Origin: a virus
Virus record (IMG/VR): IMGVR_UViG_3300042559_001228
Location: 1 to 44,654 of that record
Direction: 5' to 3' (one strand)
DNA length: 44,654 nucleotides
Shown here: positions 1-44,654 of the stretch, one piece after another
How the letters are laid out: each line of letters opens with the position of its first letter
How positions within the stretch are numbered: position 1 is the stretch's first letter
Program-made: the position numbers and the translations under genes
The notes under the pieces: model-generated
Database searches by the model: none
What the model was told of the DNA's origin: nothing
The model's input: only the letters and a program-made list of their open reading frames with translations

Positions 1-19
1 GCCATAGTGATTGTTTTTT

Positions 20-27
20 TATAAATA
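20..27 (-). promoter_or_regulatory. TATTTATA motif facing left
   Basis: Read on the minus strand this is TATTTATA. It is followed 14 nt later by ATG GC at the window's left edge, which could be the start of a leftward gene outside the window. The same octamer precedes several tagged genes in this window, hence the tentative call as a late-type promoter. Chance occurrence is possible in such AT-rich DNA. Confidence 0.25.
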
Positions 28-60
28 TTTTGGTTTATTGTTTTTTATTTCCTATATTTT
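28..60 (+). promoter_or_regulatory. Bacteroidota-type promoter before the methyltransferase
   Basis: TTTTG at 28-32 is followed, after exactly 20 nt, by TATATTTT at 53-60. This matches the -33 TTG / -7 TAnnTTTG architecture with one mismatch in the last base. The downstream gene starts at 94. Confidence 0.4.
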
Positions 61-93
61 ACTAAAGTATACAAAAAAAATATTAAAAAACAA

Positions 94-807
94 ATGGAAA
101 AAGACTTTAAACCCGTAAAAAGTGTTTACAACAGTAACTACGACGCAATTAAAAACATTATGTTTCTCTATAATATCGAAAGATTCGATTTAGATTGTAC
201 ATATTCAAAAGGTAATTTTTGGAAAGATTTACCATCACCGATTAATAAATCCGACATTTATCCTGTTAATGATACGGTTGTGGAATGTAGTTCAGAGAAT
301 TTGTCGTTTGCAGACGGAACGATGAAAAGTATTATGTTTGACCCACCTTTTGTTATTGCTGGTAAGTCTTATCGTGATAATAAAGAGGGTAGTTCGATTA
401 TAGCAAAGAGATTTGAGGGTTATGAGTCATATAACCACCTAAAAAACCACTATTTTAACACATTGAAGGAATTGTACCGAGTTTGTGAGAAAGGTGGTTA
501 CGTAGTCTTTAAATGTCAAGACACGGTATCTGGAGGTAAGAATCATTTTTCTCACGTTATGGTTATGAATATGGCACAGGAATTAGGATTCTATCCGAGA
601 GACTTATTCATCCTCACATCAAACGTCCGTATTAATAGCTTTGGTACCAAGTGGACTAAACAAGAACACGCTCGAAAATATCACAGTTATTTTTGGGTGT
701 TTGAAAAGGTTAAACCAAGAGTGAAATACGATAGTCCTATCGAACAGGATTCTGAGGAGAACCAAGATACATTGCAACACGATCACCCACTTTCCAACCA
801 TCAGTAG
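94..807 (+). CDS. DNA methyltransferase, DPPF type
   Basis: Predicted SAM-dependent DNA methyltransferase acting on adenine N6 or cytosine N4. Residues 83-86 are DPPF, the catalytic motif IV of amino-methyltransferases. An aromatic stretch FDLDCTYSKGNFW at 31-43 resembles the N-terminal substrate loop seen in small phage methyltransferases. The segment around residues 126-140 (LYRVCEKGGYVVFKCQD) is the usual strand after motif IV. No separate restriction partner is adjacent, so self-protection or gene regulation is more likely than a restriction system. The last ~24 codons (737-807) overlap the end of the oppositely oriented DUF192 gene and are low-complexity and acidic, so they may be a recent read-through extension. 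Family assignment is fairly secure; target sequence is unknown. Confidence 0.75.
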   Translation: MEKDFKPVKSVYNSNYDAIKNIMFLYNIERFDLDCTYSKGNFWKDLPSPINKSDIYPVNDTVVECSSENLSFADGTMKSIMFDPPFVIAGKSYRDNKEGSSIIAKRFEGYESYNHLKNHYFNTLKELYRVCEKGGYVVFKCQDTVSGGKNHFSHVMVMNMAQELGFYPRDLFILTSNVRINSFGTKWTKQEHARKYHSYFWVFEKVKPRVKYDSPIEQDSEENQDTLQHDHPLSNHQ

Positions 808-1102
808 TTCCTGCAGGAAATTCTATTACGTGGTCACCAATACCGGTGTAACGAGGTAGAGTCATCCTATGTGAATCTTCAACAGGACAATTGGAATGAA
901 TACGATTGATACGGTTGTTAAGTACAAAGACAATATCAAGTGGGATTAGACAATTCTTCATCCAAAATGAATGATGACCTTTTCCCATTTTAAAAACCAT
1001 ACAACCGTCTAACGACTTTCTACCCATCATACCACGACTTATGTCCTCTGGTTGGGATAGATATTCGGCATTGAAAGTTTTGTTGTTAATGTGAACTGAC
1101 AT
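737..1102 (-). CDS. DUF192 family protein
   Basis: A 121-residue protein matching the DUF192 fold: FWMKNCLIPLDIVFV near residues 46-60 and VIEFPAG at 92-98 are the two signature stretches of that family. The family occurs widely in bacteria and in some phages; its biochemical function is not established. Unlike many cellular members there is no signal peptide, so the protein is expected in the cytoplasm. It is encoded opposite to its neighbours, and its 3' end overlaps the methyltransferase by 71 nt. Family assignment is good, role unknown. Confidence 0.75.
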   Translation of the reverse strand: MSVHINNKTFNAEYLSQPEDISRGMMGRKSLDGCMVFKMGKGHHSFWMKNCLIPLDIVFVLNNRINRIHSNCPVEDSHRMTLPRYTGIGDHVIEFPAGTTDGWKVGDRVAMYLGSPQNPVR

Positions 1103-1113
1103 ACCTATAATTA

Positions 1114-1145
1114 TTTGGAATTACCAAAAGAATTTTATATATTTG
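1114..1145 (+). promoter_or_regulatory. Promoter TTTG-N20-TATATTTG, leaderless start
   Basis: TTTG at 1114-1117, GAATTACC just after it, then TATATTTG at 1138-1145. The ATG at 1150 lies 4 nt beyond the -7 element, so the transcript should begin at or next to the start codon. Confidence 0.65.
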
Positions 1146-1149
1146 ACAC

Positions 1150-1356
1150 ATGGAAAGAATATTCGGAGGTTTAATTGAATTTGACAACATAGATGAGTTC
1201 GACCAATTCGTATACGATATTGATAAAGAATCTGCATTGACAATAATAGGAAAGGCATTAGATTTCTGTAATCAAAATAGAATGTTTAACTTAATGGAAG
1301 CCAATACGTTATATAAATGTTTAAATAAATTAAAAGAAAATGAAAATAAAGATTAA
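1150..1356 (+). CDS. Hypothetical small acidic protein
   Basis: A 68-residue protein with no recognised domain. The sequence alternates acidic and hydrophobic residues and looks helical. It directly follows a strong Bacteroidota-type promoter whose -7 box lies 4 nt before the ATG, which supports it as a real gene and suggests a leaderless mRNA. It heads a run of five overlapping small genes leading into thymidylate synthase. Function unknown. Confidence 0.6.
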   Translation: MERIFGGLIEFDNIDEFDQFVYDIDKESALTIIGKALDFCNQNRMFNLMEANTLYKCLNKLKENENKD

Positions 1357-1516
1357 AGAAATCATCTATATAATGATGATATTAACGGGTATACTAGTTC
1401 AGAAGTATGGACTTAAAGGTGCGGACCCCGAGTTAGTGAAGTATTTTGGATGGGGAATAATTAGTTTAGGGTCCCTCAACATCGTACTGGATTATTTTAG
1501 AAAGCCCAAAAAATAA
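1340..1516 (+). CDS. Small membrane protein
   Basis: A 58-residue reading frame that begins inside the end of the preceding gene and stops in a TAATG overlap with the next one, the tight coupling seen throughout this operon. Residues 8-20 and 38-52 are hydrophobic and could form one or two membrane spans; the C-terminus is basic (DYFRKPKK). No family recognised. Its fit between two other genes with start/stop overlaps is the main argument that it is real. Confidence 0.6.
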   Translation: MKIKIKEIIYIMMILTGILVQKYGLKGADPELVKYFGWGIISLGSLNIVLDYFRKPKK

Positions 1517-1824
1517 TGAAAAATTACTTACTAATTTTATTCTTTCAAATTATGTTCAATATCTTCAAAGTGTTGGAGATAAAATATACATATGAAAATA
1601 AACTTAAATCGTTGTTATTCAATAGTGTTTTCATAAATTTAATGGCTTTAGGTTCGGCGTATTATTCATTAGATGGTATGTTTAAAGGTGATTTTTACGG
1701 AATCATTTTTTACATTTTAGGTAGTGTCATTGGTAAATGGATTGCAATGACTCAGTATGAAAATTATCGTTCTAAAATTTATTCATTGTTTAATAAAAAG
1801 GAAGATGAAAAAGAAATATTATAA
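1516..1824 (+). CDS. Integral membrane protein, hypothetical
   Basis: A 102-residue protein with three likely membrane segments (about residues 3-18, 34-52 and 58-78) and a charged, lysine- and glutamate-rich tail from residue 85. It sits in a cluster of small membrane proteins upstream of thyA. The arrangement of helices is similar to small phage-encoded inner-membrane proteins, but no family is recognisable. Start overlaps the previous stop (TAATG). Confidence 0.6.
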   Translation: MKNYLLILFFQIMFNIFKVLEIKYTYENKLKSLLFNSVFINLMALGSAYYSLDGMFKGDFYGIIFYILGSVIGKWIAMTQYENYRSKIYSLFNKKEDEKEIL

Positions 1825-2005
1825 AGATTTTTTTATCTATAAGAAGAAACATCATTGGTTTTTAATTCCAACAATTGTTTTCTTTTATAATAAAACAGAG
1901 TTTCTTGAGACAGGTGTAACATCACCATCTTGGGGATTGACGGTTAGATGGTTAACATATATGATAGGGATTCAAATACAAGAAACATATGAACATGGAA
2001 AATAA
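1805..2005 (+). CDS. Small hypothetical membrane-associated protein
   Basis: A 66-residue protein. I chose the ATG at 1805 (MKKKYYKDFFIYKKKHH) rather than one 48 nt upstream because it gives a compact 20-nt overlap with the preceding gene. It has a basic N-terminus and a single hydrophobic patch (WFLIPTIVFFY). The C-terminal half contains GLTVRWLTYMIGIQI. It overlaps the next gene. Function unknown. Confidence 0.5.
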   Translation: MKKKYYKDFFIYKKKHHWFLIPTIVFFYNKTEFLETGVTSPSWGLTVRWLTYMIGIQIQETYEHGK

Positions 2006-2363
2006 AGATACAAGTGTATTAACATTTGGGGCAATCGTTTCCCTACTTGGGGTATTTGTTTCATTAATGTATTTTAATGATAAACCAACGCCCGTTGTGA
2101 CAACAAACATATGTAAGGAAGATTCGTTACAAAACGTAATTAACGAATTACAAATGGATTTGAAAATGCAATCAGATGGATTTGATTCTAAAGAAAGAAG
2201 ATATGAAGATATTTTATTTGAATATGAATATGGTCTTGATTATTTAAAAAATTATCAACCACACGCATATAGAGAGTTTCACCGAATTCTATCTCATAAA
2301 GAAAATTTCACCAGACAAGACGAACAAGAAAATATAAAAAGGTTGGAGACACCAAAATGGTAA
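1989..2363 (+). CDS. Membrane-anchored helical protein
   Basis: A 124-residue protein with one N-terminal membrane helix (about residues 11-28) followed by a polar, probably coiled-coil region. The C-terminal part reads YQPHAYREFHRILSHKEN, which resembles the tail of the protein encoded at 8667-8960 (HPKLQLEYENYLHHETE) in the same overall architecture, so the two look like divergent paralogues. A start at 1995 (MENKDTS) is equally possible. Such single-anchor coiled-coil proteins can be spanins or membrane adaptors, but neither is shown here. Confidence 0.6.
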   Translation: MNMENKDTSVLTFGAIVSLLGVFVSLMYFNDKPTPVVTTNICKEDSLQNVINELQMDLKMQSDGFDSKERRYEDILFEYEYGLDYLKNYQPHAYREFHRILSHKENFTRQDEQENIKRLETPKW

Positions 2364-3541
2364 ACATGAATAGATTAGATAAAAGATATCAAGATTTATT
2401 ACAAGATATTTTAGATAATGGAGTCGTAAAAACGGACAGAACAGGTACTGGAACCATTTCAGTATTTGGTAGACAAATACGTCATAGAATGGCACAGGGA
2501 TTCCCACTACTTACAACAAAAAAGATGGCGTGGAATGTTATGGTTGCCGAACTATTATGGTTCTTAAGAGGTGAGACCAATATCAAATTCTTATTGGATT
2601 ATGATTGTCATATTTGGGATGGTGATGCTTATAAAAACTTTGTAAATAAAGTAGATTCTATTTGGCAAAAAAGTGCAGTGGGTGATTTAGATGATATGAT
2701 TTATGATGGTCTCCTAATTGATGGCACAGATGAGAATGGTAAATGGTTTGCTAGAATACCAACAAAAGAAGAATTTATTGGAAGGATAAAATCGGATGTA
2801 GAGTTTGCAAAAATATGGGGTGAGTTAGGACCAATCTATGGTAAACAATGGAGAGATTGGGAAATATATAACAATGATGATGGTTCACCTTATCGAGATG
2901 TAGACCAAATCACAAACCTAATCAATGAACTTAAAACGAATCCTGATAGTAGAAGATTAATGGTTAGTGCTTGGAATGTAAGTGAGTTAGACCATATGGT
3001 ACTTCCTCCTTGTCATTACGGATTTCAAGTTTACACAAGGAAGTTAACAGGTGAAGAGATGTGGGTTTTATTAAAGAAAAAAGTAGGAGAAGAAAAGTTC
3101 CAATCAATGGTTGATGACATCGTTCCTTTTGGTGGCGGATTAAGTGAAGAATTAGAATCTTATAAGATACCTAAACGAGCAATATCATTAATGTGGAATC
3201 AAAGATCTGTTGACACATTCTTAGGTTTACCCTTCAATATTGCCTCTTATGGGTTATTATTGGAAATATTAGGAATGGAAGTTAATATGGTACCAGAAGA
3301 TTTAATTGGTAACTTAGGAGATGTTCATTTGTATTCTAATCATTTAGAACATGCCAAAGAACAAATTAATAGAGAACCATTTAAAAACTTACCCGTATTA
3401 AAGTTCAGTCCAATACCCCTGACACATTTCGAACACCACATGGAAACTTTCGATAAATTTATAAGAAATAGTTATCCACACCAATTCATTATTGAAGGGT
3501 ACGAATGTCATCCAACCATAAAAGCTCCGTTAAGTAATTAA
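2357..3541 (+). CDS. thyA: Thymidylate synthase, enlarged
   Basis: Makes dTMP from dUMP using methylenetetrahydrofolate, supplying thymine for phage DNA synthesis. The catalytic motif is PPCHYGFQVY with Cys219; other family blocks are DRTGTGT near the N-terminus, RGETNI (71-76), SRRLMVSAWN (198-207), QRSVDTFLGLPFNIASY (282-298) and GDVHLYSNHLEHAKEQ (321-336). The protein is 394 residues against about 264 for bacterial ThyA. The extra length comes from insertions around residues 93-150 and 228-272, both between conserved blocks, so the active site should remain intact. It overlaps the upstream gene by 7 nt and ends against a convergent small basic gene. A 5-nt alternative start (Met4) exists. 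Identity is secure. Confidence 0.95.
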   Translation: MVNMNRLDKRYQDLLQDILDNGVVKTDRTGTGTISVFGRQIRHRMAQGFPLLTTKKMAWNVMVAELLWFLRGETNIKFLLDYDCHIWDGDAYKNFVNKVDSIWQKSAVGDLDDMIYDGLLIDGTDENGKWFARIPTKEEFIGRIKSDVEFAKIWGELGPIYGKQWRDWEIYNNDDGSPYRDVDQITNLINELKTNPDSRRLMVSAWNVSELDHMVLPPCHYGFQVYTRKLTGEEMWVLLKKKVGEEKFQSMVDDIVPFGGGLSEELESYKIPKRAISLMWNQRSVDTFLGLPFNIASYGLLLEILGMEVNMVPEDLIGNLGDVHLYSNHLEHAKEQINREPFKNLPVLKFSPIPLTHFEHHMETFDKFIRNSYPHQFIIEGYECHPTIKAPLSN

Positions 3542-3666
3542 CGACCTTGTCCTTGGTATTTTTTGGGTTTTTGGGCCTTAGGACCGTAACTTTTCTTATA
3601 AACACCTTTTTTTCTTTTTCCGAAAGTCTTCTTTATTGAAGACGACGTACCTTTTGCTTTCGCCAT
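3538..3666 (-). CDS. Small lysine-rich basic protein
   Basis: A 42-residue frame beginning MAKAKGTSSSIKKTFGKRKK and ending QGQGR. It is extremely basic (mostly K, R, G, S, with tyrosines) and is likely to bind nucleic acid. It is encoded opposite to thyA with the stop codons overlapping. A GTCTTC/GAAGAC inverted repeat lies inside the frame. No family recognised; the lack of internal stops, the sensible composition and the snug convergent placement support it. Confidence 0.5.
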   Translation of the reverse strand: MAKAKGTSSSIKKTFGKRKKGVYKKSYGPKAQKPKKYQGQGR

Positions 3667-3709
3667 AATATATATTTTATATTAATAAGTATTTTCTAAA
3701 TATTTTTTG

Positions 3710-3717
3710 TATATTTG
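3710..3717 (+). promoter_or_regulatory. -7 element TATATTTG
   Basis: A perfect TAnnTTTG box 19 nt before the ATG at 3737 in a gene-free stretch. No clear TTTG is seen at the expected upstream distance, so only the -7 box is called. Confidence 0.4.
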
Positions 3718-3736
3718 TCCTATAAACTATTAGACA

Positions 3737-5638
3737 ATGGAGGAAATTATAAATCAAAAATTCACCTATGCGACCATTACGGTTTTCAAGGATTATTGTA
3801 AAATAATTGATAAGAAAGAATCATTAAGTTCAATGGGGGTTGATTTAGACTCACTTGATGATGGGGATGATGAAATATTTGAAAGTGCTAAGAGTCTTAT
3901 AAAATTTACAATTGGCGATATGAGAAGACCGACCTTTGGTCGAACAACGGAATTTCCCGAAAAGGTAGGAAAAAGAAAAACAAAATTTTTCTATGGTGAA
4001 CCTGGCATAAATGAACGTTCCATAATAAATTACGCAATTAGAAATTTTGAGACCAGGGACGATAGACACATTAAGAAATATTACGGTAGCCCGTTTAGTG
4101 AAATGACCGTTACCACAATTGAACGTTCTATTAGGAGACACGGAGATAAAATAACAATTAAACTATATCGACACCATAGACATAGGGCATTTAACAACAT
4201 TTACTTTAAGAAATCAACTGGTGTTGAGTCAGTAACGTTTAATGTTAATAATGGTAATTTTACCACACTTAGTATGAATAAAAGTGGTAGGAAAACAACT
4301 AAGACATTTAGAACCAACAACTTCAACTTTTTGGAGATGCAATTCAAAGATGGTGGAATTTTAAACATGAGAAAATGTTTGGATGATAACTCTGTTCTGT
4401 TGAAAGAGTATAATGAAACATTCAATAATACCGATTTTATTTTTGAAATCAATAAGGTATTTAACCTTAATCAAAATTTTAGTTTTAATGGTATATGGTT
4501 CTGTCAATTAATGTTAGAACGATTTGTTGAATTGAAAAAGATTAAAGTATCTAACGATTACGGTATATGGATTAAAAAGTATTATCCCACTGAAAAGTTT
4601 TTAAAGAAAAACGACAGAAAATTAATCGCTTCGATTTTGGATATGTTTCAAATAAAATCTAAAATTACAATTAAAATAATGCACGAAAATACTAAAATAG
4701 ATATACATGCATTATCTCGTTTATGTTATTTTTTTGGTGATAATTTTTCAAAATATATTGGTAGTATTGATTTGGTACATTTTATGAATTCAACATACGA
4801 AGACACCGTTGATATTGGTTACCCTAAATTTAAATTTGCAGAAGAATTAAAAAAAGAAAAGTTCCTAATAACAAATATCGAAAAGGAAAATATCGTTAAA
4901 ATCATTAATAATTTAAACAACGAAATACGAGGATATCAAAGATTAACCAATAAGAAAGAGACATTGATTAACCATAGATTTATTGGTGATTTAAATGATC
5001 ATTTTAAGATGATTGATAAATTACGTAAATTCATACCTGATTTATATTTAAAATCTAAAAACATAGATGATTTTGATAAAGAACATTTGGAATTATCTAA
5101 AATGATGAAATTCATTAAAAAGGGATATGTTATTGAATATCAATTTGTTGATAAGATGGTTAACGATGTAGAATCACCAATTAAAGTTAAGATTAATTTA
5201 AGTGATGATGAGTCAAATCCCGAATGGGTCAATCCCGAATTCTATCCTTATATCTTAAAACGAGAAGAGGATTATGATGAGGAAGGTAATTTCATGCACC
5301 ATTGTGTGGCATCATATTCGGATAAAGAAAAATCGATTGTTGTTTCGGTAAGAACTGAAGATAAAAAAGATAGGGTTACTTGTGAATTTGATTGTCAAAC
5401 AGGTACTCTAATTCAAGCGAGACACTTTTGTAATAAACAACCTCCTGCCGACATTGAGTTAGCTGTCAATATCCTAAAAGAAAAAACTAAGCACTATGCT
5501 AGAATGGGTTTATTACATTCTTTAGATAAAAAAAAGGTACCGGTTAAAATTAATGGAATAGAAATTATACCTGAAATTAAAGAACCAACACGAATATCTG
5601 ATGTGTTATTTGATATGAGGCGTGAACCTGCATTTTAA
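3737..5638 (+). CDS. PcfJ-like protein, first paralogue
   Basis: A 633-residue protein whose C-terminal part resembles the PcfJ-like family known from conjugative plasmids and phages: EGNFMHHCVASY at about 516-527, with His521-His522-Cys523, then a VVSVRT strand, CEFD and a QARHFCNKQPP stretch. The molecular activity of PcfJ-like proteins is not established. The middle region (PTEKFLKKNDRKLIASIL, then LCYFFGDNFSKYIGSI) matches the neighbour at 5675-7087, showing tandem duplication. The N-terminal ~250 residues are lysine-rich and unassigned. It is preceded by a TATATTTG promoter box and looks like the first gene of a two-gene unit. Confidence 0.6.
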   Translation: MEEIINQKFTYATITVFKDYCKIIDKKESLSSMGVDLDSLDDGDDEIFESAKSLIKFTIGDMRRPTFGRTTEFPEKVGKRKTKFFYGEPGINERSIINYAIRNFETRDDRHIKKYYGSPFSEMTVTTIERSIRRHGDKITIKLYRHHRHRAFNNIYFKKSTGVESVTFNVNNGNFTTLSMNKSGRKTTKTFRTNNFNFLEMQFKDGGILNMRKCLDDNSVLLKEYNETFNNTDFIFEINKVFNLNQNFSFNGIWFCQLMLERFVELKKIKVSNDYGIWIKKYYPTEKFLKKNDRKLIASILDMFQIKSKITIKIMHENTKIDIHALSRLCYFFGDNFSKYIGSIDLVHFMNSTYEDTVDIGYPKFKFAEELKKEKFLITNIEKENIVKIINNLNNEIRGYQRLTNKKETLINHRFIGDLNDHFKMIDKLRKFIPDLYLKSKNIDDFDKEHLELSKMMKFIKKGYVIEYQFVDKMVNDVESPIKVKINLSDDESNPEWVNPEFYPYILKREEDYDEEGNFMHHCVASYSDKEKSIVVSVRTEDKKDRVTCEFDCQTGTLIQARHFCNKQPPADIELAVNILKEKTKHYARMGLLHSLDKKKVPVKINGIEIIPEIKEPTRISDVLFDMRREPAF

Positions 5639-5650
5639 CTACACAATTCA

Positions 5651-5685
5651 AATAAATCCATATATATTTTGTATATGGATTTATT
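5651..5685. repeat. Perfect 14-bp inverted repeat over the start codon
   Basis: Arms at 5651-5664 (AATAAATCCATATA) and 5672-5685 (TATATGGATTTATT) with a 7-nt loop. The right arm contains the ATG at 5675. The repeat may be an operator or an RNA hairpin that occludes the start of the second PcfJ-like gene. Confidence 0.6.
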
Positions 5686-7087
5686 ATTTATACACAACCA
5701 AGAGAAGAAAGACAAGAAAAGTAAATCATTATCAACGTGTGATTTAAAGTTATATAATGACGATGATGATATTGTTTACAAATCTACATTTGATTTTGAT
5801 TACCAAAGATATGGTAAAAATAAAAAAGTTCTTTTTGAACATGAACTGGTTTTAAATAAAAAAACCGGAGACATCTTTATAACGTATAAAATTGTTAATG
5901 ATGGTTTAACAGACATGAAAATGTTTAGAACCACCACCAAACAAAAAAAGAATAACTTTAGTTTATTATTAGATTTAACTGAGAATGGTTTTGAGAGGGG
6001 AGAAAAGAGAATTGGGTTTTGGGGAGTGAAGTATTCAAGAGCAACTAATAAAATAATAGAATTAATTTATAATTTAATCAAAGATAATTTCAAATCAGAA
6101 TTTATCATTCAAAAAATTAATAAGGGTGAGTGTGAAATAAACTTTCTTTATGATATGGTTGTTGATTTTCATTTAGAAATGAAGGGTATTAAAGGACACG
6201 ACAGTGTTTATTATGATATACAACATGATTACCCCAAAAAGAAATGGTTAGAGAAAAACGATTATAAATTTCTACCATCGGTATTAGACCATTATGGAAT
6301 AAAATCAAAGTATCTTATTAGTGAATTGAATAAACAGAATTCCCATAAGAGTATTAAGTTAGATTCTTTAAACTATATCTGTAAATTATTTGGTGACAAT
6401 TACATAGATTATTTAAAGAAAATAAAATGGGATAAACATTGTTTTGATTATGCACCAAACAAAAAATTACACATGTTAAAAAATGATACGGAAAAAAACT
6501 GTATGGTTAGTGTTATTAATAAGTGGGAGAGTGATTCTTTAAAAACAGATTCATTAGTTTATTTGGTCAATAAGTTATTATCAATTAGAGAGTTACTTGA
6601 AGCTAGAGGAGTTGAATTAAAATTTAAAGCTAAGAACGATAATGAATTTGATAATTTATTGGAGATGTGGTCAGGAATTAAATTTCATTTCGCTCGAGGT
6701 TATAAAGTTAGATATGATTTACCAAAAGAATTTATGGATGAGATTGAGGAAGATATTATAGTTGGTGGGGAATTATTTAAACCCAAAGTTTTGGTGACAG
6801 AAGAGGATTTTAGAATCGAAGGGTTTAATATGAAAAACTGTATGTCTAAACAATTTCCACACGGATCAATATACATTTATGTTGGACTACAATGTAAACG
6901 AAAAAGGATAAACCTACAATATCGTAAGGGAGGTTTGGTACAATCATATGGTAAAGCTAACACACCAACATTAGAGTTGTTCAACGATGCGATAACCATA
7001 TTAACCCAAAGGTTTAAAAAATACACATATCTTGAATGGAAAAAGGAAAAATACGACTTCCTAACTAACTCATTATCAATACTTTAA
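5675..7087 (+). CDS. PcfJ-like protein, second paralogue
   Basis: A 470-residue relative of the preceding gene. Shared blocks are YPKKKWLEKNDYKFLPSVLD and the following IKSKYLI, then ICKLFGDNYIDYLKKI. The C-terminal signature is degenerate: MKNCMSK at about 386-392 replaces the HHC motif and QSYGKANTPT replaces the HFCNKQPP stretch, so any activity needing those residues may be lost. I use ATG at 5675; a TTG at 5669 is the alternative. The start codon is embedded in a perfect inverted repeat. It is 36 nt downstream of the first paralogue. Function unknown. Confidence 0.55.
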   Translation: MDLLFIHNQEKKDKKSKSLSTCDLKLYNDDDDIVYKSTFDFDYQRYGKNKKVLFEHELVLNKKTGDIFITYKIVNDGLTDMKMFRTTTKQKKNNFSLLLDLTENGFERGEKRIGFWGVKYSRATNKIIELIYNLIKDNFKSEFIIQKINKGECEINFLYDMVVDFHLEMKGIKGHDSVYYDIQHDYPKKKWLEKNDYKFLPSVLDHYGIKSKYLISELNKQNSHKSIKLDSLNYICKLFGDNYIDYLKKIKWDKHCFDYAPNKKLHMLKNDTEKNCMVSVINKWESDSLKTDSLVYLVNKLLSIRELLEARGVELKFKAKNDNEFDNLLEMWSGIKFHFARGYKVRYDLPKEFMDEIEEDIIVGGELFKPKVLVTEEDFRIEGFNMKNCMSKQFPHGSIYIYVGLQCKRKRINLQYRKGGLVQSYGKANTPTLELFNDAITILTQRFKKYTYLEWKKEKYDFLTNSLSIL

Positions 7088-7117
7088 GAATAATTTAAAA
7101 AATATTCTAAAATTTTT

Positions 7118-7147
7118 TTTGTATTTCATAAAATATACATAACTTTG
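7118..7147 (+). promoter_or_regulatory. Promoter TTTG-N18-TAACTTTG
   Basis: A T-run ending in TTTG (7118-7121) and TAACTTTG (7140-7147) lie 24 nt upstream of the C5 methyltransferase start. The spacer is 18 nt, shorter than the 19-20 nt used elsewhere in the window. Confidence 0.5.
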
Positions 7148-7170
7148 TTTCATCATTAAACAAAACAGGT

Positions 7171-8145
7171 ATGAAATATTTCTCAGTATGTAGTGGAATC
7201 GAAGCGGCTACGGTAGCTTGGTCACCATTGAATTGGAAATGTGAAGGGTTATGTGACTTCGCATCTTTCCCACAAAAAGTATTATCACATCACTATCCAA
7301 CAACCCCATTATTTTCAGACTTAACAAAATTAAACGAACATGAAAGTTACAGAAACATCAGCTTCGACCTATTGGTCGGAGGAACGCCTTGTCAATCTTT
7401 TTCCGATGCAGGACTCAACAAAGGAATGGATGATGTCCGTGGTCAACTCTCCCTTGAGTATGGAAGAATTCTTAAAGAAAAACGACCAAGATGGTTCATT
7501 TGGGAAAATGTCGAAGGCGTTTTTAAAAGCAAACACAGAAAAGCGTTATGTGAAATCATCTCCTCTTTCACAGGTACTAACTTCAAAGCAGAAGACCTCG
7601 ACAAACAAGGTGTTGTCCAAGGAGAAGAATACTCCATCGCTTATAGGGTTTTCGACAGCCAATACTTCGGAGTTCCCCAACGACGCAAAAGAATCTTCAT
7701 TGTTGGATATCGTGGAAACAATTGGAAAGTCCCATTCTCCGTATTATTTGAAGAAGGATGTTTTGAAAGCGTTAAAGAGAAGAATCGAATCAAGAGGGAT
7801 GAGTACGCCAGAAATGTTCTTGGAGAAATTAAACTCGCAGGTACAGTAACAAAATCACACGCATCTACATTGGTTGATGGGTTTGGTAAAGTATCTACGT
7901 CTAACTATTGGATTGATAACAATAGTATTAGAATCTTCACAGAAAGAGAATTAGAGAGACTCCAAGGGTTTCCCGATGGTTATCTTGATTTTGAAATTGG
8001 TGGTAAAAAACCAAGTTATTCAAATGTTAAAGGTGCAATAGGTAACTCTATGACTGTCAATGTAATGTATTGGATTGGTCAACGAATTAATTTTATTGAC
8101 AATTATATTCAATCTAAAAATATTTTGAAATCCGAGAAAATTTAA
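7171..8145 (+). CDS. C5-cytosine DNA methyltransferase
   Basis: A 324-residue enzyme that transfers a methyl group from SAM to carbon 5 of cytosine in DNA. All main motifs are visible in order: I (FSVCSGIEAA, 4-13), IV (GTPCQSFS with the nucleophile Cys74), VI (ENV, 112-114), VIII (QRRKRIF, 170-176), IX (RELERLQGFPDGY) and X (GNSM near 292). The target-recognition region between VIII and IX is short. No cognate restriction enzyme is adjacent. It probably protects phage DNA from host restriction. It has its own promoter. Assignment is secure; specificity cannot be read from the sequence. Confidence 0.93.
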   Translation: MKYFSVCSGIEAATVAWSPLNWKCEGLCDFASFPQKVLSHHYPTTPLFSDLTKLNEHESYRNISFDLLVGGTPCQSFSDAGLNKGMDDVRGQLSLEYGRILKEKRPRWFIWENVEGVFKSKHRKALCEIISSFTGTNFKAEDLDKQGVVQGEEYSIAYRVFDSQYFGVPQRRKRIFIVGYRGNNWKVPFSVLFEEGCFESVKEKNRIKRDEYARNVLGEIKLAGTVTKSHASTLVDGFGKVSTSNYWIDNNSIRIFTERELERLQGFPDGYLDFEIGGKKPSYSNVKGAIGNSMTVNVMYWIGQRINFIDNYIQSKNILKSEKI

Positions 8146-8157
8146 CTATATTAGAAT

Positions 8158-8322
8158 ATGCAAGAAAAAGAATCAAAAACAAACAGTCACTTCTGGATAA
8201 GTTTTATTAAATCCGTTATCAGATTTGTGGCTTGTTATTTCTTATTTAATGGTGATCTTAGAAGTTCGGCTTTGTTATTTGCATTAGCTGAAGGTTTGGG
8301 TATTGCCGAAGAAATATTTTAA
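8158..8322 (+). CDS. Small membrane protein
   Basis: A 54-residue frame, MQEKESKTNSHFWISFIKS onward, with a hydrophobic region RFVACYFLFN and an alanine/leucine-rich second half (SSALLFALAEGLGIAEEIF) that could form a helical hairpin in the membrane. It lies 12 nt after the methyltransferase. Resembles many tiny phage membrane proteins; no family recognised. Confidence 0.55.
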   Translation: MQEKESKTNSHFWISFIKSVIRFVACYFLFNGDLRSSALLFALAEGLGIAEEIF

Positions 8323-8367
8323 CTATGAATTTTTATTTAATACAATCATTCGTAAAAAAACTAAAAG

Positions 8368-8667
8368 ATGAACGAAACAAGAAGACCAACCAACAACTTA
8401 GACACGATAGTGTTCGAAGAATTGAACTTTCAACCACATCCGGCGGGAATGGGACAACAGTGCATAGTTCAATTCTCAAACGGATACGGGGCTAGTATAG
8501 TTCAAGGACCACACACCTACGGAGGTAAAGATGGTTTATATGAAATTGCCGTCTTTGGTAAAGATGGTGAAATATCCTACTCCACTCCAATTACGGACGA
8601 TGTACTTGGTTATCTATCGGAAGAAGAGGTAGAAAAAACATTAACTGATATTAAAAATTTAGATTAA
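8368..8667 (+). CDS. Conserved phage protein, unknown function
   Basis: A 99-residue protein of a type often seen in phages: an N-terminal FQPHPAGMGQQ stretch, then NGYGASIVQGPHTYGGKDGLYE... and a C-terminal ITDDVLGYLSEEEV segment. These glycine-rich blocks look like a small beta-rich domain followed by a helix. No enzymatic motif is visible. The stop overlaps the next ATG (TTAATGA). A frame starting at 8325 overlaps it but lacks conserved-looking features. Confidence 0.65.
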   Translation: MNETRRPTNNLDTIVFEELNFQPHPAGMGQQCIVQFSNGYGASIVQGPHTYGGKDGLYEIAVFGKDGEISYSTPITDDVLGYLSEEEVEKTLTDIKNLD

Positions 8668-8960
8668 TGACAACTGAAACTAAATTTAGAGCAGGAATTG
8701 CAACTTCTTTATTAGGGTTGGTGATGATGACATTTGCCTATCTTGAAAAAGATAGGAAGTACAATGAAACCTATGATAAATTAACCCATACACGGGATAG
8801 TTTATCTACTCAAAAAACATTGTCAGATAGTTTACACGATGAATTATTCATTTCAAAGGTTGAAAATGGTAGACACGAGTTTACCAGAGAATACTTCTTT
8901 GGTAAACACCCAAAACTACAATTAGAATACGAAAATTATTTACATCACGAAACGGAATAA
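8667..8960 (+). CDS. Membrane-anchored helical protein, paralogue of 1989-2363
   Basis: A 97-residue protein with an N-terminal membrane helix (about residues 9-25), a polar heptad-like region (LTHTRDSLSTQKTLSDSLHDEL) and a tail EYENYLHHETE. Architecture and tail resemble the protein at 1989-2363. A periplasm-facing coiled coil anchored by one helix would suit an inner-membrane spanin or a protein-protein adaptor, but there is no partner gene that would prove it. Confidence 0.6.
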   Translation: MTTETKFRAGIATSLLGLVMMTFAYLEKDRKYNETYDKLTHTRDSLSTQKTLSDSLHDELFISKVENGRHEFTREYFFGKHPKLQLEYENYLHHETE

Positions 8961-8963
8961 AAC

Positions 8964-9287
8964 ATGTCAGATGAAGAATTTAGAAAACATATTAGTGGTG
9001 ACCTAAATTTAGGTGGAACAAAATACTTAAACATAAAGGCCAGTACTATTATTAGTATGAACGAACAATTTACAGTTTATACAGAAGATGGACCAAAGTA
9101 TTTAAATGTTAATATAAGTGCAGATTTTGATGAAATACCAAAAAAATATCATGAGGTATTTTTAAATGTATTGACCTCAAAATACTCAAACTCAGTTTCA
9201 TTTGGAAATAATCCATTTTCAGAATGTAAACCAGTTCAAAAAAAGAAGTGGTGGCAGTTTTGGAAAACAGAATATTTCACAATTTAA
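8964..9287 (+). CDS. Hypothetical protein with Trp-rich tail
   Basis: A 107-residue soluble-looking protein. The N-terminal part contains GDLNLGGTKYLNIKAS and a partly repeated KYLNVNIS. The C-terminus is basic and aromatic (QKKKWWQFWKTEY), which could associate with membrane or nucleic acid. No family recognised. It follows the previous gene by 3 nt and belongs to the same run of small genes. Confidence 0.55.
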   Translation: MSDEEFRKHISGDLNLGGTKYLNIKASTIISMNEQFTVYTEDGPKYLNVNISADFDEIPKKYHEVFLNVLTSKYSNSVSFGNNPFSECKPVQKKKWWQFWKTEYFTI

Positions 9288-9297
9288 AAATATACAC

Positions 9298-9450
9298 ATG
9301 AAGTACGCAGCATTATTGATGTTTGTTACGGGTTTATGGATTGCTTATGAGATTTGGAGAGCACCATTACTTGAAGAAACTGAAAATGGTAATTATAAAA
9401 CTAAGAGACCAACTAAAAAACTAAGTGACTTATGGCGAAAGCGAAACTAG
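9298..9450 (+). CDS. Small single-span membrane protein
   Basis: A 50-residue frame starting MKYAALLMFVTGLWIAYEIW, which is one membrane helix, followed by a basic cytoplasmic-type tail (TKRPTKKLSDLWRKRN). The tail overlaps the start of the next gene at 9432. Real-gene support comes from the clean hydrophobic segment and the operon spacing; function unknown. Confidence 0.5.
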   Translation: MKYAALLMFVTGLWIAYEIWRAPLLEETENGNYKTKRPTKKLSDLWRKRN

Positions 9451-9677
9451 TGTACGATTTAAACGAACCGGATGATGTATACGCACATAAAAGAGCCGTT
9501 AAATCTTTAGATATGGCATTAGCACTATGGTCTATAACACACAACACTAAGAAAGGGTTGGAATGGTCTATGGAAGGTAAGGAAATTGACAAATACGATG
9601 CTCTTGAGTTAGTGTTTGAAAAGATACATGAAATCATATCCGAACATAATATCGATTTAGATGATCTAATCGTGTGA
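9432..9677 (+). CDS. Conserved small phage protein
   Basis: An 81-residue protein, YDLNEPDDVYAHKRAVKSLD then MALALWSI, of a kind repeatedly found in phages (a YDLxxPDDxxxHxRAxKSxDMAxxLW signature, from memory of such proteins). The C-terminal half is helical and acidic (ALELVFEKIHEIISEHNIDL). No enzymatic residues are evident. It sits just before the iron-sulfur gene pair. Confidence 0.65.
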   Translation: MAKAKLVYDLNEPDDVYAHKRAVKSLDMALALWSITHNTKKGLEWSMEGKEIDKYDALELVFEKIHEIISEHNIDLDDLIV

Positions 9678-9700
9678 TATTTATCATATAAACAAATACT

Positions 9701-10111
9701 ATGGCATACTCAGATAAGGTCTTAGATCACTACTCAAACCCTAAAAATGTAGGAACATTGGACAAATCTAAATCAAATGTTGGTACTGGATTAGTCGGTG
9801 CTCCTGAATGTGGTGATGTAATGAGATTACAAATAGAGGTGGTCGATGATATCATTGTTGACGCTAAATTTAAAACTTTTGGATGTGGTTCAGCTATCGC
9901 ATCTTCTTCAGTTGCAACCGAATGGTTGAAAGGTAAGAGTTTAGATGAGGCGGTGACAATTGATAATATGGATTTGGTAGAGGAGTTAAATCTTCCTCCA
10001 GTTAAAATACATTGTTCAGTATTGGCGGAAGATGCTATCAAATCAGCAATAAACGATTATAGAAAAAAACAAGGATTAGAGGAAATAATCTTTGAGGAAA
10101 CTCACATTTAA
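9701..10111 (+). CDS. iscU: IscU-type iron-sulfur cluster scaffold
   Basis: A 136-residue scaffold on which Fe-S clusters are built before transfer to target proteins. The three cluster-ligand cysteines are present: Cys37 in APECGDVM with the adjacent Asp39, Cys62 in FGCGSAIASSS and Cys105 in HCSVLAEDA; the LPPVKIHC stretch before Cys105 corresponds to the HscA-binding LPPVK motif of IscU. Length is normal. It overlaps the following IscA-like gene, so the pair is translationally coupled. No cysteine desulfurase or chaperone genes are here, so host IscS and HscA would be needed. A near-TATTTATA (TATTTATC, 9678-9685) lies upstream. Identity secure. Confidence 0.93.
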   Translation: MAYSDKVLDHYSNPKNVGTLDKSKSNVGTGLVGAPECGDVMRLQIEVVDDIIVDAKFKTFGCGSAIASSSVATEWLKGKSLDEAVTIDNMDLVEELNLPPVKIHCSVLAEDAIKSAINDYRKKQGLEEIIFEETHI

Positions 10112-10434
10112 TGGTAACAGTATCAGAAAAAGCGGCAATTAAATTAAATTCACTTATTGAAGAAAGTGGGTTTCAAACTCCCTTTGTTAGAGTGGCGGTT
10201 AAAGGTGGTGGATGTAGTGGGTTGTCATATGACCTTTCATTTGATACCGAGCAACAAACAGGTGATACTCTTGCAGAAGATAAGGGAGTACAAATATTAA
10301 TAGATATGAAATCTTTATTATATCTTTATGGTACCGAATTAGATTTTTCAGACGGATTAAATGGTAAGGGTTTTCAGTTTATTAACCCAAATGCATCTCG
10401 TACTTGTGGATGTGGGGAAAGTTTCGCCCTTTAA
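10111..10434 (+). CDS. iscA: IscA/HesB-type iron-sulfur carrier
   Basis: A 107-residue A-type carrier that receives or delivers Fe-S clusters. The three family cysteines are visible: Cys35 in GGGCSGLSY, and Cys99 and Cys101 in TCGCGESF at the C-terminus. The start overlaps the end of iscU (TAATGG), so the two are probably made together. A-type carriers are known from some aquatic phages; a paired scaffold is less usual. Likely targets are host or phage Fe-S enzymes needed during infection; none is identifiable in this window. Confidence 0.93.
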   Translation: MVTVSEKAAIKLNSLIEESGFQTPFVRVAVKGGGCSGLSYDLSFDTEQQTGDTLAEDKGVQILIDMKSLLYLYGTELDFSDGLNGKGFQFINPNASRTCGCGESFAL

Positions 10435-10483
10435 TTTTTTTATGTGAATAATTTTTTGTATATTTTATATATAAATTTTATTC

Positions 10484-11020
10484 ATGGTTACAGAAGAAGA
10501 AATTATTGAACATGTAAAAAGTTTATCTTACCAAGATAAAATAAAATTAATCAATAAAATTACCCCACTAAAAGATTTCAATAATCAAAAGTATAGGGAT
10601 AAGATTATGAGAGAGATGTTTGATATTCCAGAAACAAAAGGGTATTATGGTCCTGATTCAGAAACTAAATCCCTTAAATCCGTTTCAATAACCCCAACCA
10701 AAAATAAAACATATAATATTACTAAAGGAAAAACTTTAGGTATATTGGGTAGGATTGATAAGGTAAGTACACATGACAATTCAGATACCATATTTGGTTT
10801 ATTTAGTGAGGAGGGGGAAATAAAATTCGTTGTATTAGTTCATAGTGATGAGAATCTAGATAATCTTTTTAAAATGGAAAGAGAAATTAAACAAAAGAAG
10901 ATGGAAAACGCTAAGAACAAATATGACGGAGTTACAATTAATTTCAAAGTCATTTTAAAATATAATTTATCATATAAAATTTTATATAAAAGTGACGATA
11001 TTATATTAAAACACATTTAA
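10484..11020 (+). CDS. Hypothetical protein
   Basis: A 178-residue lysine-rich protein of unknown function. The N-terminus is helical (EEEIIEHVKSLSYQDKIKLI). The region from about residue 80 to 120 (KGKTLGILGRIDKVST..., FGLFSEEGEIKFVVLVHS) looks like beta strands of a small domain. The AT-rich leader upstream has a TTTTTTG (ending 10457) but no convincing TAnnTTTG box. No family recognised. Confidence 0.55.
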   Translation: MVTEEEIIEHVKSLSYQDKIKLINKITPLKDFNNQKYRDKIMREMFDIPETKGYYGPDSETKSLKSVSITPTKNKTYNITKGKTLGILGRIDKVSTHDNSDTIFGLFSEEGEIKFVVLVHSDENLDNLFKMEREIKQKKMENAKNKYDGVTINFKVILKYNLSYKILYKSDDIILKHI

Positions 11021-11030
11021 AACTAAATTT

Positions 11031-11318
11031 ATGCCAGATTTTACACCAGACGATATTAACATCGACCCAAGTGAATTTGTTGATGCTTGTTCATCTACAG
11101 AAAGACAAGAACTAATTGATTACTTAATTGAGTGTGGATTCATTAGTGAAGACCAAAAAGATATTAAAAAACCTAATTACGGTGTCCGTAGACCGAATGT
11201 TAATGACCAAACATTTTGGGAAAGTTTAGAACGTCTTGCAAAGTGTAGGGATTTATTATCAACCGAAGAAGAAAACCTTATTAATAACTTAACTAATAAG
11301 TTCAAATATATACGTTAA
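11031..11318 (+). CDS. Conserved hypothetical acidic protein
   Basis: A 95-residue protein with DDINIDPSEFVDACSSTERQ, LIDYLIECGFI and a second helical block ESLERLAKCRDLLSTEEENLI. The pattern of two helical segments joined by a polar linker resembles small adaptor proteins common in Bacteroidota phages, but no function is known. Stop and next start overlap (TTAATG). Confidence 0.6.
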   Translation: MPDFTPDDINIDPSEFVDACSSTERQELIDYLIECGFISEDQKDIKKPNYGVRRPNVNDQTFWESLERLAKCRDLLSTEEENLINNLTNKFKYIR

Positions 11319-11932
11319 TGAAAGTATTAGAATTATTTGCGGGTAGTCGTTCAGTAGGAAAGATTGCGGAAGAATTAGGAATGGAAGTGTTTTCATCTGA
11401 TTTAATTGAATTTGAAGGTATTCATTACCCAATTAGTATATTAGATTTTGATGTATCTAAAGTTCCGTTTCAACCCGATGTAATTTGGGCATCTCCACCA
11501 TGTACTGGTTTCAGTGTTGCAGCAATCGGTCACCACTGGTCAGGAGGTAAAGGTGCTTATATACCTAAAACAGAAACCGCAAAGTTGGGTATTGAATTAG
11601 TTAGAAAGACATTAGAAATTATTAATCACTTCCAACCAACATATTGGTTTATGGAAAACCCACGAGGTGTTCTTCGTAAGTTAGATGTTGTTAAAGGATT
11701 GAAAAAGAACTCTGTAACTTATTGCCAATATGGTGACGAGCGAATGAAACCAACTGACATATGGACCAACAGTGATGTTTGGATTCCAAAACCAATGTGT
11801 AAGAATGGTGACCCATGTCACGTTGCGGCACCAAGAGGTAGTAGAACAGGAACACAAGGTCGAGCCAACGCTTATGAAAGAAGTAAGATACCGGCAGATT
11901 TATGTTTAGAAATATTAAAAAGTTGTAAATGA
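11318..11932 (+). CDS. C5-cytosine methyltransferase-like protein, short form
   Basis: A 204-residue relative of DNA cytosine methyltransferases: motif I LELFAGSRS (4-12), motif IV SPPCTGFS with Cys62, motif VI ENP (113-115). Motif VIII (QxRxR) and a proper target-recognition domain with motifs IX and X are not evident, as in the short 'ELFAGSRS' proteins found in many phages. A zinc-like or redox cluster may be formed by C-x5-C (PMCKNGDPCH). It may be a minimal methyltransferase or need a partner. It overlaps the next gene by 4 nt. Confidence 0.75.
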   Translation: MKVLELFAGSRSVGKIAEELGMEVFSSDLIEFEGIHYPISILDFDVSKVPFQPDVIWASPPCTGFSVAAIGHHWSGGKGAYIPKTETAKLGIELVRKTLEIINHFQPTYWFMENPRGVLRKLDVVKGLKKNSVTYCQYGDERMKPTDIWTNSDVWIPKPMCKNGDPCHVAAPRGSRTGTQGRANAYERSKIPADLCLEILKSCK

Positions 11933-12612
11933 AAAAAATTAAGCACCCGTTAGTTAAAGGTGTGGTTAAAGAGGTGAAACCTCGAATATATTGTGTAACT
12001 ATTGATGATGATTACGATAGGGCAATGTTGTTCTGTCGATACCAAGAGTTCTACGAATCCCCATATAAAAAATTCAGAGGTAAACGATTTACTTGGATGG
12101 AATATATGAGACATTATAAATTAGCTTGGAAGAAAAGAACATTCACATATCCTGACGATTGGTCTGGTTATAACATTCCATGTAATGTTATGCAAAGAGC
12201 CAACCATATATTCTGTAAAGACACAGAGTATGATGAGATTATGAACGACATTTATTTTTATTGTGCGATTGATTCACAAAATAAAAATGATGGAACAAGA
12301 TGTGATTGGTATTTGATTGGTGCAAGTAGTAAAGATTTAAAAACTATGGATCATGAAATTGCTCATGGTTTATATTTCACCAATAAAATGTATAAAAAAA
12401 CGGTTAATAGTTTAATTAATAATATTAAACCAACCCATTATAATAAGTTAAAAAAGAAACTTATAAAGATGGGTTACGTTGATGATAAGAAAATTATCGA
12501 TGATGAAATTCAGGCATTTATGTCAACAGGTTTATATAATGGATTAAACACAAAAGAATTAAAGGTATACGAAAAAGATTTTAAAAGTAATTTCCGTAAA
12601 TTTACAAAATGA
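11929..12612 (+). CDS. Putative HExxH zinc metalloprotease
   Basis: A 227-residue cytoplasmic-looking protein with DHEIAHGLYF: His142-Glu143-x-x-His146 is a zincin motif, and Glu193 in DDEIQAF about 47 residues later is a plausible third zinc ligand. The family is not recognisable by name, but the pattern 'DHEIAHGLY...DEIQAY' recurs in phage orphans. A protease could cleave a host factor or process phage proteins. It lies in a tight run (4-nt overlaps) with the methyltransferase-like gene and the HAD phosphatase. HExxH alone is weak evidence, so the activity is provisional. Confidence 0.5.
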   Translation: MKKIKHPLVKGVVKEVKPRIYCVTIDDDYDRAMLFCRYQEFYESPYKKFRGKRFTWMEYMRHYKLAWKKRTFTYPDDWSGYNIPCNVMQRANHIFCKDTEYDEIMNDIYFYCAIDSQNKNDGTRCDWYLIGASSKDLKTMDHEIAHGLYFTNKMYKKTVNSLINNIKPTHYNKLKKKLIKMGYVDDKKIIDDEIQAFMSTGLYNGLNTKELKVYEKDFKSNFRKFTK

Positions 12613-13133
12613 GACGAAAGATAATTTTTATTGATGTTGATGGCCCATTGGCTTGGGCAACATGGTACGATGGTAAGGTTACTATCGATATGGGGGTGGA
12701 GGATTTCCAAATACCATACCCTTGGGTTAAAGAAGATTGTGAGGCATTGCAAAAGATATGTGATGAAACAAACGCTGAGCTAGTAGTTAGTTCAGATTGG
12801 AAAAAACATTTCACATTCAATCAGCTTAAACGAATCTTTAGGCATTATGGTATAACTGCCCGATTGATTGATATAACTACACATCAGGATCTATGGAACA
12901 AAATGAGTAGACCATCCATAGACCACGAAAGAGCATTAGAAGTTGTGAAGTGGGCTAAAGATAATAAGATATCAAATTGGATAGCAATTGATGACCTTCG
13001 TTTAGGTGAGCAATTCAAATGGTTATCACCTAAAGTTCCAATGTGGAGACACGTTCAAGTGGATGGTGACCACGGAGTTGGTGGTAGATTGAGAGATAAA
13101 GTTGATGAATGTATTAAGAAATTAGAAAGATGA
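12609..13133 (+). CDS. HAD-superfamily phosphatase (HAD_SAK-like)
   Basis: A 174-residue HAD hydrolase: motif I is FIDVDGPL (residues 7-14), motif II SSDWKKH (about 60-66) and motif IV IAIDDL (near 125-130). The VSSDW form is typical of the HAD domains associated with nucleic-acid repair systems (HAD_SAK family). In cells such domains remove phosphates from RNA/DNA ends or nucleotides. In a phage this would fit end repair or nucleotide recycling. It starts in an ATGA overlap with the previous gene and ends 4 nt into the thioesterase. Confidence 0.7.
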   Translation: MRRKIIFIDVDGPLAWATWYDGKVTIDMGVEDFQIPYPWVKEDCEALQKICDETNAELVVSSDWKKHFTFNQLKRIFRHYGITARLIDITTHQDLWNKMSRPSIDHERALEVVKWAKDNKISNWIAIDDLRLGEQFKWLSPKVPMWRHVQVDGDHGVGGRLRDKVDECIKKLER

Positions 13134-13492
13134 TATATAGAACAAGGAAGTTAATTAAACCAGGTGATTTAAACCCGAGAGGTACATTATTCGGAGGTCA
13201 ATTATTAAAGTGGATTGATGAAGAAGCCGCAATATTCGCGATTTGCCAATTAGGTAGTCCTAATATTGTTACTAAAGCAATGTCTGAAATTGATTTTGTT
13301 ACCACCGCAAAGGTTGGTGATGTAATTGAATTTGGTATGGATTTAGTTAGATTTGGAACGACATCGGTTACATTATGTTGCGATGTTAGAAACAAAAACA
13401 CTAAACAATCAATAATTAAAATAGATAAAATCATTTTCGTTCTATTGGATGAAAATGGTAAACCTAAAGCACATAATAAAAAGAATAAATAA
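13130..13492 (+). CDS. Acyl-CoA thioesterase, hot-dog fold (YciA/BACH-like)
   Basis: A 120-residue single hot-dog domain. The hallmark NPRGTLFGGQLLKWIDEEAA (residues 15-34), with the Asp/Glu of WIDEEAA and a preceding Gly-Gly, matches acyl-CoA hydrolases of the YciA/BACH group, which hydrolyse acyl-CoA to free acid and CoA. Later strands DFVTTAKVGDVIEF and ATNTT-like VRFGTTSVTL fit the family. It is coupled to the HAD gene by a 4-nt overlap. Such an enzyme is rare in phages; possible roles are altering lipid supply or CoA pools. Family secure, substrate unknown. Confidence 0.85.
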   Translation: MIYRTRKLIKPGDLNPRGTLFGGQLLKWIDEEAAIFAICQLGSPNIVTKAMSEIDFVTTAKVGDVIEFGMDLVRFGTTSVTLCCDVRNKNTKQSIIKIDKIIFVLLDENGKPKAHNKKNK

Positions 13493-13493
13493 T

Positions 13494-13664
13494 ATGGAAT
13501 ACTTTCTAATTTTTGGAATAATGTTCATCATCATTGGTTTTATCTCATGGAGATGGGTTGTTGGTATTGATTACATGCAAAAAAATCATCCCGATTACAA
13601 AGGTGACGATTTTCTTAATTGGGGTGATGAAGACAACCAAGATGATAAAAATCAAATCATGTAA
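13494..13664 (+). CDS. Small single-span membrane protein
   Basis: A 56-residue frame starting MEYFLIFGIMFIIIGFISW (one membrane helix) with an acidic tail (DFLNWGDEDNQDDKNQ). I chose the ATG at 13494, 2 nt after the thioesterase stop; an upstream in-frame ATG would overlap that gene by 44 nt. Stop and next start overlap (TAATGG). Function unknown. Confidence 0.55.
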   Translation: MEYFLIFGIMFIIIGFISWRWVVGIDYMQKNHPDYKGDDFLNWGDEDNQDDKNQIM

Positions 13665-14059
13665 TGGCAAAAAAGAAACCTGATTTAGTTGTATGGGATG
13701 AAGAAAAAGGATATTACCAAAGGGAATTAACTTATGGTAGTAATCAAGGTGCTCCTGCAATTAAATTGGAGGATGTTGGTGGTTGGAAACAAATGCAAGC
13801 AGGAATTGCTAATAAACAATTTAAATCAAGATACGACGAGTTAAAGGAAGAGTTTCAAAAGTTAATTGATGAAGTTAATTGGAACGAATTGGTTTACCAA
13901 TCATCTTACTCATTTATACCGGTTATGTCCGAAACCTATCACTTATATGTTAGGGAGGATGAATCAACATTTCTATCCTTAATTCACCCCACACAATGGA
14001 ATAAAAAATATGTTGGGTCCTTCAAACTAGACTCAACACAAAAATGGATAAAAGTATAG
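13664..14059 (+). CDS. DUF2452 family protein
   Basis: A 131-residue protein with the features of DUF2452: a GAPAIKLEDVGGWK stretch (about 29-42), a helical middle, and the block FIPVMSETYHLYVRED followed by LSLIHPTQW at the C-terminus. The family is common in Bacteroidota and has no assigned function. It is the last gene before the endolysin and follows the small membrane gene directly. Confidence 0.7.
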   Translation: MAKKKPDLVVWDEEKGYYQRELTYGSNQGAPAIKLEDVGGWKQMQAGIANKQFKSRYDELKEEFQKLIDEVNWNELVYQSSYSFIPVMSETYHLYVREDESTFLSLIHPTQWNKKYVGSFKLDSTQKWIKV

Positions 14060-14067
14060 GTTTGTTA

Positions 14068-14075
14068 TATTTATA
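14068..14075 (+). promoter_or_regulatory. TATTTATA motif before the endolysin
   Basis: TATTTATA 5 nt upstream of the ATG at 14081. It belongs to the set of motifs found before genes with the TExQ-type N-terminal tag; a late-promoter role is inferred. Confidence 0.4.
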
Positions 14076-14080
14076 TTGAT

Positions 14081-15436
14081 ATGAAGAAGAATTTAATCGA
14101 ACAGCTGGAAAGAATCCACAGACTTAACTATGGTAAAGAAGCTATTAAAGAAGGGTTTTTAGATAATATCCTTAAGGCTGTCGGTGTTAAAAAGACTGAC
14201 AATCCTAAGAAAGCTGATTTAGTCTCTGACGACGTTGAGTCATTTTATAGTACGTTAGAAGATGCCGCTAATTCTGGTGGTTTGTCACAACAACAAAAGG
14301 GTTCGATGAATTTCCAAAAGAATGTTGAATCGATGCAAATTGGTTTAAAACTATTGGGTTATGAATTACCAAGATATGGTGTTGATGGTCTTTTTGGACC
14401 TGAAACTGCATCCGCGGTTGGTAAGTTTACAAGTGAAAAAGTAAGTGGTGATACTAAAACCGCAATTAATGAGGCGTTTGTTCGATTGGGTGATACGAGT
14501 TATTCTAACGTAAAATTTGACGGTGATGGGACTCAAAATGACCAAATAAATCAACCACTATTGGATGATTTACAGACGGCAGCATCTAATGCGGGTGTGA
14601 CTGTTACAATAACAACCGCAAAATCCGGACATGGAAATCTAACCATAAATGGAAAACCGAGTAGGCACGCCACAAATACTGCCGTTGATATTGCAATATT
14701 AGATGGTATTGGTGCGGGTGGAGCATCAAACAAATCCAATGGTAACCCAAAATTTAGGGAGTTAGGTGAAAGAGTGAAGAACGAGTTAGTTAAAATGGGT
14801 TATTCATTAAATGCTGAGGGTAGTAATCAAAAAGCGGTATTATGGCAAACAGACACCGGAGGTAATCACTATAATCATTTACACGTATCTAATAAAGAAG
14901 GAGTTTCAGGTTCCGCACCATCCGAAACAATGGTTAAAGCCACACCTGAAATGCTTAAAAAATTAATTGAGTTATTAAAAGAAAAGGGTGTAAAATCTGA
15001 AGATTTAAAAAAGAATATTGACACAATAAATGTTGATGATTTGGCAGATAAGAATTTCTACGCTAAATTATTGGAAAACTTAGGCGCTCCAATTAGTGAT
15101 GAAAATATGAAATTCATGTACGCTTGGAGACAAGCTGAGGGTAGAGGAGGTACATACAACCCATTCAACACAACGTGGAATCTACCGAATTCAACCACAA
15201 TGAATAGTGCAGGTGTTAGAAATTACACATCGTTAGAAGATGGAATGGTTGCAACCATTAAAACCTTAAAAAATGGTAGATACGATTGTATCGTTAACGG
15301 ACTTAAAAATGATATTGGAGCATCTAACATTGCAAGTTGTGAATCCCTTAAAACTTGGGGTACGGGTGATTTAGTTGCCAAAGTTGTTAATAGTTATAAC
15401 AACGGAGCAAATCCCAAAATATCCGGTTTAGCGTAA
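14081..15436 (+). CDS. Multi-domain endolysin / virion peptidoglycan hydrolase
   Basis: A 451-residue protein with three cell-wall domains. Residues 85-116 are a peptidoglycan-binding domain (YGVDGLFGPETASAV). Residues 150-275 resemble a zinc D-Ala-D-Ala carboxypeptidase (M15-like): His196 and Asp203 in SRHATNTAVDIAI, with HLHVS (His266, His268). Residues 335-451 resemble a lysozyme-like domain, FMYAWRQAEGRGGTYNPFNTT, with Glu353 as candidate acid. The N-terminus MKKNLIEQLERIHRLNYGKE is unrelated to these domains and resembles the tag on other genes here, which would suit a virion-borne lysin. No signal peptide is seen, so release would need a holin or virion delivery. Confidence 0.8.
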   Translation: MKKNLIEQLERIHRLNYGKEAIKEGFLDNILKAVGVKKTDNPKKADLVSDDVESFYSTLEDAANSGGLSQQQKGSMNFQKNVESMQIGLKLLGYELPRYGVDGLFGPETASAVGKFTSEKVSGDTKTAINEAFVRLGDTSYSNVKFDGDGTQNDQINQPLLDDLQTAASNAGVTVTITTAKSGHGNLTINGKPSRHATNTAVDIAILDGIGAGGASNKSNGNPKFRELGERVKNELVKMGYSLNAEGSNQKAVLWQTDTGGNHYNHLHVSNKEGVSGSAPSETMVKATPEMLKKLIELLKEKGVKSEDLKKNIDTINVDDLADKNFYAKLLENLGAPISDENMKFMYAWRQAEGRGGTYNPFNTTWNLPNSTTMNSAGVRNYTSLEDGMVATIKTLKNGRYDCIVNGLKNDIGASNIASCESLKTWGTGDLVAKVVNSYNNGANPKISGLA

Positions 15437-15462
15437 ATTTATATAATTTTATTAGTATTTTC

Positions 15463-15493
15463 TTGGATTTATCAAATATAATCGGTATTTTAG
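15463..15493 (+). promoter_or_regulatory. Possible promoter TTG-N20-TATTTTAG
   Basis: TTG at 15463-15465 and TATTTTAG at 15486-15493 with a 20-nt spacer; the -7 box departs from TAnnTTTG at one position. It lies in a 75-nt gap upstream of the zinc-finger gene. Confidence 0.3.
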
Positions 15494-15511
15494 TATTCTA
15501 AAACCTATTAT

Positions 15512-15751
15512 ATGCCAAAAGAAACATGTATCTTGTGTGGTAAAGAAACACACGAAGAAATAACAACACACGTGGATTTCAGAACTGGTTATGTCGATGG
15601 AGCGGGACAATTATGTATTGAATGTTATCGAAAAGGTAACTCATCAAGTAGAAATCACATAATGATACCAGAGGATTATATAAGCGATTACCCTAACGAT
15701 ATGGAGTTAGGTTCAAAAGTTAGAGAATTTTATCACAACTCATATAAGTAA
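15512..15751 (+). CDS. Small putative zinc-binding protein
   Basis: A 79-residue protein with two CxxC pairs, CILCGKE (residues 6-9) and CIECYRK (around 35-38), a typical zinc-ribbon arrangement. The rest is acidic, ending in a helical tail. Such proteins often bind nucleic acid or a protein partner; the specific role is unknown. It is followed within 2 nt by the next gene. Confidence 0.6.
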   Translation: MPKETCILCGKETHEEITTHVDFRTGYVDGAGQLCIECYRKGNSSSRNHIMIPEDYISDYPNDMELGSKVREFYHNSYK

Positions 15752-15752
15752 C

Positions 15753-16220
15753 ATGAACATTTTCTTTTTAGATTGGAACCCAAAAAAATGTGCAGAATAC
15801 CATAACGATAAACACGTCGTCAAAATGATATTAGAAACTGCCCAATTACTTTGTGGTGCACATTGGGCAACCGGTGGAGAGGCTCCTTATAAGTTATCCC
15901 ACAAGAATCATCCTTGTTCTGTGTGGGTTAGAGAGGATTTACAGAATTATATTTGGTTAGTTGACTTAGGGTTCAACCTATGTCAAGAATATACATATCG
16001 ATACGGAAAACGTCATAAAACACAGGATATTATTGAGTGGTGTGCTTATCACAGACCAAAAATTAAGGATTTAGAATTCACGCCACCAGCACTTGCAATG
16101 CCCGATAATTATAAAGTGTACGATGACACCATTCAATCTTATAGAAATTATTATCTTGGAGATAAAAAGGAATTTTGTAAATGGAAAGGTAGAGAAACTC
16201 CAGAATGGTTCCAATTGTAA
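15753..16220 (+). CDS. Conserved phage protein (MNIF..DKHVVKM family)
   Basis: A 155-residue protein with DKHVVKMILETAQLL (residues 19-33), SHKNHPCSVWVREDLQNY, EYTYRYGKRHK and TPPALAMPD. This combination of histidines and tryptophans recurs in phage and bacterial orphan proteins. The conserved His, Lys, Glu and Arg residues suggest an enzyme, possibly nuclease- or glycosylase-like, but I cannot name the reaction. It is a complete-looking single domain. Confidence 0.65.
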   Translation: MNIFFLDWNPKKCAEYHNDKHVVKMILETAQLLCGAHWATGGEAPYKLSHKNHPCSVWVREDLQNYIWLVDLGFNLCQEYTYRYGKRHKTQDIIEWCAYHRPKIKDLEFTPPALAMPDNYKVYDDTIQSYRNYYLGDKKEFCKWKGRETPEWFQL

Positions 16221-16229
16221 TAATCCGAG

Positions 16230-16237
16230 TATTTATA
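16230..16237 (+). promoter_or_regulatory. TATTTATA motif
   Basis: TATTTATA (within GAGTATTTATATAG) in the gap before the tagged gene starting at 16262, 24 nt upstream of its ATG. Candidate late promoter by analogy with the other sites. Confidence 0.4.
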
Positions 16238-16261
16238 TAGATATAAGAAATCTACAACCAA

Positions 16262-17596
16262 ATGAAAGAAATATTAAAAAAAGATTTACTAGCTAAATTG
16301 AACGAATCGTCCCTTGAAATGGACGAAATGTCAAAATATAACCCAGGTAGAGAAGAAAAGAATCCATGGGATGAAACTCCTGAAGAAAGAGAAGAAAGAC
16401 AAAGATTTGAGAAAAGATCTGTAACAAAGTCTTATCGTTTTCAGAAACCTCCGATTGGTACAAGACCAGAAGATATGCCACCGGTTGATATTTGGATTTA
16501 TAACCCAACAAAAGACCCACAGGGTGAGAAAACCGCAGTTATACCAACAGGTTTAGAACCAATTACTGAAGAACAATTAAAGGCAGCAAACCCTAAGTTT
16601 TTTGAATGGGCACAAAAGGAAATGGGAGATAGAATTCATATCATCCAAATGAAAAAAGTTCATCATGACCCTCTTGAGCCAGGTAAAGCTAAACCCTCAC
16701 CTAAAGCACTTGGTCTTAGACAAAAAGCCAATTTAAGTTTTGAAACTAAAGATTCTGGACCATCGACAGATAGAGAAAAGATATTAAGAAGGTTTAATCC
16801 AATTGTTAGCAAAGTATTAATTAATCAAGAAGTAAACGATAAGTTAGTTGAATCTGGATTCCCCCCATTAAAAATGCCTGACCAAATGTTTAAAGGACAA
16901 AAGGCAGGAACTGACACACATAGTACAGTTGGTAATAGTGAAATTAATTTTGGTGGACATAACTATGATTTCTACTTAAGCATTGCGGATTTTGCACAAG
17001 CGAATGAAGATAGATTATATGGTGACGCACCAAGTGTTGATATTTTAACCACTCACATGCCTCGTCAATACAATCCAGGTGCTAACTGGGATGCGTTAAG
17101 ACCAACCGAAAATATGGATTTAAATTATAAAGAAAATCCATTAACTCCATTGTTAAAATTAGCAAAGAGAGGATATCGTCCTGAAGATAGAGATGTTGCA
17201 GTTTCAAGTAGTATCTCAATTAGAGGTAAAGAAATAATACAGGCTGATGGTAACTCAATATTTGAATGGACTATTGATTTTAGTACCTTAATTGGTAAGA
17301 AATTAAAAGACCAAATGAGAATTGCTGGTAATAATAGACAAAAAGATAAAAACTTTACATGTACGGAATCATCTGTACCATTTTTATGTGCGGGTAATCC
17401 ATTACAATATAGTGAATGTGTTGAGGCTTTAGTTAAATGTTTAAATAAAGTTAAGGGTGACATCTTATCAATGGATGTTACTGCGGAATTAGAATCAAGA
17501 AGTGTTGTTGATAGAAGTGATATCACACAAAGAATGAATGAAGATACCATATCTAAGTTAGTATCGAACATTATGAAACAAATAAAAAGAAATTAA
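16262..17596 (+). CDS. Large hypothetical protein with tag-like N-terminus
   Basis: A 444-residue protein of unknown function, possibly a virion component. It begins MKEILKKDLLAKLNESSLEM, similar in spacing to the tag on neighbouring genes, followed by a proline- and glutamate-rich linker (PWDETPEEREERQRFEKR). A folded central region contains DIWIYNPTKDPQG, NFGGHNYDFYLSIADF and TTHMPRQYNPGANWD. The C-terminus has MNEDTISKLVSNIMKQIK, a second amphipathic helix resembling the tag itself. It ends just before a strong terminator, so it closes a transcription unit. Confidence 0.6.
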   Translation: MKEILKKDLLAKLNESSLEMDEMSKYNPGREEKNPWDETPEEREERQRFEKRSVTKSYRFQKPPIGTRPEDMPPVDIWIYNPTKDPQGEKTAVIPTGLEPITEEQLKAANPKFFEWAQKEMGDRIHIIQMKKVHHDPLEPGKAKPSPKALGLRQKANLSFETKDSGPSTDREKILRRFNPIVSKVLINQEVNDKLVESGFPPLKMPDQMFKGQKAGTDTHSTVGNSEINFGGHNYDFYLSIADFAQANEDRLYGDAPSVDILTTHMPRQYNPGANWDALRPTENMDLNYKENPLTPLLKLAKRGYRPEDRDVAVSSSISIRGKEIIQADGNSIFEWTIDFSTLIGKKLKDQMRIAGNNRQKDKNFTCTESSVPFLCAGNPLQYSECVEALVKCLNKVKGDILSMDVTAELESRSVVDRSDITQRMNEDTISKLVSNIMKQIKRN

Positions 17597-17645
17597 CCTC
17601 TCCTTGGTAATTTCCAAGGACTGACCTACGTAGGGTTTCAGTTAG

Positions 17646-17675
17646 TCCCCCAAAGAAATTTGGGGGATTTTTTTT
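17646..17675 (+). terminator. Rho-independent terminator
   Basis: TCCCCCAAA and TTTGGGGGA pair around a GAAA loop, followed by eight T residues. It lies 50 nt after the 444-residue gene. A second small hairpin (CCTTGG/CCAAGG) occurs between the gene and this terminator. Confidence 0.85.
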
Positions 17676-17681
17676 GCAATA

Positions 17682-17713
17682 TTTTGGAATATCAATAATA
17701 ATATTTATTTTTG
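17682..17713 (+). promoter_or_regulatory. Promoter TTTTG-N19-TATTTTTG
   Basis: TTTTG followed by GAATATCAA, then TATTTTTG at 17706-17713. It sits immediately after the terminator and 19 nt before the gene at 17733. Confidence 0.55.
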
Positions 17714-17732
17714 TGTTATAAACTAACTCACA

Positions 17733-18233
17733 ATGAGCACAAACTACTACAGAATACCAACACACGAAGAGATGTTGAAAAGACAACAAACTCTAATTCA
17801 ACAAGTTACAACAATGGACATGTCAATAGAAAACCTCGAAAGGGGAATGAAGTATATCTCACCAACAAAAGATTGGGAATGGTTTTCACCTTGGGAAATG
17901 TTTATCGATGGAACAAACATTCATTTAGGTAAACGAAGTGTGGGTTGGAAATTCTGTTGGAATTTCCATAAGGACAAATACTACGACAGTAAAGAAAGTC
18001 TATTAGATTTTATTCGTTCGGGTAGAGTTGTTAATGAATATGGTGAAGAACAAGATATTGAGGAGTTCATCATAATGGTACTCGAATGGGGTGAACCTGA
18101 CGGTTGGGTTGTAAATGCGGAGTATCGAAAAGAACAACGTCAGAAAGGTGTGGGTTCTTTCTTTGATAAATCAGAATATGATGATAAGATTGTAGACGGA
18201 TTAAGAGTTTCATCAGCGACAGATTTTTGTTAA
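17733..18233 (+). CDS. Conserved phage hypothetical protein
   Basis: A 166-residue protein. The N-terminal third (HEEMLKRQQTLIQQVTTM) is helical; the core contains IHLGKRSVGWKFCWNFHKDKYY, LDFIRSGRVVNEYGEE and EEFIIMVLEWG. This core recurs in proteins from unrelated phages infecting very different hosts, so it is likely to be a real conserved domain, but no function is known. It has its own promoter and begins a unit after the terminator. Confidence 0.7.
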   Translation: MSTNYYRIPTHEEMLKRQQTLIQQVTTMDMSIENLERGMKYISPTKDWEWFSPWEMFIDGTNIHLGKRSVGWKFCWNFHKDKYYDSKESLLDFIRSGRVVNEYGEEQDIEEFIIMVLEWGEPDGWVVNAEYRKEQRQKGVGSFFDKSEYDDKIVDGLRVSSATDFC

Positions 18234-18249
18234 TTATAAAATATATTTT

Positions 18250-18681
18250 GTGAAATTTCAACCAATTGTTTTTTTCTTTGGGTTTTTTTGGACATTGTCT
18301 GCATTATATTGTTTAAGGTGGCATTACAAAGAAGGTAATCTCAAAACACCAACCATATTTCTTTCCGTATTTTTAGGTCCATTTTTGTTTTTTATTCTTA
18401 TGGATAATAATATAGAAATGAAAAAAATAGAAAGAGAGAATAAGAGAACGAAAAACGAAAGAGAAAGTAACGAGAGACATAGAAGATGGTTTCAAACATT
18501 GGGATTAATTAATGGACAAAGGATACCAAACTGGGGTAGAACTATTCCACCTCCACCACCGATATCAAGAGTAGAACGAGCTTTGAGAGAAAGAGATGAT
18601 GCAATTAGGTCCGCAAGGGAAAGAATAGAACCACCAAATAGAAGGTACAATAATAAAGATTTTAAATTTTTCAGAGGATGA
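18250..18681 (+). CDS. Membrane protein with Pro-rich tail and C-terminal FKFFRG
   Basis: A 143-residue protein starting with GTG. Residues 3-22 and 33-52 are hydrophobic and probably span the membrane. They are followed by a highly charged helix (KIERENKRTKNERESNERHR) and a proline stretch (PPPPPIS). The last residues are NNKDFKFFRG, the same peptide that starts several proteins at 26-32 kb; 14 nt (18664-18677) are identical to 29520-29533. The stop overlaps the next start (GGATGA). Function unknown. Confidence 0.6.
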   Translation: MKFQPIVFFFGFFWTLSALYCLRWHYKEGNLKTPTIFLSVFLGPFLFFILMDNNIEMKKIERENKRTKNERESNERHRRWFQTLGLINGQRIPNWGRTIPPPPPISRVERALRERDDAIRSARERIEPPNRRYNNKDFKFFRG

Positions 18682-19331
18682 TAAAGATTGAAAACGATAG
18701 GAAAGTTTGGATAACATCCGACACACATTATAATCACACCAACATATGTCGTGGTGTAACTAAATGGAGGATGTTAGATGGTTCCGTACCTGAAGCACAA
18801 ACTAGAGATTTTACAAATCTAGATAAAATGAATGCAACAATTGTAAATAACATTAACGAGTGTGTTGGTCAAGATGATGTATTGATTCATTTAGGTGACT
18901 GGTCGTTTGGTGGATTTGAACAAATAGAAGAGTTTCGTAATAGAATTATCTGTAAAGAGATTCATTTAACTTTTGGTAATCATGACCACCATATTGAAAG
19001 GAACCGTGAGGATTGTCAAAGACATTTTGCATCATCACAATGGTTCCTACAATTAAATTATTTGGGTGAAACACTTGAGTTGATGCACTATCCAATTGCT
19101 TCGTGGAATGGACTGAATAAGGGACGTATTCATCTTCATGGACATTGTCACCTACCTAACAATAAAAAGTTCGGTAATGGACGTAGAATGGACGTTGGTA
19201 TGGATGGGAATCTTGACTTTGCACCATATAATTTAAGAGACATAGTTAACTCAATGAAGAATAGACCAGTTGGTTCTGAACTTGGGGTTGATGATCATCA
19301 CATTGATGAATTAAAAAATGTTGTAGGATAA
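18678..19331 (+). CDS. Calcineurin-like metallophosphoesterase
   Basis: A 217-residue phosphoesterase with all metal-binding blocks in order: SDTHYNH (14-20), GDWSFGG, GNHDHH and HGHCH. This class cleaves phosphomono- or phosphodiesters using two metal ions. Phage members act on nucleic-acid ends, cyclic nucleotides or peptidic phosphates; the substrate cannot be read here. It starts in an overlap with the membrane gene and precedes the epimerase by 9 nt, so the three are probably cotranscribed. Family secure. Confidence 0.85.
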   Translation: MIKIENDRKVWITSDTHYNHTNICRGVTKWRMLDGSVPEAQTRDFTNLDKMNATIVNNINECVGQDDVLIHLGDWSFGGFEQIEEFRNRIICKEIHLTFGNHDHHIERNREDCQRHFASSQWFLQLNYLGETLELMHYPIASWNGLNKGRIHLHGHCHLPNNKKFGNGRRMDVGMDGNLDFAPYNLRDIVNSMKNRPVGSELGVDDHHIDELKNVVG

Positions 19332-19340
19332 AAATTATTT

Positions 19341-19880
19341 ATGAAATTTACTGAAACAGAAATAGAAGGTTGTTATATAATAAATTACAATACGTTTGTA
19401 GATAGTAGGGGATACTTTGCGGTACCATATAACAAAGAGGTTTTCAATAGTAACGTGGGTTACGATGTTGAGTTCGTTCAGGATAATATGTCATATTCTC
19501 ATTTAGGGACCATTAGAGGACTTCATTTCCAAACAGGTGAGTACGAACAAGCTAAACTTGTTACGTGTACTAATGGACGTGTATTGGATGTTATCGTTGA
19601 TATTAGAAAGGATTCCCCAAGTTATGGTAAAGTTGTTAAGGTGGAGCTCGGTGCAACATTAAACAAACAGGTGTTCGTACCGAAAGGATGTGCACACGGA
19701 TTCTCTGCGTTAAGTGATAACACAATATTTCAATATAAGGTTGATAACCCATATAATAAGGAAAGTGAGGGTGGAATTATATACAATGACCCAACTTTGA
19801 ATATTGATTGGGGGGTGAGTGATTTTTTTGTAAGAGTCTCAGAAAAGGACTTAGAACTTCCAACTTTCTTGTCTTTATAG
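19341..19880 (+). CDS. rfbC: dTDP-4-dehydrorhamnose 3,5-epimerase
   Basis: A 179-residue cupin enzyme of the RmlC/RfbC family. Catalytic residues fit: His62 in RGLHFQ as the base and Tyr132 in FQYKVDNPY; other blocks are DSRGYFAVPY near the N-terminus and VPKGCAHGFSAL (113-124). It converts dTDP-4-keto-6-deoxyglucose to the L-rhamnose precursor. No rfbA, rfbB or rfbD are in the window, so it would act on host-made intermediates. A role in altering host surface sugars or decorating phage parts is plausible and fits the glycan genes at 32-36 kb. Length is normal. Confidence 0.9.
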   Translation: MKFTETEIEGCYIINYNTFVDSRGYFAVPYNKEVFNSNVGYDVEFVQDNMSYSHLGTIRGLHFQTGEYEQAKLVTCTNGRVLDVIVDIRKDSPSYGKVVKVELGATLNKQVFVPKGCAHGFSALSDNTIFQYKVDNPYNKESEGGIIYNDPTLNIDWGVSDFFVRVSEKDLELPTFLSL

Positions 19881-19882
19881 TG

Positions 19883-19919
19883 TATTTATAAAAATAAAAC
19901 CTAATAACAAGTATTTATA
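19883..19919 (+). promoter_or_regulatory. Two TATTTATA motifs in tandem
   Basis: TATTTATA occurs at 19883-19890 and again at 19912-19919, the latter 14 nt before the tagged gene at 19934. Both lie between genes. Confidence 0.4.
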
Positions 19920-19933
19920 TATAAAATAGAATT

Positions 19934-20158
19934 ATGTCAAAAATTATTAAATTAAAACAATCTGATATTGAAAGAATTGTTTCAAATATAGTTAACGAGC
20001 AAGAAATGGGGGATGTAAATCCTGATAGTATTGCTCACGAAGAAGAAATAGATGAGGAAATGGGTGGTGGTGACATCGACGTTTATCCCGCTAAAGATGC
20101 AAAAGGTAACTTGTTTTTAGTCAACGCAAGGACTGGCCAAATTGTGGCTAAGGACTAA
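19934..20158 (+). CDS. Small tagged protein
   Basis: A 74-residue acidic protein that begins MSKIIKLKQSDIERIVSNIV then NEQ. This is the fullest form of the recurring N-terminal tag (hydrophobic-lysine start, QSDIERIV amphipathic helix, Glu-Gln end). The remainder is a short acidic linker (EEIDEEMGGGDIDV) and a small C-terminal strand pair (KGNLFLVNARTGQIV). It is bracketed by two TATTTATA motifs upstream and a terminator downstream, so it is a single-gene unit. A minor virion protein is a reasonable guess. Confidence 0.65.
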   Translation: MSKIIKLKQSDIERIVSNIVNEQEMGDVNPDSIAHEEEIDEEMGGGDIDVYPAKDAKGNLFLVNARTGQIVAKD

Positions 20159-20168
20159 TATATTCTAA

Positions 20169-20195
20169 CCCTCACAAAAAATGTGAGGGTTTTTT
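20169..20195 (+). terminator. Rho-independent terminator
   Basis: CCCTCAC and GTGAGGG pair around an A-rich loop and are followed by six T residues, 10 nt after the small tagged gene. Confidence 0.85.
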
Positions 20196-20201
20196 ATGCT
20201 A

Positions 20202-20236
20202 TTTTTTGGAATATTCAAAAATTTTATTTATCTTTG
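20202..20236 (+). promoter_or_regulatory. Promoter TTTTTTG-N20-TATCTTTG, leaderless start
   Basis: TTTTTTG (20202-20208), GAATATTCAAAA after it, and TATCTTTG at 20229-20236. The ATG at 20241 is 4 nt past the -7 box. Confidence 0.7.
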
Positions 20237-20240
20237 TTAT

Positions 20241-20717
20241 ATGAAAAACACAGAGTACAAGATATATTGTGACATGGACGGAGTCTTGGTTGACTTTGAT
20301 AAAGGTTACAAAGAATTAACCGGTGAGGATTTAACCCCTGGTGTGCATAGAAATGATACAGACTTTTGGGACCCGATTAATAAAGCCGGTTATGATTTCT
20401 GGATTAAATTGGGTTGGATGAAAGATGGTAAAAGATTATGGAATTATATTGAAAAATATAAACCAGAAATATTATCTGCACCATCTAGACAAAACGATTC
20501 AAGAGTTGCAAAACATGATTGGGTTGAAAGAGAACTACCTGACACACATTTAATTCTTAGAAGTGCAAAACATAAGAAAGATTTTGCAACACCAACATCA
20601 ATTCTAATTGATGATAGGTTAGATAATATCCAAGGTTGGAGAGATTCGGGTGGTATTGGTATTCATCATGTTAATACAAAACACACCATCGACCAATTAA
20701 AAGTTTTAGGATTATAA
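20241..20717 (+). CDS. HAD-type 5'-nucleotidase
   Basis: A 158-residue HAD hydrolase resembling 5'(3')-deoxyribonucleotidases. Motif I is CDMDGVLVDFD (residues 10-20; Asp11 nucleophile, Asp13 acid), motif II LSAPSRQ and motif IV ILIDDRLDNIQGW. It would dephosphorylate nucleotides. I choose Met at 20241 because the promoter -7 box ends at 20236; an upstream ATG would lie inside the promoter. It begins a unit after a terminator and is followed closely by two hypothetical genes. Confidence 0.8.
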   Translation: MKNTEYKIYCDMDGVLVDFDKGYKELTGEDLTPGVHRNDTDFWDPINKAGYDFWIKLGWMKDGKRLWNYIEKYKPEILSAPSRQNDSRVAKHDWVERELPDTHLILRSAKHKKDFATPTSILIDDRLDNIQGWRDSGGIGIHHVNTKHTIDQLKVLGL

Positions 20718-20727
20718 AATATAATTT

Positions 20728-20970
20728 ATGTTATTCAAATATACTATTAGTTTGGAAGTTGAGGTTGAATTTGAGGCACCATTGTTAGGTGCAGATAATA
20801 CCAAACAAAAAAGAAAATATGCGGGGTCAATCGCAAAGAAGACACTTCAAGAAATGGTAAGTCTTAATAGTACTTCGTTAATTGTTGATAGAAATATTGA
20901 AGAGGACAACTTTAATGGAACAATTAAAGGTCGAGCACATTTAGGTAAATCACTAAAAAACAAATACTAA
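20728..20970 (+). CDS. Hypothetical small protein
   Basis: An 80-residue protein, probably a compact beta-strand plus helix fold (ISLEVEVEFEAPLLG, then IAKKTLQEMVSLNSTSLIVD and FNGTIKGRAHLG). No family recognised. It is cotranscribed with the nucleotidase (10-nt gap), and its stop overlaps the next start (TAATGA). Confidence 0.55.
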   Translation: MLFKYTISLEVEVEFEAPLLGADNTKQKRKYAGSIAKKTLQEMVSLNSTSLIVDRNIEEDNFNGTIKGRAHLGKSLKNKY

Positions 20971-21269
20971 TGACAGCAAACGAATTTAACGAAAAGTATA
21001 AACCATACATACCCGAAGGTTGGTATGGTTTAGGTTTTGACATTTCAGAAGTAACCAATTACTTAGACAAAGTAATGGAAGATTTAGTTATGATTCCAGG
21101 TTTTGAACTCCACCAAGTTAAACTAAAATTTAATACGGCAAGATTTTATTTTGAAACCAATTGGAAAAATAAAGGTTTGGAAGCGGAATTACAATATAAG
21201 ATTGAAGGTGAAATAAATAAGTTGGTCAAAGAAGATAGTGAAGTTGGTAAAAACGAAATGTTTAATTAG
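20970..21269 (+). CDS. Hypothetical protein
   Basis: A 99-residue soluble-looking protein starting FNEKYKPYIPEGWYGLGF after MTANE. The middle contains a helix (SEVTNYLDKVMEDLV) and two strands (HQVKLKFNTARFYFETN). An N-terminal 'kYkpyIPeGWyGLgfd' block is the only distinctive feature. Function unknown; it lies inside the nucleotidase operon. Confidence 0.55.
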   Translation: MTANEFNEKYKPYIPEGWYGLGFDISEVTNYLDKVMEDLVMIPGFELHQVKLKFNTARFYFETNWKNKGLEAELQYKIEGEINKLVKEDSEVGKNEMFN

Positions 21270-21270
21270 T

Positions 21271-21555
21271 ATGAAAAAGTTAATTATATTTTTAATGTTA
21301 TCGGGAGTGTTAACGTTAGAGGCAAAACCAAAGTATCGAATTCAAATTTGGGTTTCGGATGGACAAAACCAATATCTTGCACAAAAAAGAGTTTGGGCAA
21401 CAACTAATTATTTTCCCTTACCTTATAAAGTGTGGGTATCAGGATCTTATCCATTTCATCATAAATCACAGGCGGAAGAGATTATTAAAAATTGGCAACA
21501 GAATGAAATCGATAAGAGAAAAAATAAAAACTCGGAATTTATCTATATAAAATAA
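21271..21555 (+). CDS. Secreted small protein
   Basis: A 94-residue protein with a clear signal peptide: MKKLIIFLMLSGVLTLEA, with likely cleavage after Ala18. The mature part is aromatic and basic (IQIWVSDGQNQYLAQKRVW, YFPLPYKVWVSGSYPFHH) and ends in a charged helix. I chose the ATG at 21271, directly after the previous stop, because it gives the canonical signal sequence. A periplasmic or outer-surface role, for instance blocking superinfection, is possible but unproven. Confidence 0.6.
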   Translation: MKKLIIFLMLSGVLTLEAKPKYRIQIWVSDGQNQYLAQKRVWATTNYFPLPYKVWVSGSYPFHHKSQAEEIIKNWQQNEIDKRKNKNSEFIYIK

Positions 21556-21566
21556 AAAACAAAAGA

Positions 21567-22691
21567 ATGTCAAAAATTAAAGAATTAAAAACCAATCCTG
21601 ACAACAGTTTAAATTTGGTTACTGTACTTGAATTGTTTAGTCCTGAAGGAAAATCTAAGTATACTGATTTGTTACTTAAGTTAATGAAGGGTACACCAAA
21701 CTTAAAAGAACACACTAAAGAAATTAAAGAGACACTAACTAAGGAATTTACATTTATTAGTATAGAAAAGTTGAATGAATTTAGTGAGATTCAATTAATG
21801 TTGTTGTATAAATTTGTTGATAGTTTTTTTAACGTTCAAGATTTGGTAAATTTTAAAAAATTCTGTGATTACAATGAGAGATGTCTTATTGACCAAAACG
21901 ATTTAAGTAGATACAAAAAGTTTGAGGACATTGTTAATGCGGTTAGTATAGCCGACATGAAGGTAGAGACTAAGGATATGGAAAACCAAATCATTAAAGT
22001 TTACGAAGACGATGAGTGGTTATTACTTAGACCATTAACATACTTAGCATCCAAAAAATATGGTTCTAACACAAAATGGTGCACAACCCAATCAAACAAT
22101 TCCGAATATTTTATTAAGTATAGTTCTAAAGGTGTTTTAATTTATTGTATTAATAAAAAGACAGGGTACAAAGTTGCCAGTTTTTATTCATTGGATAAAA
22201 ATGACCAAGAGTTTTCATTTTGGAATCAAAAAGATACTCGTGTTGATTCATTACAAACTGAATTAAACGATGAGTTAAGAAAAATAATTAGTGAAACATC
22301 TATGGCTAAAAACGCCAAAACAAATAGATACCTATTAGATGATGACCAAAGAACTAAAGAAGATATTCTTTTAAAACATAGTGGGTTATTTAATAGTGGA
22401 GGACTTTATGAGCCAACACCAACGGAACAACCCGAAAGACGATTGAGTGATAGGATTGGTGCCGCTATTAGAAGAGAAAACGAACCAACAGAAGAAATGT
22501 TAGAAGAAAGATCTGAAGAAGCGGAATATGAGGATAGTGAAAATGCTCAGGAACCACAAGAAGATTCGATATTGACTAGAATGATGTGGAATTCTACCGA
22601 AACCAATTCAATCCCCGAAACCATCGAACATAATAGAGAAAGTTATTATATTAGAAATGGCGGACCAAGTACAGAAACACCAAGAGGGTAA
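21567..22691 (+). CDS. Phage protein with KYGSNTKWCT motif
   Basis: A 374-residue protein of a type frequent in phage genomes: DDEWLLLRPLTYLASKKYGS then NTKWCTT at about 150-175, followed by YFIKYSSKGVLIYCINKKTG and a strand with a conserved acid (FWNQKDTRVDSL). The Cys motif plus strand pattern is reminiscent of the C-terminal domain in the two PcfJ-like proteins. The N-terminal 120 residues are helical; the last ~100 are disordered and glutamate-rich (PTEEMLEERSEEAEYEDSEN). The role is unknown; a virion or scaffold-associated function has been assumed for such proteins, without proof here. Confidence 0.6.
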   Translation: MSKIKELKTNPDNSLNLVTVLELFSPEGKSKYTDLLLKLMKGTPNLKEHTKEIKETLTKEFTFISIEKLNEFSEIQLMLLYKFVDSFFNVQDLVNFKKFCDYNERCLIDQNDLSRYKKFEDIVNAVSIADMKVETKDMENQIIKVYEDDEWLLLRPLTYLASKKYGSNTKWCTTQSNNSEYFIKYSSKGVLIYCINKKTGYKVASFYSLDKNDQEFSFWNQKDTRVDSLQTELNDELRKIISETSMAKNAKTNRYLLDDDQRTKEDILLKHSGLFNSGGLYEPTPTEQPERRLSDRIGAAIRRENEPTEEMLEERSEEAEYEDSENAQEPQEDSILTRMMWNSTETNSIPETIEHNRESYYIRNGGPSTETPRG

Positions 22692-22699
22692 TATTTATA
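22692..22699 (+). promoter_or_regulatory. TATTTATA motif
   Basis: TATTTATA directly after the previous stop codon and only 3 nt before the ATG of the tagged gene at 22703. Confidence 0.4.
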
Positions 22700-22702
22700 G
22701 GT

Positions 22703-22939
22703 ATGAAAGTAATTGTAACAGAATCCCAATATCAAAGAGTTGTTTCAGAAGGGTTTTATGAATCTGAAAAACTATACCCAAGAGACTATATCGTTGGTAG
22801 ATTAAACAGAGCTCCAAAATATATGAGAGAATATATTAAAAATTTACCTCATATTGAATGCACTGATAATCAAGGTGTGCAATCTACTTGTACCAAAATC
22901 CCCGAAGTGGTTTACCAATTTTTATTTGGAAATTTCTAA
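22703..22939 (+). CDS. Small tagged protein
   Basis: A 78-residue protein starting MKVIVTESQYQRVVSE, one of the clearest copies of the recurring tag; the tag ends in V-x-S-E, a pattern that would suit a maturation protease of the T4 gp21 type (hydrophobic-x-Glu). The rest has a basic helix (RLNRAPKYMREYIKNL) and two cysteines (ECTDNQGVQSTC). It is preceded by TATTTATA. Function unknown; a minor virion protein is inferred. Confidence 0.6.
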   Translation: MKVIVTESQYQRVVSEGFYESEKLYPRDYIVGRLNRAPKYMREYIKNLPHIECTDNQGVQSTCTKIPEVVYQFLFGNF

Positions 22940-22943
22940 AATA

Positions 22944-22977
22944 TTTTTGGAATATTCTAAAAATTAGAATATATTTG
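22944..22977 (+). promoter_or_regulatory. Promoter TTTTTG-N20-TATATTTG
   Basis: TTTTTG (22944-22949) followed by GAATATTCTAAAA, then TATATTTG at 22970-22977, 19 nt before the DnaA-like gene. Confidence 0.7.
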
Positions 22978-22996
22978 TAATCTAAAACAATAAAAC

Positions 22997-23374
22997 ATGT
23001 TAGAGAACATCAGTCCCTACGTTTATCCCGGTATTAAAAATAACGAGGAGTATAAAAAATTAAGAAGGTTTAAAAGGGATAGAATTACAAAAGAGGAAAT
23101 ACTTGATATAGTTGCTAAGAATTGCTGCGTCACTGCTTCCCAAATACTATCAAGAGTTAGAGATAGAGAAGTAATCGACGCCAGATTTATTTTTGTTGCG
23201 GTTATGAAAAGAGAGTTTGGTCACACCTTAAAACACATCGGTAAAATTTTAAACAGAGACCACACAACTATCATTCATTCATTGGAAACATTTGCCGATA
23301 GATACAAACAGTATGATGAATATAGAGAAGTTGCAGATGGGGTATTCGAAGAAATCAAATCAAAAATAGAGTAA
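22997..23374 (+). CDS. Stand-alone DnaA domain IV-like DNA-binding protein
   Basis: A 125-residue protein consisting of a helix-turn-helix like the C-terminal domain of DnaA. The family signature is nearly intact: LKHIGKILNRDHTTIIHS (78-95), with RDHTT as the DnaA-box recognition segment, preceded by ITKEEILDIVAKNCCVTASQIL. There is no AAA+ ATPase region, so it cannot load helicase by itself. It may bind DnaA boxes to direct or block replication, or act as a transcription factor. It starts a unit with its own promoter and its stop overlaps the next ATG. Domain assignment is strong. Confidence 0.85.
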   Translation: MLENISPYVYPGIKNNEEYKKLRRFKRDRITKEEILDIVAKNCCVTASQILSRVRDREVIDARFIFVAVMKREFGHTLKHIGKILNRDHTTIIHSLETFADRYKQYDEYREVADGVFEEIKSKIE

Positions 23375-23931
23375 TGAAAACTTTAATAGTACATCCGGCC
23401 GATGAGTCCACTACGTTTCTTGACATAGTTTATAAGGACATCCCAAATAAAACTGTTGTTCAAGGTGGTTGTAGTAAGATGGACGTTATGAATCTTATAA
23501 AAGAACATGACAGAGTAATGATGATGGGACACGGCAGTCCGGGAGGGTTATTCTCAATAGGTCAATTTGATAATTGCGGTGCGAAATACGGTGGTTATAT
23601 TATTGACCAATCAACGGTATCACTTTTAAAAGAAAAGGACAACAGTGTCTTTATTTGGTGTAATGCCGATAAGTTTGTTAATGTGTTCGGATTGAAGGGA
23701 TTCTATTCTGGAATGTTCATCAGCGAAGTTGGTGAAGCGTTATATTGTGGATTACCCGGTACACAACAAGATGAAGTTGATGAATCAAACTATGGTTTTG
23801 TAAACATCATTGGTAAGTACATTAATGAAGATAAGAACGTCATATATGAAAATGTGATGAAAGAATATGGAATTATTGCGGAGGAAAACCCTGTTGCATT
23901 ATACAATCACAATAGACTTTATAAATCATGA
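23374..23931 (+). CDS. Possible caspase-fold (clan CD-like) protein
   Basis: A 185-residue protein with MMMGHGSPGGLFSIG (His53) and, about 43 residues on, SVFIWCNADKF (Cys96). A His at the end of one beta strand followed by Gly and a Cys at the end of the next strand is the layout of caspase/CHAT/clostripain-type proteases. The N-terminal ADESTTFLDIVY and the later ISEVGEALYCGLPG may complete the fold. The evidence is a two-motif pattern only; it could also be a nonproteolytic conserved phage family. It is coupled to the DnaA-like gene and the next gene by short overlaps. Confidence 0.45.
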   Translation: MKTLIVHPADESTTFLDIVYKDIPNKTVVQGGCSKMDVMNLIKEHDRVMMMGHGSPGGLFSIGQFDNCGAKYGGYIIDQSTVSLLKEKDNSVFIWCNADKFVNVFGLKGFYSGMFISEVGEALYCGLPGTQQDEVDESNYGFVNIIGKYINEDKNVIYENVMKEYGIIAEENPVALYNHNRLYKS

Positions 23932-24440
23932 TAACAAACAAACAATACAAAGTAGAACTCTTAGATGGTAGAATACCCGATAAGATATTCGAAACAAGAC
24001 AAGAGGCGGTTAGAGAATACCGTGGTAACATTAGTAAATTAATCGAGTATCTCCCAAGAGAAATTAAAAAGACAGTCGACACATCTGGTGACCAACTTGC
24101 AATATTAATTAGTGCAAGAAGTAACGAAGATTTAGACATATCTTTAGATTGTAGTTATGCGGTAATGTATAATTGTCCTAAAAGAGATAAGATATATCCC
24201 GGTATGAAATACTTGGAGGTATCGGATGAATATGTTTTGGAGGCGGTAATCGATAAGTTAGAAAAATATGAGAAAGGTGCACATCCACATTGGAAAGGAC
24301 CGGGTTATAAACCCACCAAAGAATGGAAATGGGCTATCTATCACAAGAATGGTAAGTTAATTAGAAGGGACAACGCAGAACAAAAATATAGCAACTCTTT
24401 GAAGGGAACTCAAGGAGGAATTAGTTACATCAAAATTTAA
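23928..24440 (+). CDS. Hypothetical protein
   Basis: A 170-residue protein of unknown function. It contains helical stretches (ISKLIEYLPREIKKTV, VLEAVIDKLEKYEKG) and a C-terminal aromatic/basic part (HPHWKGPGYKPTKEWKWAIY). No catalytic pattern or cysteine pair is convincing. It overlaps the preceding gene by 4 nt and is followed after 3 nt by another hypothetical gene. Confidence 0.6.
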   Translation: MITNKQYKVELLDGRIPDKIFETRQEAVREYRGNISKLIEYLPREIKKTVDTSGDQLAILISARSNEDLDISLDCSYAVMYNCPKRDKIYPGMKYLEVSDEYVLEAVIDKLEKYEKGAHPHWKGPGYKPTKEWKWAIYHKNGKLIRRDNAEQKYSNSLKGTQGGISYIKI

Positions 24441-24443
24441 ATC

Positions 24444-24929
24444 ATGTCTAAAAAACCAACACAATACCCATTGGTGATTAGAGAATTAAGAGATTATATG
24501 AACGCCGAAGATTTGATTATTACATTATCATTTGGTAGAAAATGCTTAAGTGAAACACTTTATGTAAGTGGTGAATGGGAGGGTAAAGATTATTCACTTA
24601 CCGCAGACATCAATTGGAGAAGTGGGGAACTTAAAACAACCGAAATGGACGTTTTTCAATTGGTTAAACTATTGAAAACCAAGAACATTTCGGAGATGAA
24701 TCATAAAGATTTTAATGGTTTGGAATTAATTGAAACAAGAGACGGAGATACAAGTTTTTATGATTTGGAATGGAGTGAACCTTTAACTGAAGAAGAGGAA
24801 GAAGTGGCACCAAGTGAATGGGATATGTACAATGACGGAGACATAAACGATGCTTGGTACGAATTCGATGGAGGTATCGATAAATTAGAAATAAGAGTTG
24901 GTGATTACGCAACCGAAATAACAGAATAA
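24444..24929 (+). CDS. Hypothetical acidic protein
   Basis: A 161-residue protein. The N-terminal two thirds look like an alternating strand/helix domain (LIITLSFGRKCLSETLYVSG, YSLTADINWRSGELK); the C-terminal third is strongly acidic (LTEEEEEVAPSEWDMYNDGD). Acidic phage proteins sometimes mimic DNA, but nothing specific supports that here. Function unknown. Confidence 0.55.
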   Translation: MSKKPTQYPLVIRELRDYMNAEDLIITLSFGRKCLSETLYVSGEWEGKDYSLTADINWRSGELKTTEMDVFQLVKLLKTKNISEMNHKDFNGLELIETRDGDTSFYDLEWSEPLTEEEEEVAPSEWDMYNDGDINDAWYEFDGGIDKLEIRVGDYATEITE

Positions 24930-24930
24930 T

Positions 24931-25104
24931 ATGGATAGATTTCCCAAAGGATTTGCAAGATTTTTAAGTTTAATGTCAGCTCTTATTTTAGGATCTTACA
25001 TTACCCAACAGTTTAAATTTAATCAACCTGTTGAATTTTATAGATATTTTTTAACCTTTATGTTTGGTTTGATGTTCTATATTCACGGAAATTCAAAAGA
25101 TTAA
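24931..25104 (+). CDS. Small membrane protein
   Basis: A 57-residue frame that starts directly after the previous stop (TAATATG) and ends just before the next ATG. Residues 10-25 and 40-51 are hydrophobic (FLSLMSALILGSYIT; FLTFMFGLMFYI), suggesting a two-span hairpin. No family recognised; such proteins in phages include holins and superinfection-exclusion factors, which is only a possibility here. Confidence 0.55.
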   Translation: MDRFPKGFARFLSLMSALILGSYITQQFKFNQPVEFYRYFLTFMFGLMFYIHGNSKD

Positions 25105-25105
25105 T

Positions 25106-25327
25106 ATGAAAAGATATAATTGTTTTTTAATTATCGGTAGTGAATTAAGAGAAGTAACGGTTCTTGCTGATACGGTACACCCTGATTCTACATGTGCAAC
25201 TAGATTTCATAAGAAAGTAAATGTAATTGGGGAGTATGGATCACGAGAAACTCATTTTGAACTTGTGGCTCAGTACCCATCTGATAGATTGGTTATAGAA
25301 TCGATTGAAGATTTAACCATTGAGTAG
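25106..25327 (+). CDS. Hypothetical small protein
   Basis: A 73-residue protein, predicted mostly beta (CFLIIGSELREVTVLADTV, HFELVAQYPSDRLVIESI), with no recognisable motif. It follows the small membrane gene by one nucleotide, and its stop borders a TATTTATT element before the next tagged gene. Confidence 0.55.
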   Translation: MKRYNCFLIIGSELREVTVLADTVHPDSTCATRFHKKVNVIGEYGSRETHFELVAQYPSDRLVIESIEDLTIE

Positions 25328-25335
25328 TATTTATT
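25328..25335 (+). promoter_or_regulatory. TATTTATT, variant of the tagged-gene motif
   Basis: One mismatch to TATTTATA, placed 3 nt before the ATG at 25339, the same spacing as the motif before 22703. Confidence 0.35.
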
Positions 25336-25338
25336 AAT

Positions 25339-25857
25339 ATGAAAAAGGTTATTTTAACAGAAGCACAGTTTAGTAAATTGGTTGAACAAACCGTATTTTA
25401 TGATTTGAGTGAACTACCATCTCATATTGAGTCTATAACGAAAGATGTTATCGAGGGTAAGAAATCTATGAGTAAACTAATTGGTTTTTTAAAAACAATC
25501 AATATTGGTAATATTCTTGAAGAACCTGCAAAGTATTCTAAAATCGTTCAAGATTGTTCTAAACTACATGAAGTTTATAGAGCAAAAAATAACAAATATT
25601 GGGATATTAGAGATTCGTTCGACGAACAGGAATATGAGAATGGTGGACGTTATAGTGACGAATTTTACAAATTTGACCACTTAGTAAATGATATAGATAA
25701 TTTACAAACAGATTTAGATAACTTACATGACATGTATAATGATATTATTGAACCATTTGTTGAATATGGTAAAGTGTCTGAAAGAATGTCATATTTTGAA
25801 AAAGAATATCCACCTGAAACAATTAACATTAAACCAATAGATAACAACCCTGAATAA
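25339..25857 (+). CDS. Tagged helical protein
   Basis: A 172-residue protein starting MKKVILTEAQFSKLVEQ, a clear copy of the recurring tag (TEAQFSKLVEQ). The remainder is helical and acidic, with a likely coiled coil around residues 105-140 (FDHLVNDIDNLQTDLDNLHD). No known domain. The TATTTATT upstream and the terminator overlapping its stop codon make it a separate unit or the end of one. A virion role is inferred from the tag only. Confidence 0.6.
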   Translation: MKKVILTEAQFSKLVEQTVFYDLSELPSHIESITKDVIEGKKSMSKLIGFLKTINIGNILEEPAKYSKIVQDCSKLHEVYRAKNNKYWDIRDSFDEQEYENGGRYSDEFYKFDHLVNDIDNLQTDLDNLHDMYNDIIEPFVEYGKVSERMSYFEKEYPPETINIKPIDNNPE

Positions 25858-25876
25858 ATTTCAGGGTTTTTTTTTT
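25847..25876 (+). terminator. Rho-independent terminator
   Basis: ACCCTGAA and TTTCAGGGT pair around TAA, followed by ten T residues. It overlaps the last codons of the preceding gene, and its T-run merges into the next promoter. Confidence 0.85.
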
Positions 25877-25904
25877 GAATATACAAAATATTATTGTATA
25901 TTTG
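25874..25904 (+). promoter_or_regulatory. Promoter TTTG-N19-TATATTTG
   Basis: TTTG at the end of the terminator's T-run, AATATACAAAATA after it, then TATATTTG at 25897-25904, 21 nt before the ATG at 25926. Confidence 0.65.
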
Positions 25905-25925
25905 CATGTAAACAAAATATAAAAG

Positions 25926-26399
25926 ATGAACAAACATTTTGAATTTAGTGAAGAGGATTTTAATGACCCTAAAAAGTTTATGAAAAAATTTAGGGCTATG
26001 TTAAAAGATATGAGGGAGGGGTTAAGTGATGATAGAAGAAAAGAATTGGATGATTTTATGAAGAAAAGTAGAGTTAAAACTGATATGTTTGAAGTTCGTA
26101 ATGTTAGAGGTGCGAGGTCGTTTGGTTTATTTGAAGAGGTTATGAATATTACTGAGTTCATGATAACAAACGGAATCGAGAGTTTCTTTTCTATTCCAAG
26201 AAGACCAGGTAAAACTTATGACGAACACATTGACGCCGTTTATGAACATTACGTTAATGTTGAGCAGTTAGAATTTGACGAAACATTTATTAGTAACGTT
26301 AATTACCTTCTTGAATATTATGTTGAGGATGAACAATACGAAAAATGTGTTTATCTCCAATGGTTGAAGGAACAATACACAGAGTACATTTCAAAGTAA
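25926..26399 (+). CDS. Hypothetical helical protein
   Basis: A 157-residue protein. Charged amphipathic N-terminal helices (FNDPKKFMKKFRAMLKDM, RRKELDDFMKKS) are followed by a region with FSIPRRPGKTYDEHIDAVYE and a C-terminal repeat-like helical pair (YYVEDEQYEKCVYLQWLKEQ). The C-terminal part looks like a TPR-type helical hairpin. No family recognised. It is the first gene after a promoter. Confidence 0.55.
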   Translation: MNKHFEFSEEDFNDPKKFMKKFRAMLKDMREGLSDDRRKELDDFMKKSRVKTDMFEVRNVRGARSFGLFEEVMNITEFMITNGIESFFSIPRRPGKTYDEHIDAVYEHYVNVEQLEFDETFISNVNYLLEYYVEDEQYEKCVYLQWLKEQYTEYISK

Positions 26400-26405
26400 T
26401 TTAAA

Positions 26406-26630
26406 ATGGAACAATGTCAAAAAATAAAATTTGGAAAAAAGGAAGTTAAGACGGTCTTAAACTACATTCGTTTTAAACAAAGTAAACGATGGAGAAAAGA
26501 AGTACGATACTACCATTGTTCAGATTGTAACCATTGGCATTTAACATCTTGGGACAATTATGATGAAGAACCAATAGACATCCAAATAGATTATTCTAAA
26601 TGGGAAAAATTATTAAAACAAGAATCATAA
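26406..26630 (+). CDS. Zinc-ribbon-like phage protein
   Basis: A 74-residue protein with YYHCSDCNHWHLTSW (around residues 36-50): Cys-x-x-Cys with nearby His-Trp-His, a pattern common in small phage proteins where a basic helix (RFKQSKRWRKEVR) precedes a zinc knuckle. It is likely to bind metal and perhaps nucleic acid. Function unknown. It lies 6 nt downstream of the helical protein gene. Confidence 0.6.
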   Translation: MEQCQKIKFGKKEVKTVLNYIRFKQSKRWRKEVRYYHCSDCNHWHLTSWDNYDEEPIDIQIDYSKWEKLLKQES

Positions 26631-26632
26631 AC

Positions 26633-26815
26633 ATGGAAATTAAAATTAAAATTAAATATCATATCGAAGTTGGTGAAGAAATTATTGAGTGTGAAACTTT
26701 AGAACAGGCCGAAAAAAAGATGAAGAATTTAAGATCTTCTGAATCTGAATTTTATCTTTATCGCACAGAATTAAAAGGTAAATCAATTAAAGAAATCTAT
26801 TTAATCGGTAACTAA
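26633..26815 (+). CDS. Hypothetical small protein
   Basis: A 60-residue protein beginning MEIKIKIKYHIEVGEEIIEC, a beta hairpin pattern, followed by a helix (ETLEQAEKKMKNLRSS) and a final strand. I use the ATG at 26633, 2 nt after the preceding stop; the in-frame ATG at 26600 would overlap that gene. Function unknown. Confidence 0.5.
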   Translation: MEIKIKIKYHIEVGEEIIECETLEQAEKKMKNLRSSESEFYLYRTELKGKSIKEIYLIGN

Positions 26816-26820
26816 CTCAT

Positions 26821-27156
26821 ATGATTAAAGCGTTTAAATTTTTTACTGGTAATGAAGAGGACGAAGATTATCCAATCGAAGATATGGATATCGAAACCTT
26901 AGATGATGATAGTCCTTCTTGGTCATGGACGTGTATGTTACCATTAGATGGTTACACATACGATATTGTCGAAACCCAAAGCAACGGGATACATGAATTC
27001 TTAAGTAGATTCCCAAACAGATTTTGTGTTCCTGTGTTATCGATAACCGGACCAAACGGAAGATTTCATGATACTAACACACAATATGATGATGGTTGGG
27101 GATTTGATATCACATCCGATTTACTTACAATAAGATTTTTAAGATTTGAATCTTAG
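26821..27156 (+). CDS. FKFF-tagged protein
   Basis: A 111-residue acidic protein starting MIKAFKFFTGNEEDED. The first ten residues match the FKFFxG tag shared by several unrelated proteins up to 32.2 kb. The rest includes MLPLDGYTYDIVETQSNGIH and FCVPVLSITGPNGRFHD, suggesting a small beta domain. It ends in a 4-nt tail-to-tail overlap with the leftward gene at 27153. Function unknown. Confidence 0.6.
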   Translation: MIKAFKFFTGNEEDEDYPIEDMDIETLDDDSPSWSWTCMLPLDGYTYDIVETQSNGIHEFLSRFPNRFCVPVLSITGPNGRFHDTNTQYDDGWGFDITSDLLTIRFLRFES

Positions 27157-28298
27157 TCTTCTGCTAAACTATATAATTTACTTAATTTTTTAAGTGTATT
27201 AGTTGCAGAAATTTTAATGTCGGATAATTCTTTTTGATAGAAATCAATATAGTCAGTGTAACTATTAATATGTTTTTTGATTTTTTTCTTTGCTTTAACT
27301 TTTGCTTCGTTTTCACCTGTTGTAACAATATTATCAGCAATACCAAGTGCAGAAGCTAACATCATCATTAAATCTGATTGCATATCCATCATAACATTAT
27401 CAAGAAAATCATCACGTCTTCTCGAAACTATTTGATAAAACTTTTTAAGAGCCATTGTTACTTTCTCACCATCGGTCATATCTTTATAATCGATTTTAAG
27501 ATGACTTAAAAAAGATTCAATTCCTTCAATACTATTGTACATTTCCTCTATGAATTTATTGTAATCATAATTCATCATGTATTTTAGGAAATCATATGTG
27601 GTTGTTTTCGATAAGAAGTTTTTAAATTCTTTTTTAGTAATTCCTTTAAGTTTCATTAATGTGTATATTTCACTGTTTCTAACACTTTCCTCAACAACAT
27701 GTGAATAATATAACATAATTTTAAATTTCATTAAAGGACGCACACTAACCATAACATCTTCAATAGAATGATACTTAACTTTTTCACCAGCATTTCTTAT
27801 TGGTTTCTTGTTGAAGTCATAAGCATGTTTTAATTCGTGAGCTATTGATGATATCGTTTTGGTTTCAAATTTTAAAATACCATTAATTAAATCTTCTTCA
27901 GACACATCATCAGGTACTTGATATTTCGAACCCATTGAGATTCCATCATTAATTTTTTTGTATATTAATTTGTAATCATTTGTTAATTTATCACCAATAG
28001 CAAGACTCATTTGTTCAATTTCAACCCTTCTATATTTGTCAAAATCAAATGTGACCATAAAATCAACATTTGTAAAAGACAAATCTCCAATACGGTAATC
28101 ACCTGTTATTGAAAATTCAACTTCGGTAGAACCACCCAACTTCATATTACCAAATTTCGACTTTATCTCTTCAATTAAACCATCAATATACTTTCTATAA
28201 ATTGATTTTGCAGTGTCGTAAATCCCTTCTGGAACCCCGACAACCTCATTTGCTTGGATTAACTTATTGTATTGTTCTTCTGTGATTGATATCCTCAT
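27153..28298 (-). CDS. Tagged putative HExxH metalloprotease
   Basis: A 381-residue protein encoded opposite to all its neighbours. It starts MRISITEEQYNKLIQANE, a clear copy of the TExQ tag. Residues 154-158 are HELKH in SSIAHELKHAYDF, a zincin HExxH motif; the third ligand is not certain. Residues 55-100 look like a beta-rich domain (EVEFSITGDYRIGDLSF). The C-terminal ~130 residues are helical and lysine-rich. A protease carrying the tag would suit a virion-borne enzyme delivered with DNA or a head-maturation activity. TATTTATA lies 6 nt upstream of the ATG on its strand. Confidence 0.6.
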   Translation of the reverse strand: MRISITEEQYNKLIQANEVVGVPEGIYDTAKSIYRKYIDGLIEEIKSKFGNMKLGGSTEVEFSITGDYRIGDLSFTNVDFMVTFDFDKYRRVEIEQMSLAIGDKLTNDYKLIYKKINDGISMGSKYQVPDDVSEEDLINGILKFETKTISSIAHELKHAYDFNKKPIRNAGEKVKYHSIEDVMVSVRPLMKFKIMLYYSHVVEESVRNSEIYTLMKLKGITKKEFKNFLSKTTTYDFLKYMMNYDYNKFIEEMYNSIEGIESFLSHLKIDYKDMTDGEKVTMALKKFYQIVSRRRDDFLDNVMMDMQSDLMMMLASALGIADNIVTTGENEAKVKAKKKIKKHINSYTDYIDFYQKELSDIKISATNTLKKLSKLYSLAED

Positions 28299-28304
28299 AA
28301 CATA

Positions 28305-28312
28305 TATAAATA
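28305..28312 (-). promoter_or_regulatory. TATTTATA motif, leftward
   Basis: TATTTATA on the minus strand, 6 nt upstream of the tagged metalloprotease-like gene. It shows that the motif follows gene orientation. Confidence 0.4.
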
Positions 28313-28333
28313 CCTCCCAAAATAATAAGGTTA

Positions 28334-28367
28334 TTTTTGGATATTCAAAATAGTATTCGTATATTTG
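28334..28367 (+). promoter_or_regulatory. Promoter TTTTTG-N20-TATATTTG, leaderless start
   Basis: TTTTTG at 28334-28339, GATATTCAAAATA after it, TATATTTG at 28360-28367. The ATG at 28372 is 4 nt past the -7 box (TGGT between them). Confidence 0.7.
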
Positions 28368-28371
28368 TGGT

Positions 28372-28797
28372 ATGAATACATCAATATTAACCTTTTTATT
28401 GTCAATGTCTCCATTGATTATAAAAACTGCGGAAGCTCCAAGTACATTTAATTATCCGATAAAGATAACTAAATCAATTAGTTATGAGACAGTTACCCTT
28501 ACAACCTATTCTGCAAGCGTAGGAGAAACTGATTCAACTCCTCACATAACAGCATCAGGATTTAAGATTGACACCACTAATCCAAAAAAACACAGAATCA
28601 TTGCGGTTTCAAGAGATTTAAAAAAGAAATGGCCGTTTGGTACTAAGGTTAGAATTAAAAGTGCGGGAAAATATAACGGAGTTTATACTGTTAAAGATGT
28701 TATGAACAAAAGATATAAGAATAGAATAGATATATTAATTGGTGAGGATGATAGACAAACCACCATGAACAACGTAAAAATCACTAAAATTAAATAA
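28372..28797 (+). CDS. Exported 3D-domain cell-wall protein
   Basis: A 141-residue protein with a signal peptide (about residues 1-22, ending KTAEA) followed by a double-psi beta-barrel of the 3D type: YSASVGETDSTPHITASG, HRIIAVSRDLKKKWPFG, YNGVYTVKDVMNKRYKNR then IDIL with the conserved aspartates. 3D domains occur in peptidoglycan lytic enzymes such as MltA relatives. An export signal suggests that it acts in the periplasm, for example in lysis. It has its own strong, apparently leaderless promoter. Domain assignment is good. Confidence 0.75.
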   Translation: MNTSILTFLLSMSPLIIKTAEAPSTFNYPIKITKSISYETVTLTTYSASVGETDSTPHITASGFKIDTTNPKKHRIIAVSRDLKKKWPFGTKVRIKSAGKYNGVYTVKDVMNKRYKNRIDILIGEDDRQTTMNNVKITKIK

Positions 28798-28798
28798 T

Positions 28799-29245
28799 AT
28801 GACTCCTGATTTCACAGTTAGACCATCCCAATTAATAAACATTCTTTGGGTATTTATTGGTGGATTTGCAGTATCCGCCGCAGTATCAACAGAATTTTAT
28901 TGGATTGCACTTGTTGTGTTAATACCAATCTATAAGATTTTAGATTACGCGTGTTGGACCTACGATATCTATGACGACCGTATTGTAGAAAGTCGTGGAG
29001 TATTTTCTGTTACCACAAGAGAAGTGTATTTCCATAGAATTAAATCTGTAATGATGGAAAGACCTTTTTGGATGAGAATTCTTGGTGTTGGTAGTATCAT
29101 GGTTAGAAGTTCTGACCAATTTACCAGTTACTTTGTAATCTATGGTATCGATGACGTTGAGGAATTTGAAGAAGATTTTCAAGATGTTATTCAAGATAAA
29201 AGAAAGGAAAATGGAATGAAAGAACATGAAATATTTCAAATGTAA
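28799..29245 (+). CDS. Membrane protein with bacterial PH domain
   Basis: A 148-residue protein with two membrane helices (about residues 12-30 and 33-52) followed by a bacterial pleckstrin-homology-like domain (YDIYDDRIVESRGVFSVTTR, YFHRIKSVMMERPFW, ILGVGSIMVRSS). This layout matches YdbS-type proteins of unknown function in host cells. In a phage it could sit in the inner membrane and alter its composition or host defence. It follows the 3D-domain gene directly. Confidence 0.75.
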   Translation: MTPDFTVRPSQLINILWVFIGGFAVSAAVSTEFYWIALVVLIPIYKILDYACWTYDIYDDRIVESRGVFSVTTREVYFHRIKSVMMERPFWMRILGVGSIMVRSSDQFTSYFVIYGIDDVEEFEEDFQDVIQDKRKENGMKEHEIFQM

Positions 29246-29262
29246 AATATAAAACAATTAAT

Positions 29263-29388
29263 ATGACATCAAAATTTTTTGGTTCACCAAAACCAAACCA
29301 AGTTAAGAAAGGAGATAAAAAAACTCCAACCACACAACCTAAACCAGTGAAGACCACTCAGATTAAAAAAAATAATAGAGGTAAATAA
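29263..29388 (+). CDS. Small basic Pro/Lys-rich protein
   Basis: A 41-residue frame starting MTSKFFGSPKPNQVKKGDKK, rich in Lys, Pro and Thr and probably disordered. It starts 17 nt after the previous gene and is followed by ATG after 1 nt. No function assigned; short length makes it uncertain. Confidence 0.4.
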   Translation: MTSKFFGSPKPNQVKKGDKKTPTTQPKPVKTTQIKKNNRGK

Positions 29389-29389
29389 T

Positions 29390-29494
29390 ATGAACAAGTT
29401 AATAATTAAATTTAAAAAAATCCTACAAGAAATCTTGTTGGGGTTTAAAATTGCTGAAGAGAATAAACATAAATCCCAATGGGGTAAGTTTTAA
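29390..29494 (+). CDS. Very small amphipathic peptide
   Basis: A 34-residue frame (MNKLIIKFKKILQEILLGFK then a polar tail). The alternation of Lys with Ile/Leu would form an amphipathic helix able to lie on a membrane. It fills the gap between two genes exactly, but is too short for certainty. Confidence 0.35.
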   Translation: MNKLIIKFKKILQEILLGFKIAEENKHKSQWGKF

Positions 29495-29507
29495 ATTAAA
29501 AAAATGT

Positions 29508-29870
29508 ATGAGAGAATTCAAATTTTTCAGAGGGTACGTTGATAACCAATCGATAGGAATTAATTGGGATGAAATCAATAGAATAAATGAAATAAATAGA
29601 TTACCAACTTGGAGTGGTACTAACTACCAACCAACATGGATTACTAATCCGGGTTATATTGCTCCACAACCATATACTATAACAACAACACCTGGTACTG
29701 GTACATATACGATTCCATTTAGTGGAGCAATTAGTGGTTTATCAACAGGATTTAGTTTAACAACATCAAATCCAAACGGAACAACTTACACTACAGCAAA
29801 CTTTGGTGGATCTTTTACAACTACAGGAACAATATCTACAAATACATTTTATACTTCAAATATTAAGTAA
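29508..29870 (+). CDS. FKFF-tagged Thr/Gly-rich protein
   Basis: A 120-residue protein starting MREFKFFRGYVDNQS, a clear tag copy. After residue 45 it becomes very rich in threonine, glycine, proline and serine (ITTTPGTGTYTIPFSGAISG), a composition seen in fibre or surface proteins. I use the ATG at 29508, giving the same tag spacing as its neighbours; the in-frame ATG at 29451 would run through the previous small gene. The stop overlaps the next start (TAATGA). Function unknown. Confidence 0.55.
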   Translation: MREFKFFRGYVDNQSIGINWDEINRINEINRLPTWSGTNYQPTWITNPGYIAPQPYTITTTPGTGTYTIPFSGAISGLSTGFSLTTSNPNGTTYTTANFGGSFTTTGTISTNTFYTSNIK

Positions 29871-30262
29871 TGACTAAGTTCGTTTTTTTCAGGGGTTATG
29901 TTGGAACATTGAATGTGATGGATGGAGAAACTTATGCAACCGCATCACTCAATAATGATACACCTGAAGGTCATATTAATGTTAGAAGGGAAATACTAAG
30001 AGGTAGGTTGGGCACACCGGAGAGACATCAAGATATCTTAAGAAGATTACAAATGACTAACGATTCGAGAGATTTAAATGATAACCCAATAAGATTATTT
30101 CAAGCAACAACGGTAACAACCGTTAACCCAAAGTTTTGGACGAAGGTAAAGATAGTTCTTCAAGAAAGTTGGAGGTTAGAACCTATTGGTATTGTTGTTG
30201 TGAGCATATTGTTAACAATGGTCACAATCATCGGAATCGCCAAAATACTAAGTATATGGTAA
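29870..30262 (+). CDS. FKFF-tagged membrane protein
   Basis: A 130-residue protein starting MTKFVFFRGYVGTLN, a variant tag (FVFFRGYV). The middle is charged and helical (RREILRGRLGTPERHQDILR), and the C-terminus is one membrane helix (IGIVVVSILLTMVTIIGIA). This is a tail-anchored layout with the tag facing the cytoplasm. It overlaps the next tagged gene by 7 nt. Confidence 0.55.
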   Translation: MTKFVFFRGYVGTLNVMDGETYATASLNNDTPEGHINVRREILRGRLGTPERHQDILRRLQMTNDSRDLNDNPIRLFQATTVTTVNPKFWTKVKIVLQESWRLEPIGIVVVSILLTMVTIIGIAKILSIW

Positions 30263-30480
30263 ATGAATTCAAGTTCTTTCAGAAGAATCCTTACAAAGAT
30301 AAATGTAGACTTATGGTTGGTTCATCTTTTATATTCCAAGGGTATTATTGTATCGTAATGAACATGTATAATAATGAGTTTAAGTTTCTCAAGCAGGAAA
30401 CTGGATTTAGTTGTTATATGACTTATAAATGTTATTTAAACACACCATCTGCTGCGGGTAGACAATTAAACAGAAGATAA
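30256..30480 (+). CDS. FKFF-tagged small protein with a second internal copy
   Basis: A 74-residue protein starting MVNEFKFFQKNPYKDK. A second, similar segment occurs after residue 36 (MYNNEFKFLKQETG), so the tag may be duplicated within the protein or two tiny proteins may have fused. It contains five cysteines. It overlaps the end of the previous gene, and the next gene begins 1 nt later. Confidence 0.5.
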   Translation: MVNEFKFFQKNPYKDKCRLMVGSSFIFQGYYCIVMNMYNNEFKFLKQETGFSCYMTYKCYLNTPSAAGRQLNRR

Positions 30481-30481
30481 T

Positions 30482-30733
30482 ATGATTTACATTTTAATTT
30501 ACATAATAGGATTTATCCTAACACTAACATTCTTAAAGTTATATGGTAAGAAAATGGAGATTGATTATGATCCGCCACACGAACCTGACTATGATGACTA
30601 TAAAAATAATGCTGAGGCTTATCTATTCTTTTCATTGAGTTGGTTTGTGACAGCACCAATGTTTATTATTGTTGCAACGATTCGGTTGTTATATAAATTT
30701 GCTCAATGGTTTTTAAAATACCCAAACGTATAA
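30482..30733 (+). CDS. Two-span membrane protein
   Basis: An 83-residue protein with two hydrophobic helices (about residues 2-20 and 45-70) separated by an acidic loop (MEIDYDPPHEPDYDDYKNNA). It lacks the tag of its neighbours. A holin-like or membrane-remodelling role is possible; nothing specific supports it. Confidence 0.55.
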   Translation: MIYILIYIIGFILTLTFLKLYGKKMEIDYDPPHEPDYDDYKNNAEAYLFFSLSWFVTAPMFIIVATIRLLYKFAQWFLKYPNV

Positions 30734-30734
30734 T

Positions 30735-31139
30735 ATGATAAAACCATTTAAACTACTTAAAGGATACACATATAGTGATGAATACACACTTCCTATTTCA
30801 AGAAGAATGTCGGGGAGAACTATTGCACAAGATTTAATAAACACAGTTTCTCAAACAGTAAGAGACCCGAACTATGTTCCTGCAAGTTATATATCAATAC
30901 CACAACTCAACCACGACGGTCATGTTATTAATATTGTAAGGAGACGTATGAACCTTCGTTTACCTTGGAGGGGATACCAAATGCACGTATTTGAACCTGA
31001 TGGTTATCCATTACTAAAGATTGTTAGTGGAATTAATATTGGTGGAATGTTTCACATAGTTTATTTAATTACAAGAGACGGGAATACTGAAAATTATAGA
31101 GTAAGTGTCCCATTAGTTAATTTACAAAGAAGAGGATAA
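30735..31139 (+). CDS. FKLL-tagged protein
   Basis: A 134-residue protein starting MIKPFKLLKGYTYSDE. The first ~47 nt are almost identical to the start of the gene at 31687, but the proteins differ afterwards. The rest has basic helices and strands (INIVRRRMNLRLPWRGYQMH, FHIVYLITRDGN). No domain recognised. Confidence 0.55.
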   Translation: MIKPFKLLKGYTYSDEYTLPISRRMSGRTIAQDLINTVSQTVRDPNYVPASYISIPQLNHDGHVINIVRRRMNLRLPWRGYQMHVFEPDGYPLLKIVSGINIGGMFHIVYLITRDGNTENYRVSVPLVNLQRRG

Positions 31140-31140
31140 T

Positions 31141-31404
31141 ATGGCAAAAGCAAGAAAGATTTTATCAAACACTATAAGTGAGTTGTTAAAAGAAACATCG
31201 TTGGAAACAAGAATTAAAATGTCGTGTTGGTTCATGATTAACAATGTTATTCATGAATCAGGTGCAAGAGAAGAAGCTGCGTGGGATGAAACAAATCCAA
31301 AAGATATTGAAATGATGAAACTATTGGATGATAAAACAAAAGAATTAACGGAAACAATATTAAGAAACATTAAAGAATGGGAAGAAGATGGTAAGCCTAT
31401 TTAA
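31141..31404 (+). CDS. Hypothetical helical protein
   Basis: An 87-residue protein, mostly helical, with acidic stretches (DETNPKDIEMMKLLDDKTKE) and no tag. It has one cysteine and one tryptophan near residues 28-30 (CWFMINNVIHESG). It overlaps the next tagged gene by 17 nt. Function unknown. Confidence 0.55.
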   Translation: MAKARKILSNTISELLKETSLETRIKMSCWFMINNVIHESGAREEAAWDETNPKDIEMMKLLDDKTKELTETILRNIKEWEEDGKPI

Positions 31405-31690
31405 ATTTTTTCACGGACTGACCAAGAAAAGTAGGGTTAATACTATTATTACCAATGGTAGATTAAGAAGATTACCCAATAGTCAAGTACCAACTCGTCA
31501 AGAATATGACACACCAGAACTTCGTAGTATATTCCTACAGGGGTGGAGAGCATGTGAAAGAGGTGAGGAAATATATAATAACCCATACGGTAATAGAGAA
31601 GAACTAATATATTCATTACATACTGCGTGGGAAATGGGTTATTTGGATTGTTTTAACACAAGAAGAACATCAACAAGAAGATACGTATGA
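31388..31690 (+). CDS. FKFF-tagged protein with RMF-like motif
   Basis: A 100-residue protein starting MVSLFKFFHGLTKKSR. Residues 49-92 contain FLQGWRACERGEEIYNNPYG and later AWEMGYLDCF. The layout G-W-x-A-x-x-x-G ... N-P-Y ... W-x-x-G-Y is that of ribosome modulation factor and RMF-like phage domains. The next gene carries the same layout. The protein could bind ribosomes, but no other evidence is available. Confidence 0.55.
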   Translation: MVSLFKFFHGLTKKSRVNTIITNGRLRRLPNSQVPTRQEYDTPELRSIFLQGWRACERGEEIYNNPYGNREELIYSLHTAWEMGYLDCFNTRRTSTRRYV

Positions 31691-32166
31691 TAAAACCATT
31701 TAAACTACTTAACGGATACACATATAGTAATGAGTTGCATGCACCATATATTCCGTTGCAGATAACACATGCACCACCAGAAGGAATATCACATCGTCAT
31801 TGGAATATGTTACCACAGGATTTAAGAGGCGCAACACTACAAGAAATGGATTCTTTTATTCAAGGATGGGAAGATGGTCGTATTGTCGGTGTGGTTAATC
31901 CATATCGTGATAGAACAAGACGTAATTTGTGGAATAGAGGATATTTGGAGTGTAATAGAAGAAGAAGAGTGTATACTGAAAGGGATGTGGAATACTATAA
32001 CACAGATGATTTTGTCTTCTCTGATGTGTCCTCAATTATGTTTGACCCAATTAGTTCTCAACCATACAAACATATGATGTTTAGACATATTGAGGATGGA
32101 GATACGGTGGAAGGTAATAGAATATTTCCCGACCACCCAATGTGGAACTTCCCTGATATAATATAA
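31687..32166 (+). CDS. FKLL-tagged protein with RMF-like motif
   Basis: A 159-residue protein starting MIKPFKLLNGYTYSNE. It has an RMF-like block, SFIQGWEDGRIVGVVNPYRD and then LWNRGYLECNRRRR (about residues 57-97), matching the neighbour at 31388. The C-terminal part (DTVEGNRIFPDHPMWNFPD) is unassigned. The tag DNA nearly duplicates that of 30735. Overlaps the previous gene by 4 nt. Confidence 0.55.
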   Translation: MIKPFKLLNGYTYSNELHAPYIPLQITHAPPEGISHRHWNMLPQDLRGATLQEMDSFIQGWEDGRIVGVVNPYRDRTRRNLWNRGYLECNRRRRVYTERDVEYYNTDDFVFSDVSSIMFDPISSQPYKHMMFRHIEDGDTVEGNRIFPDHPMWNFPDII

Positions 32167-32175
32167 AAATAATTT

Positions 32176-32664
32176 ATGATAATAATAGATAACTTTTTAG
32201 AGGAACCAGAAAGAATTAGGGAAGAGGGTTTGGAATTGGATTACACCAAAGCATTACCCGACTCTCCTGGTTGGAAAGGTTTCAGGTGCTTATGTACCAA
32301 TATGGTTGATATTGAATTAAATGAGTTGATACGTAATAAACTAAATGAGATTGACCCTAAGTTTATTGGTTCAAATCTAAGATGTTTTTTTCATTACACA
32401 TTAAATGAGAATATGTTGAATACCATACATACGGATGGTATATTTGACTACGCGGGTGTACTATACCTAACACCAAACCCACCATTAAATTCGGGAACCA
32501 TATTCTATAATGATAATAATGAGGAGATAGATTATGTGGAGAACGTATATAACAGACTAACCATATATCCTGCAACCATACGACATTCAATTAAAGAATC
32601 GTTCGGAGATAATATTAACAACGGAAGATTAGTTTACACAATATTTTTAAGTATTAATAAATGA
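32176..32664 (+). CDS. 2-oxoglutarate/Fe(II) oxygenase-like protein
   Basis: A 162-residue protein resembling 2OG-Fe(II) dioxygenases: IHTDGIF gives the H-x-D iron motif (His85, Asp87), a distal His137 lies in ATIRHSIKESFG, and Arg151 in NGRLVYTIFL could bind 2-oxoglutarate. Such enzymes hydroxylate or demethylate proteins, nucleic acids or small molecules. Substrate unknown; in this position it may modify a surface or virion component. The order and spacing of motif residues are convincing. Confidence 0.7.
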   Translation: MIIIDNFLEEPERIREEGLELDYTKALPDSPGWKGFRCLCTNMVDIELNELIRNKLNEIDPKFIGSNLRCFFHYTLNENMLNTIHTDGIFDYAGVLYLTPNPPLNSGTIFYNDNNEEIDYVENVYNRLTIYPATIRHSIKESFGDNINNGRLVYTIFLSINK

Positions 32665-32745
32665 CAAAGTCGGAAGTAAAAACGTGACAATCTCGGAAGT
32701 TGGCAATAATATTTTAACCTCCGTTCTTATTCGGGTGTACTATTT

Positions 32746-33435
32746 ATGAGAATGAAGATACAAGCATTATTTATCTCAGATGTTCATCTGGGTTCAAAAG
32801 GTTCCAACGCAAATGAGGTCCTAAACATTCTCAAACAATACCAACCCGAATATCTATTCTTAGTTGGGGATATAATTGACGGATGGTTACTGAAAAGGAA
32901 GTTCCGTTGGCCACAATCACACACAAACGTATTAAGAAAGATATTATCACATTCAAAGAATGGGACAAAGGTAATATACATACCGGGGAATCATGATGAA
33001 TTTCTAAGGGAATATGGTGAATTTTCTTTTGGAAACATTGAAATTCATAATGAGTATATATGGAAAAATACTTTTATTACTCATGGTGATCTTTATGATG
33101 GTGTAGTTAAATTAAAATGGTTAGGTGTTCTTGGTTCAATTGGATATGATATGGCAATATCAATTGATAGAAGACTTAAGAAATTGGGGATGAAGAGATC
33201 ATTATCCAAGTTTTTAAAGGATAAAGTTAAAGAGGCGGTGAAGTTTATAACACAATATGAGGTGGAGTTAACCAGACAAGCCAAGAAACATCGCTGCACA
33301 ACCGTGATATCTGGACACATTCATCATCCTGAGGATAGAATGATTGATGGTATAAGATACATGAACTGCGGGGATTGGATTGAAAACAATAGTTATATAA
33401 TATACAACAACGATGAATATAAGGTCATTAAATAA
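32746..33435 (+). CDS. LpxH-like metallophosphoesterase
   Basis: A 229-residue phosphoesterase with SDVHLGS (10-16), GDIIDGW (41-47), GNHDE and SGHIHHP, the metal-ligand order of UDP-2,3-diacylglucosamine hydrolase-like proteins (COG2908). These hydrolases act on nucleotide-sugar lipids in lipid A synthesis, but the broad group also has other phosphoesterase roles. It overlaps the GT2 gene by 23 nt, supporting a glycan/lipid context. A second ATG at residue 3 is also possible. Confidence 0.8.
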   Translation: MRMKIQALFISDVHLGSKGSNANEVLNILKQYQPEYLFLVGDIIDGWLLKRKFRWPQSHTNVLRKILSHSKNGTKVIYIPGNHDEFLREYGEFSFGNIEIHNEYIWKNTFITHGDLYDGVVKLKWLGVLGSIGYDMAISIDRRLKKLGMKRSLSKFLKDKVKEAVKFITQYEVELTRQAKKHRCTTVISGHIHHPEDRMIDGIRYMNCGDWIENNSYIIYNNDEYKVIK

Positions 33436-34129
33436 GAGATTAACAATAGTAATCCCGTCAAAGAACGAGGGAGTAATCTTATACAATTGCATTCAGTACA
33501 TATCAAGACAAAACCATATCGATGGGGTAAGAGTAATCATTGCTGATGTATCAGATAATAATGATTCCATACTATGGATTAAGAAAGCGCAATTAGAGTT
33601 CAAACACTTATTAAAGATTACGGTAATCAAAGGGGGATATCCAGCAGAAGGAAGATTAAATGGAAGTATGTTGGTAACAACTCCGTATATGTTATTCTTG
33701 GATGCGGACATTTTATTAACCAATCCAAAGATTATTGAGGAGTGTTTATCTCATAAGAAGGATTTGGTAACAGTTCCATTCAGTACAGACTATCCATACA
33801 GATGGGTGTTCAGGGTATTCGATATCCTACAATCACTATCTACCTTAATCGGTTCACCATTTGCCATAGGGGGATTTCAACTATGGAAGACGGAATCCTA
33901 TTGGGAAGTTGGGGGATATAACCCACAGGAACTATTCGCCGAGGATTATTCAATATCACAGAAGGTAAAATCAAATAACTTTAAGGTGGTAAACATAGAA
34001 GGAACATATACATCATCCAGAAGATTTAAATCCAAAGGAGTATTATGGATGTTCAAGATAATGATTAAGAGTTACATAAACAGAAAGAACCCAGAGTTCT
34101 TCAAACATCATCATAACTACTGGAATTAA
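33413..34129 (+). CDS. Family 2 glycosyltransferase
   Basis: A 238-residue GT-A glycosyltransferase. The N-terminus TIVIPSKNEG (11-20) is the nucleotide-sugar binding start of GT2 enzymes, and FLDADILL (95-102) contains the metal-binding DxD (Asp97, Asp99). EDYSIS in the second half gives the candidate catalytic ED. It would transfer a sugar from a nucleotide donor to a surface glycan or lipid. It is next to the LpxH-like gene and the sulfotransferases, forming a plausible surface-modification module. There is no obvious C-terminal membrane anchor. Confidence 0.88.
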   Translation: MNIRSLNKRLTIVIPSKNEGVILYNCIQYISRQNHIDGVRVIIADVSDNNDSILWIKKAQLEFKHLLKITVIKGGYPAEGRLNGSMLVTTPYMLFLDADILLTNPKIIEECLSHKKDLVTVPFSTDYPYRWVFRVFDILQSLSTLIGSPFAIGGFQLWKTESYWEVGGYNPQELFAEDYSISQKVKSNNFKVVNIEGTYTSSRRFKSKGVLWMFKIMIKSYINRKNPEFFKHHHNYWN

Positions 34130-34130
34130 T

Positions 34131-34226
34131 ATGGGAACAATATTTCCTGTCATGATATCATTTACAATTGTAATAGGATTGACTATTATTGTAATGATAA
34201 TCGACCACATCACAAAAAAGAGATAA
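34131..34226 (+). CDS. Very small single-span membrane peptide
   Basis: A 31-residue frame that starts 1 nt after the glycosyltransferase stop. It is almost entirely one hydrophobic helix (IFPVMISFTIVIGLTIIVMI) with a short basic end (HITKKR). Placement and composition support it; a regulatory or anchoring subunit for the adjacent enzymes is a guess. Confidence 0.45.
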   Translation: MGTIFPVMISFTIVIGLTIIVMIIDHITKKR

Positions 34227-34235
34227 AAAAATTAT

Positions 34236-34922
34236 ATGAAAATTCTAATAATTGCAAAGGGGAGATGTGGTTCACATTCATTAATAGATTGGTTAGGTGA
34301 GGAATTTGACTTAAAAACCATCTACGAAAATGAAGATAAGGACACTTCGGTGGTCGATAACTATATTATTAAAAGACATCCATCATCTATTAAAGGAGAT
34401 TTATCATCAGATTTTATCACCGATGGATACGATTACGTAATAAGGTTAATTCGGGAAAATACAACACTAACCGCTGAGAGTGCTGTGTGGGCAGAAGAAA
34501 AACAAAAATATCACCAGAGGGGTAAGGAAAAATATATTATAGATGAAGCCTTTTTGAGAAAACACCATAATGAAATATGGAATAAAAAAATAGGTTATGA
34601 TGAATCCAACGATGTAATAAGGAATATAGGTGTTGGTATATTAGTTACATATGAAGAATTATTTTTATATGGGACAGGTCAGGAAAAGATAGAGAAGTAT
34701 ATGGGTTTTAAATCTACTTCAAAATTAAATACTGACCTCAAGAAAAGTAGATTTCACATAATGGATAAAACAGTATATATTACATATGATTTAGCATATA
34801 ATAAAACCACTATCTTAGAAGAAATTGTTAAACAAAAAGATTTAGTTATCGATAATTTAAACGAAAAGATTAAAAATTTAAACGAAACAATTGTAGATTT
34901 GGTATCATCAAAAAATAGATAA
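34236..34922 (+). CDS. Sulfotransferase-like protein
   Basis: A 228-residue protein with an N-terminal AKGRCGSHSLIDWLG (7-21). This matches the 5'-phosphosulfate loop of sulfotransferases (R-x-G-[ST]), which use PAPS to sulfate glycans or other acceptors. The C-terminal ~30 residues form a coiled coil (VIDNLNEKIKNLNETIVDLV). Homology outside the P-loop is not obvious. It stands in the glycan module and is followed directly by a membrane protein. Confidence 0.6.
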   Translation: MKILIIAKGRCGSHSLIDWLGEEFDLKTIYENEDKDTSVVDNYIIKRHPSSIKGDLSSDFITDGYDYVIRLIRENTTLTAESAVWAEEKQKYHQRGKEKYIIDEAFLRKHHNEIWNKKIGYDESNDVIRNIGVGILVTYEELFLYGTGQEKIEKYMGFKSTSKLNTDLKKSRFHIMDKTVYITYDLAYNKTTILEEIVKQKDLVIDNLNEKIKNLNETIVDLVSSKNR

Positions 34923-35245
34923 TGATTAAAAGAAAGAAACCCTTTGCAAAGATTGTAAAGGAATGGAATGAAGCATCCACCATGGAAGTATGGGAGGGTG
35001 TAAGGGATAACTTTATATTTGGATTCCTTGGTGCAACGATTGTTGTATTCATTGCCACCCGAGCGGATCTTATGGTTCTATTCGGATATCTGATATACTA
35101 TTTTTTTATGGGGAGGATAGTAAATCGCCCCAAATACGTAACAGACCTTGGTAAACTCATAGTGTTCCCCATCCCATCAGCACTTGGTGCATTCGCAGGA
35201 TATAAGTTCTCGTACATTCTACAAGAGTTAACCCAACGTATATGA
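34922..35245 (+). CDS. Two-span membrane protein
   Basis: A 107-residue protein with two or three hydrophobic stretches (about residues 31-46, 50-63 and 77-97). The N-terminus is basic (MIKRKKPFAKIVKEWNE), similar to the start of the gene at 35917 (MRRKKPFMDDIHK). It lies between the two sulfotransferase-like genes and overlaps both. It may anchor them at the membrane, but this is inference. Confidence 0.55.
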   Translation: MIKRKKPFAKIVKEWNEASTMEVWEGVRDNFIFGFLGATIVVFIATRADLMVLFGYLIYYFFMGRIVNRPKYVTDLGKLIVFPIPSALGAFAGYKFSYILQELTQRI

Positions 35246-35823
35246 AGATATGTATAATATCATCCATAGGTAGATCTGGAACAACCTCACTATTTGATAT
35301 GATGAGTTTGTGTCTACCAAGATACTATACATGTTTAAATGAACCATTCGGTCGATTTCAAAGAGGGCATGAGATGAATCTTATTGAAAACGCCCCCAAT
35401 GTTCTTGTAAAGGAGTTATTAAATAATACGGTTAACCATAAGGTTTTCCCATATGATTGGGTGTATCAGACCTTTGATAAGGTTATTGTGATGGATAGAA
35501 GGAATAAGTGGGAACAGGCGGAGAGTCACGCAGCACATTCATATAAAGGGGATAACTTTAAAAGTTGGCACAATAGAAGGGAATACGACTTAACAAACAT
35601 ACCCACGGAGTATATTAAGGCATTAGCAGACCAATCGGAGGATTTAATGCAATATCATAGGGGTAAGATTTACTATTACGAGGATGTGTTTATGGAACAT
35701 AACTTGGATTTGTTAATGGAAATCATGAATTCCGTGGGAATAACAGAGATACCCAATCAAATACTAAAGGATTATTTCTATAGTCCCAAGAAGAAGGTAA
35801 GAATAGTAAAGACCCTAATTTAA
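35242..35823 (+). CDS. Sulfotransferase-like protein, second
   Basis: A 193-residue protein with SIGRSGTTSLFDMM (8-21), the phosphosulfate-binding loop in its common R-S-G-T/S form, and VIVMDRRNKWEQAES around residues 81-95, which corresponds to the 3'-phosphate loop (R-x7-8-S) of PAPS enzymes. These two elements together make sulfotransferase a good call. Acceptor unknown. It overlaps the membrane gene by 4 nt. Its final helix is basic (YFYSPKKKVRIVKTLI). Confidence 0.72.
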   Translation: MKICIISSIGRSGTTSLFDMMSLCLPRYYTCLNEPFGRFQRGHEMNLIENAPNVLVKELLNNTVNHKVFPYDWVYQTFDKVIVMDRRNKWEQAESHAAHSYKGDNFKSWHNRREYDLTNIPTEYIKALADQSEDLMQYHRGKIYYYEDVFMEHNLDLLMEIMNSVGITEIPNQILKDYFYSPKKKVRIVKTLI

Positions 35824-35880
35824 GAGTGTCCAATTTAAAATATAACTGCGAACGGGGATTCCGGAGGACAGAAAAATATA

Positions 35881-35912
35881 TTTGGAATATACTAGAATAT
35901 AATATATCTTTG
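35881..35912 (+). promoter_or_regulatory. Promoter TTTG-N20-TATCTTTG, leaderless start
   Basis: TTTG at 35881-35884 followed by GAATATACTAGAA, then TATCTTTG at 35905-35912. The ATG at 35917 is 4 nt downstream (TGGT), identical to the arrangement before 28372. Confidence 0.7.
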
Positions 35913-35916
35913 TGGT

Positions 35917-36177
35917 ATGAGAAGAAAGAAACCATTCATGGATGATATCCATAAGACCACACCTGTAACCATCACCTATAAGTTCTACAATGACACGGTG
36001 ATTATGAAGAGAGATGTATATGATTTAACAATCAGGGACCTAATGGAGTTAAATCGGTCCATGGTGGTGAATGTCTTTGATGAACAACTCTATCAGGAGT
36101 ATATTATTCAATTAGCTGGGGAGTTAACAAAGAAAAAGAATCCAATTAAGAACTTTATAGATAGAATACTAAGATAA
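35917..36177 (+). CDS. Hypothetical basic protein
   Basis: An 86-residue protein, MRRKKPFMDDIHKTTPVTIT onward, with a beta-like N-terminal half and a helical C-terminal half (RDLMELNRSMVVNVFDEQLY). Its first seven residues resemble those of the membrane protein at 34922. It is a single-gene unit with its own leaderless promoter. Function unknown. Confidence 0.55.
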   Translation: MRRKKPFMDDIHKTTPVTITYKFYNDTVIMKRDVYDLTIRDLMELNRSMVVNVFDEQLYQEYIIQLAGELTKKKNPIKNFIDRILR

Positions 36178-36178
36178 A

Positions 36179-36210
36179 TTTGGAATATACCAAAACATAC
36201 TATACCTTTG
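36179..36210 (+). promoter_or_regulatory. Promoter TTTG-N20-TACCTTTG
   Basis: TTTG at 36179-36182, GAATATACCAAAA after it, and TACCTTTG at 36203-36210, 24 nt upstream of the ATG at 36235. Confidence 0.7.
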
Positions 36211-36234
36211 GGGGAACATTTATAAAATAACACC

Positions 36235-37299
36235 ATGATAAACCAAGAATTACTTAAAGAAGCAATAGATAAGTTCAATAATAGGAACGTAGTATCTAAT
36301 TCAGATTACCAATTATCGTTTAATAACTTTATCCTAAAGATATATAAATGTGATCCAGCGTCATATGGTACACATATACAAAGGAAGATTATACAAGAAT
36401 TGGGAATATTATGTGATGAAATGAAATCAACATCAGACCAGGGTGATTTCCTAATCTCATATCCACATATAAATGACGACCAACTAACCTACTACACATG
36501 GAACGGATATGAAAGTACAATTAGATATAACAAAGAAAATTTAGATTTAATTAAAACACTAACCCAATATGGTGAAGTGAAATCCTCATACCTTAGTCCA
36601 TCTAATAAGAGTTTTAATATAAAGAACATTAGACCGTGGCAGGATATTAACTTCTATCTTATTTGTTTTATTGATTGTGAAAATGATTTTAAACCAGAAT
36701 TCTATTGTGTAAAATGTGAGGATTTATATAGTAACTTTAAAATGTCAGATACTAACGGTAGTACTGAAAACAATAAAGGAAACGAATTTATTCATAAATC
36801 TATTAATATTAAAAAGAATTCCGAAAAACATGATTTATTGAAGAGTATTAATCAATTAAATGGTAATGATTTTGAACACTTAATAGAATATTTTTATAAA
36901 ATTAAATGTGGATTAAGAGACCAATTTAATAAACCCGATACATTATCTAAAATTTTAAGTAATTGGGAATTAACTAATGAAAGAAGTATGGAACTATTTC
37001 ATATGTGTAATAAAAAAATGGACTATAGAAATTGGGAAGGTAGTTTTATTAAAAACAACGATGAATATAATAAGTTATGTATTGAATATAACGAAAGGGT
37101 TAATGCAAAAAAAGGATTCTTAGTGTTGAAAGGTTACGGAGATGTTAAAGAAGGTACGGTATTTCCTTCATGGAATAGGGTATATGGACTTGGTGGAATA
37201 ACAGATTTAAAAGGAATGAAGTCTAACGATACTGAATATTTTAAAGAGATATATTTTATTGAAACAGGGGATGGTAATTTGGTTAAACAGGTGGCGTAA
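36235..37299 (+). CDS. Possible PD-(D/E)xK nuclease
   Basis: A 354-residue protein with DQGDFLISYPHI (Asp71) and, about 43 residues later, YGEVKSSYLS (Glu114, Lys116). It continues with FNIKNIRPWQDINFYLICFI and FYCVKCEDLYS, the order of strands seen in type II restriction-like endonucleases. The C-terminal half has the unassigned stretch KGFLVLKGYGDVKEGTVFPS. It is the last rightward gene before the hairpin region. Nuclease activity is inferred from the D...ExK pattern and the following segments only; a separate role, for example site-specific cleavage in the neighbouring repeats, is possible. Confidence 0.45.
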   Translation: MINQELLKEAIDKFNNRNVVSNSDYQLSFNNFILKIYKCDPASYGTHIQRKIIQELGILCDEMKSTSDQGDFLISYPHINDDQLTYYTWNGYESTIRYNKENLDLIKTLTQYGEVKSSYLSPSNKSFNIKNIRPWQDINFYLICFIDCENDFKPEFYCVKCEDLYSNFKMSDTNGSTENNKGNEFIHKSINIKKNSEKHDLLKSINQLNGNDFEHLIEYFYKIKCGLRDQFNKPDTLSKILSNWELTNERSMELFHMCNKKMDYRNWEGSFIKNNDEYNKLCIEYNERVNAKKGFLVLKGYGDVKEGTVFPSWNRVYGLGGITDLKGMKSNDTEYFKEIYFIETGDGNLVKQVA

Positions 37300-37322
37300 T
37301 ATTTTTATTGTCCCTGAAGGGA

Positions 37323-37339
37323 GGGAGACATCGTCTCCC
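37323..37339. repeat. Covarying hairpin, copy 1
   Basis: GGGAGAC / GTCTCCC around ATC, preceded by CCCTGAAGGGAG and followed by GACCG. The flanks match those of copy 2 in reverse orientation while the stem sequence differs. Confidence 0.7.
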
Positions 37340-37374
37340 GACCGACAATTACCCCCTATAAAATTACCCCTCAG

Positions 37375-37399
37375 AACCCCTCTATAGGGGTTTTATTTT
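37375..37399 (+). terminator. Terminator for the rightward operon
   Basis: AACCCC and GGGGTT pair around TCTATA, followed by a T-rich tail (TTATTTTA). It lies about 75 nt after the last rightward gene. Confidence 0.6.
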
Positions 37400-37520
37400 A
37401 CCCCGAATTTTTTCCTGTTTATACCCCTAAAAACCCCACTTTTTCCTGTCTGTTTTATCGTGATCAATTAATATATCTAAAACTATCTTTTTCTATCCCA
37501 TATTTGGGTTCTAGTATAAT

Positions 37521-37529
37521 TTATCCACA
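37521..37529 (+). other. Perfect DnaA box
   Basis: TTATCCACA, the consensus DnaA-binding site, in non-coding DNA. The phage encodes a DnaA domain IV-like protein (22997-23374) able in principle to bind it. Only one perfect copy was seen in the region. Confidence 0.45.
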
Positions 37530-37648
37530 ATTCCCCACTTTCTCCCACTTACTAGGAATGTTCACTGGGATTGACCCGTGAGCGAATCACAGACCATTTT
37601 ATTTTTTCTACCAGAATATACCCCTAATATCATTATATTATTACGGTC

Positions 37649-37663
37649 GGACTCTTCGAGTCC
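37649..37663. repeat. Covarying hairpin, copy 2 (inverted)
   Basis: GGACTC / GAGTCC around TTC, flanked by CGGTC upstream and CTCCCTTCAGG downstream. It is the reverse-orientation partner of copy 1 by flanks, with a different but still fully paired stem. Confidence 0.7.
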
Positions 37664-37731
37664 TCCCTTCAGGATGTCATACAACGTCTTAGTATAACCC
37701 TTTATATATTATATTAATCTGTCATACATTA

Positions 37732-37747
37732 GGTTCCACGTGGAACC
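37732..37747. repeat. 16-bp perfect palindrome
   Basis: GGTTCCACGTGGAACC with a CACGTG core, immediately before hairpin copy 3. A similar GGTTCCA/TGGAACC stem forms the terminator at 39056-39086. Confidence 0.7.
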
Positions 37748-37752
37748 CTGAA

Positions 37753-37771
37753 GGGGGACCGAAGGTCCCCC
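37753..37771. repeat. Covarying hairpin, copy 3
   Basis: GGGGGACC / GGTCCCCC around GAA, preceded by CCCTGAA. On the opposite strand the apex reads CTTCGG, a stable UUCG-type tetraloop. Confidence 0.75.
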
Positions 37772-37802
37772 GTATAATGAAACATTCGTAATACGGGATG
37801 AA

Positions 37803-37819
37803 GGGGACCGAAGGTCCCC
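37803..37819. repeat. Covarying hairpin, copy 4
   Basis: GGGGACC / GGTCCCC around GAA, preceded by GGGATGAA. The stem is one pair shorter than copy 3. Confidence 0.75.
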
Positions 37820-37923
37820 GAGTATACTTATAATACTTTTATACGGTCCTGATGTGATACGTCTATAATCCCTGAACCGTAATACAAACATTACTGGGGA
37901 AACCCACCCATGGGAAATAGTTT

Positions 37924-37967
37924 GCCAAACAACATTAAGATTACTGGGGAGACCAATATTGTTTGGC
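37924..37967. repeat. 13-bp inverted repeat enclosing ATTACTGGGG
   Basis: Arms GCCAAACAACATT (37924-37936) and AATATTGTTTGGC (37955-37967) match except for one position. The loop contains an ATTACTGGGG element at 37940-37949. Confidence 0.55.
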
Positions 37968-38008
37968 ACTTTACAGAATGTGGAGGATTTACTTTACAGA
38001 TTATTATC

Positions 38009-38025
38009 GGGGACCTTCGGTCCCC
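38009..38025. repeat. Covarying hairpin, copy 5 (inverted)
   Basis: GGGGACC / GGTCCCC around TTC, giving a CUUCGG tetraloop on this strand, followed by CTTCAGG. Orientation is opposite to copies 3, 4 and 6. Confidence 0.75.
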
Positions 38026-38060
38026 TTCAGGAGAATCTCGGAATAATCCTATGGAAATTA

Positions 38061-38090
38061 AAAAAACCCTTAGGGATTTTCCGAAGGGTT
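38061..38090 (-). terminator. Terminator for the leftward operon
   Basis: On the minus strand AACCCTT and AAGGGTT pair around a CGGAAAATCCCT loop and are followed by a run of T residues. It lies about 60 nt after the stop codon of the gene at 38148. Confidence 0.65.
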
Positions 38091-38120
38091 CTTAGTATAG
38101 TACAAAAAGAAAGGGATGAA

Positions 38121-38139
38121 GGGGGACCGTAGGTCCCCC
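38121..38139. repeat. Covarying hairpin, copy 6
   Basis: GGGGGACC / GGTCCCCC around GTA, preceded by GGGATGAA. Only the loop differs from copy 3. Confidence 0.75.
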
Positions 38140-38147
38140 GTAATACG

Positions 38148-39044
38148 TTATATCCATTTAAAACTAAAGTTGAACTTCGAGTCGCTATCCAAGTTACTTG
38201 AAAAACGAACAGGAACTAAATCATTTGATTTAAGTATGTGTTTTATTCTTTCTGATATTAGTGTTTTTAATAGTTCTCTTTTAGGTGACTCATAATCTTC
38301 AGAAAGTTTTGGGTACTCCACATAGATTGGCATGAAATCGAAGTCTACTTCCCCAGTAATCTTGTTGTGGCTTCTTGCATCACATTTGAACTTAAGTTTG
38401 ATATTTTGGGGGAATTTATAATATACCTTGATTTGTTTTAATTCACCATCATCTCCCATACTCGTATTAATTTCATCTGGTATTGTAAAGGTTCCCTCCT
38501 CGACGAAGTCAAGATGAACCTGAAGGTTATGTGGAATGTTCTTCTGAGACTGTAGTTGTTTCAGACTCCTATTAAGTCTTTCCATGGTGGTGTCATCTAT
38601 TTCCATTACAGATCTAAATCCCACGGGGTCTTTAAGAAAAGTCATTAAGGTTTTTACTTGACGTAATTCTTTGGTCCATTGAAGAGTTTCCACAGGTAAT
38701 ACAGTGTGCATGGAATCATTTAAGTTAAACCCAAGGTATCCGTCCAATCCCCCAGTAAATAAAAAGTCCTTGATCCTCACTGCCGTTTTTCCCACTTGAT
38801 CGGAACTACTCGGGTACTCGTCATACAAGGTTTTGAACTTCTCCGCAATCTCGGTCATCAATTTAAATATTAAATCTGGTTGGGCCTGAGACTCACGTAT
38901 TACGATGTTCAAGTAACATCCAAAATTAGTATTAAAGTGGTTATCCGCAGATACATAATATATCTCACCGTTTAAAGATTTCAAAGGTCCCCTCAAGGTA
39001 CTCACAAATCTATCATATTCTATTTTGCTTAATGATTTTTCCAT
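38148..39044 (-). CDS. Hypothetical protein
   Basis: A 298-residue protein of unknown function. It begins MEKSLSKIEYDRFVSTLRGP, loosely like the TExQ tag, and TATTTATA lies 3 nt upstream of its ATG as for tagged genes. Predicted mixed alpha/beta: strands near GEIYYVSADNHFN, a helix DLIFKLMTEIAEKFKTLYDE, and a later strand-rich section (IKVYYKFPQNIKLKFKCDAR). No catalytic pattern is recognised. It is the last gene of the leftward region and is followed by a terminator. Confidence 0.6.
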   Translation of the reverse strand: MEKSLSKIEYDRFVSTLRGPLKSLNGEIYYVSADNHFNTNFGCYLNIVIRESQAQPDLIFKLMTEIAEKFKTLYDEYPSSSDQVGKTAVRIKDFLFTGGLDGYLGFNLNDSMHTVLPVETLQWTKELRQVKTLMTFLKDPVGFRSVMEIDDTTMERLNRSLKQLQSQKNIPHNLQVHLDFVEEGTFTIPDEINTSMGDDGELKQIKVYYKFPQNIKLKFKCDARSHNKITGEVDFDFMPIYVEYPKLSEDYESPKRELLKTLISERIKHILKSNDLVPVRFSSNLDSDSKFNFSFKWI

Positions 39045-39047
39045 AGA

Positions 39048-39055
39048 TATAAATA
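39048..39055 (-). promoter_or_regulatory. TATTTATA motif, leftward
   Basis: TATTTATA on the minus strand, 3 nt upstream of the ATG at 39044. It overlaps the end of the T-run of the terminator that closes the upstream gene. Confidence 0.4.
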
Positions 39056-39086
39056 TAAAAAAAAAGGTTCCATTGTGGTGGAACCT
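39056..39086 (-). terminator. Rho-independent terminator, leftward
   Basis: On the minus strand AGGTTCCA and TGGAACCT pair around CCACAA, followed by nine T residues. It terminates the small DNA-binding gene at 39113. Confidence 0.8.
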
Positions 39087-39112
39087 CTTAGTAATACATG
39101 TGTGTAATAAGA

Positions 39113-39292
39113 CTATCGTCCCATTAACTCGTTACGGAACTGTACGGCCTTTCTCTTGCTAGAGAAATTCTTAGAGTACTTAGTACCATTAACACTTACA
39201 CGTACACGGTAAGATGAACCATCATGATAGATGTTGTCAGCAACAGGAACATATGTAGTAACTGTGGTGCGACGGGATGTTGTTTTTTTCAT
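39113..39292 (-). CDS. Small AP2/integrase-arm-like DNA-binding protein
   Basis: A 59-residue, very basic protein. The core SSYRVRVSVNGTKYSKNFSS followed by KRKAVQFRNEL has the three-strand-plus-helix pattern of AP2 and integrase N-terminal arm-binding domains, which bind specific DNA. It is a stand-alone domain with a Thr/Arg-rich lead-in (MKKTTSRRTTVTTYVP). It may recognise one of the repeated elements in the surrounding DNA or act as a regulator. It is followed by a strong terminator. Confidence 0.65.
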   Translation of the reverse strand: MKKTTSRRTTVTTYVPVADNIYHDGSSYRVRVSVNGTKYSKNFSSKRKAVQFRNELMGR

Positions 39293-39394
39293 TTGCGACT
39301 ATTTTAAGTTTATATATAAAATATAACAAATAATATCCAAATAAAAAAATCCTGTCAAAAAAATATTTTACCCCAGTAATGTTCCGAGTCCTGA

Positions 39395-39535
39395 TCAGGT
39401 CCCACTGTTGAGATATCTGTCTCCCCACTTCTTGGTCATATAGGCATCATACCTATGTGCCTTGTTCGGGTTGAACAGGAATATCACGAAGTAGTAATCC
39501 CACTTCCACTCTAAATCTTTTAAAAACTTCTTCAT
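39395..39535 (-). CDS. Small aromatic hypothetical protein
   Basis: A 46-residue protein starting MKKFLKDLEWKWDYYFVIFL, with KAHRYDAYMTKKWGDRYLNS at the C-terminus. The Trp/Tyr-rich pattern with MTKKWG resembles small proteins common in Bacteroidota mobile DNA. I use the ATG at 39535; an upstream in-frame ATG at 39628 would cover an ATTACTGGGG element and overlap the previous gene. Function unknown. Confidence 0.55.
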   Translation of the reverse strand: MKKFLKDLEWKWDYYFVIFLFNPNKAHRYDAYMTKKWGDRYLNSGT

Positions 39536-39561
39536 ATGATGTTGTTTATTCCCCAGTAATG

Positions 39562-39762
39562 TTATCGGATCTTCTCCTTCCTGAGGATGTCGGTCAGAAG
39601 ATTTTTGTGATTTTGAACGATTACACAATGCTGTTTCTTAAGAGCTTCCTCTAAGGACATTCGTTGGTGTGTAATCTTCCAATTGATTCTGTCGGTCGAC
39701 TCCCATCGTTCCCAATGCTTGCCACTAGGTGAGAGCTGAATTCTACTGTGAATCTTTTTCAT
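39562..39762 (-). CDS. Small basic hypothetical protein
   Basis: A 66-residue protein starting MKKIHSRIQLSPSGKHWERW. The pattern of SPSGKHWERWESTD and a helix (RMSLEEALKKQ) suggests a small nucleic-acid-binding fold, but no family is certain. I use the ATG at 39762 because the promoter -7 box lies at 39786-39793, making the upstream Met at 39828 impossible on this transcript. Function unknown. Confidence 0.55.
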   Translation of the reverse strand: MKKIHSRIQLSPSGKHWERWESTDRINWKITHQRMSLEEALKKQHCVIVQNHKNLLTDILRKEKIR

Positions 39763-39785
39763 TTGTTTTTTATTTGATAATTCCG

Positions 39786-39817
39786 CAAAGGTACGGTGTT
39801 TAAGGGTTAATAACAAA
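39786..39817 (-). promoter_or_regulatory. Promoter TTTG-N20-TACCTTTG, leftward
   Basis: On the minus strand TTTG (39817-39814) and TACCTTTG (39793-39786) are separated by 20 nt. It drives the gene at 39762, with a leader of about 20 nt. Confidence 0.6.
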
Positions 39818-39826
39818 CCCTTAAAC
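39798..39826. repeat. 11-bp inverted repeat over the promoter
   Basis: GTTTAAGGGTT (39798-39808) and AACCCTTAAAC (39816-39826) are perfect complements. The repeat covers the -33 element of the leftward promoter and the stop codon of the upstream gene, so it could be an operator and/or a terminator. Confidence 0.6.
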
Positions 39827-40387
39827 AAATTCTTCAGTTTTAATCATATTGAAGTCAATTGACTTCAGTTTGAATACTAAGTAGTCGATTGCTATTCCCA
39901 CAATCTTTCCATTGTGCTTGGCTACAAGAAGTCGGTAGGAACCATCCCCATAACCTGAAGACGATACTACCCCAGTATTATATGAACCCCACTGTTGGCT
40001 TGACAAGGTGAATTTGCACATTTTATCATACCACTTATCTCCATCACCATCATATGGTAATGAAAATGTACTTTGAGGGGTAATTATCTCGTCAGCAATG
40101 GAATCATTCCTATAGGACTCCATATCAAATATTCCACACTGACCCGAGTCAACACCAATATCAGCAGTGGTAACTGTTCTCCAAGATAAATCGTCCTCCA
40201 CATAATCCTTGTGGACAGCAACAAGTGCCGCACATCTTGTACCCCAACCACCGGTCTCATCCGATTTGAATGCTGTGGAGGAGTACTCACCAGGTAATAC
40301 ATTTGTCAACTTATGCTGACACCAGGTAGGGACAGTGTAACAAGGGTCCGATACCATAACTTCTGATCCTAAATAAATCTTTTCCAT
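39821..40387 (-). CDS. DUF4241-like protein
   Basis: A 188-residue protein with VMVSDPCYTVPTWCQ near the N-terminus (10-24), DIGVDSGQCGIFD (about 76-88) and VSSSGYGDGSYRLLVAK (about 141-157). The 'DPCY', 'VDSGQxGIF' and 'SGYGDGxY' blocks match the DUF4241 type of domain found in Bacteroidota. No activity is known. It follows the 40389 gene by 1 nt. Family assignment is moderate. Confidence 0.65.
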   Translation of the reverse strand: MEKIYLGSEVMVSDPCYTVPTWCQHKLTNVLPGEYSSTAFKSDETGGWGTRCAALVAVHKDYVEDDLSWRTVTTADIGVDSGQCGIFDMESYRNDSIADEIITPQSTFSLPYDGDGDKWYDKMCKFTLSSQQWGSYNTGVVSSSGYGDGSYRLLVAKHNGKIVGIAIDYLVFKLKSIDFNMIKTEEFV

Positions 40388-40388
40388 T

Positions 40389-40712
40389 TTAAATTACATT
40401 TATTGTGAATGATTCTGTTTCAAGTTGTCTGTGTAAATAAACTAAGTGTTCCATTGTAAGGTCGTTATAACCTAAGTCGTGGTAACCATCTCCTGTAATA
40501 CCTTTAGTGATTAACTGACCTGTGGTTCCACATATCCCTATAACAACTACTTTAACTTGGTAGTCGTCGTCGAAGTTTTGGGTAAACCACACTGAGAATG
40601 GATTGATTAATTCTAATTCAAATTCGTCCCCTCCGTTAAGTTTAACAGTTCTGTGGACGATATCTCTGTGAATACTATCACGGAGTTTTAATAATTCTTG
40701 ACCGTAGTTCAT
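40389..40712 (-). CDS. Hypothetical protein
   Basis: A 107-residue protein with a helical start (GQELLKLRDSIHRDIVHRTV) and a beta-rich middle (EFELELINPFSVWFTQNFDD, YQVKVVVIGICG). The C-terminal helix contains DLTMEHLVYLHRQL. Similar small proteins are frequent in Bacteroidota mobile DNA but without known role. It is the first gene of a two-gene leftward unit with its own promoter. Confidence 0.6.
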   Translation of the reverse strand: MNYGQELLKLRDSIHRDIVHRTVKLNGGDEFELELINPFSVWFTQNFDDDYQVKVVVIGICGTTGQLITKGITGDGYHDLGYNDLTMEHLVYLHRQLETESFTINVI

Positions 40713-40736
40713 ATGATTAATAGTTTAAGTGTAATA

Positions 40737-40768
40737 CGAAATTAGATATTATTTTCGAATATTCCAAA
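40737..40768 (-). promoter_or_regulatory. Promoter TTTG-N20-TAATTTCG, leftward
   Basis: On the minus strand TTTG is followed by GAATATTCGAAAA and, after 20 nt, TAATTTCG, one base off the TAnnTTTG consensus. Gene start at 40712. Confidence 0.55.
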
Positions 40769-41251
40769 TTATGCTAGAATATTTTTTAGAACTTTAATAT
40801 TCTCGTCAATCTCAAGGTCCATCACTTTAAGTAACTTCTCCTTGGCTAACTCCATAAACGATACACTGTTACCCAGTAAATCAATGTCCGTCCCGTGCAC
40901 ATCCGTCTTCCCGACGATAACCCTAATGTCCTTAGTGCCTTTACCCTCTCTATAGAATAGAGCTCGAGCATAGATGTACTCACGAACCAAAGACAGTTTG
41001 ATTTCATCAGCCACTGATTCCTTGGAACGGAGTTGCATAATGATTTCTTCTAACTTGGCTAACATCTCGAAGTTGGTCTTCATCATACGGATACTGTTCT
41101 TATACTGATTACAGTACTTCACCAGCTCATCGGTGTGAGGAATACTTAAATCGATGTCCACATTAAGGAACCGATCGTACGAACTAATTCTATCTCGGGT
41201 ACCCACTATCTCAGTGAATACTCCTCCCGTTAAACGATTTTCTCTACCCAT
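40769..41251 (-). CDS. Hypothetical helical protein
   Basis: A 160-residue protein. A central long helix (ELVKYCNQYKNSIRMMKTNF, then EMLAKLEEIIMQLRS) is followed by basic/acidic helices and an IRVIVGKTDVHGTDIDLLGN stretch with beta character. No known motif. It overlaps the upstream gene by 22 nt and ends just before a promoter. Confidence 0.6.
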   Translation of the reverse strand: MGRENRLTGGVFTEIVGTRDRISSYDRFLNVDIDLSIPHTDELVKYCNQYKNSIRMMKTNFEMLAKLEEIIMQLRSKESVADEIKLSLVREYIYARALFYREGKGTKDIRVIVGKTDVHGTDIDLLGNSVSFMELAKEKLLKVMDLEIDENIKVLKNILA

Positions 41252-41475
41252 TTTATTTTTGTTTTTAATTTGTTTAAAATCCCAGTAAACTTTCCCTCAC
41301 CCTGGCTCACCTCAGGTAAGAATTCATATCTTGTGTTCATTGAACCTCCCAAGTAACCAGTAAAGAATTTGGTTGGCTCAACATATTGGCTTGATACTTT
41401 ATACTTCATAACCCATTCATTGAATGATAATGGTGTTTGGAAGTTGCTTAATTTAACTTTCAGTTTCTTTTCCAT
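41230..41475 (-). CDS. Hypothetical small protein
   Basis: An 81-residue basic protein (MEKKLKVKLSNFQTPLSFNE ...). The middle has FFTGYLGGSMNTRYEFL and the C-terminus a basic helix (GILNKLKTKIKWVEKIV). It overlaps both neighbours, as in the other leftward operons. Function unknown. Confidence 0.55.
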   Translation of the reverse strand: MEKKLKVKLSNFQTPLSFNEWVMKYKVSSQYVEPTKFFTGYLGGSMNTRYEFLPEVSQGEGKFTGILNKLKTKIKWVEKIV

Positions 41476-42088
41476 ACATTTCTTTTATATCGTTAAAAAT
41501 TTCTTCTAATGTCTTAAGGTCTTCGTCCCCAGTAATAAAATGGAACATTTCCTTCACTGATTCAAAGGTTACATCTTCATCACTCTCGAACAAATAGTCA
41601 ATGTCCCCGTCGATAGATTCAAAGAAGTTCTCCTTGTCGAAAAGATATCTACCCTCATTGTATGAATAATCTTCTTCGGTTAATCCATTCTCATTGTCAA
41701 AATAAGATTTACCACAGAAGTCACAACCTGGTTCTTCATAATATAACTCACACTTCACATTGAATAACCTACCCAAGTGTTGAATGAAGTTTATTGGTGG
41801 TGACCAAGCTGAATCGAACGACATTGTTATTGATTCGTCATCATAAGTGATATTAGCTTCGTTGTATGACACATCCCACTTACAACCCCAGTAATTAATG
41901 TTGGCATCGTACCATCCTCCGTGTTCGTATTCATTTAACTCAATAGATTTGTCACGACCAACAAGAGCCATAAAAATACCAGGGGATGTGTTATCCTTAC
42001 TCTCGATATCTTCGAGATAAAATTTAATTCTGTCCAAGTTTTCGTTATCACCTGTAATAGTAAGGTGATTGTTGCACCAATTTGGCAT
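41453..42088 (-). CDS. Api92-like phage protein (DUF1281 type)
   Basis: A 211-residue protein starting MPNWCNNHLTITGDNENLDR, the characteristic opening of Api92-like proteins with a ferredoxin-like fold, followed by NYWGCKWDVSYNEA, SFDSAWSPPINF and ELYYEEPGCDFCGK. These blocks are typical of the family, whose function is unknown. I chose 42088 rather than an in-frame ATG at 42112 because the -7 box (42110-42117) overlaps the latter, and MPNWCNN is the family start. It is first in a leftward unit. Confidence 0.8.
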   Translation of the reverse strand: MPNWCNNHLTITGDNENLDRIKFYLEDIESKDNTSPGIFMALVGRDKSIELNEYEHGGWYDANINYWGCKWDVSYNEANITYDDESITMSFDSAWSPPINFIQHLGRLFNVKCELYYEEPGCDFCGKSYFDNENGLTEEDYSYNEGRYLFDKENFFESIDGDIDYLFESDEDVTFESVKEMFHFITGDEDLKTLEEIFNDIKEMYGKETES

Positions 42089-42109
42089 AGTTGTATGATT
42101 TATGTTTAA

Positions 42110-42141
42110 CAAAGATATAACAGGGATATCATTATTCCAAA
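42110..42141 (-). promoter_or_regulatory. Promoter TTTG-N20-TATCTTTG, leftward
   Basis: On the minus strand TTTG (42141-42138) and TATCTTTG (42117-42110) with a 20-nt spacer. Transcription should start just downstream of 42110, before the ATG at 42088. Confidence 0.7.
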
Positions 42142-42162
42142 TAATATCCCCGTTATTTTATT

Positions 42163-42645
42163 TTACCAAGAAGCTCTGTATTCAAAGTCACCAGAGTACA
42201 ATCCGTGTTCTTTGGATTGTTCGTGTTCTTCTAATAACTCCTCAATGATTTTGATAGTTGAGTTTACATCTTCTTTGTAATACTCATCAATTTCATCTCC
42301 ACCGAAAAAGAAACCCTGTACTGGTGGAAGAAGTTCTTTAGCCTTATCAAAGTTGGAACTAACTTCTTTTAGAGTTTCCAACAACTCTTTCAGTTTGTCT
42401 TCATCAACATTGATGTCTTGACATTCATCAACACCGCCACCGCAATTATCAATGAACCATCCGTGAAGTGCATTGAACTTTCTCCAATACGCCACCTGTT
42501 CGGTGATGTAACAAATACGATTTGGTTTAATGTCGTTACGAACTACACCATTCTTTTTAACTTCGATTTGGTGTTGTTGTTCAGGTGGGTTGTGTTCCCA
42601 ATTTTGTACATAAGTTTTTTTGTACAGATACATGTCTAGTCCCAT
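42163..42645 (-). CDS. Conserved phage protein (MGLDMYLYKK family)
   Basis: A 160-residue protein that begins MGLDMYLYKKTYVQNW and contains EQVAYWRKFNALHGWFIDNC (about 48-68), a combination seen in many phage and mobile-element orphans. The C-terminal half is helical and acidic with VQGFFFGGDEIDEYY. No enzymatic function is established for the group. It has its own promoter. Confidence 0.7.
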   Translation of the reverse strand: MGLDMYLYKKTYVQNWEHNPPEQQHQIEVKKNGVVRNDIKPNRICYITEQVAYWRKFNALHGWFIDNCGGGVDECQDINVDEDKLKELLETLKEVSSNFDKAKELLPPVQGFFFGGDEIDEYYKEDVNSTIKIIEELLEEHEQSKEHGLYSGDFEYRASW

Positions 42646-42676
42646 GATTTTTTAGTTTAAGTGTTAATTAATAATG

Positions 42677-42708
42677 TAAAGGTATTACAATAATTTTATT
42701 ATACCAAA
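42677..42708 (-). promoter_or_regulatory. Promoter TTTG-N20-TACCTTTA, leftward
   Basis: On the minus strand TTTG (42708-42705) and TACCTTTA (42684-42677), 20-nt spacer, last base off consensus. Drives the gene at 42645; the -33 element abuts the end of the upstream gene. Confidence 0.6.
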
Positions 42709-43080
42709 TTATTTTATGAAAAGTTTACTATCGATTGTAAATAATTCTTTGTACTCACTTCCGTCAGCATTCTGTCCGTTTAAATTCCAGAATGGTAATA
42801 CTCTTGGATTGTATTTTAAATGTGCGGTAGTTTCAGGAATAAAATCTTCGGTAAGAATTTCTATTTCTTTACAAAGAACATAAGCACAAACCACTTTGGT
42901 AGTTTCCCCAGTAAATATCTTCTGCGCTGCTGTCCTGTTGTTTTTCAGAACGCAATCAGTTAGTATTAACTGAACTTCAGCTGGGTGATAATATTTCACC
43001 CAGCCGTTGTTATACTCAATTTTCCATTTTAAATAATTCTCTCCCTTTCCGAGATTGAATCTAACTTTATGCTTTTTCAA
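42709..43080 (-). CDS. Conserved hypothetical protein, probable TTG start
   Basis: A 124-residue protein whose conserved-looking core begins KKHKVRFNLGKGENYLKWKI and continues with YYHPAEVQLILTDCVLKNNR and TTKVVCAYVLCKEIEI, like a small beta domain known from phage orphans. The best start is TTG at 43080, giving a 14-nt overlap with the upstream gene; the frame is open further upstream but that part lies inside the neighbour. Function unknown; the start is uncertain. Confidence 0.55.
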   Translation of the reverse strand: MKKHKVRFNLGKGENYLKWKIEYNNGWVKYYHPAEVQLILTDCVLKNNRTAAQKIFTGETTKVVCAYVLCKEIEILTEDFIPETTAHLKYNPRVLPFWNLNGQNADGSEYKELFTIDSKLFIK

Positions 43081-43519
43081 CTTCTTCCTTTTTATATTTT
43101 TTAACAAATTCACTCGGAGTACCACGAAACAATTCTGTTTTATTTCCGTCGTTCTCATAACAAACAAACTCAATGGAGTAATCTTCTTTAACGATAACAT
43201 CATAAAGATAATCTTCCCAAGAATTTCCACGACTTGACAAAGATTGTACATAGGTGTTTCCTGTTTCGCCACCTTTTAATTTCCAAATGAGTTGAGCAGC
43301 TAAGCAACCAGCGCCGTTGAATACTAATTTCTTTTCATTAGCACCATACCCATTAACGACTTTTCCTGTTGATAACCATTCAGCGGTTTCAAGTGGATGA
43401 CCTGTTGGGTATCCGTCGTACTGACGATAGATTAAACAGATTTCATTCTGTTTTACTTTTTTTACTTTTTTACCTGTTGAGTATTCCTCAATGATGCGGT
43501 AAGTTGAACGAGTTCCCAT
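43067..43519 (-). CDS. Conserved phage protein (MGTRSTYRIIE family)
   Basis: A 150-residue protein starting MGTRSTYRIIEEY, followed by CLIYRQYDGYPTGHPLETAEWL, the recognisable start of a conserved phage/bacterial orphan family, and FNGAGCLAAQLIWKLK. I use Met at 43519 because the promoter -7 box lies at 43553-43560, inside the longer frame. No function is known. Confidence 0.75.
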   Translation of the reverse strand: MGTRSTYRIIEEYSTGKKVKKVKQNEICLIYRQYDGYPTGHPLETAEWLSTGKVVNGYGANEKKLVFNGAGCLAAQLIWKLKGGETGNTYVQSLSSRGNSWEDYLYDVIVKEDYSIEFVCYENDGNKTELFRGTPSEFVKKYKKEEVEKA

Positions 43520-43552
43520 AATAAATTTTTTTTTGTGATTAATATTATGATA

Positions 43553-43583
43553 CAAAGATAATACTTTTTTATTACCTGCCAAA
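43553..43583 (-). promoter_or_regulatory. Promoter TTTG-N19-TATCTTTG, leftward
   Basis: On the minus strand TTTG (43583-43580) and TATCTTTG (43560-43553), 19-nt spacer, 33 nt upstream of the ATG at 43519. Confidence 0.6.
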
Positions 43584-43754
43584 TTTATTTTCAACTTTTT
43601 TAAAAAAATATTTGCCGGCGTCATGCATAATCCTAAACATTACTGGGGTGTAATACGGATCTGATCGGCGCACGATCTGCAGCACTGGTCAAACATTACT
43701 GGGATGTACCCCAGTAAACTTTCGCCTCAGGCCTGTGCAGGTACAGTGCACAGC

Positions 43755-43781
43755 AAAAAAAATCCCCACCTTTCGGTGAGG
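43755..43781 (-). terminator. Rho-independent terminator, leftward
   Basis: On the minus strand CCTCACC and GGTGGGG pair around GAAA and are followed by a T-run. It is just after the stop of the gp88-like gene. Confidence 0.8.
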
Positions 43782-43788
43782 ACATTTA

Positions 43789-44589
43789 TTAAAGTTCAAT
43801 AACAAACTTATTCTTTGTTAACTTATTTCGAACTCGTTTATATTTGAGCCCGACAATTACATTCTTTTTATCTTTATACCTCATATCGTAAAGATCCCCG
43901 TCGATTACTTTCCTATCCCAAAATGTTTTAGGTACTTTATTAAAAACAACTGCCACCCTTATGTTATTATTTAACATTGTATGACACTCATTTAAATTAT
44001 GACCGCTATAAGAGAAAGTTAAATCGTAGTTCTTATATTTTTTAAGTAGTTCGATTCTTTTAGGAACCTTCGTATAATCGTAGAATTGAATATGTTGAAA
44101 GTATTGTAAAATATTAACGGGTTTATCATTTACATGAAGATAAAACGATTCGGGTGTTATATCTGATGTGTTATTCAAACGAACTGAAAATTTATAACCC
44201 AACTTCTTAGCCTTCAATTCAGTTGATTTAATTTCATCAAACAACCAATTGACAAAAAATTCCCTGTGTTCAAAAAACAATTTAGTTTTTGCAATTCGTG
44301 AACGATTAATTTTATCGTCCTCCATGTTCATCGTGTTCATCCCTGATTCATTCAAACATAACTTTGTACATTCTTTTGTTCTCATAGGGCAAACCTCGTA
44401 ACCGCTCATTTTTGCAGGAGCTAAGTACAAACTATATGTTAATTCATCGTACTTGAATGCCTTCTGATGTTTGGTTGTCATATTAACGGAGCCTAAATAA
44501 GATATCCCTGTTAATCTTTTTGCTTGAGCTTTAGTAGTGTAAATCATTTGTTGATTTTTTAGTGTAGTGAGTAATTGTTGTTTCTTCAT
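43789..44589 (-). CDS. Gp88-like phage protein
   Basis: A 266-residue protein resembling mycobacteriophage gene product 88: LYLAPAKMSGYEVCPMRTKE followed by CTKLCLNES (Cys67, Cys74, Cys78), an IAKTKLFFEHREFF segment and FSVRLNNTSDITPESF. The three-cysteine cluster followed by R-x-N-x-x-S-D is the family signature and may bind a metal or Fe-S cluster. Function is not established. The ATG at 44589 is used; Met15 (44547) is an alternative because an upstream gene may overlap this start. Confidence 0.75.
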   Translation of the reverse strand: MKKQQLLTTLKNQQMIYTTKAQAKRLTGISYLGSVNMTTKHQKAFKYDELTYSLYLAPAKMSGYEVCPMRTKECTKLCLNESGMNTMNMEDDKINRSRIAKTKLFFEHREFFVNWLFDEIKSTELKAKKLGYKFSVRLNNTSDITPESFYLHVNDKPVNILQYFQHIQFYDYTKVPKRIELLKKYKNYDLTFSYSGHNLNECHTMLNNNIRVAVVFNKVPKTFWDRKVIDGDLYDMRYKDKKNVIVGLKYKRVRNKLTKNKFVIEL

Positions 44590-44654
44590 CCACCGACTCT
44601 GTCACCAAATCAAAATTGTTTTTTTTACACAATTTTTCTAATGCAGGTAGGCAC
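44531..44654 (-). CDS. Possible 3' end of an upstream gene
   Basis: A minus-strand frame is open from the window edge to a stop at 44531-44533, about 40 codons (CLPALEKLCKKNNFDLVTES onward). It would overlap the start of the gp88-like gene by 17 to 59 nt depending on that gene's start. The composition is protein-like but the piece is short, so this is tentative. Confidence 0.35.
   Translation of the reverse strand, partial: CLPALEKLCKKNNFDLVTESVDEETTITHYTKKSTNDLHY

What the first reader, a model, noticed from the sequence alone, without database searches (positions are those of the whole stretch)
26821..32166. Second tag family: FKFFxGY at the start of a cluster of small unrelated proteins
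Starts seen: MIKAFKFFTG (26821), MREFKFFRGYV (29508), MTKFVFFRGYV (29870), MVNEFKFFQK (30256), MIKPFKLLKGYTY (30735), MVSLFKFFHG (31388), MIKPFKLLNGYTY (31687). Beyond about residue 12 the proteins differ: acidic, Thr/Gly-rich, tail-anchored, RMF-like. A short basic-aromatic peptide repeated on so many different bodies suggests a sorting, docking or secretion signal, distinct from the TExQ tag. This may be an undescribed delivery or assembly system.
Basis: partly seen in the sequence, partly recalled or inferred. Interest (0 to 1): 0.85.

Follow-up and report, generated by a model that had tools for sequence, protein, structure and literature searches.

The report
Shared terminal tag on phage proteins
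A group of large phages that probably infect Bacteroidota put the same short peptide (FKFF-like) on one end of dozens of otherwise unrelated small, probably early-made proteins, one of which carries a piece of the capsid protein, which looks like a shared docking tag for a modular set of host-interaction proteins.

Summary
Observation confirmed and larger than reported. All seven starts are real. In the window and 13 related contigs I kept 168 tagged proteins in 36 body clusters. F[KR][FL][FL] lies in residues 2-12 of 122 of 1,896 proteins (shuffles: mean 3.1, max 10). Codon use in the tag equals the genome's, so the peptide is selected. In three membrane-anchored clusters the tag sits on the end opposite the anchor. 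Tagged operons carry Bacteroidota-type promoter boxes (17 of 51; shuffle 3.2) and no excess of the late box of structural and 'TExQ' genes, which argues against virion targeting. Bodies include an RMF-like fold (window 31687, by model) and a true fragment of the gp23 capsid protein; a few more show weak gp23-like segments. Abutting tags look like recombination seams. The array is limited to a subclade. Best reading: early host-interaction proteins docked by one terminal peptide, some perhaps capsid mimics that blunt capsid-sensing defence. Partner, timing and function are not shown.

The parts
26821..27156 (+). N-tagged acidic protein, MIKAFKFFTG (cluster F3, 12 members)
29508..29870 (+). N-tagged Thr/Gly-rich protein, MREFKFFRGYV (cluster F5, 8 members)
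29870..30262 (+). N-tagged tail-anchored protein, MTKFVFFRGYV (cluster F1; hydrophobic C-terminal segment in 14 of 14)
30256..30480 (+). N-tagged 74-aa protein, MVNEFKFFQK (cluster F4, 9 members)
30735..31139 (+). N-tagged protein, MIKPFKLLKGYTY (cluster F2; some other members, not clearly this one, weakly resemble an N-terminal gp23 segment)
31388..31690 (+). N-tagged protein, MVSLFKFFHG, same cluster as 31687 (F0)
31687..32166 (+). N-tagged protein, MIKPFKLLNGYTY; residues 1-27 below pLDDT 50, RMF-like helices, then beta strands (cluster F0)
18250..18681 (+). protein with hydrophobic N-terminus and the tag at the extreme C-terminus (cluster F10)
18661..18678 (+). C-terminal tag FKFFRG followed by stop
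28336..28367 (+). Bacteroidota-type promoter-like site (TTTG ... TATATTTG) before the gene run 28372-32166 that holds six tagged genes
25897..25904 (+). TATATTTG box before the gene run 25926-27156 that ends with tagged gene 26821
28372..28797 (+). untagged first gene of the run
30482..30733 (+). untagged membrane-like protein inside the tagged run
31141..31404 (+). untagged protein inside the tagged run; its end overlaps the start of tagged gene 31388 by 17 nt, as in G007, and its homologues overlap the next tagged gene by 17 nt in G010 and G012

Best explanation
The FKFF peptide is a terminal docking tag. Shown: it is selected as a peptide, sits at one end of the protein (N, or C, and in three membrane-anchored clusters always the end away from the anchor), lies outside the fold in two models, and is fitted to 36 body clusters. 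Tagged operons are enriched in host-type promoter boxes and not in the late box of virion genes. Inferred: the proteins are made early; the tag binds one common partner in the infected cell (host or phage hub); the bodies are interchangeable effectors brought to that partner. Some bodies copy other machinery: an RMF-like fold (translation) and a piece of the gp23 capsid protein, which I infer could blunt capsid-sensing defence. Because adjacent tags are similar DNA and the F-K codons give a stop in another frame, tags may also serve as seams at which bodies are swapped or lost.
For: Enrichment at the N-terminus and, after removing 8 body-motif hits, at the C-terminus: 12 against shuffle mean 2.0, max 6. 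Peptide-level selection: tag codon use equals genome (TTT 0.72 vs 0.74, AAA 0.80 vs 0.76), 43 distinct 12-nt cores among 160; nonsynonymous/synonymous codon differences 173/226 in the core vs 10,766/4,663 in bodies. 36 clusters, 31 N- and 5 C-tagged. Anchor rule in F1 (14 of 14), F10 (4 of 6; the other two were called from an internal start) and F13 (5 of 5). TAnnTTTG box in 17 of 51 tagged operons (shuffle 3.2), late box 3 (4.8); structural operons of G010: late 14 of 23 (2.1), early 1 (1.5). Models: residues 1-27 of window 31687 below pLDDT 50, no secondary structure before residue 26 of the F9 protein. F7 = gp23 fragment: Pfam Gp23 59.4 and 51.2 bits, cut-off 24.4. RMF chains as the three top rows, Z 6.4, 5.8, 4.7. 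Seams: 23 of 147 N-tagged genes overlap the upstream gene by exactly 14 nt, in 22 of 23 with the upstream stop being the TAA of the tag's F-K codons.
Against: No partner is identified; docking is inferred from form. 32 of 51 tagged operons show neither box or only... the majority show no early box; of the nine operons with the F7/F9 pair one shows the early box, one the late box and seven neither, so F7's timing is open. Early timing rests on motifs, not expression data. Except for F7 the gp23 resemblances are short and weak: 10.3, 8.9, 7.3 and 5.7 bits against a shuffle maximum of 5.4, and F2's profile-profile E of 0.0043 is no better than an F1 row to an unrelated protein at 0.0047. Capsid relatives as close as 87% identical show no tag pattern in the part of the genome held. 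Cluster counts depend on crude gene calling and on single-linkage BLAST that also joins shared segments.
Confidence: 0.55

Rival explanations
1. Capsid-targeting sequence: the tag sends small internal proteins into the prohead, as the T4 CTS does, for injection with the DNA.
For: Short N-terminal peptide on varied small proteins; the T4 CTS is about 10 N-terminal residues and carried GFP into the core (passage of PMC9958956); F7 holds a capsid segment.
Against: C-terminal tags in 5 of 36 clusters; no late-box excess while structural operons have it; [LI]xE|[AGS] within residues 8-40 in only 3 of 147 (shuffle 6.6), a weak test because TExQ proteins lack it too.
Confidence: 0.12
2. DNA- or RNA-level element: a recombination seam, or an AT-rich start region that helps initiation in hosts without Shine-Dalgarno, that happens to encode FKFF.
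For: 14-nt overlaps and an apparent gene-loss junction between tags of homologues of 30735 and 31687 in G001/G006; Bacteroidota lack Shine-Dalgarno sites and low start-region structure helps initiation (passages of PMC6847099).
Against: Codon use in the tag is the genome's, synonymous changes are common, the peptide recurs at C-termini.
Confidence: 0.1
3. A clamp- or polymerase-type docking peptide: FKFF replaces a QLxLF-like clamp-binding peptide and recruits proteins to a replication or transcription hub.
For: Of five contigs with untagged F9 relatives whose neighbours I read, four (L374, L386, L388, L394) encode a relative starting with QLELF beside a gp45-like clamp, dUTPase and gp44 (named by eye); tagged F9 has FKFF at the same end.
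Against: The fifth (L375) starts MAKKKKKE and has no clamp beside it. The tag lacks the Q and has K inside; no gp45, gp44 or gp62 relative found by single-query phmmer in G010 or G021. QLxLF as a clamp motif is recalled.
Confidence: 0.1
4. A membrane-associating or degradation signal common to unneeded or short-lived early proteins.
For: Amphipathic basic-aromatic make-up; KFFKFFKFFK is used as a cell-penetrating carrier (passage of PMC10213699).
Against: Four residues are short for a membrane anchor, and proteins that already have an anchor carry the tag too.
Confidence: 0.1

Closest known systems
T4 capsid-targeting sequence (CTS) of IPII/IPIII
   Same: About 10-residue terminal peptide shared by small, otherwise different phage proteins
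   Different: FKFF tag also occurs at C-termini and sits in operons without an excess of the late box
Encapsulin cargo-loading peptides (recalled)
   Same: Short peptide on a flexible end, N- or C-terminal, on unrelated proteins
   Different: No shell-loading evidence here; promoter type argues against loading into the phage head
gp23 major capsid protein (Pfam PF07068)
   Same: F7 body is a roughly 50-60-residue gp23 segment (P-domain/spine-helix region by recall of the HK97 fold)
   Different: F7 is a small separate tagged protein; 32 distinct segments form one branch apart from the capsid proteins in the tree (support 0.80)
Ribosome modulation factor (RMF)
   Same: Model of window 31687, residues 28-101, aligns with nearly all of three RMF chains (Z 6.4, 5.8, 4.7; only the third is titled RMF, the first two are recognised by recall)
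   Different: Extra tag, linker and C-terminal beta part; below the Pfam RMF cut-off; Z is middling
TExQ N-terminal tag of the same phages
   Same: Second short N-terminal peptide shared by many proteins
   Different: TExQ-led operons carry the late box (6 of 10; shuffle 0.8), FKFF operons do not (3 of 51; 4.8)

Membership tests
T4-type capsid-targeting sequence | N-terminal position | tested here: not met
   5 of 36 clusters, 14 of 168 proteins carry it C-terminally
T4-type capsid-targeting sequence | followed by a prohead-protease site [LI]xE | tested here: inconclusive
   3 of 147 N-tagged proteins, shuffle mean 6.6; but 3 of 51 TExQ-type proteins (3.6) too, so the test has little power
T4-type capsid-targeting sequence | expressed with late head genes | tested here: not met
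   late box in 3 of 51 tagged operons (shuffle 4.8) vs 14 of 23 structural operons (2.1); motif evidence only
T4-type capsid-targeting sequence | packaged in the head | not testable with these tools
   needs virion proteomics
Encapsulin-type cargo-loading peptide | terminal peptide at either end of unrelated cargo | tested here: met
Encapsulin-type cargo-loading peptide | binds the inside of an HK97-fold shell | not testable with these tools
   no binding data
One paralogous protein family | bodies homologous beyond the tag | tested here: not met
   36 clusters at BLASTP E<1e-4 after tag removal; 31388 and 31687 are related to each other
Sliding-clamp-binding peptide | QLxLF consensus (recalled) | tested here: not met
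   core counts FKFF 97, FKFL 39, FKLL 8 of 160; residue before the core mostly P or E, Q in 10
Sliding-clamp-binding peptide | phage clamp present | tested here: inconclusive
   no phmmer hit in G010 or G021; the host clamp is not excluded
gp23 major capsid protein (F7 body) | Pfam Gp23 above curated cut-off | tested here: met
   two F7 copies, 59.4 and 51.2 bits vs 24.4, segment only
gp23 major capsid protein (F2, F0, F8, F6 bodies) | Pfam Gp23 above curated cut-off | tested here: not met
   two F2 members 20.2 and 18.9 bits; the F0, F8 and F6 members scanned gave no Gp23 row
RMF (window 31687 body) | RMF fold | tested here: inconclusive
   top three of 993 chains aligned, Z 6.4/5.8/4.7, rmsd 3.6/3.4/6.2 over 52/52/57 residues, next row 3.5; Z under 8 may be a common arrangement
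RMF (window 31687 body) | Pfam RMF above cut-off | tested here: not met
   11.1 bits vs 27.9; an F0 relative 18.4

The most novel reading that the evidence does not exclude
A jumbo-phage counter-immunity kit: one terminal peptide docks dozens of interchangeable early proteins to a single hub, and several bodies are detached pieces of a capsid protein, made early as decoys so that capsid sensors (CapRel- or Lit/Gol-like) are occupied or destroyed before the capsid is made; tags double as recombination seams that let bodies be exchanged like cassettes.
Probability: 0.2. Interest if true: 0.92.

Novelty: categorically new. Interest (0 to 1): 0.74.

Why it matters
Many small phage proteins have no known role (here Pfam and PHROGs gave no confident family for any tagged protein scanned except F7). 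A shared docking peptide would give one handle, the tag, to find the hub that dozens of them act on in one pull-down. A tagged fragment of the capsid protein suggests that phages may counter capsid-sensing immunity with mimics of the sensed part, which is directly testable. My open-access literature searches listed no description of either; they cover part of the literature, rest on chosen words, and only the first 10 of 41 and 45 papers were listed.

Tried and rejected
Simple paralogy: rejected. Capsid targeting: disfavoured. Pfam and PHROG searches of window and other tagged proteins gave no confident family except gp23 for F7. tblastn of windows 31687 and 29870 in INPHARED phages: no match, and two matches at E=3. 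Foldseek for the F9 model: 17 matches, none with E<=0.001. TATAAATA as a late promoter: not enriched (107 found in G010, mono-shuffle 131.8). A tree could not say whether F7 came from its own lineage: mean identity 41.5% to clade capsid proteins, 36-43% to four outside ones. Rows dropped: 48 of 55 loci, and records G008 and G016 although each has one matching start, as chance matches; G015 not fetched because its pattern matched G011; 11 of 179 tagged rows (clusters F20, F21, F22, F31, F33, F41) as chance, body-motif or hydrophobic matches; 8 of 20 C-terminal motif hits as body motif. In cluster F2, 3 of 13 members pass a hydrophobicity cut-off at one position; I did not count it as membrane-anchored. 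Of 226 F9 relatives 80, and of 504 capsid relatives 80, were kept by the tool.
Full report
What was checked. The window (44,654 bases, 33% GC) is held as a virus record. An eighth tagged gene was missed because its tag is at the other end: 18250-18681 begins with a hydrophobic stretch and ends ...NNKDFKFFRG-stop.

Relatives. A pattern scan for the peptide in IMG/VR gave 55 loci, of which 7 were kept as relatives because they carry several tagged starts. A second scan (MIKPFKF[FL]) added more, among them G010, a 335,630-base T4-like phage; its terminase, portal, scaffold and capsid genes were named by eye, the capsid confirmed by tblastn. The best-listed named phages by capsid protein are an uncultured huge phage (LR756508.1), Microcystis phage Mel-JY01, Flavobacterium phage immuto and Rhodothermus phage RM378, at 35-44% identity. 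In these and LR756511.1 the DNA pattern for FKFF gave 5, 2, 0, 2 and 4 matches against 6, 2, 6, 0 and 4 for the reversed control; I did not read the matches. In 19 contigs with capsid proteins 74-87% identical to that of G010 it gave 27 against 20, and none in the 105 kb held of the closest one. The array is thus a subclade feature. G007 overlaps the window: its copy of 31687 is identical.

Size of the system. With a simple gene caller, 179 proteins in 14 records (the window included) carried the tag by a stricter pattern; 11 rows were dropped, leaving 168 (154 N-terminal, 14 C-terminal) in 36 clusters of bodies at BLASTP E<1e-4 after removing the tag; 22 clusters have two or more members; median length 113 aa. 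G010 has 21 tagged genes on one strand between 3.3 and 17.5 kb, some consecutive, some with untagged genes between. Statistics: 122 of 1,896 proteins have F[KR][FL][FL] in residues 2-12, versus 1.9 expected from internal windows and 3.1 (max 10) from shuffles. The last 12 residues have it in 20 (shuffle 2.0, max 6), of which 8 are the FKLFARE motif of the F9/F20 bodies, leaving 12. The 12 records used there are related, some closely, so this is not a test on independent draws.

Peptide, not DNA. Phe and Lys codons in the tag follow genome usage, there are 43 different 12-nt cores among 160, and core codons differ between relatives by 226 synonymous and 173 nonsynonymous changes against 4,663 and 10,766 in bodies. 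The residue after the core is mostly R, Q, K, S or T, the next mostly G or K, the one before mostly P or E.

Placement. Three clusters have a consistent membrane-like segment. In F1 (window 29870; 14 of 14) it is at the C-terminus and the tag is N-terminal; in F10 (window 18250; 4 of 6, the other two called from an internal start) and F13 (5 of 5) it is at the N-terminus and the tag is C-terminal. The tag thus takes the end opposite the anchor. Three further C-tagged clusters (F35, F37, F40) show no such segment. AlphaFold2 models of the F9 protein (mean pLDDT 73.6) and of window 31687 (70.0, 8 aligned sequences) leave the tag outside the fold.

Timing. In upstream regions I saw two boxes by eye (G010) and k-mer counts (six records): NTATTTAT before structural genes, and TAnnTTTG, the Bacteroidota type (consensus recalled; it occurs in Flavobacterium papers listed, among them PMC6847099, of which I saw passages). 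Counted over 12 records: tagged operons 17 of 51 with TAnnTTTG (shuffle 3.2) and 3 with NTATTTAT (4.8); structural operons of G010 1 of 23 and 14 of 23 (1.5 and 2.1); operons led by a TExQ-type protein 1 of 10 and 6 of 10 (0.7 and 0.8); all others 189 and 154 of 712 (44.9 and 60.0). The boxes were found in part of the same data, which favours the contrast. Most tagged operons show no early box, and of the nine that hold the F7/F9 pair one has the early box, one the late box and seven neither. In the window, TATATTTG lies at 28360 before the gene run 28372-32166 and at 25897 before the run that ends in 26821, while TExQ genes 22703 and 25339 have the late box. So FKFF genes are probably early and TExQ genes late; expression data are lacking.

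What the bodies are. F7 (not in the window fragment; in G007, its near twin, at 41466-41753) is a fragment of the gp23 capsid protein: Pfam Gp23 59.4 and 51.2 bits for two copies against a cut-off of 24.4, PHROG 138 E=7.6e-14, 67.8 bits to a profile of 85 capsid proteins (80 of this clade, 5 outside) against a shuffle maximum of 5.4 in 3,580 sequences, and tblastn E=2e-9 to the immuto capsid protein. All 50 F7 copies found in the F9 loci, many near-identical, carry the tag. In G021, a 269-kb relative with a capsid protein 77% identical to that of G010, the F9-F7 pair are the only clear tagged genes, so this pair may be the older state and the large arrays a later expansion. Weaker resemblances to gp23: F2 10.3 bits (profile residues 73-99), F0 8.9 (517-530), F8 7.3 (85-130) and F6 5.7 (314-378), the last at the level of the shuffles; by profile-profile comparison F0 gives E=1.2e-4 and F2 0.0043, the latter no better than rows to unrelated proteins. 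F2 and F8 correspond to the conserved early part of gp23 in which, as I recall, the T4 Gol peptide lies; that Gol is a 29-residue stretch, that a stabler form is 100 residues from the first quarter of gp23, that it binds EF-Tu and lets Lit cleave it, and that it is the most conserved part of gp23, is from passages of PMC3014915. CapRel SJ46 contacts the beta-sheet and spine helix of a capsid protein's P-domain (in a predicted complex; passages of PMC9712102), which I equate with the F7 segment by recall of the HK97 fold; a staphylococcal Thoeris also senses capsid protein (abstract of PMC11312562). The model of window 31687 aligns best with three RMF chains (Z 6.4, 5.8 and 4.7, next row 3.5), with a C-terminal part weakly like EF-P (Z 3.4).

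Seams. In 23 of 147 N-tagged genes the upstream gene overlaps by exactly 14 nt; in 22 of the 23 its stop is the TAA of the tag's F-K codons, giving endings such as NETI and YETI. G001 and G006 have a gene that joins the first 20 residues of the 30735-type protein to a 31687-type body, as if the genes between had been lost by recombination between tags. F0 members exchange segments.

A lead not settled. Untagged relatives of the F9 protein occur in other contigs. Of five whose neighbours I read, four (L374, L386, L388, L394) start with QLELF within ten residues and lie between a gp45-like clamp and dUTPase/gp44 (named by eye); the fifth (L375) starts differently and has no clamp beside it. QLxLF is a clamp-binding peptide (recalled). 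FKFF occupies the same end in F9, and G010 and G021 show no gp45, gp44 or gp62 relative by single-query phmmer. The tag could therefore have begun as a docking peptide for a replication or transcription hub.

Verdict. The mechanism I commit to is a terminal docking tag on a modular set of early proteins; early timing and docking are inferred, while peptide selection, both-end placement, body diversity and the capsid fragment are shown. Secretion, virion assembly and delivery are disfavoured.

Noticed in passing
window 22703 and 25339; G010 78819: TExQ-type N-terminal tag (MKxxITExQL) genes sit behind a late-type NTATTTAT box like structural genes; so do the MKLxDxx starts at G010 42494, 44070 and 46935. 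A candidate capsid-targeting sequence of this clade, separate from FKFF.
   Followed up: partly
L374, L386, L388, L394: A small protein with QLELF near its start is encoded between a gp45-like clamp and dUTPase/gp44; it is an untagged relative of the tagged F9 protein.
   Followed up: partly
G010 and G021 (whole records): No gp45, gp44 or gp62 relative was found by single-query phmmer although the phages are T4-like by capsid; replication may differ from T4.
   Followed up: partly
window 22997-23374: Protein with a DnaA domain IV-like sequence (RDHTTIIHS; resemblance recalled).
   Followed up: no
G002 84940-85095, G003 42500-42649, G010 11325-11471: 48-51 aa untagged ORFs beside tagged arrays with a helix resembling the F7/capsid helix (E 6e-4 to 1.5e-3).
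   Followed up: no
G010 66-75 kb and 250-306 kb; window 32746-35823: Large blocks of glycosyltransferase-, radical-SAM- and sulfotransferase-like genes (named by eye); the F9-F7 pair lies inside such a block.
   Followed up: no
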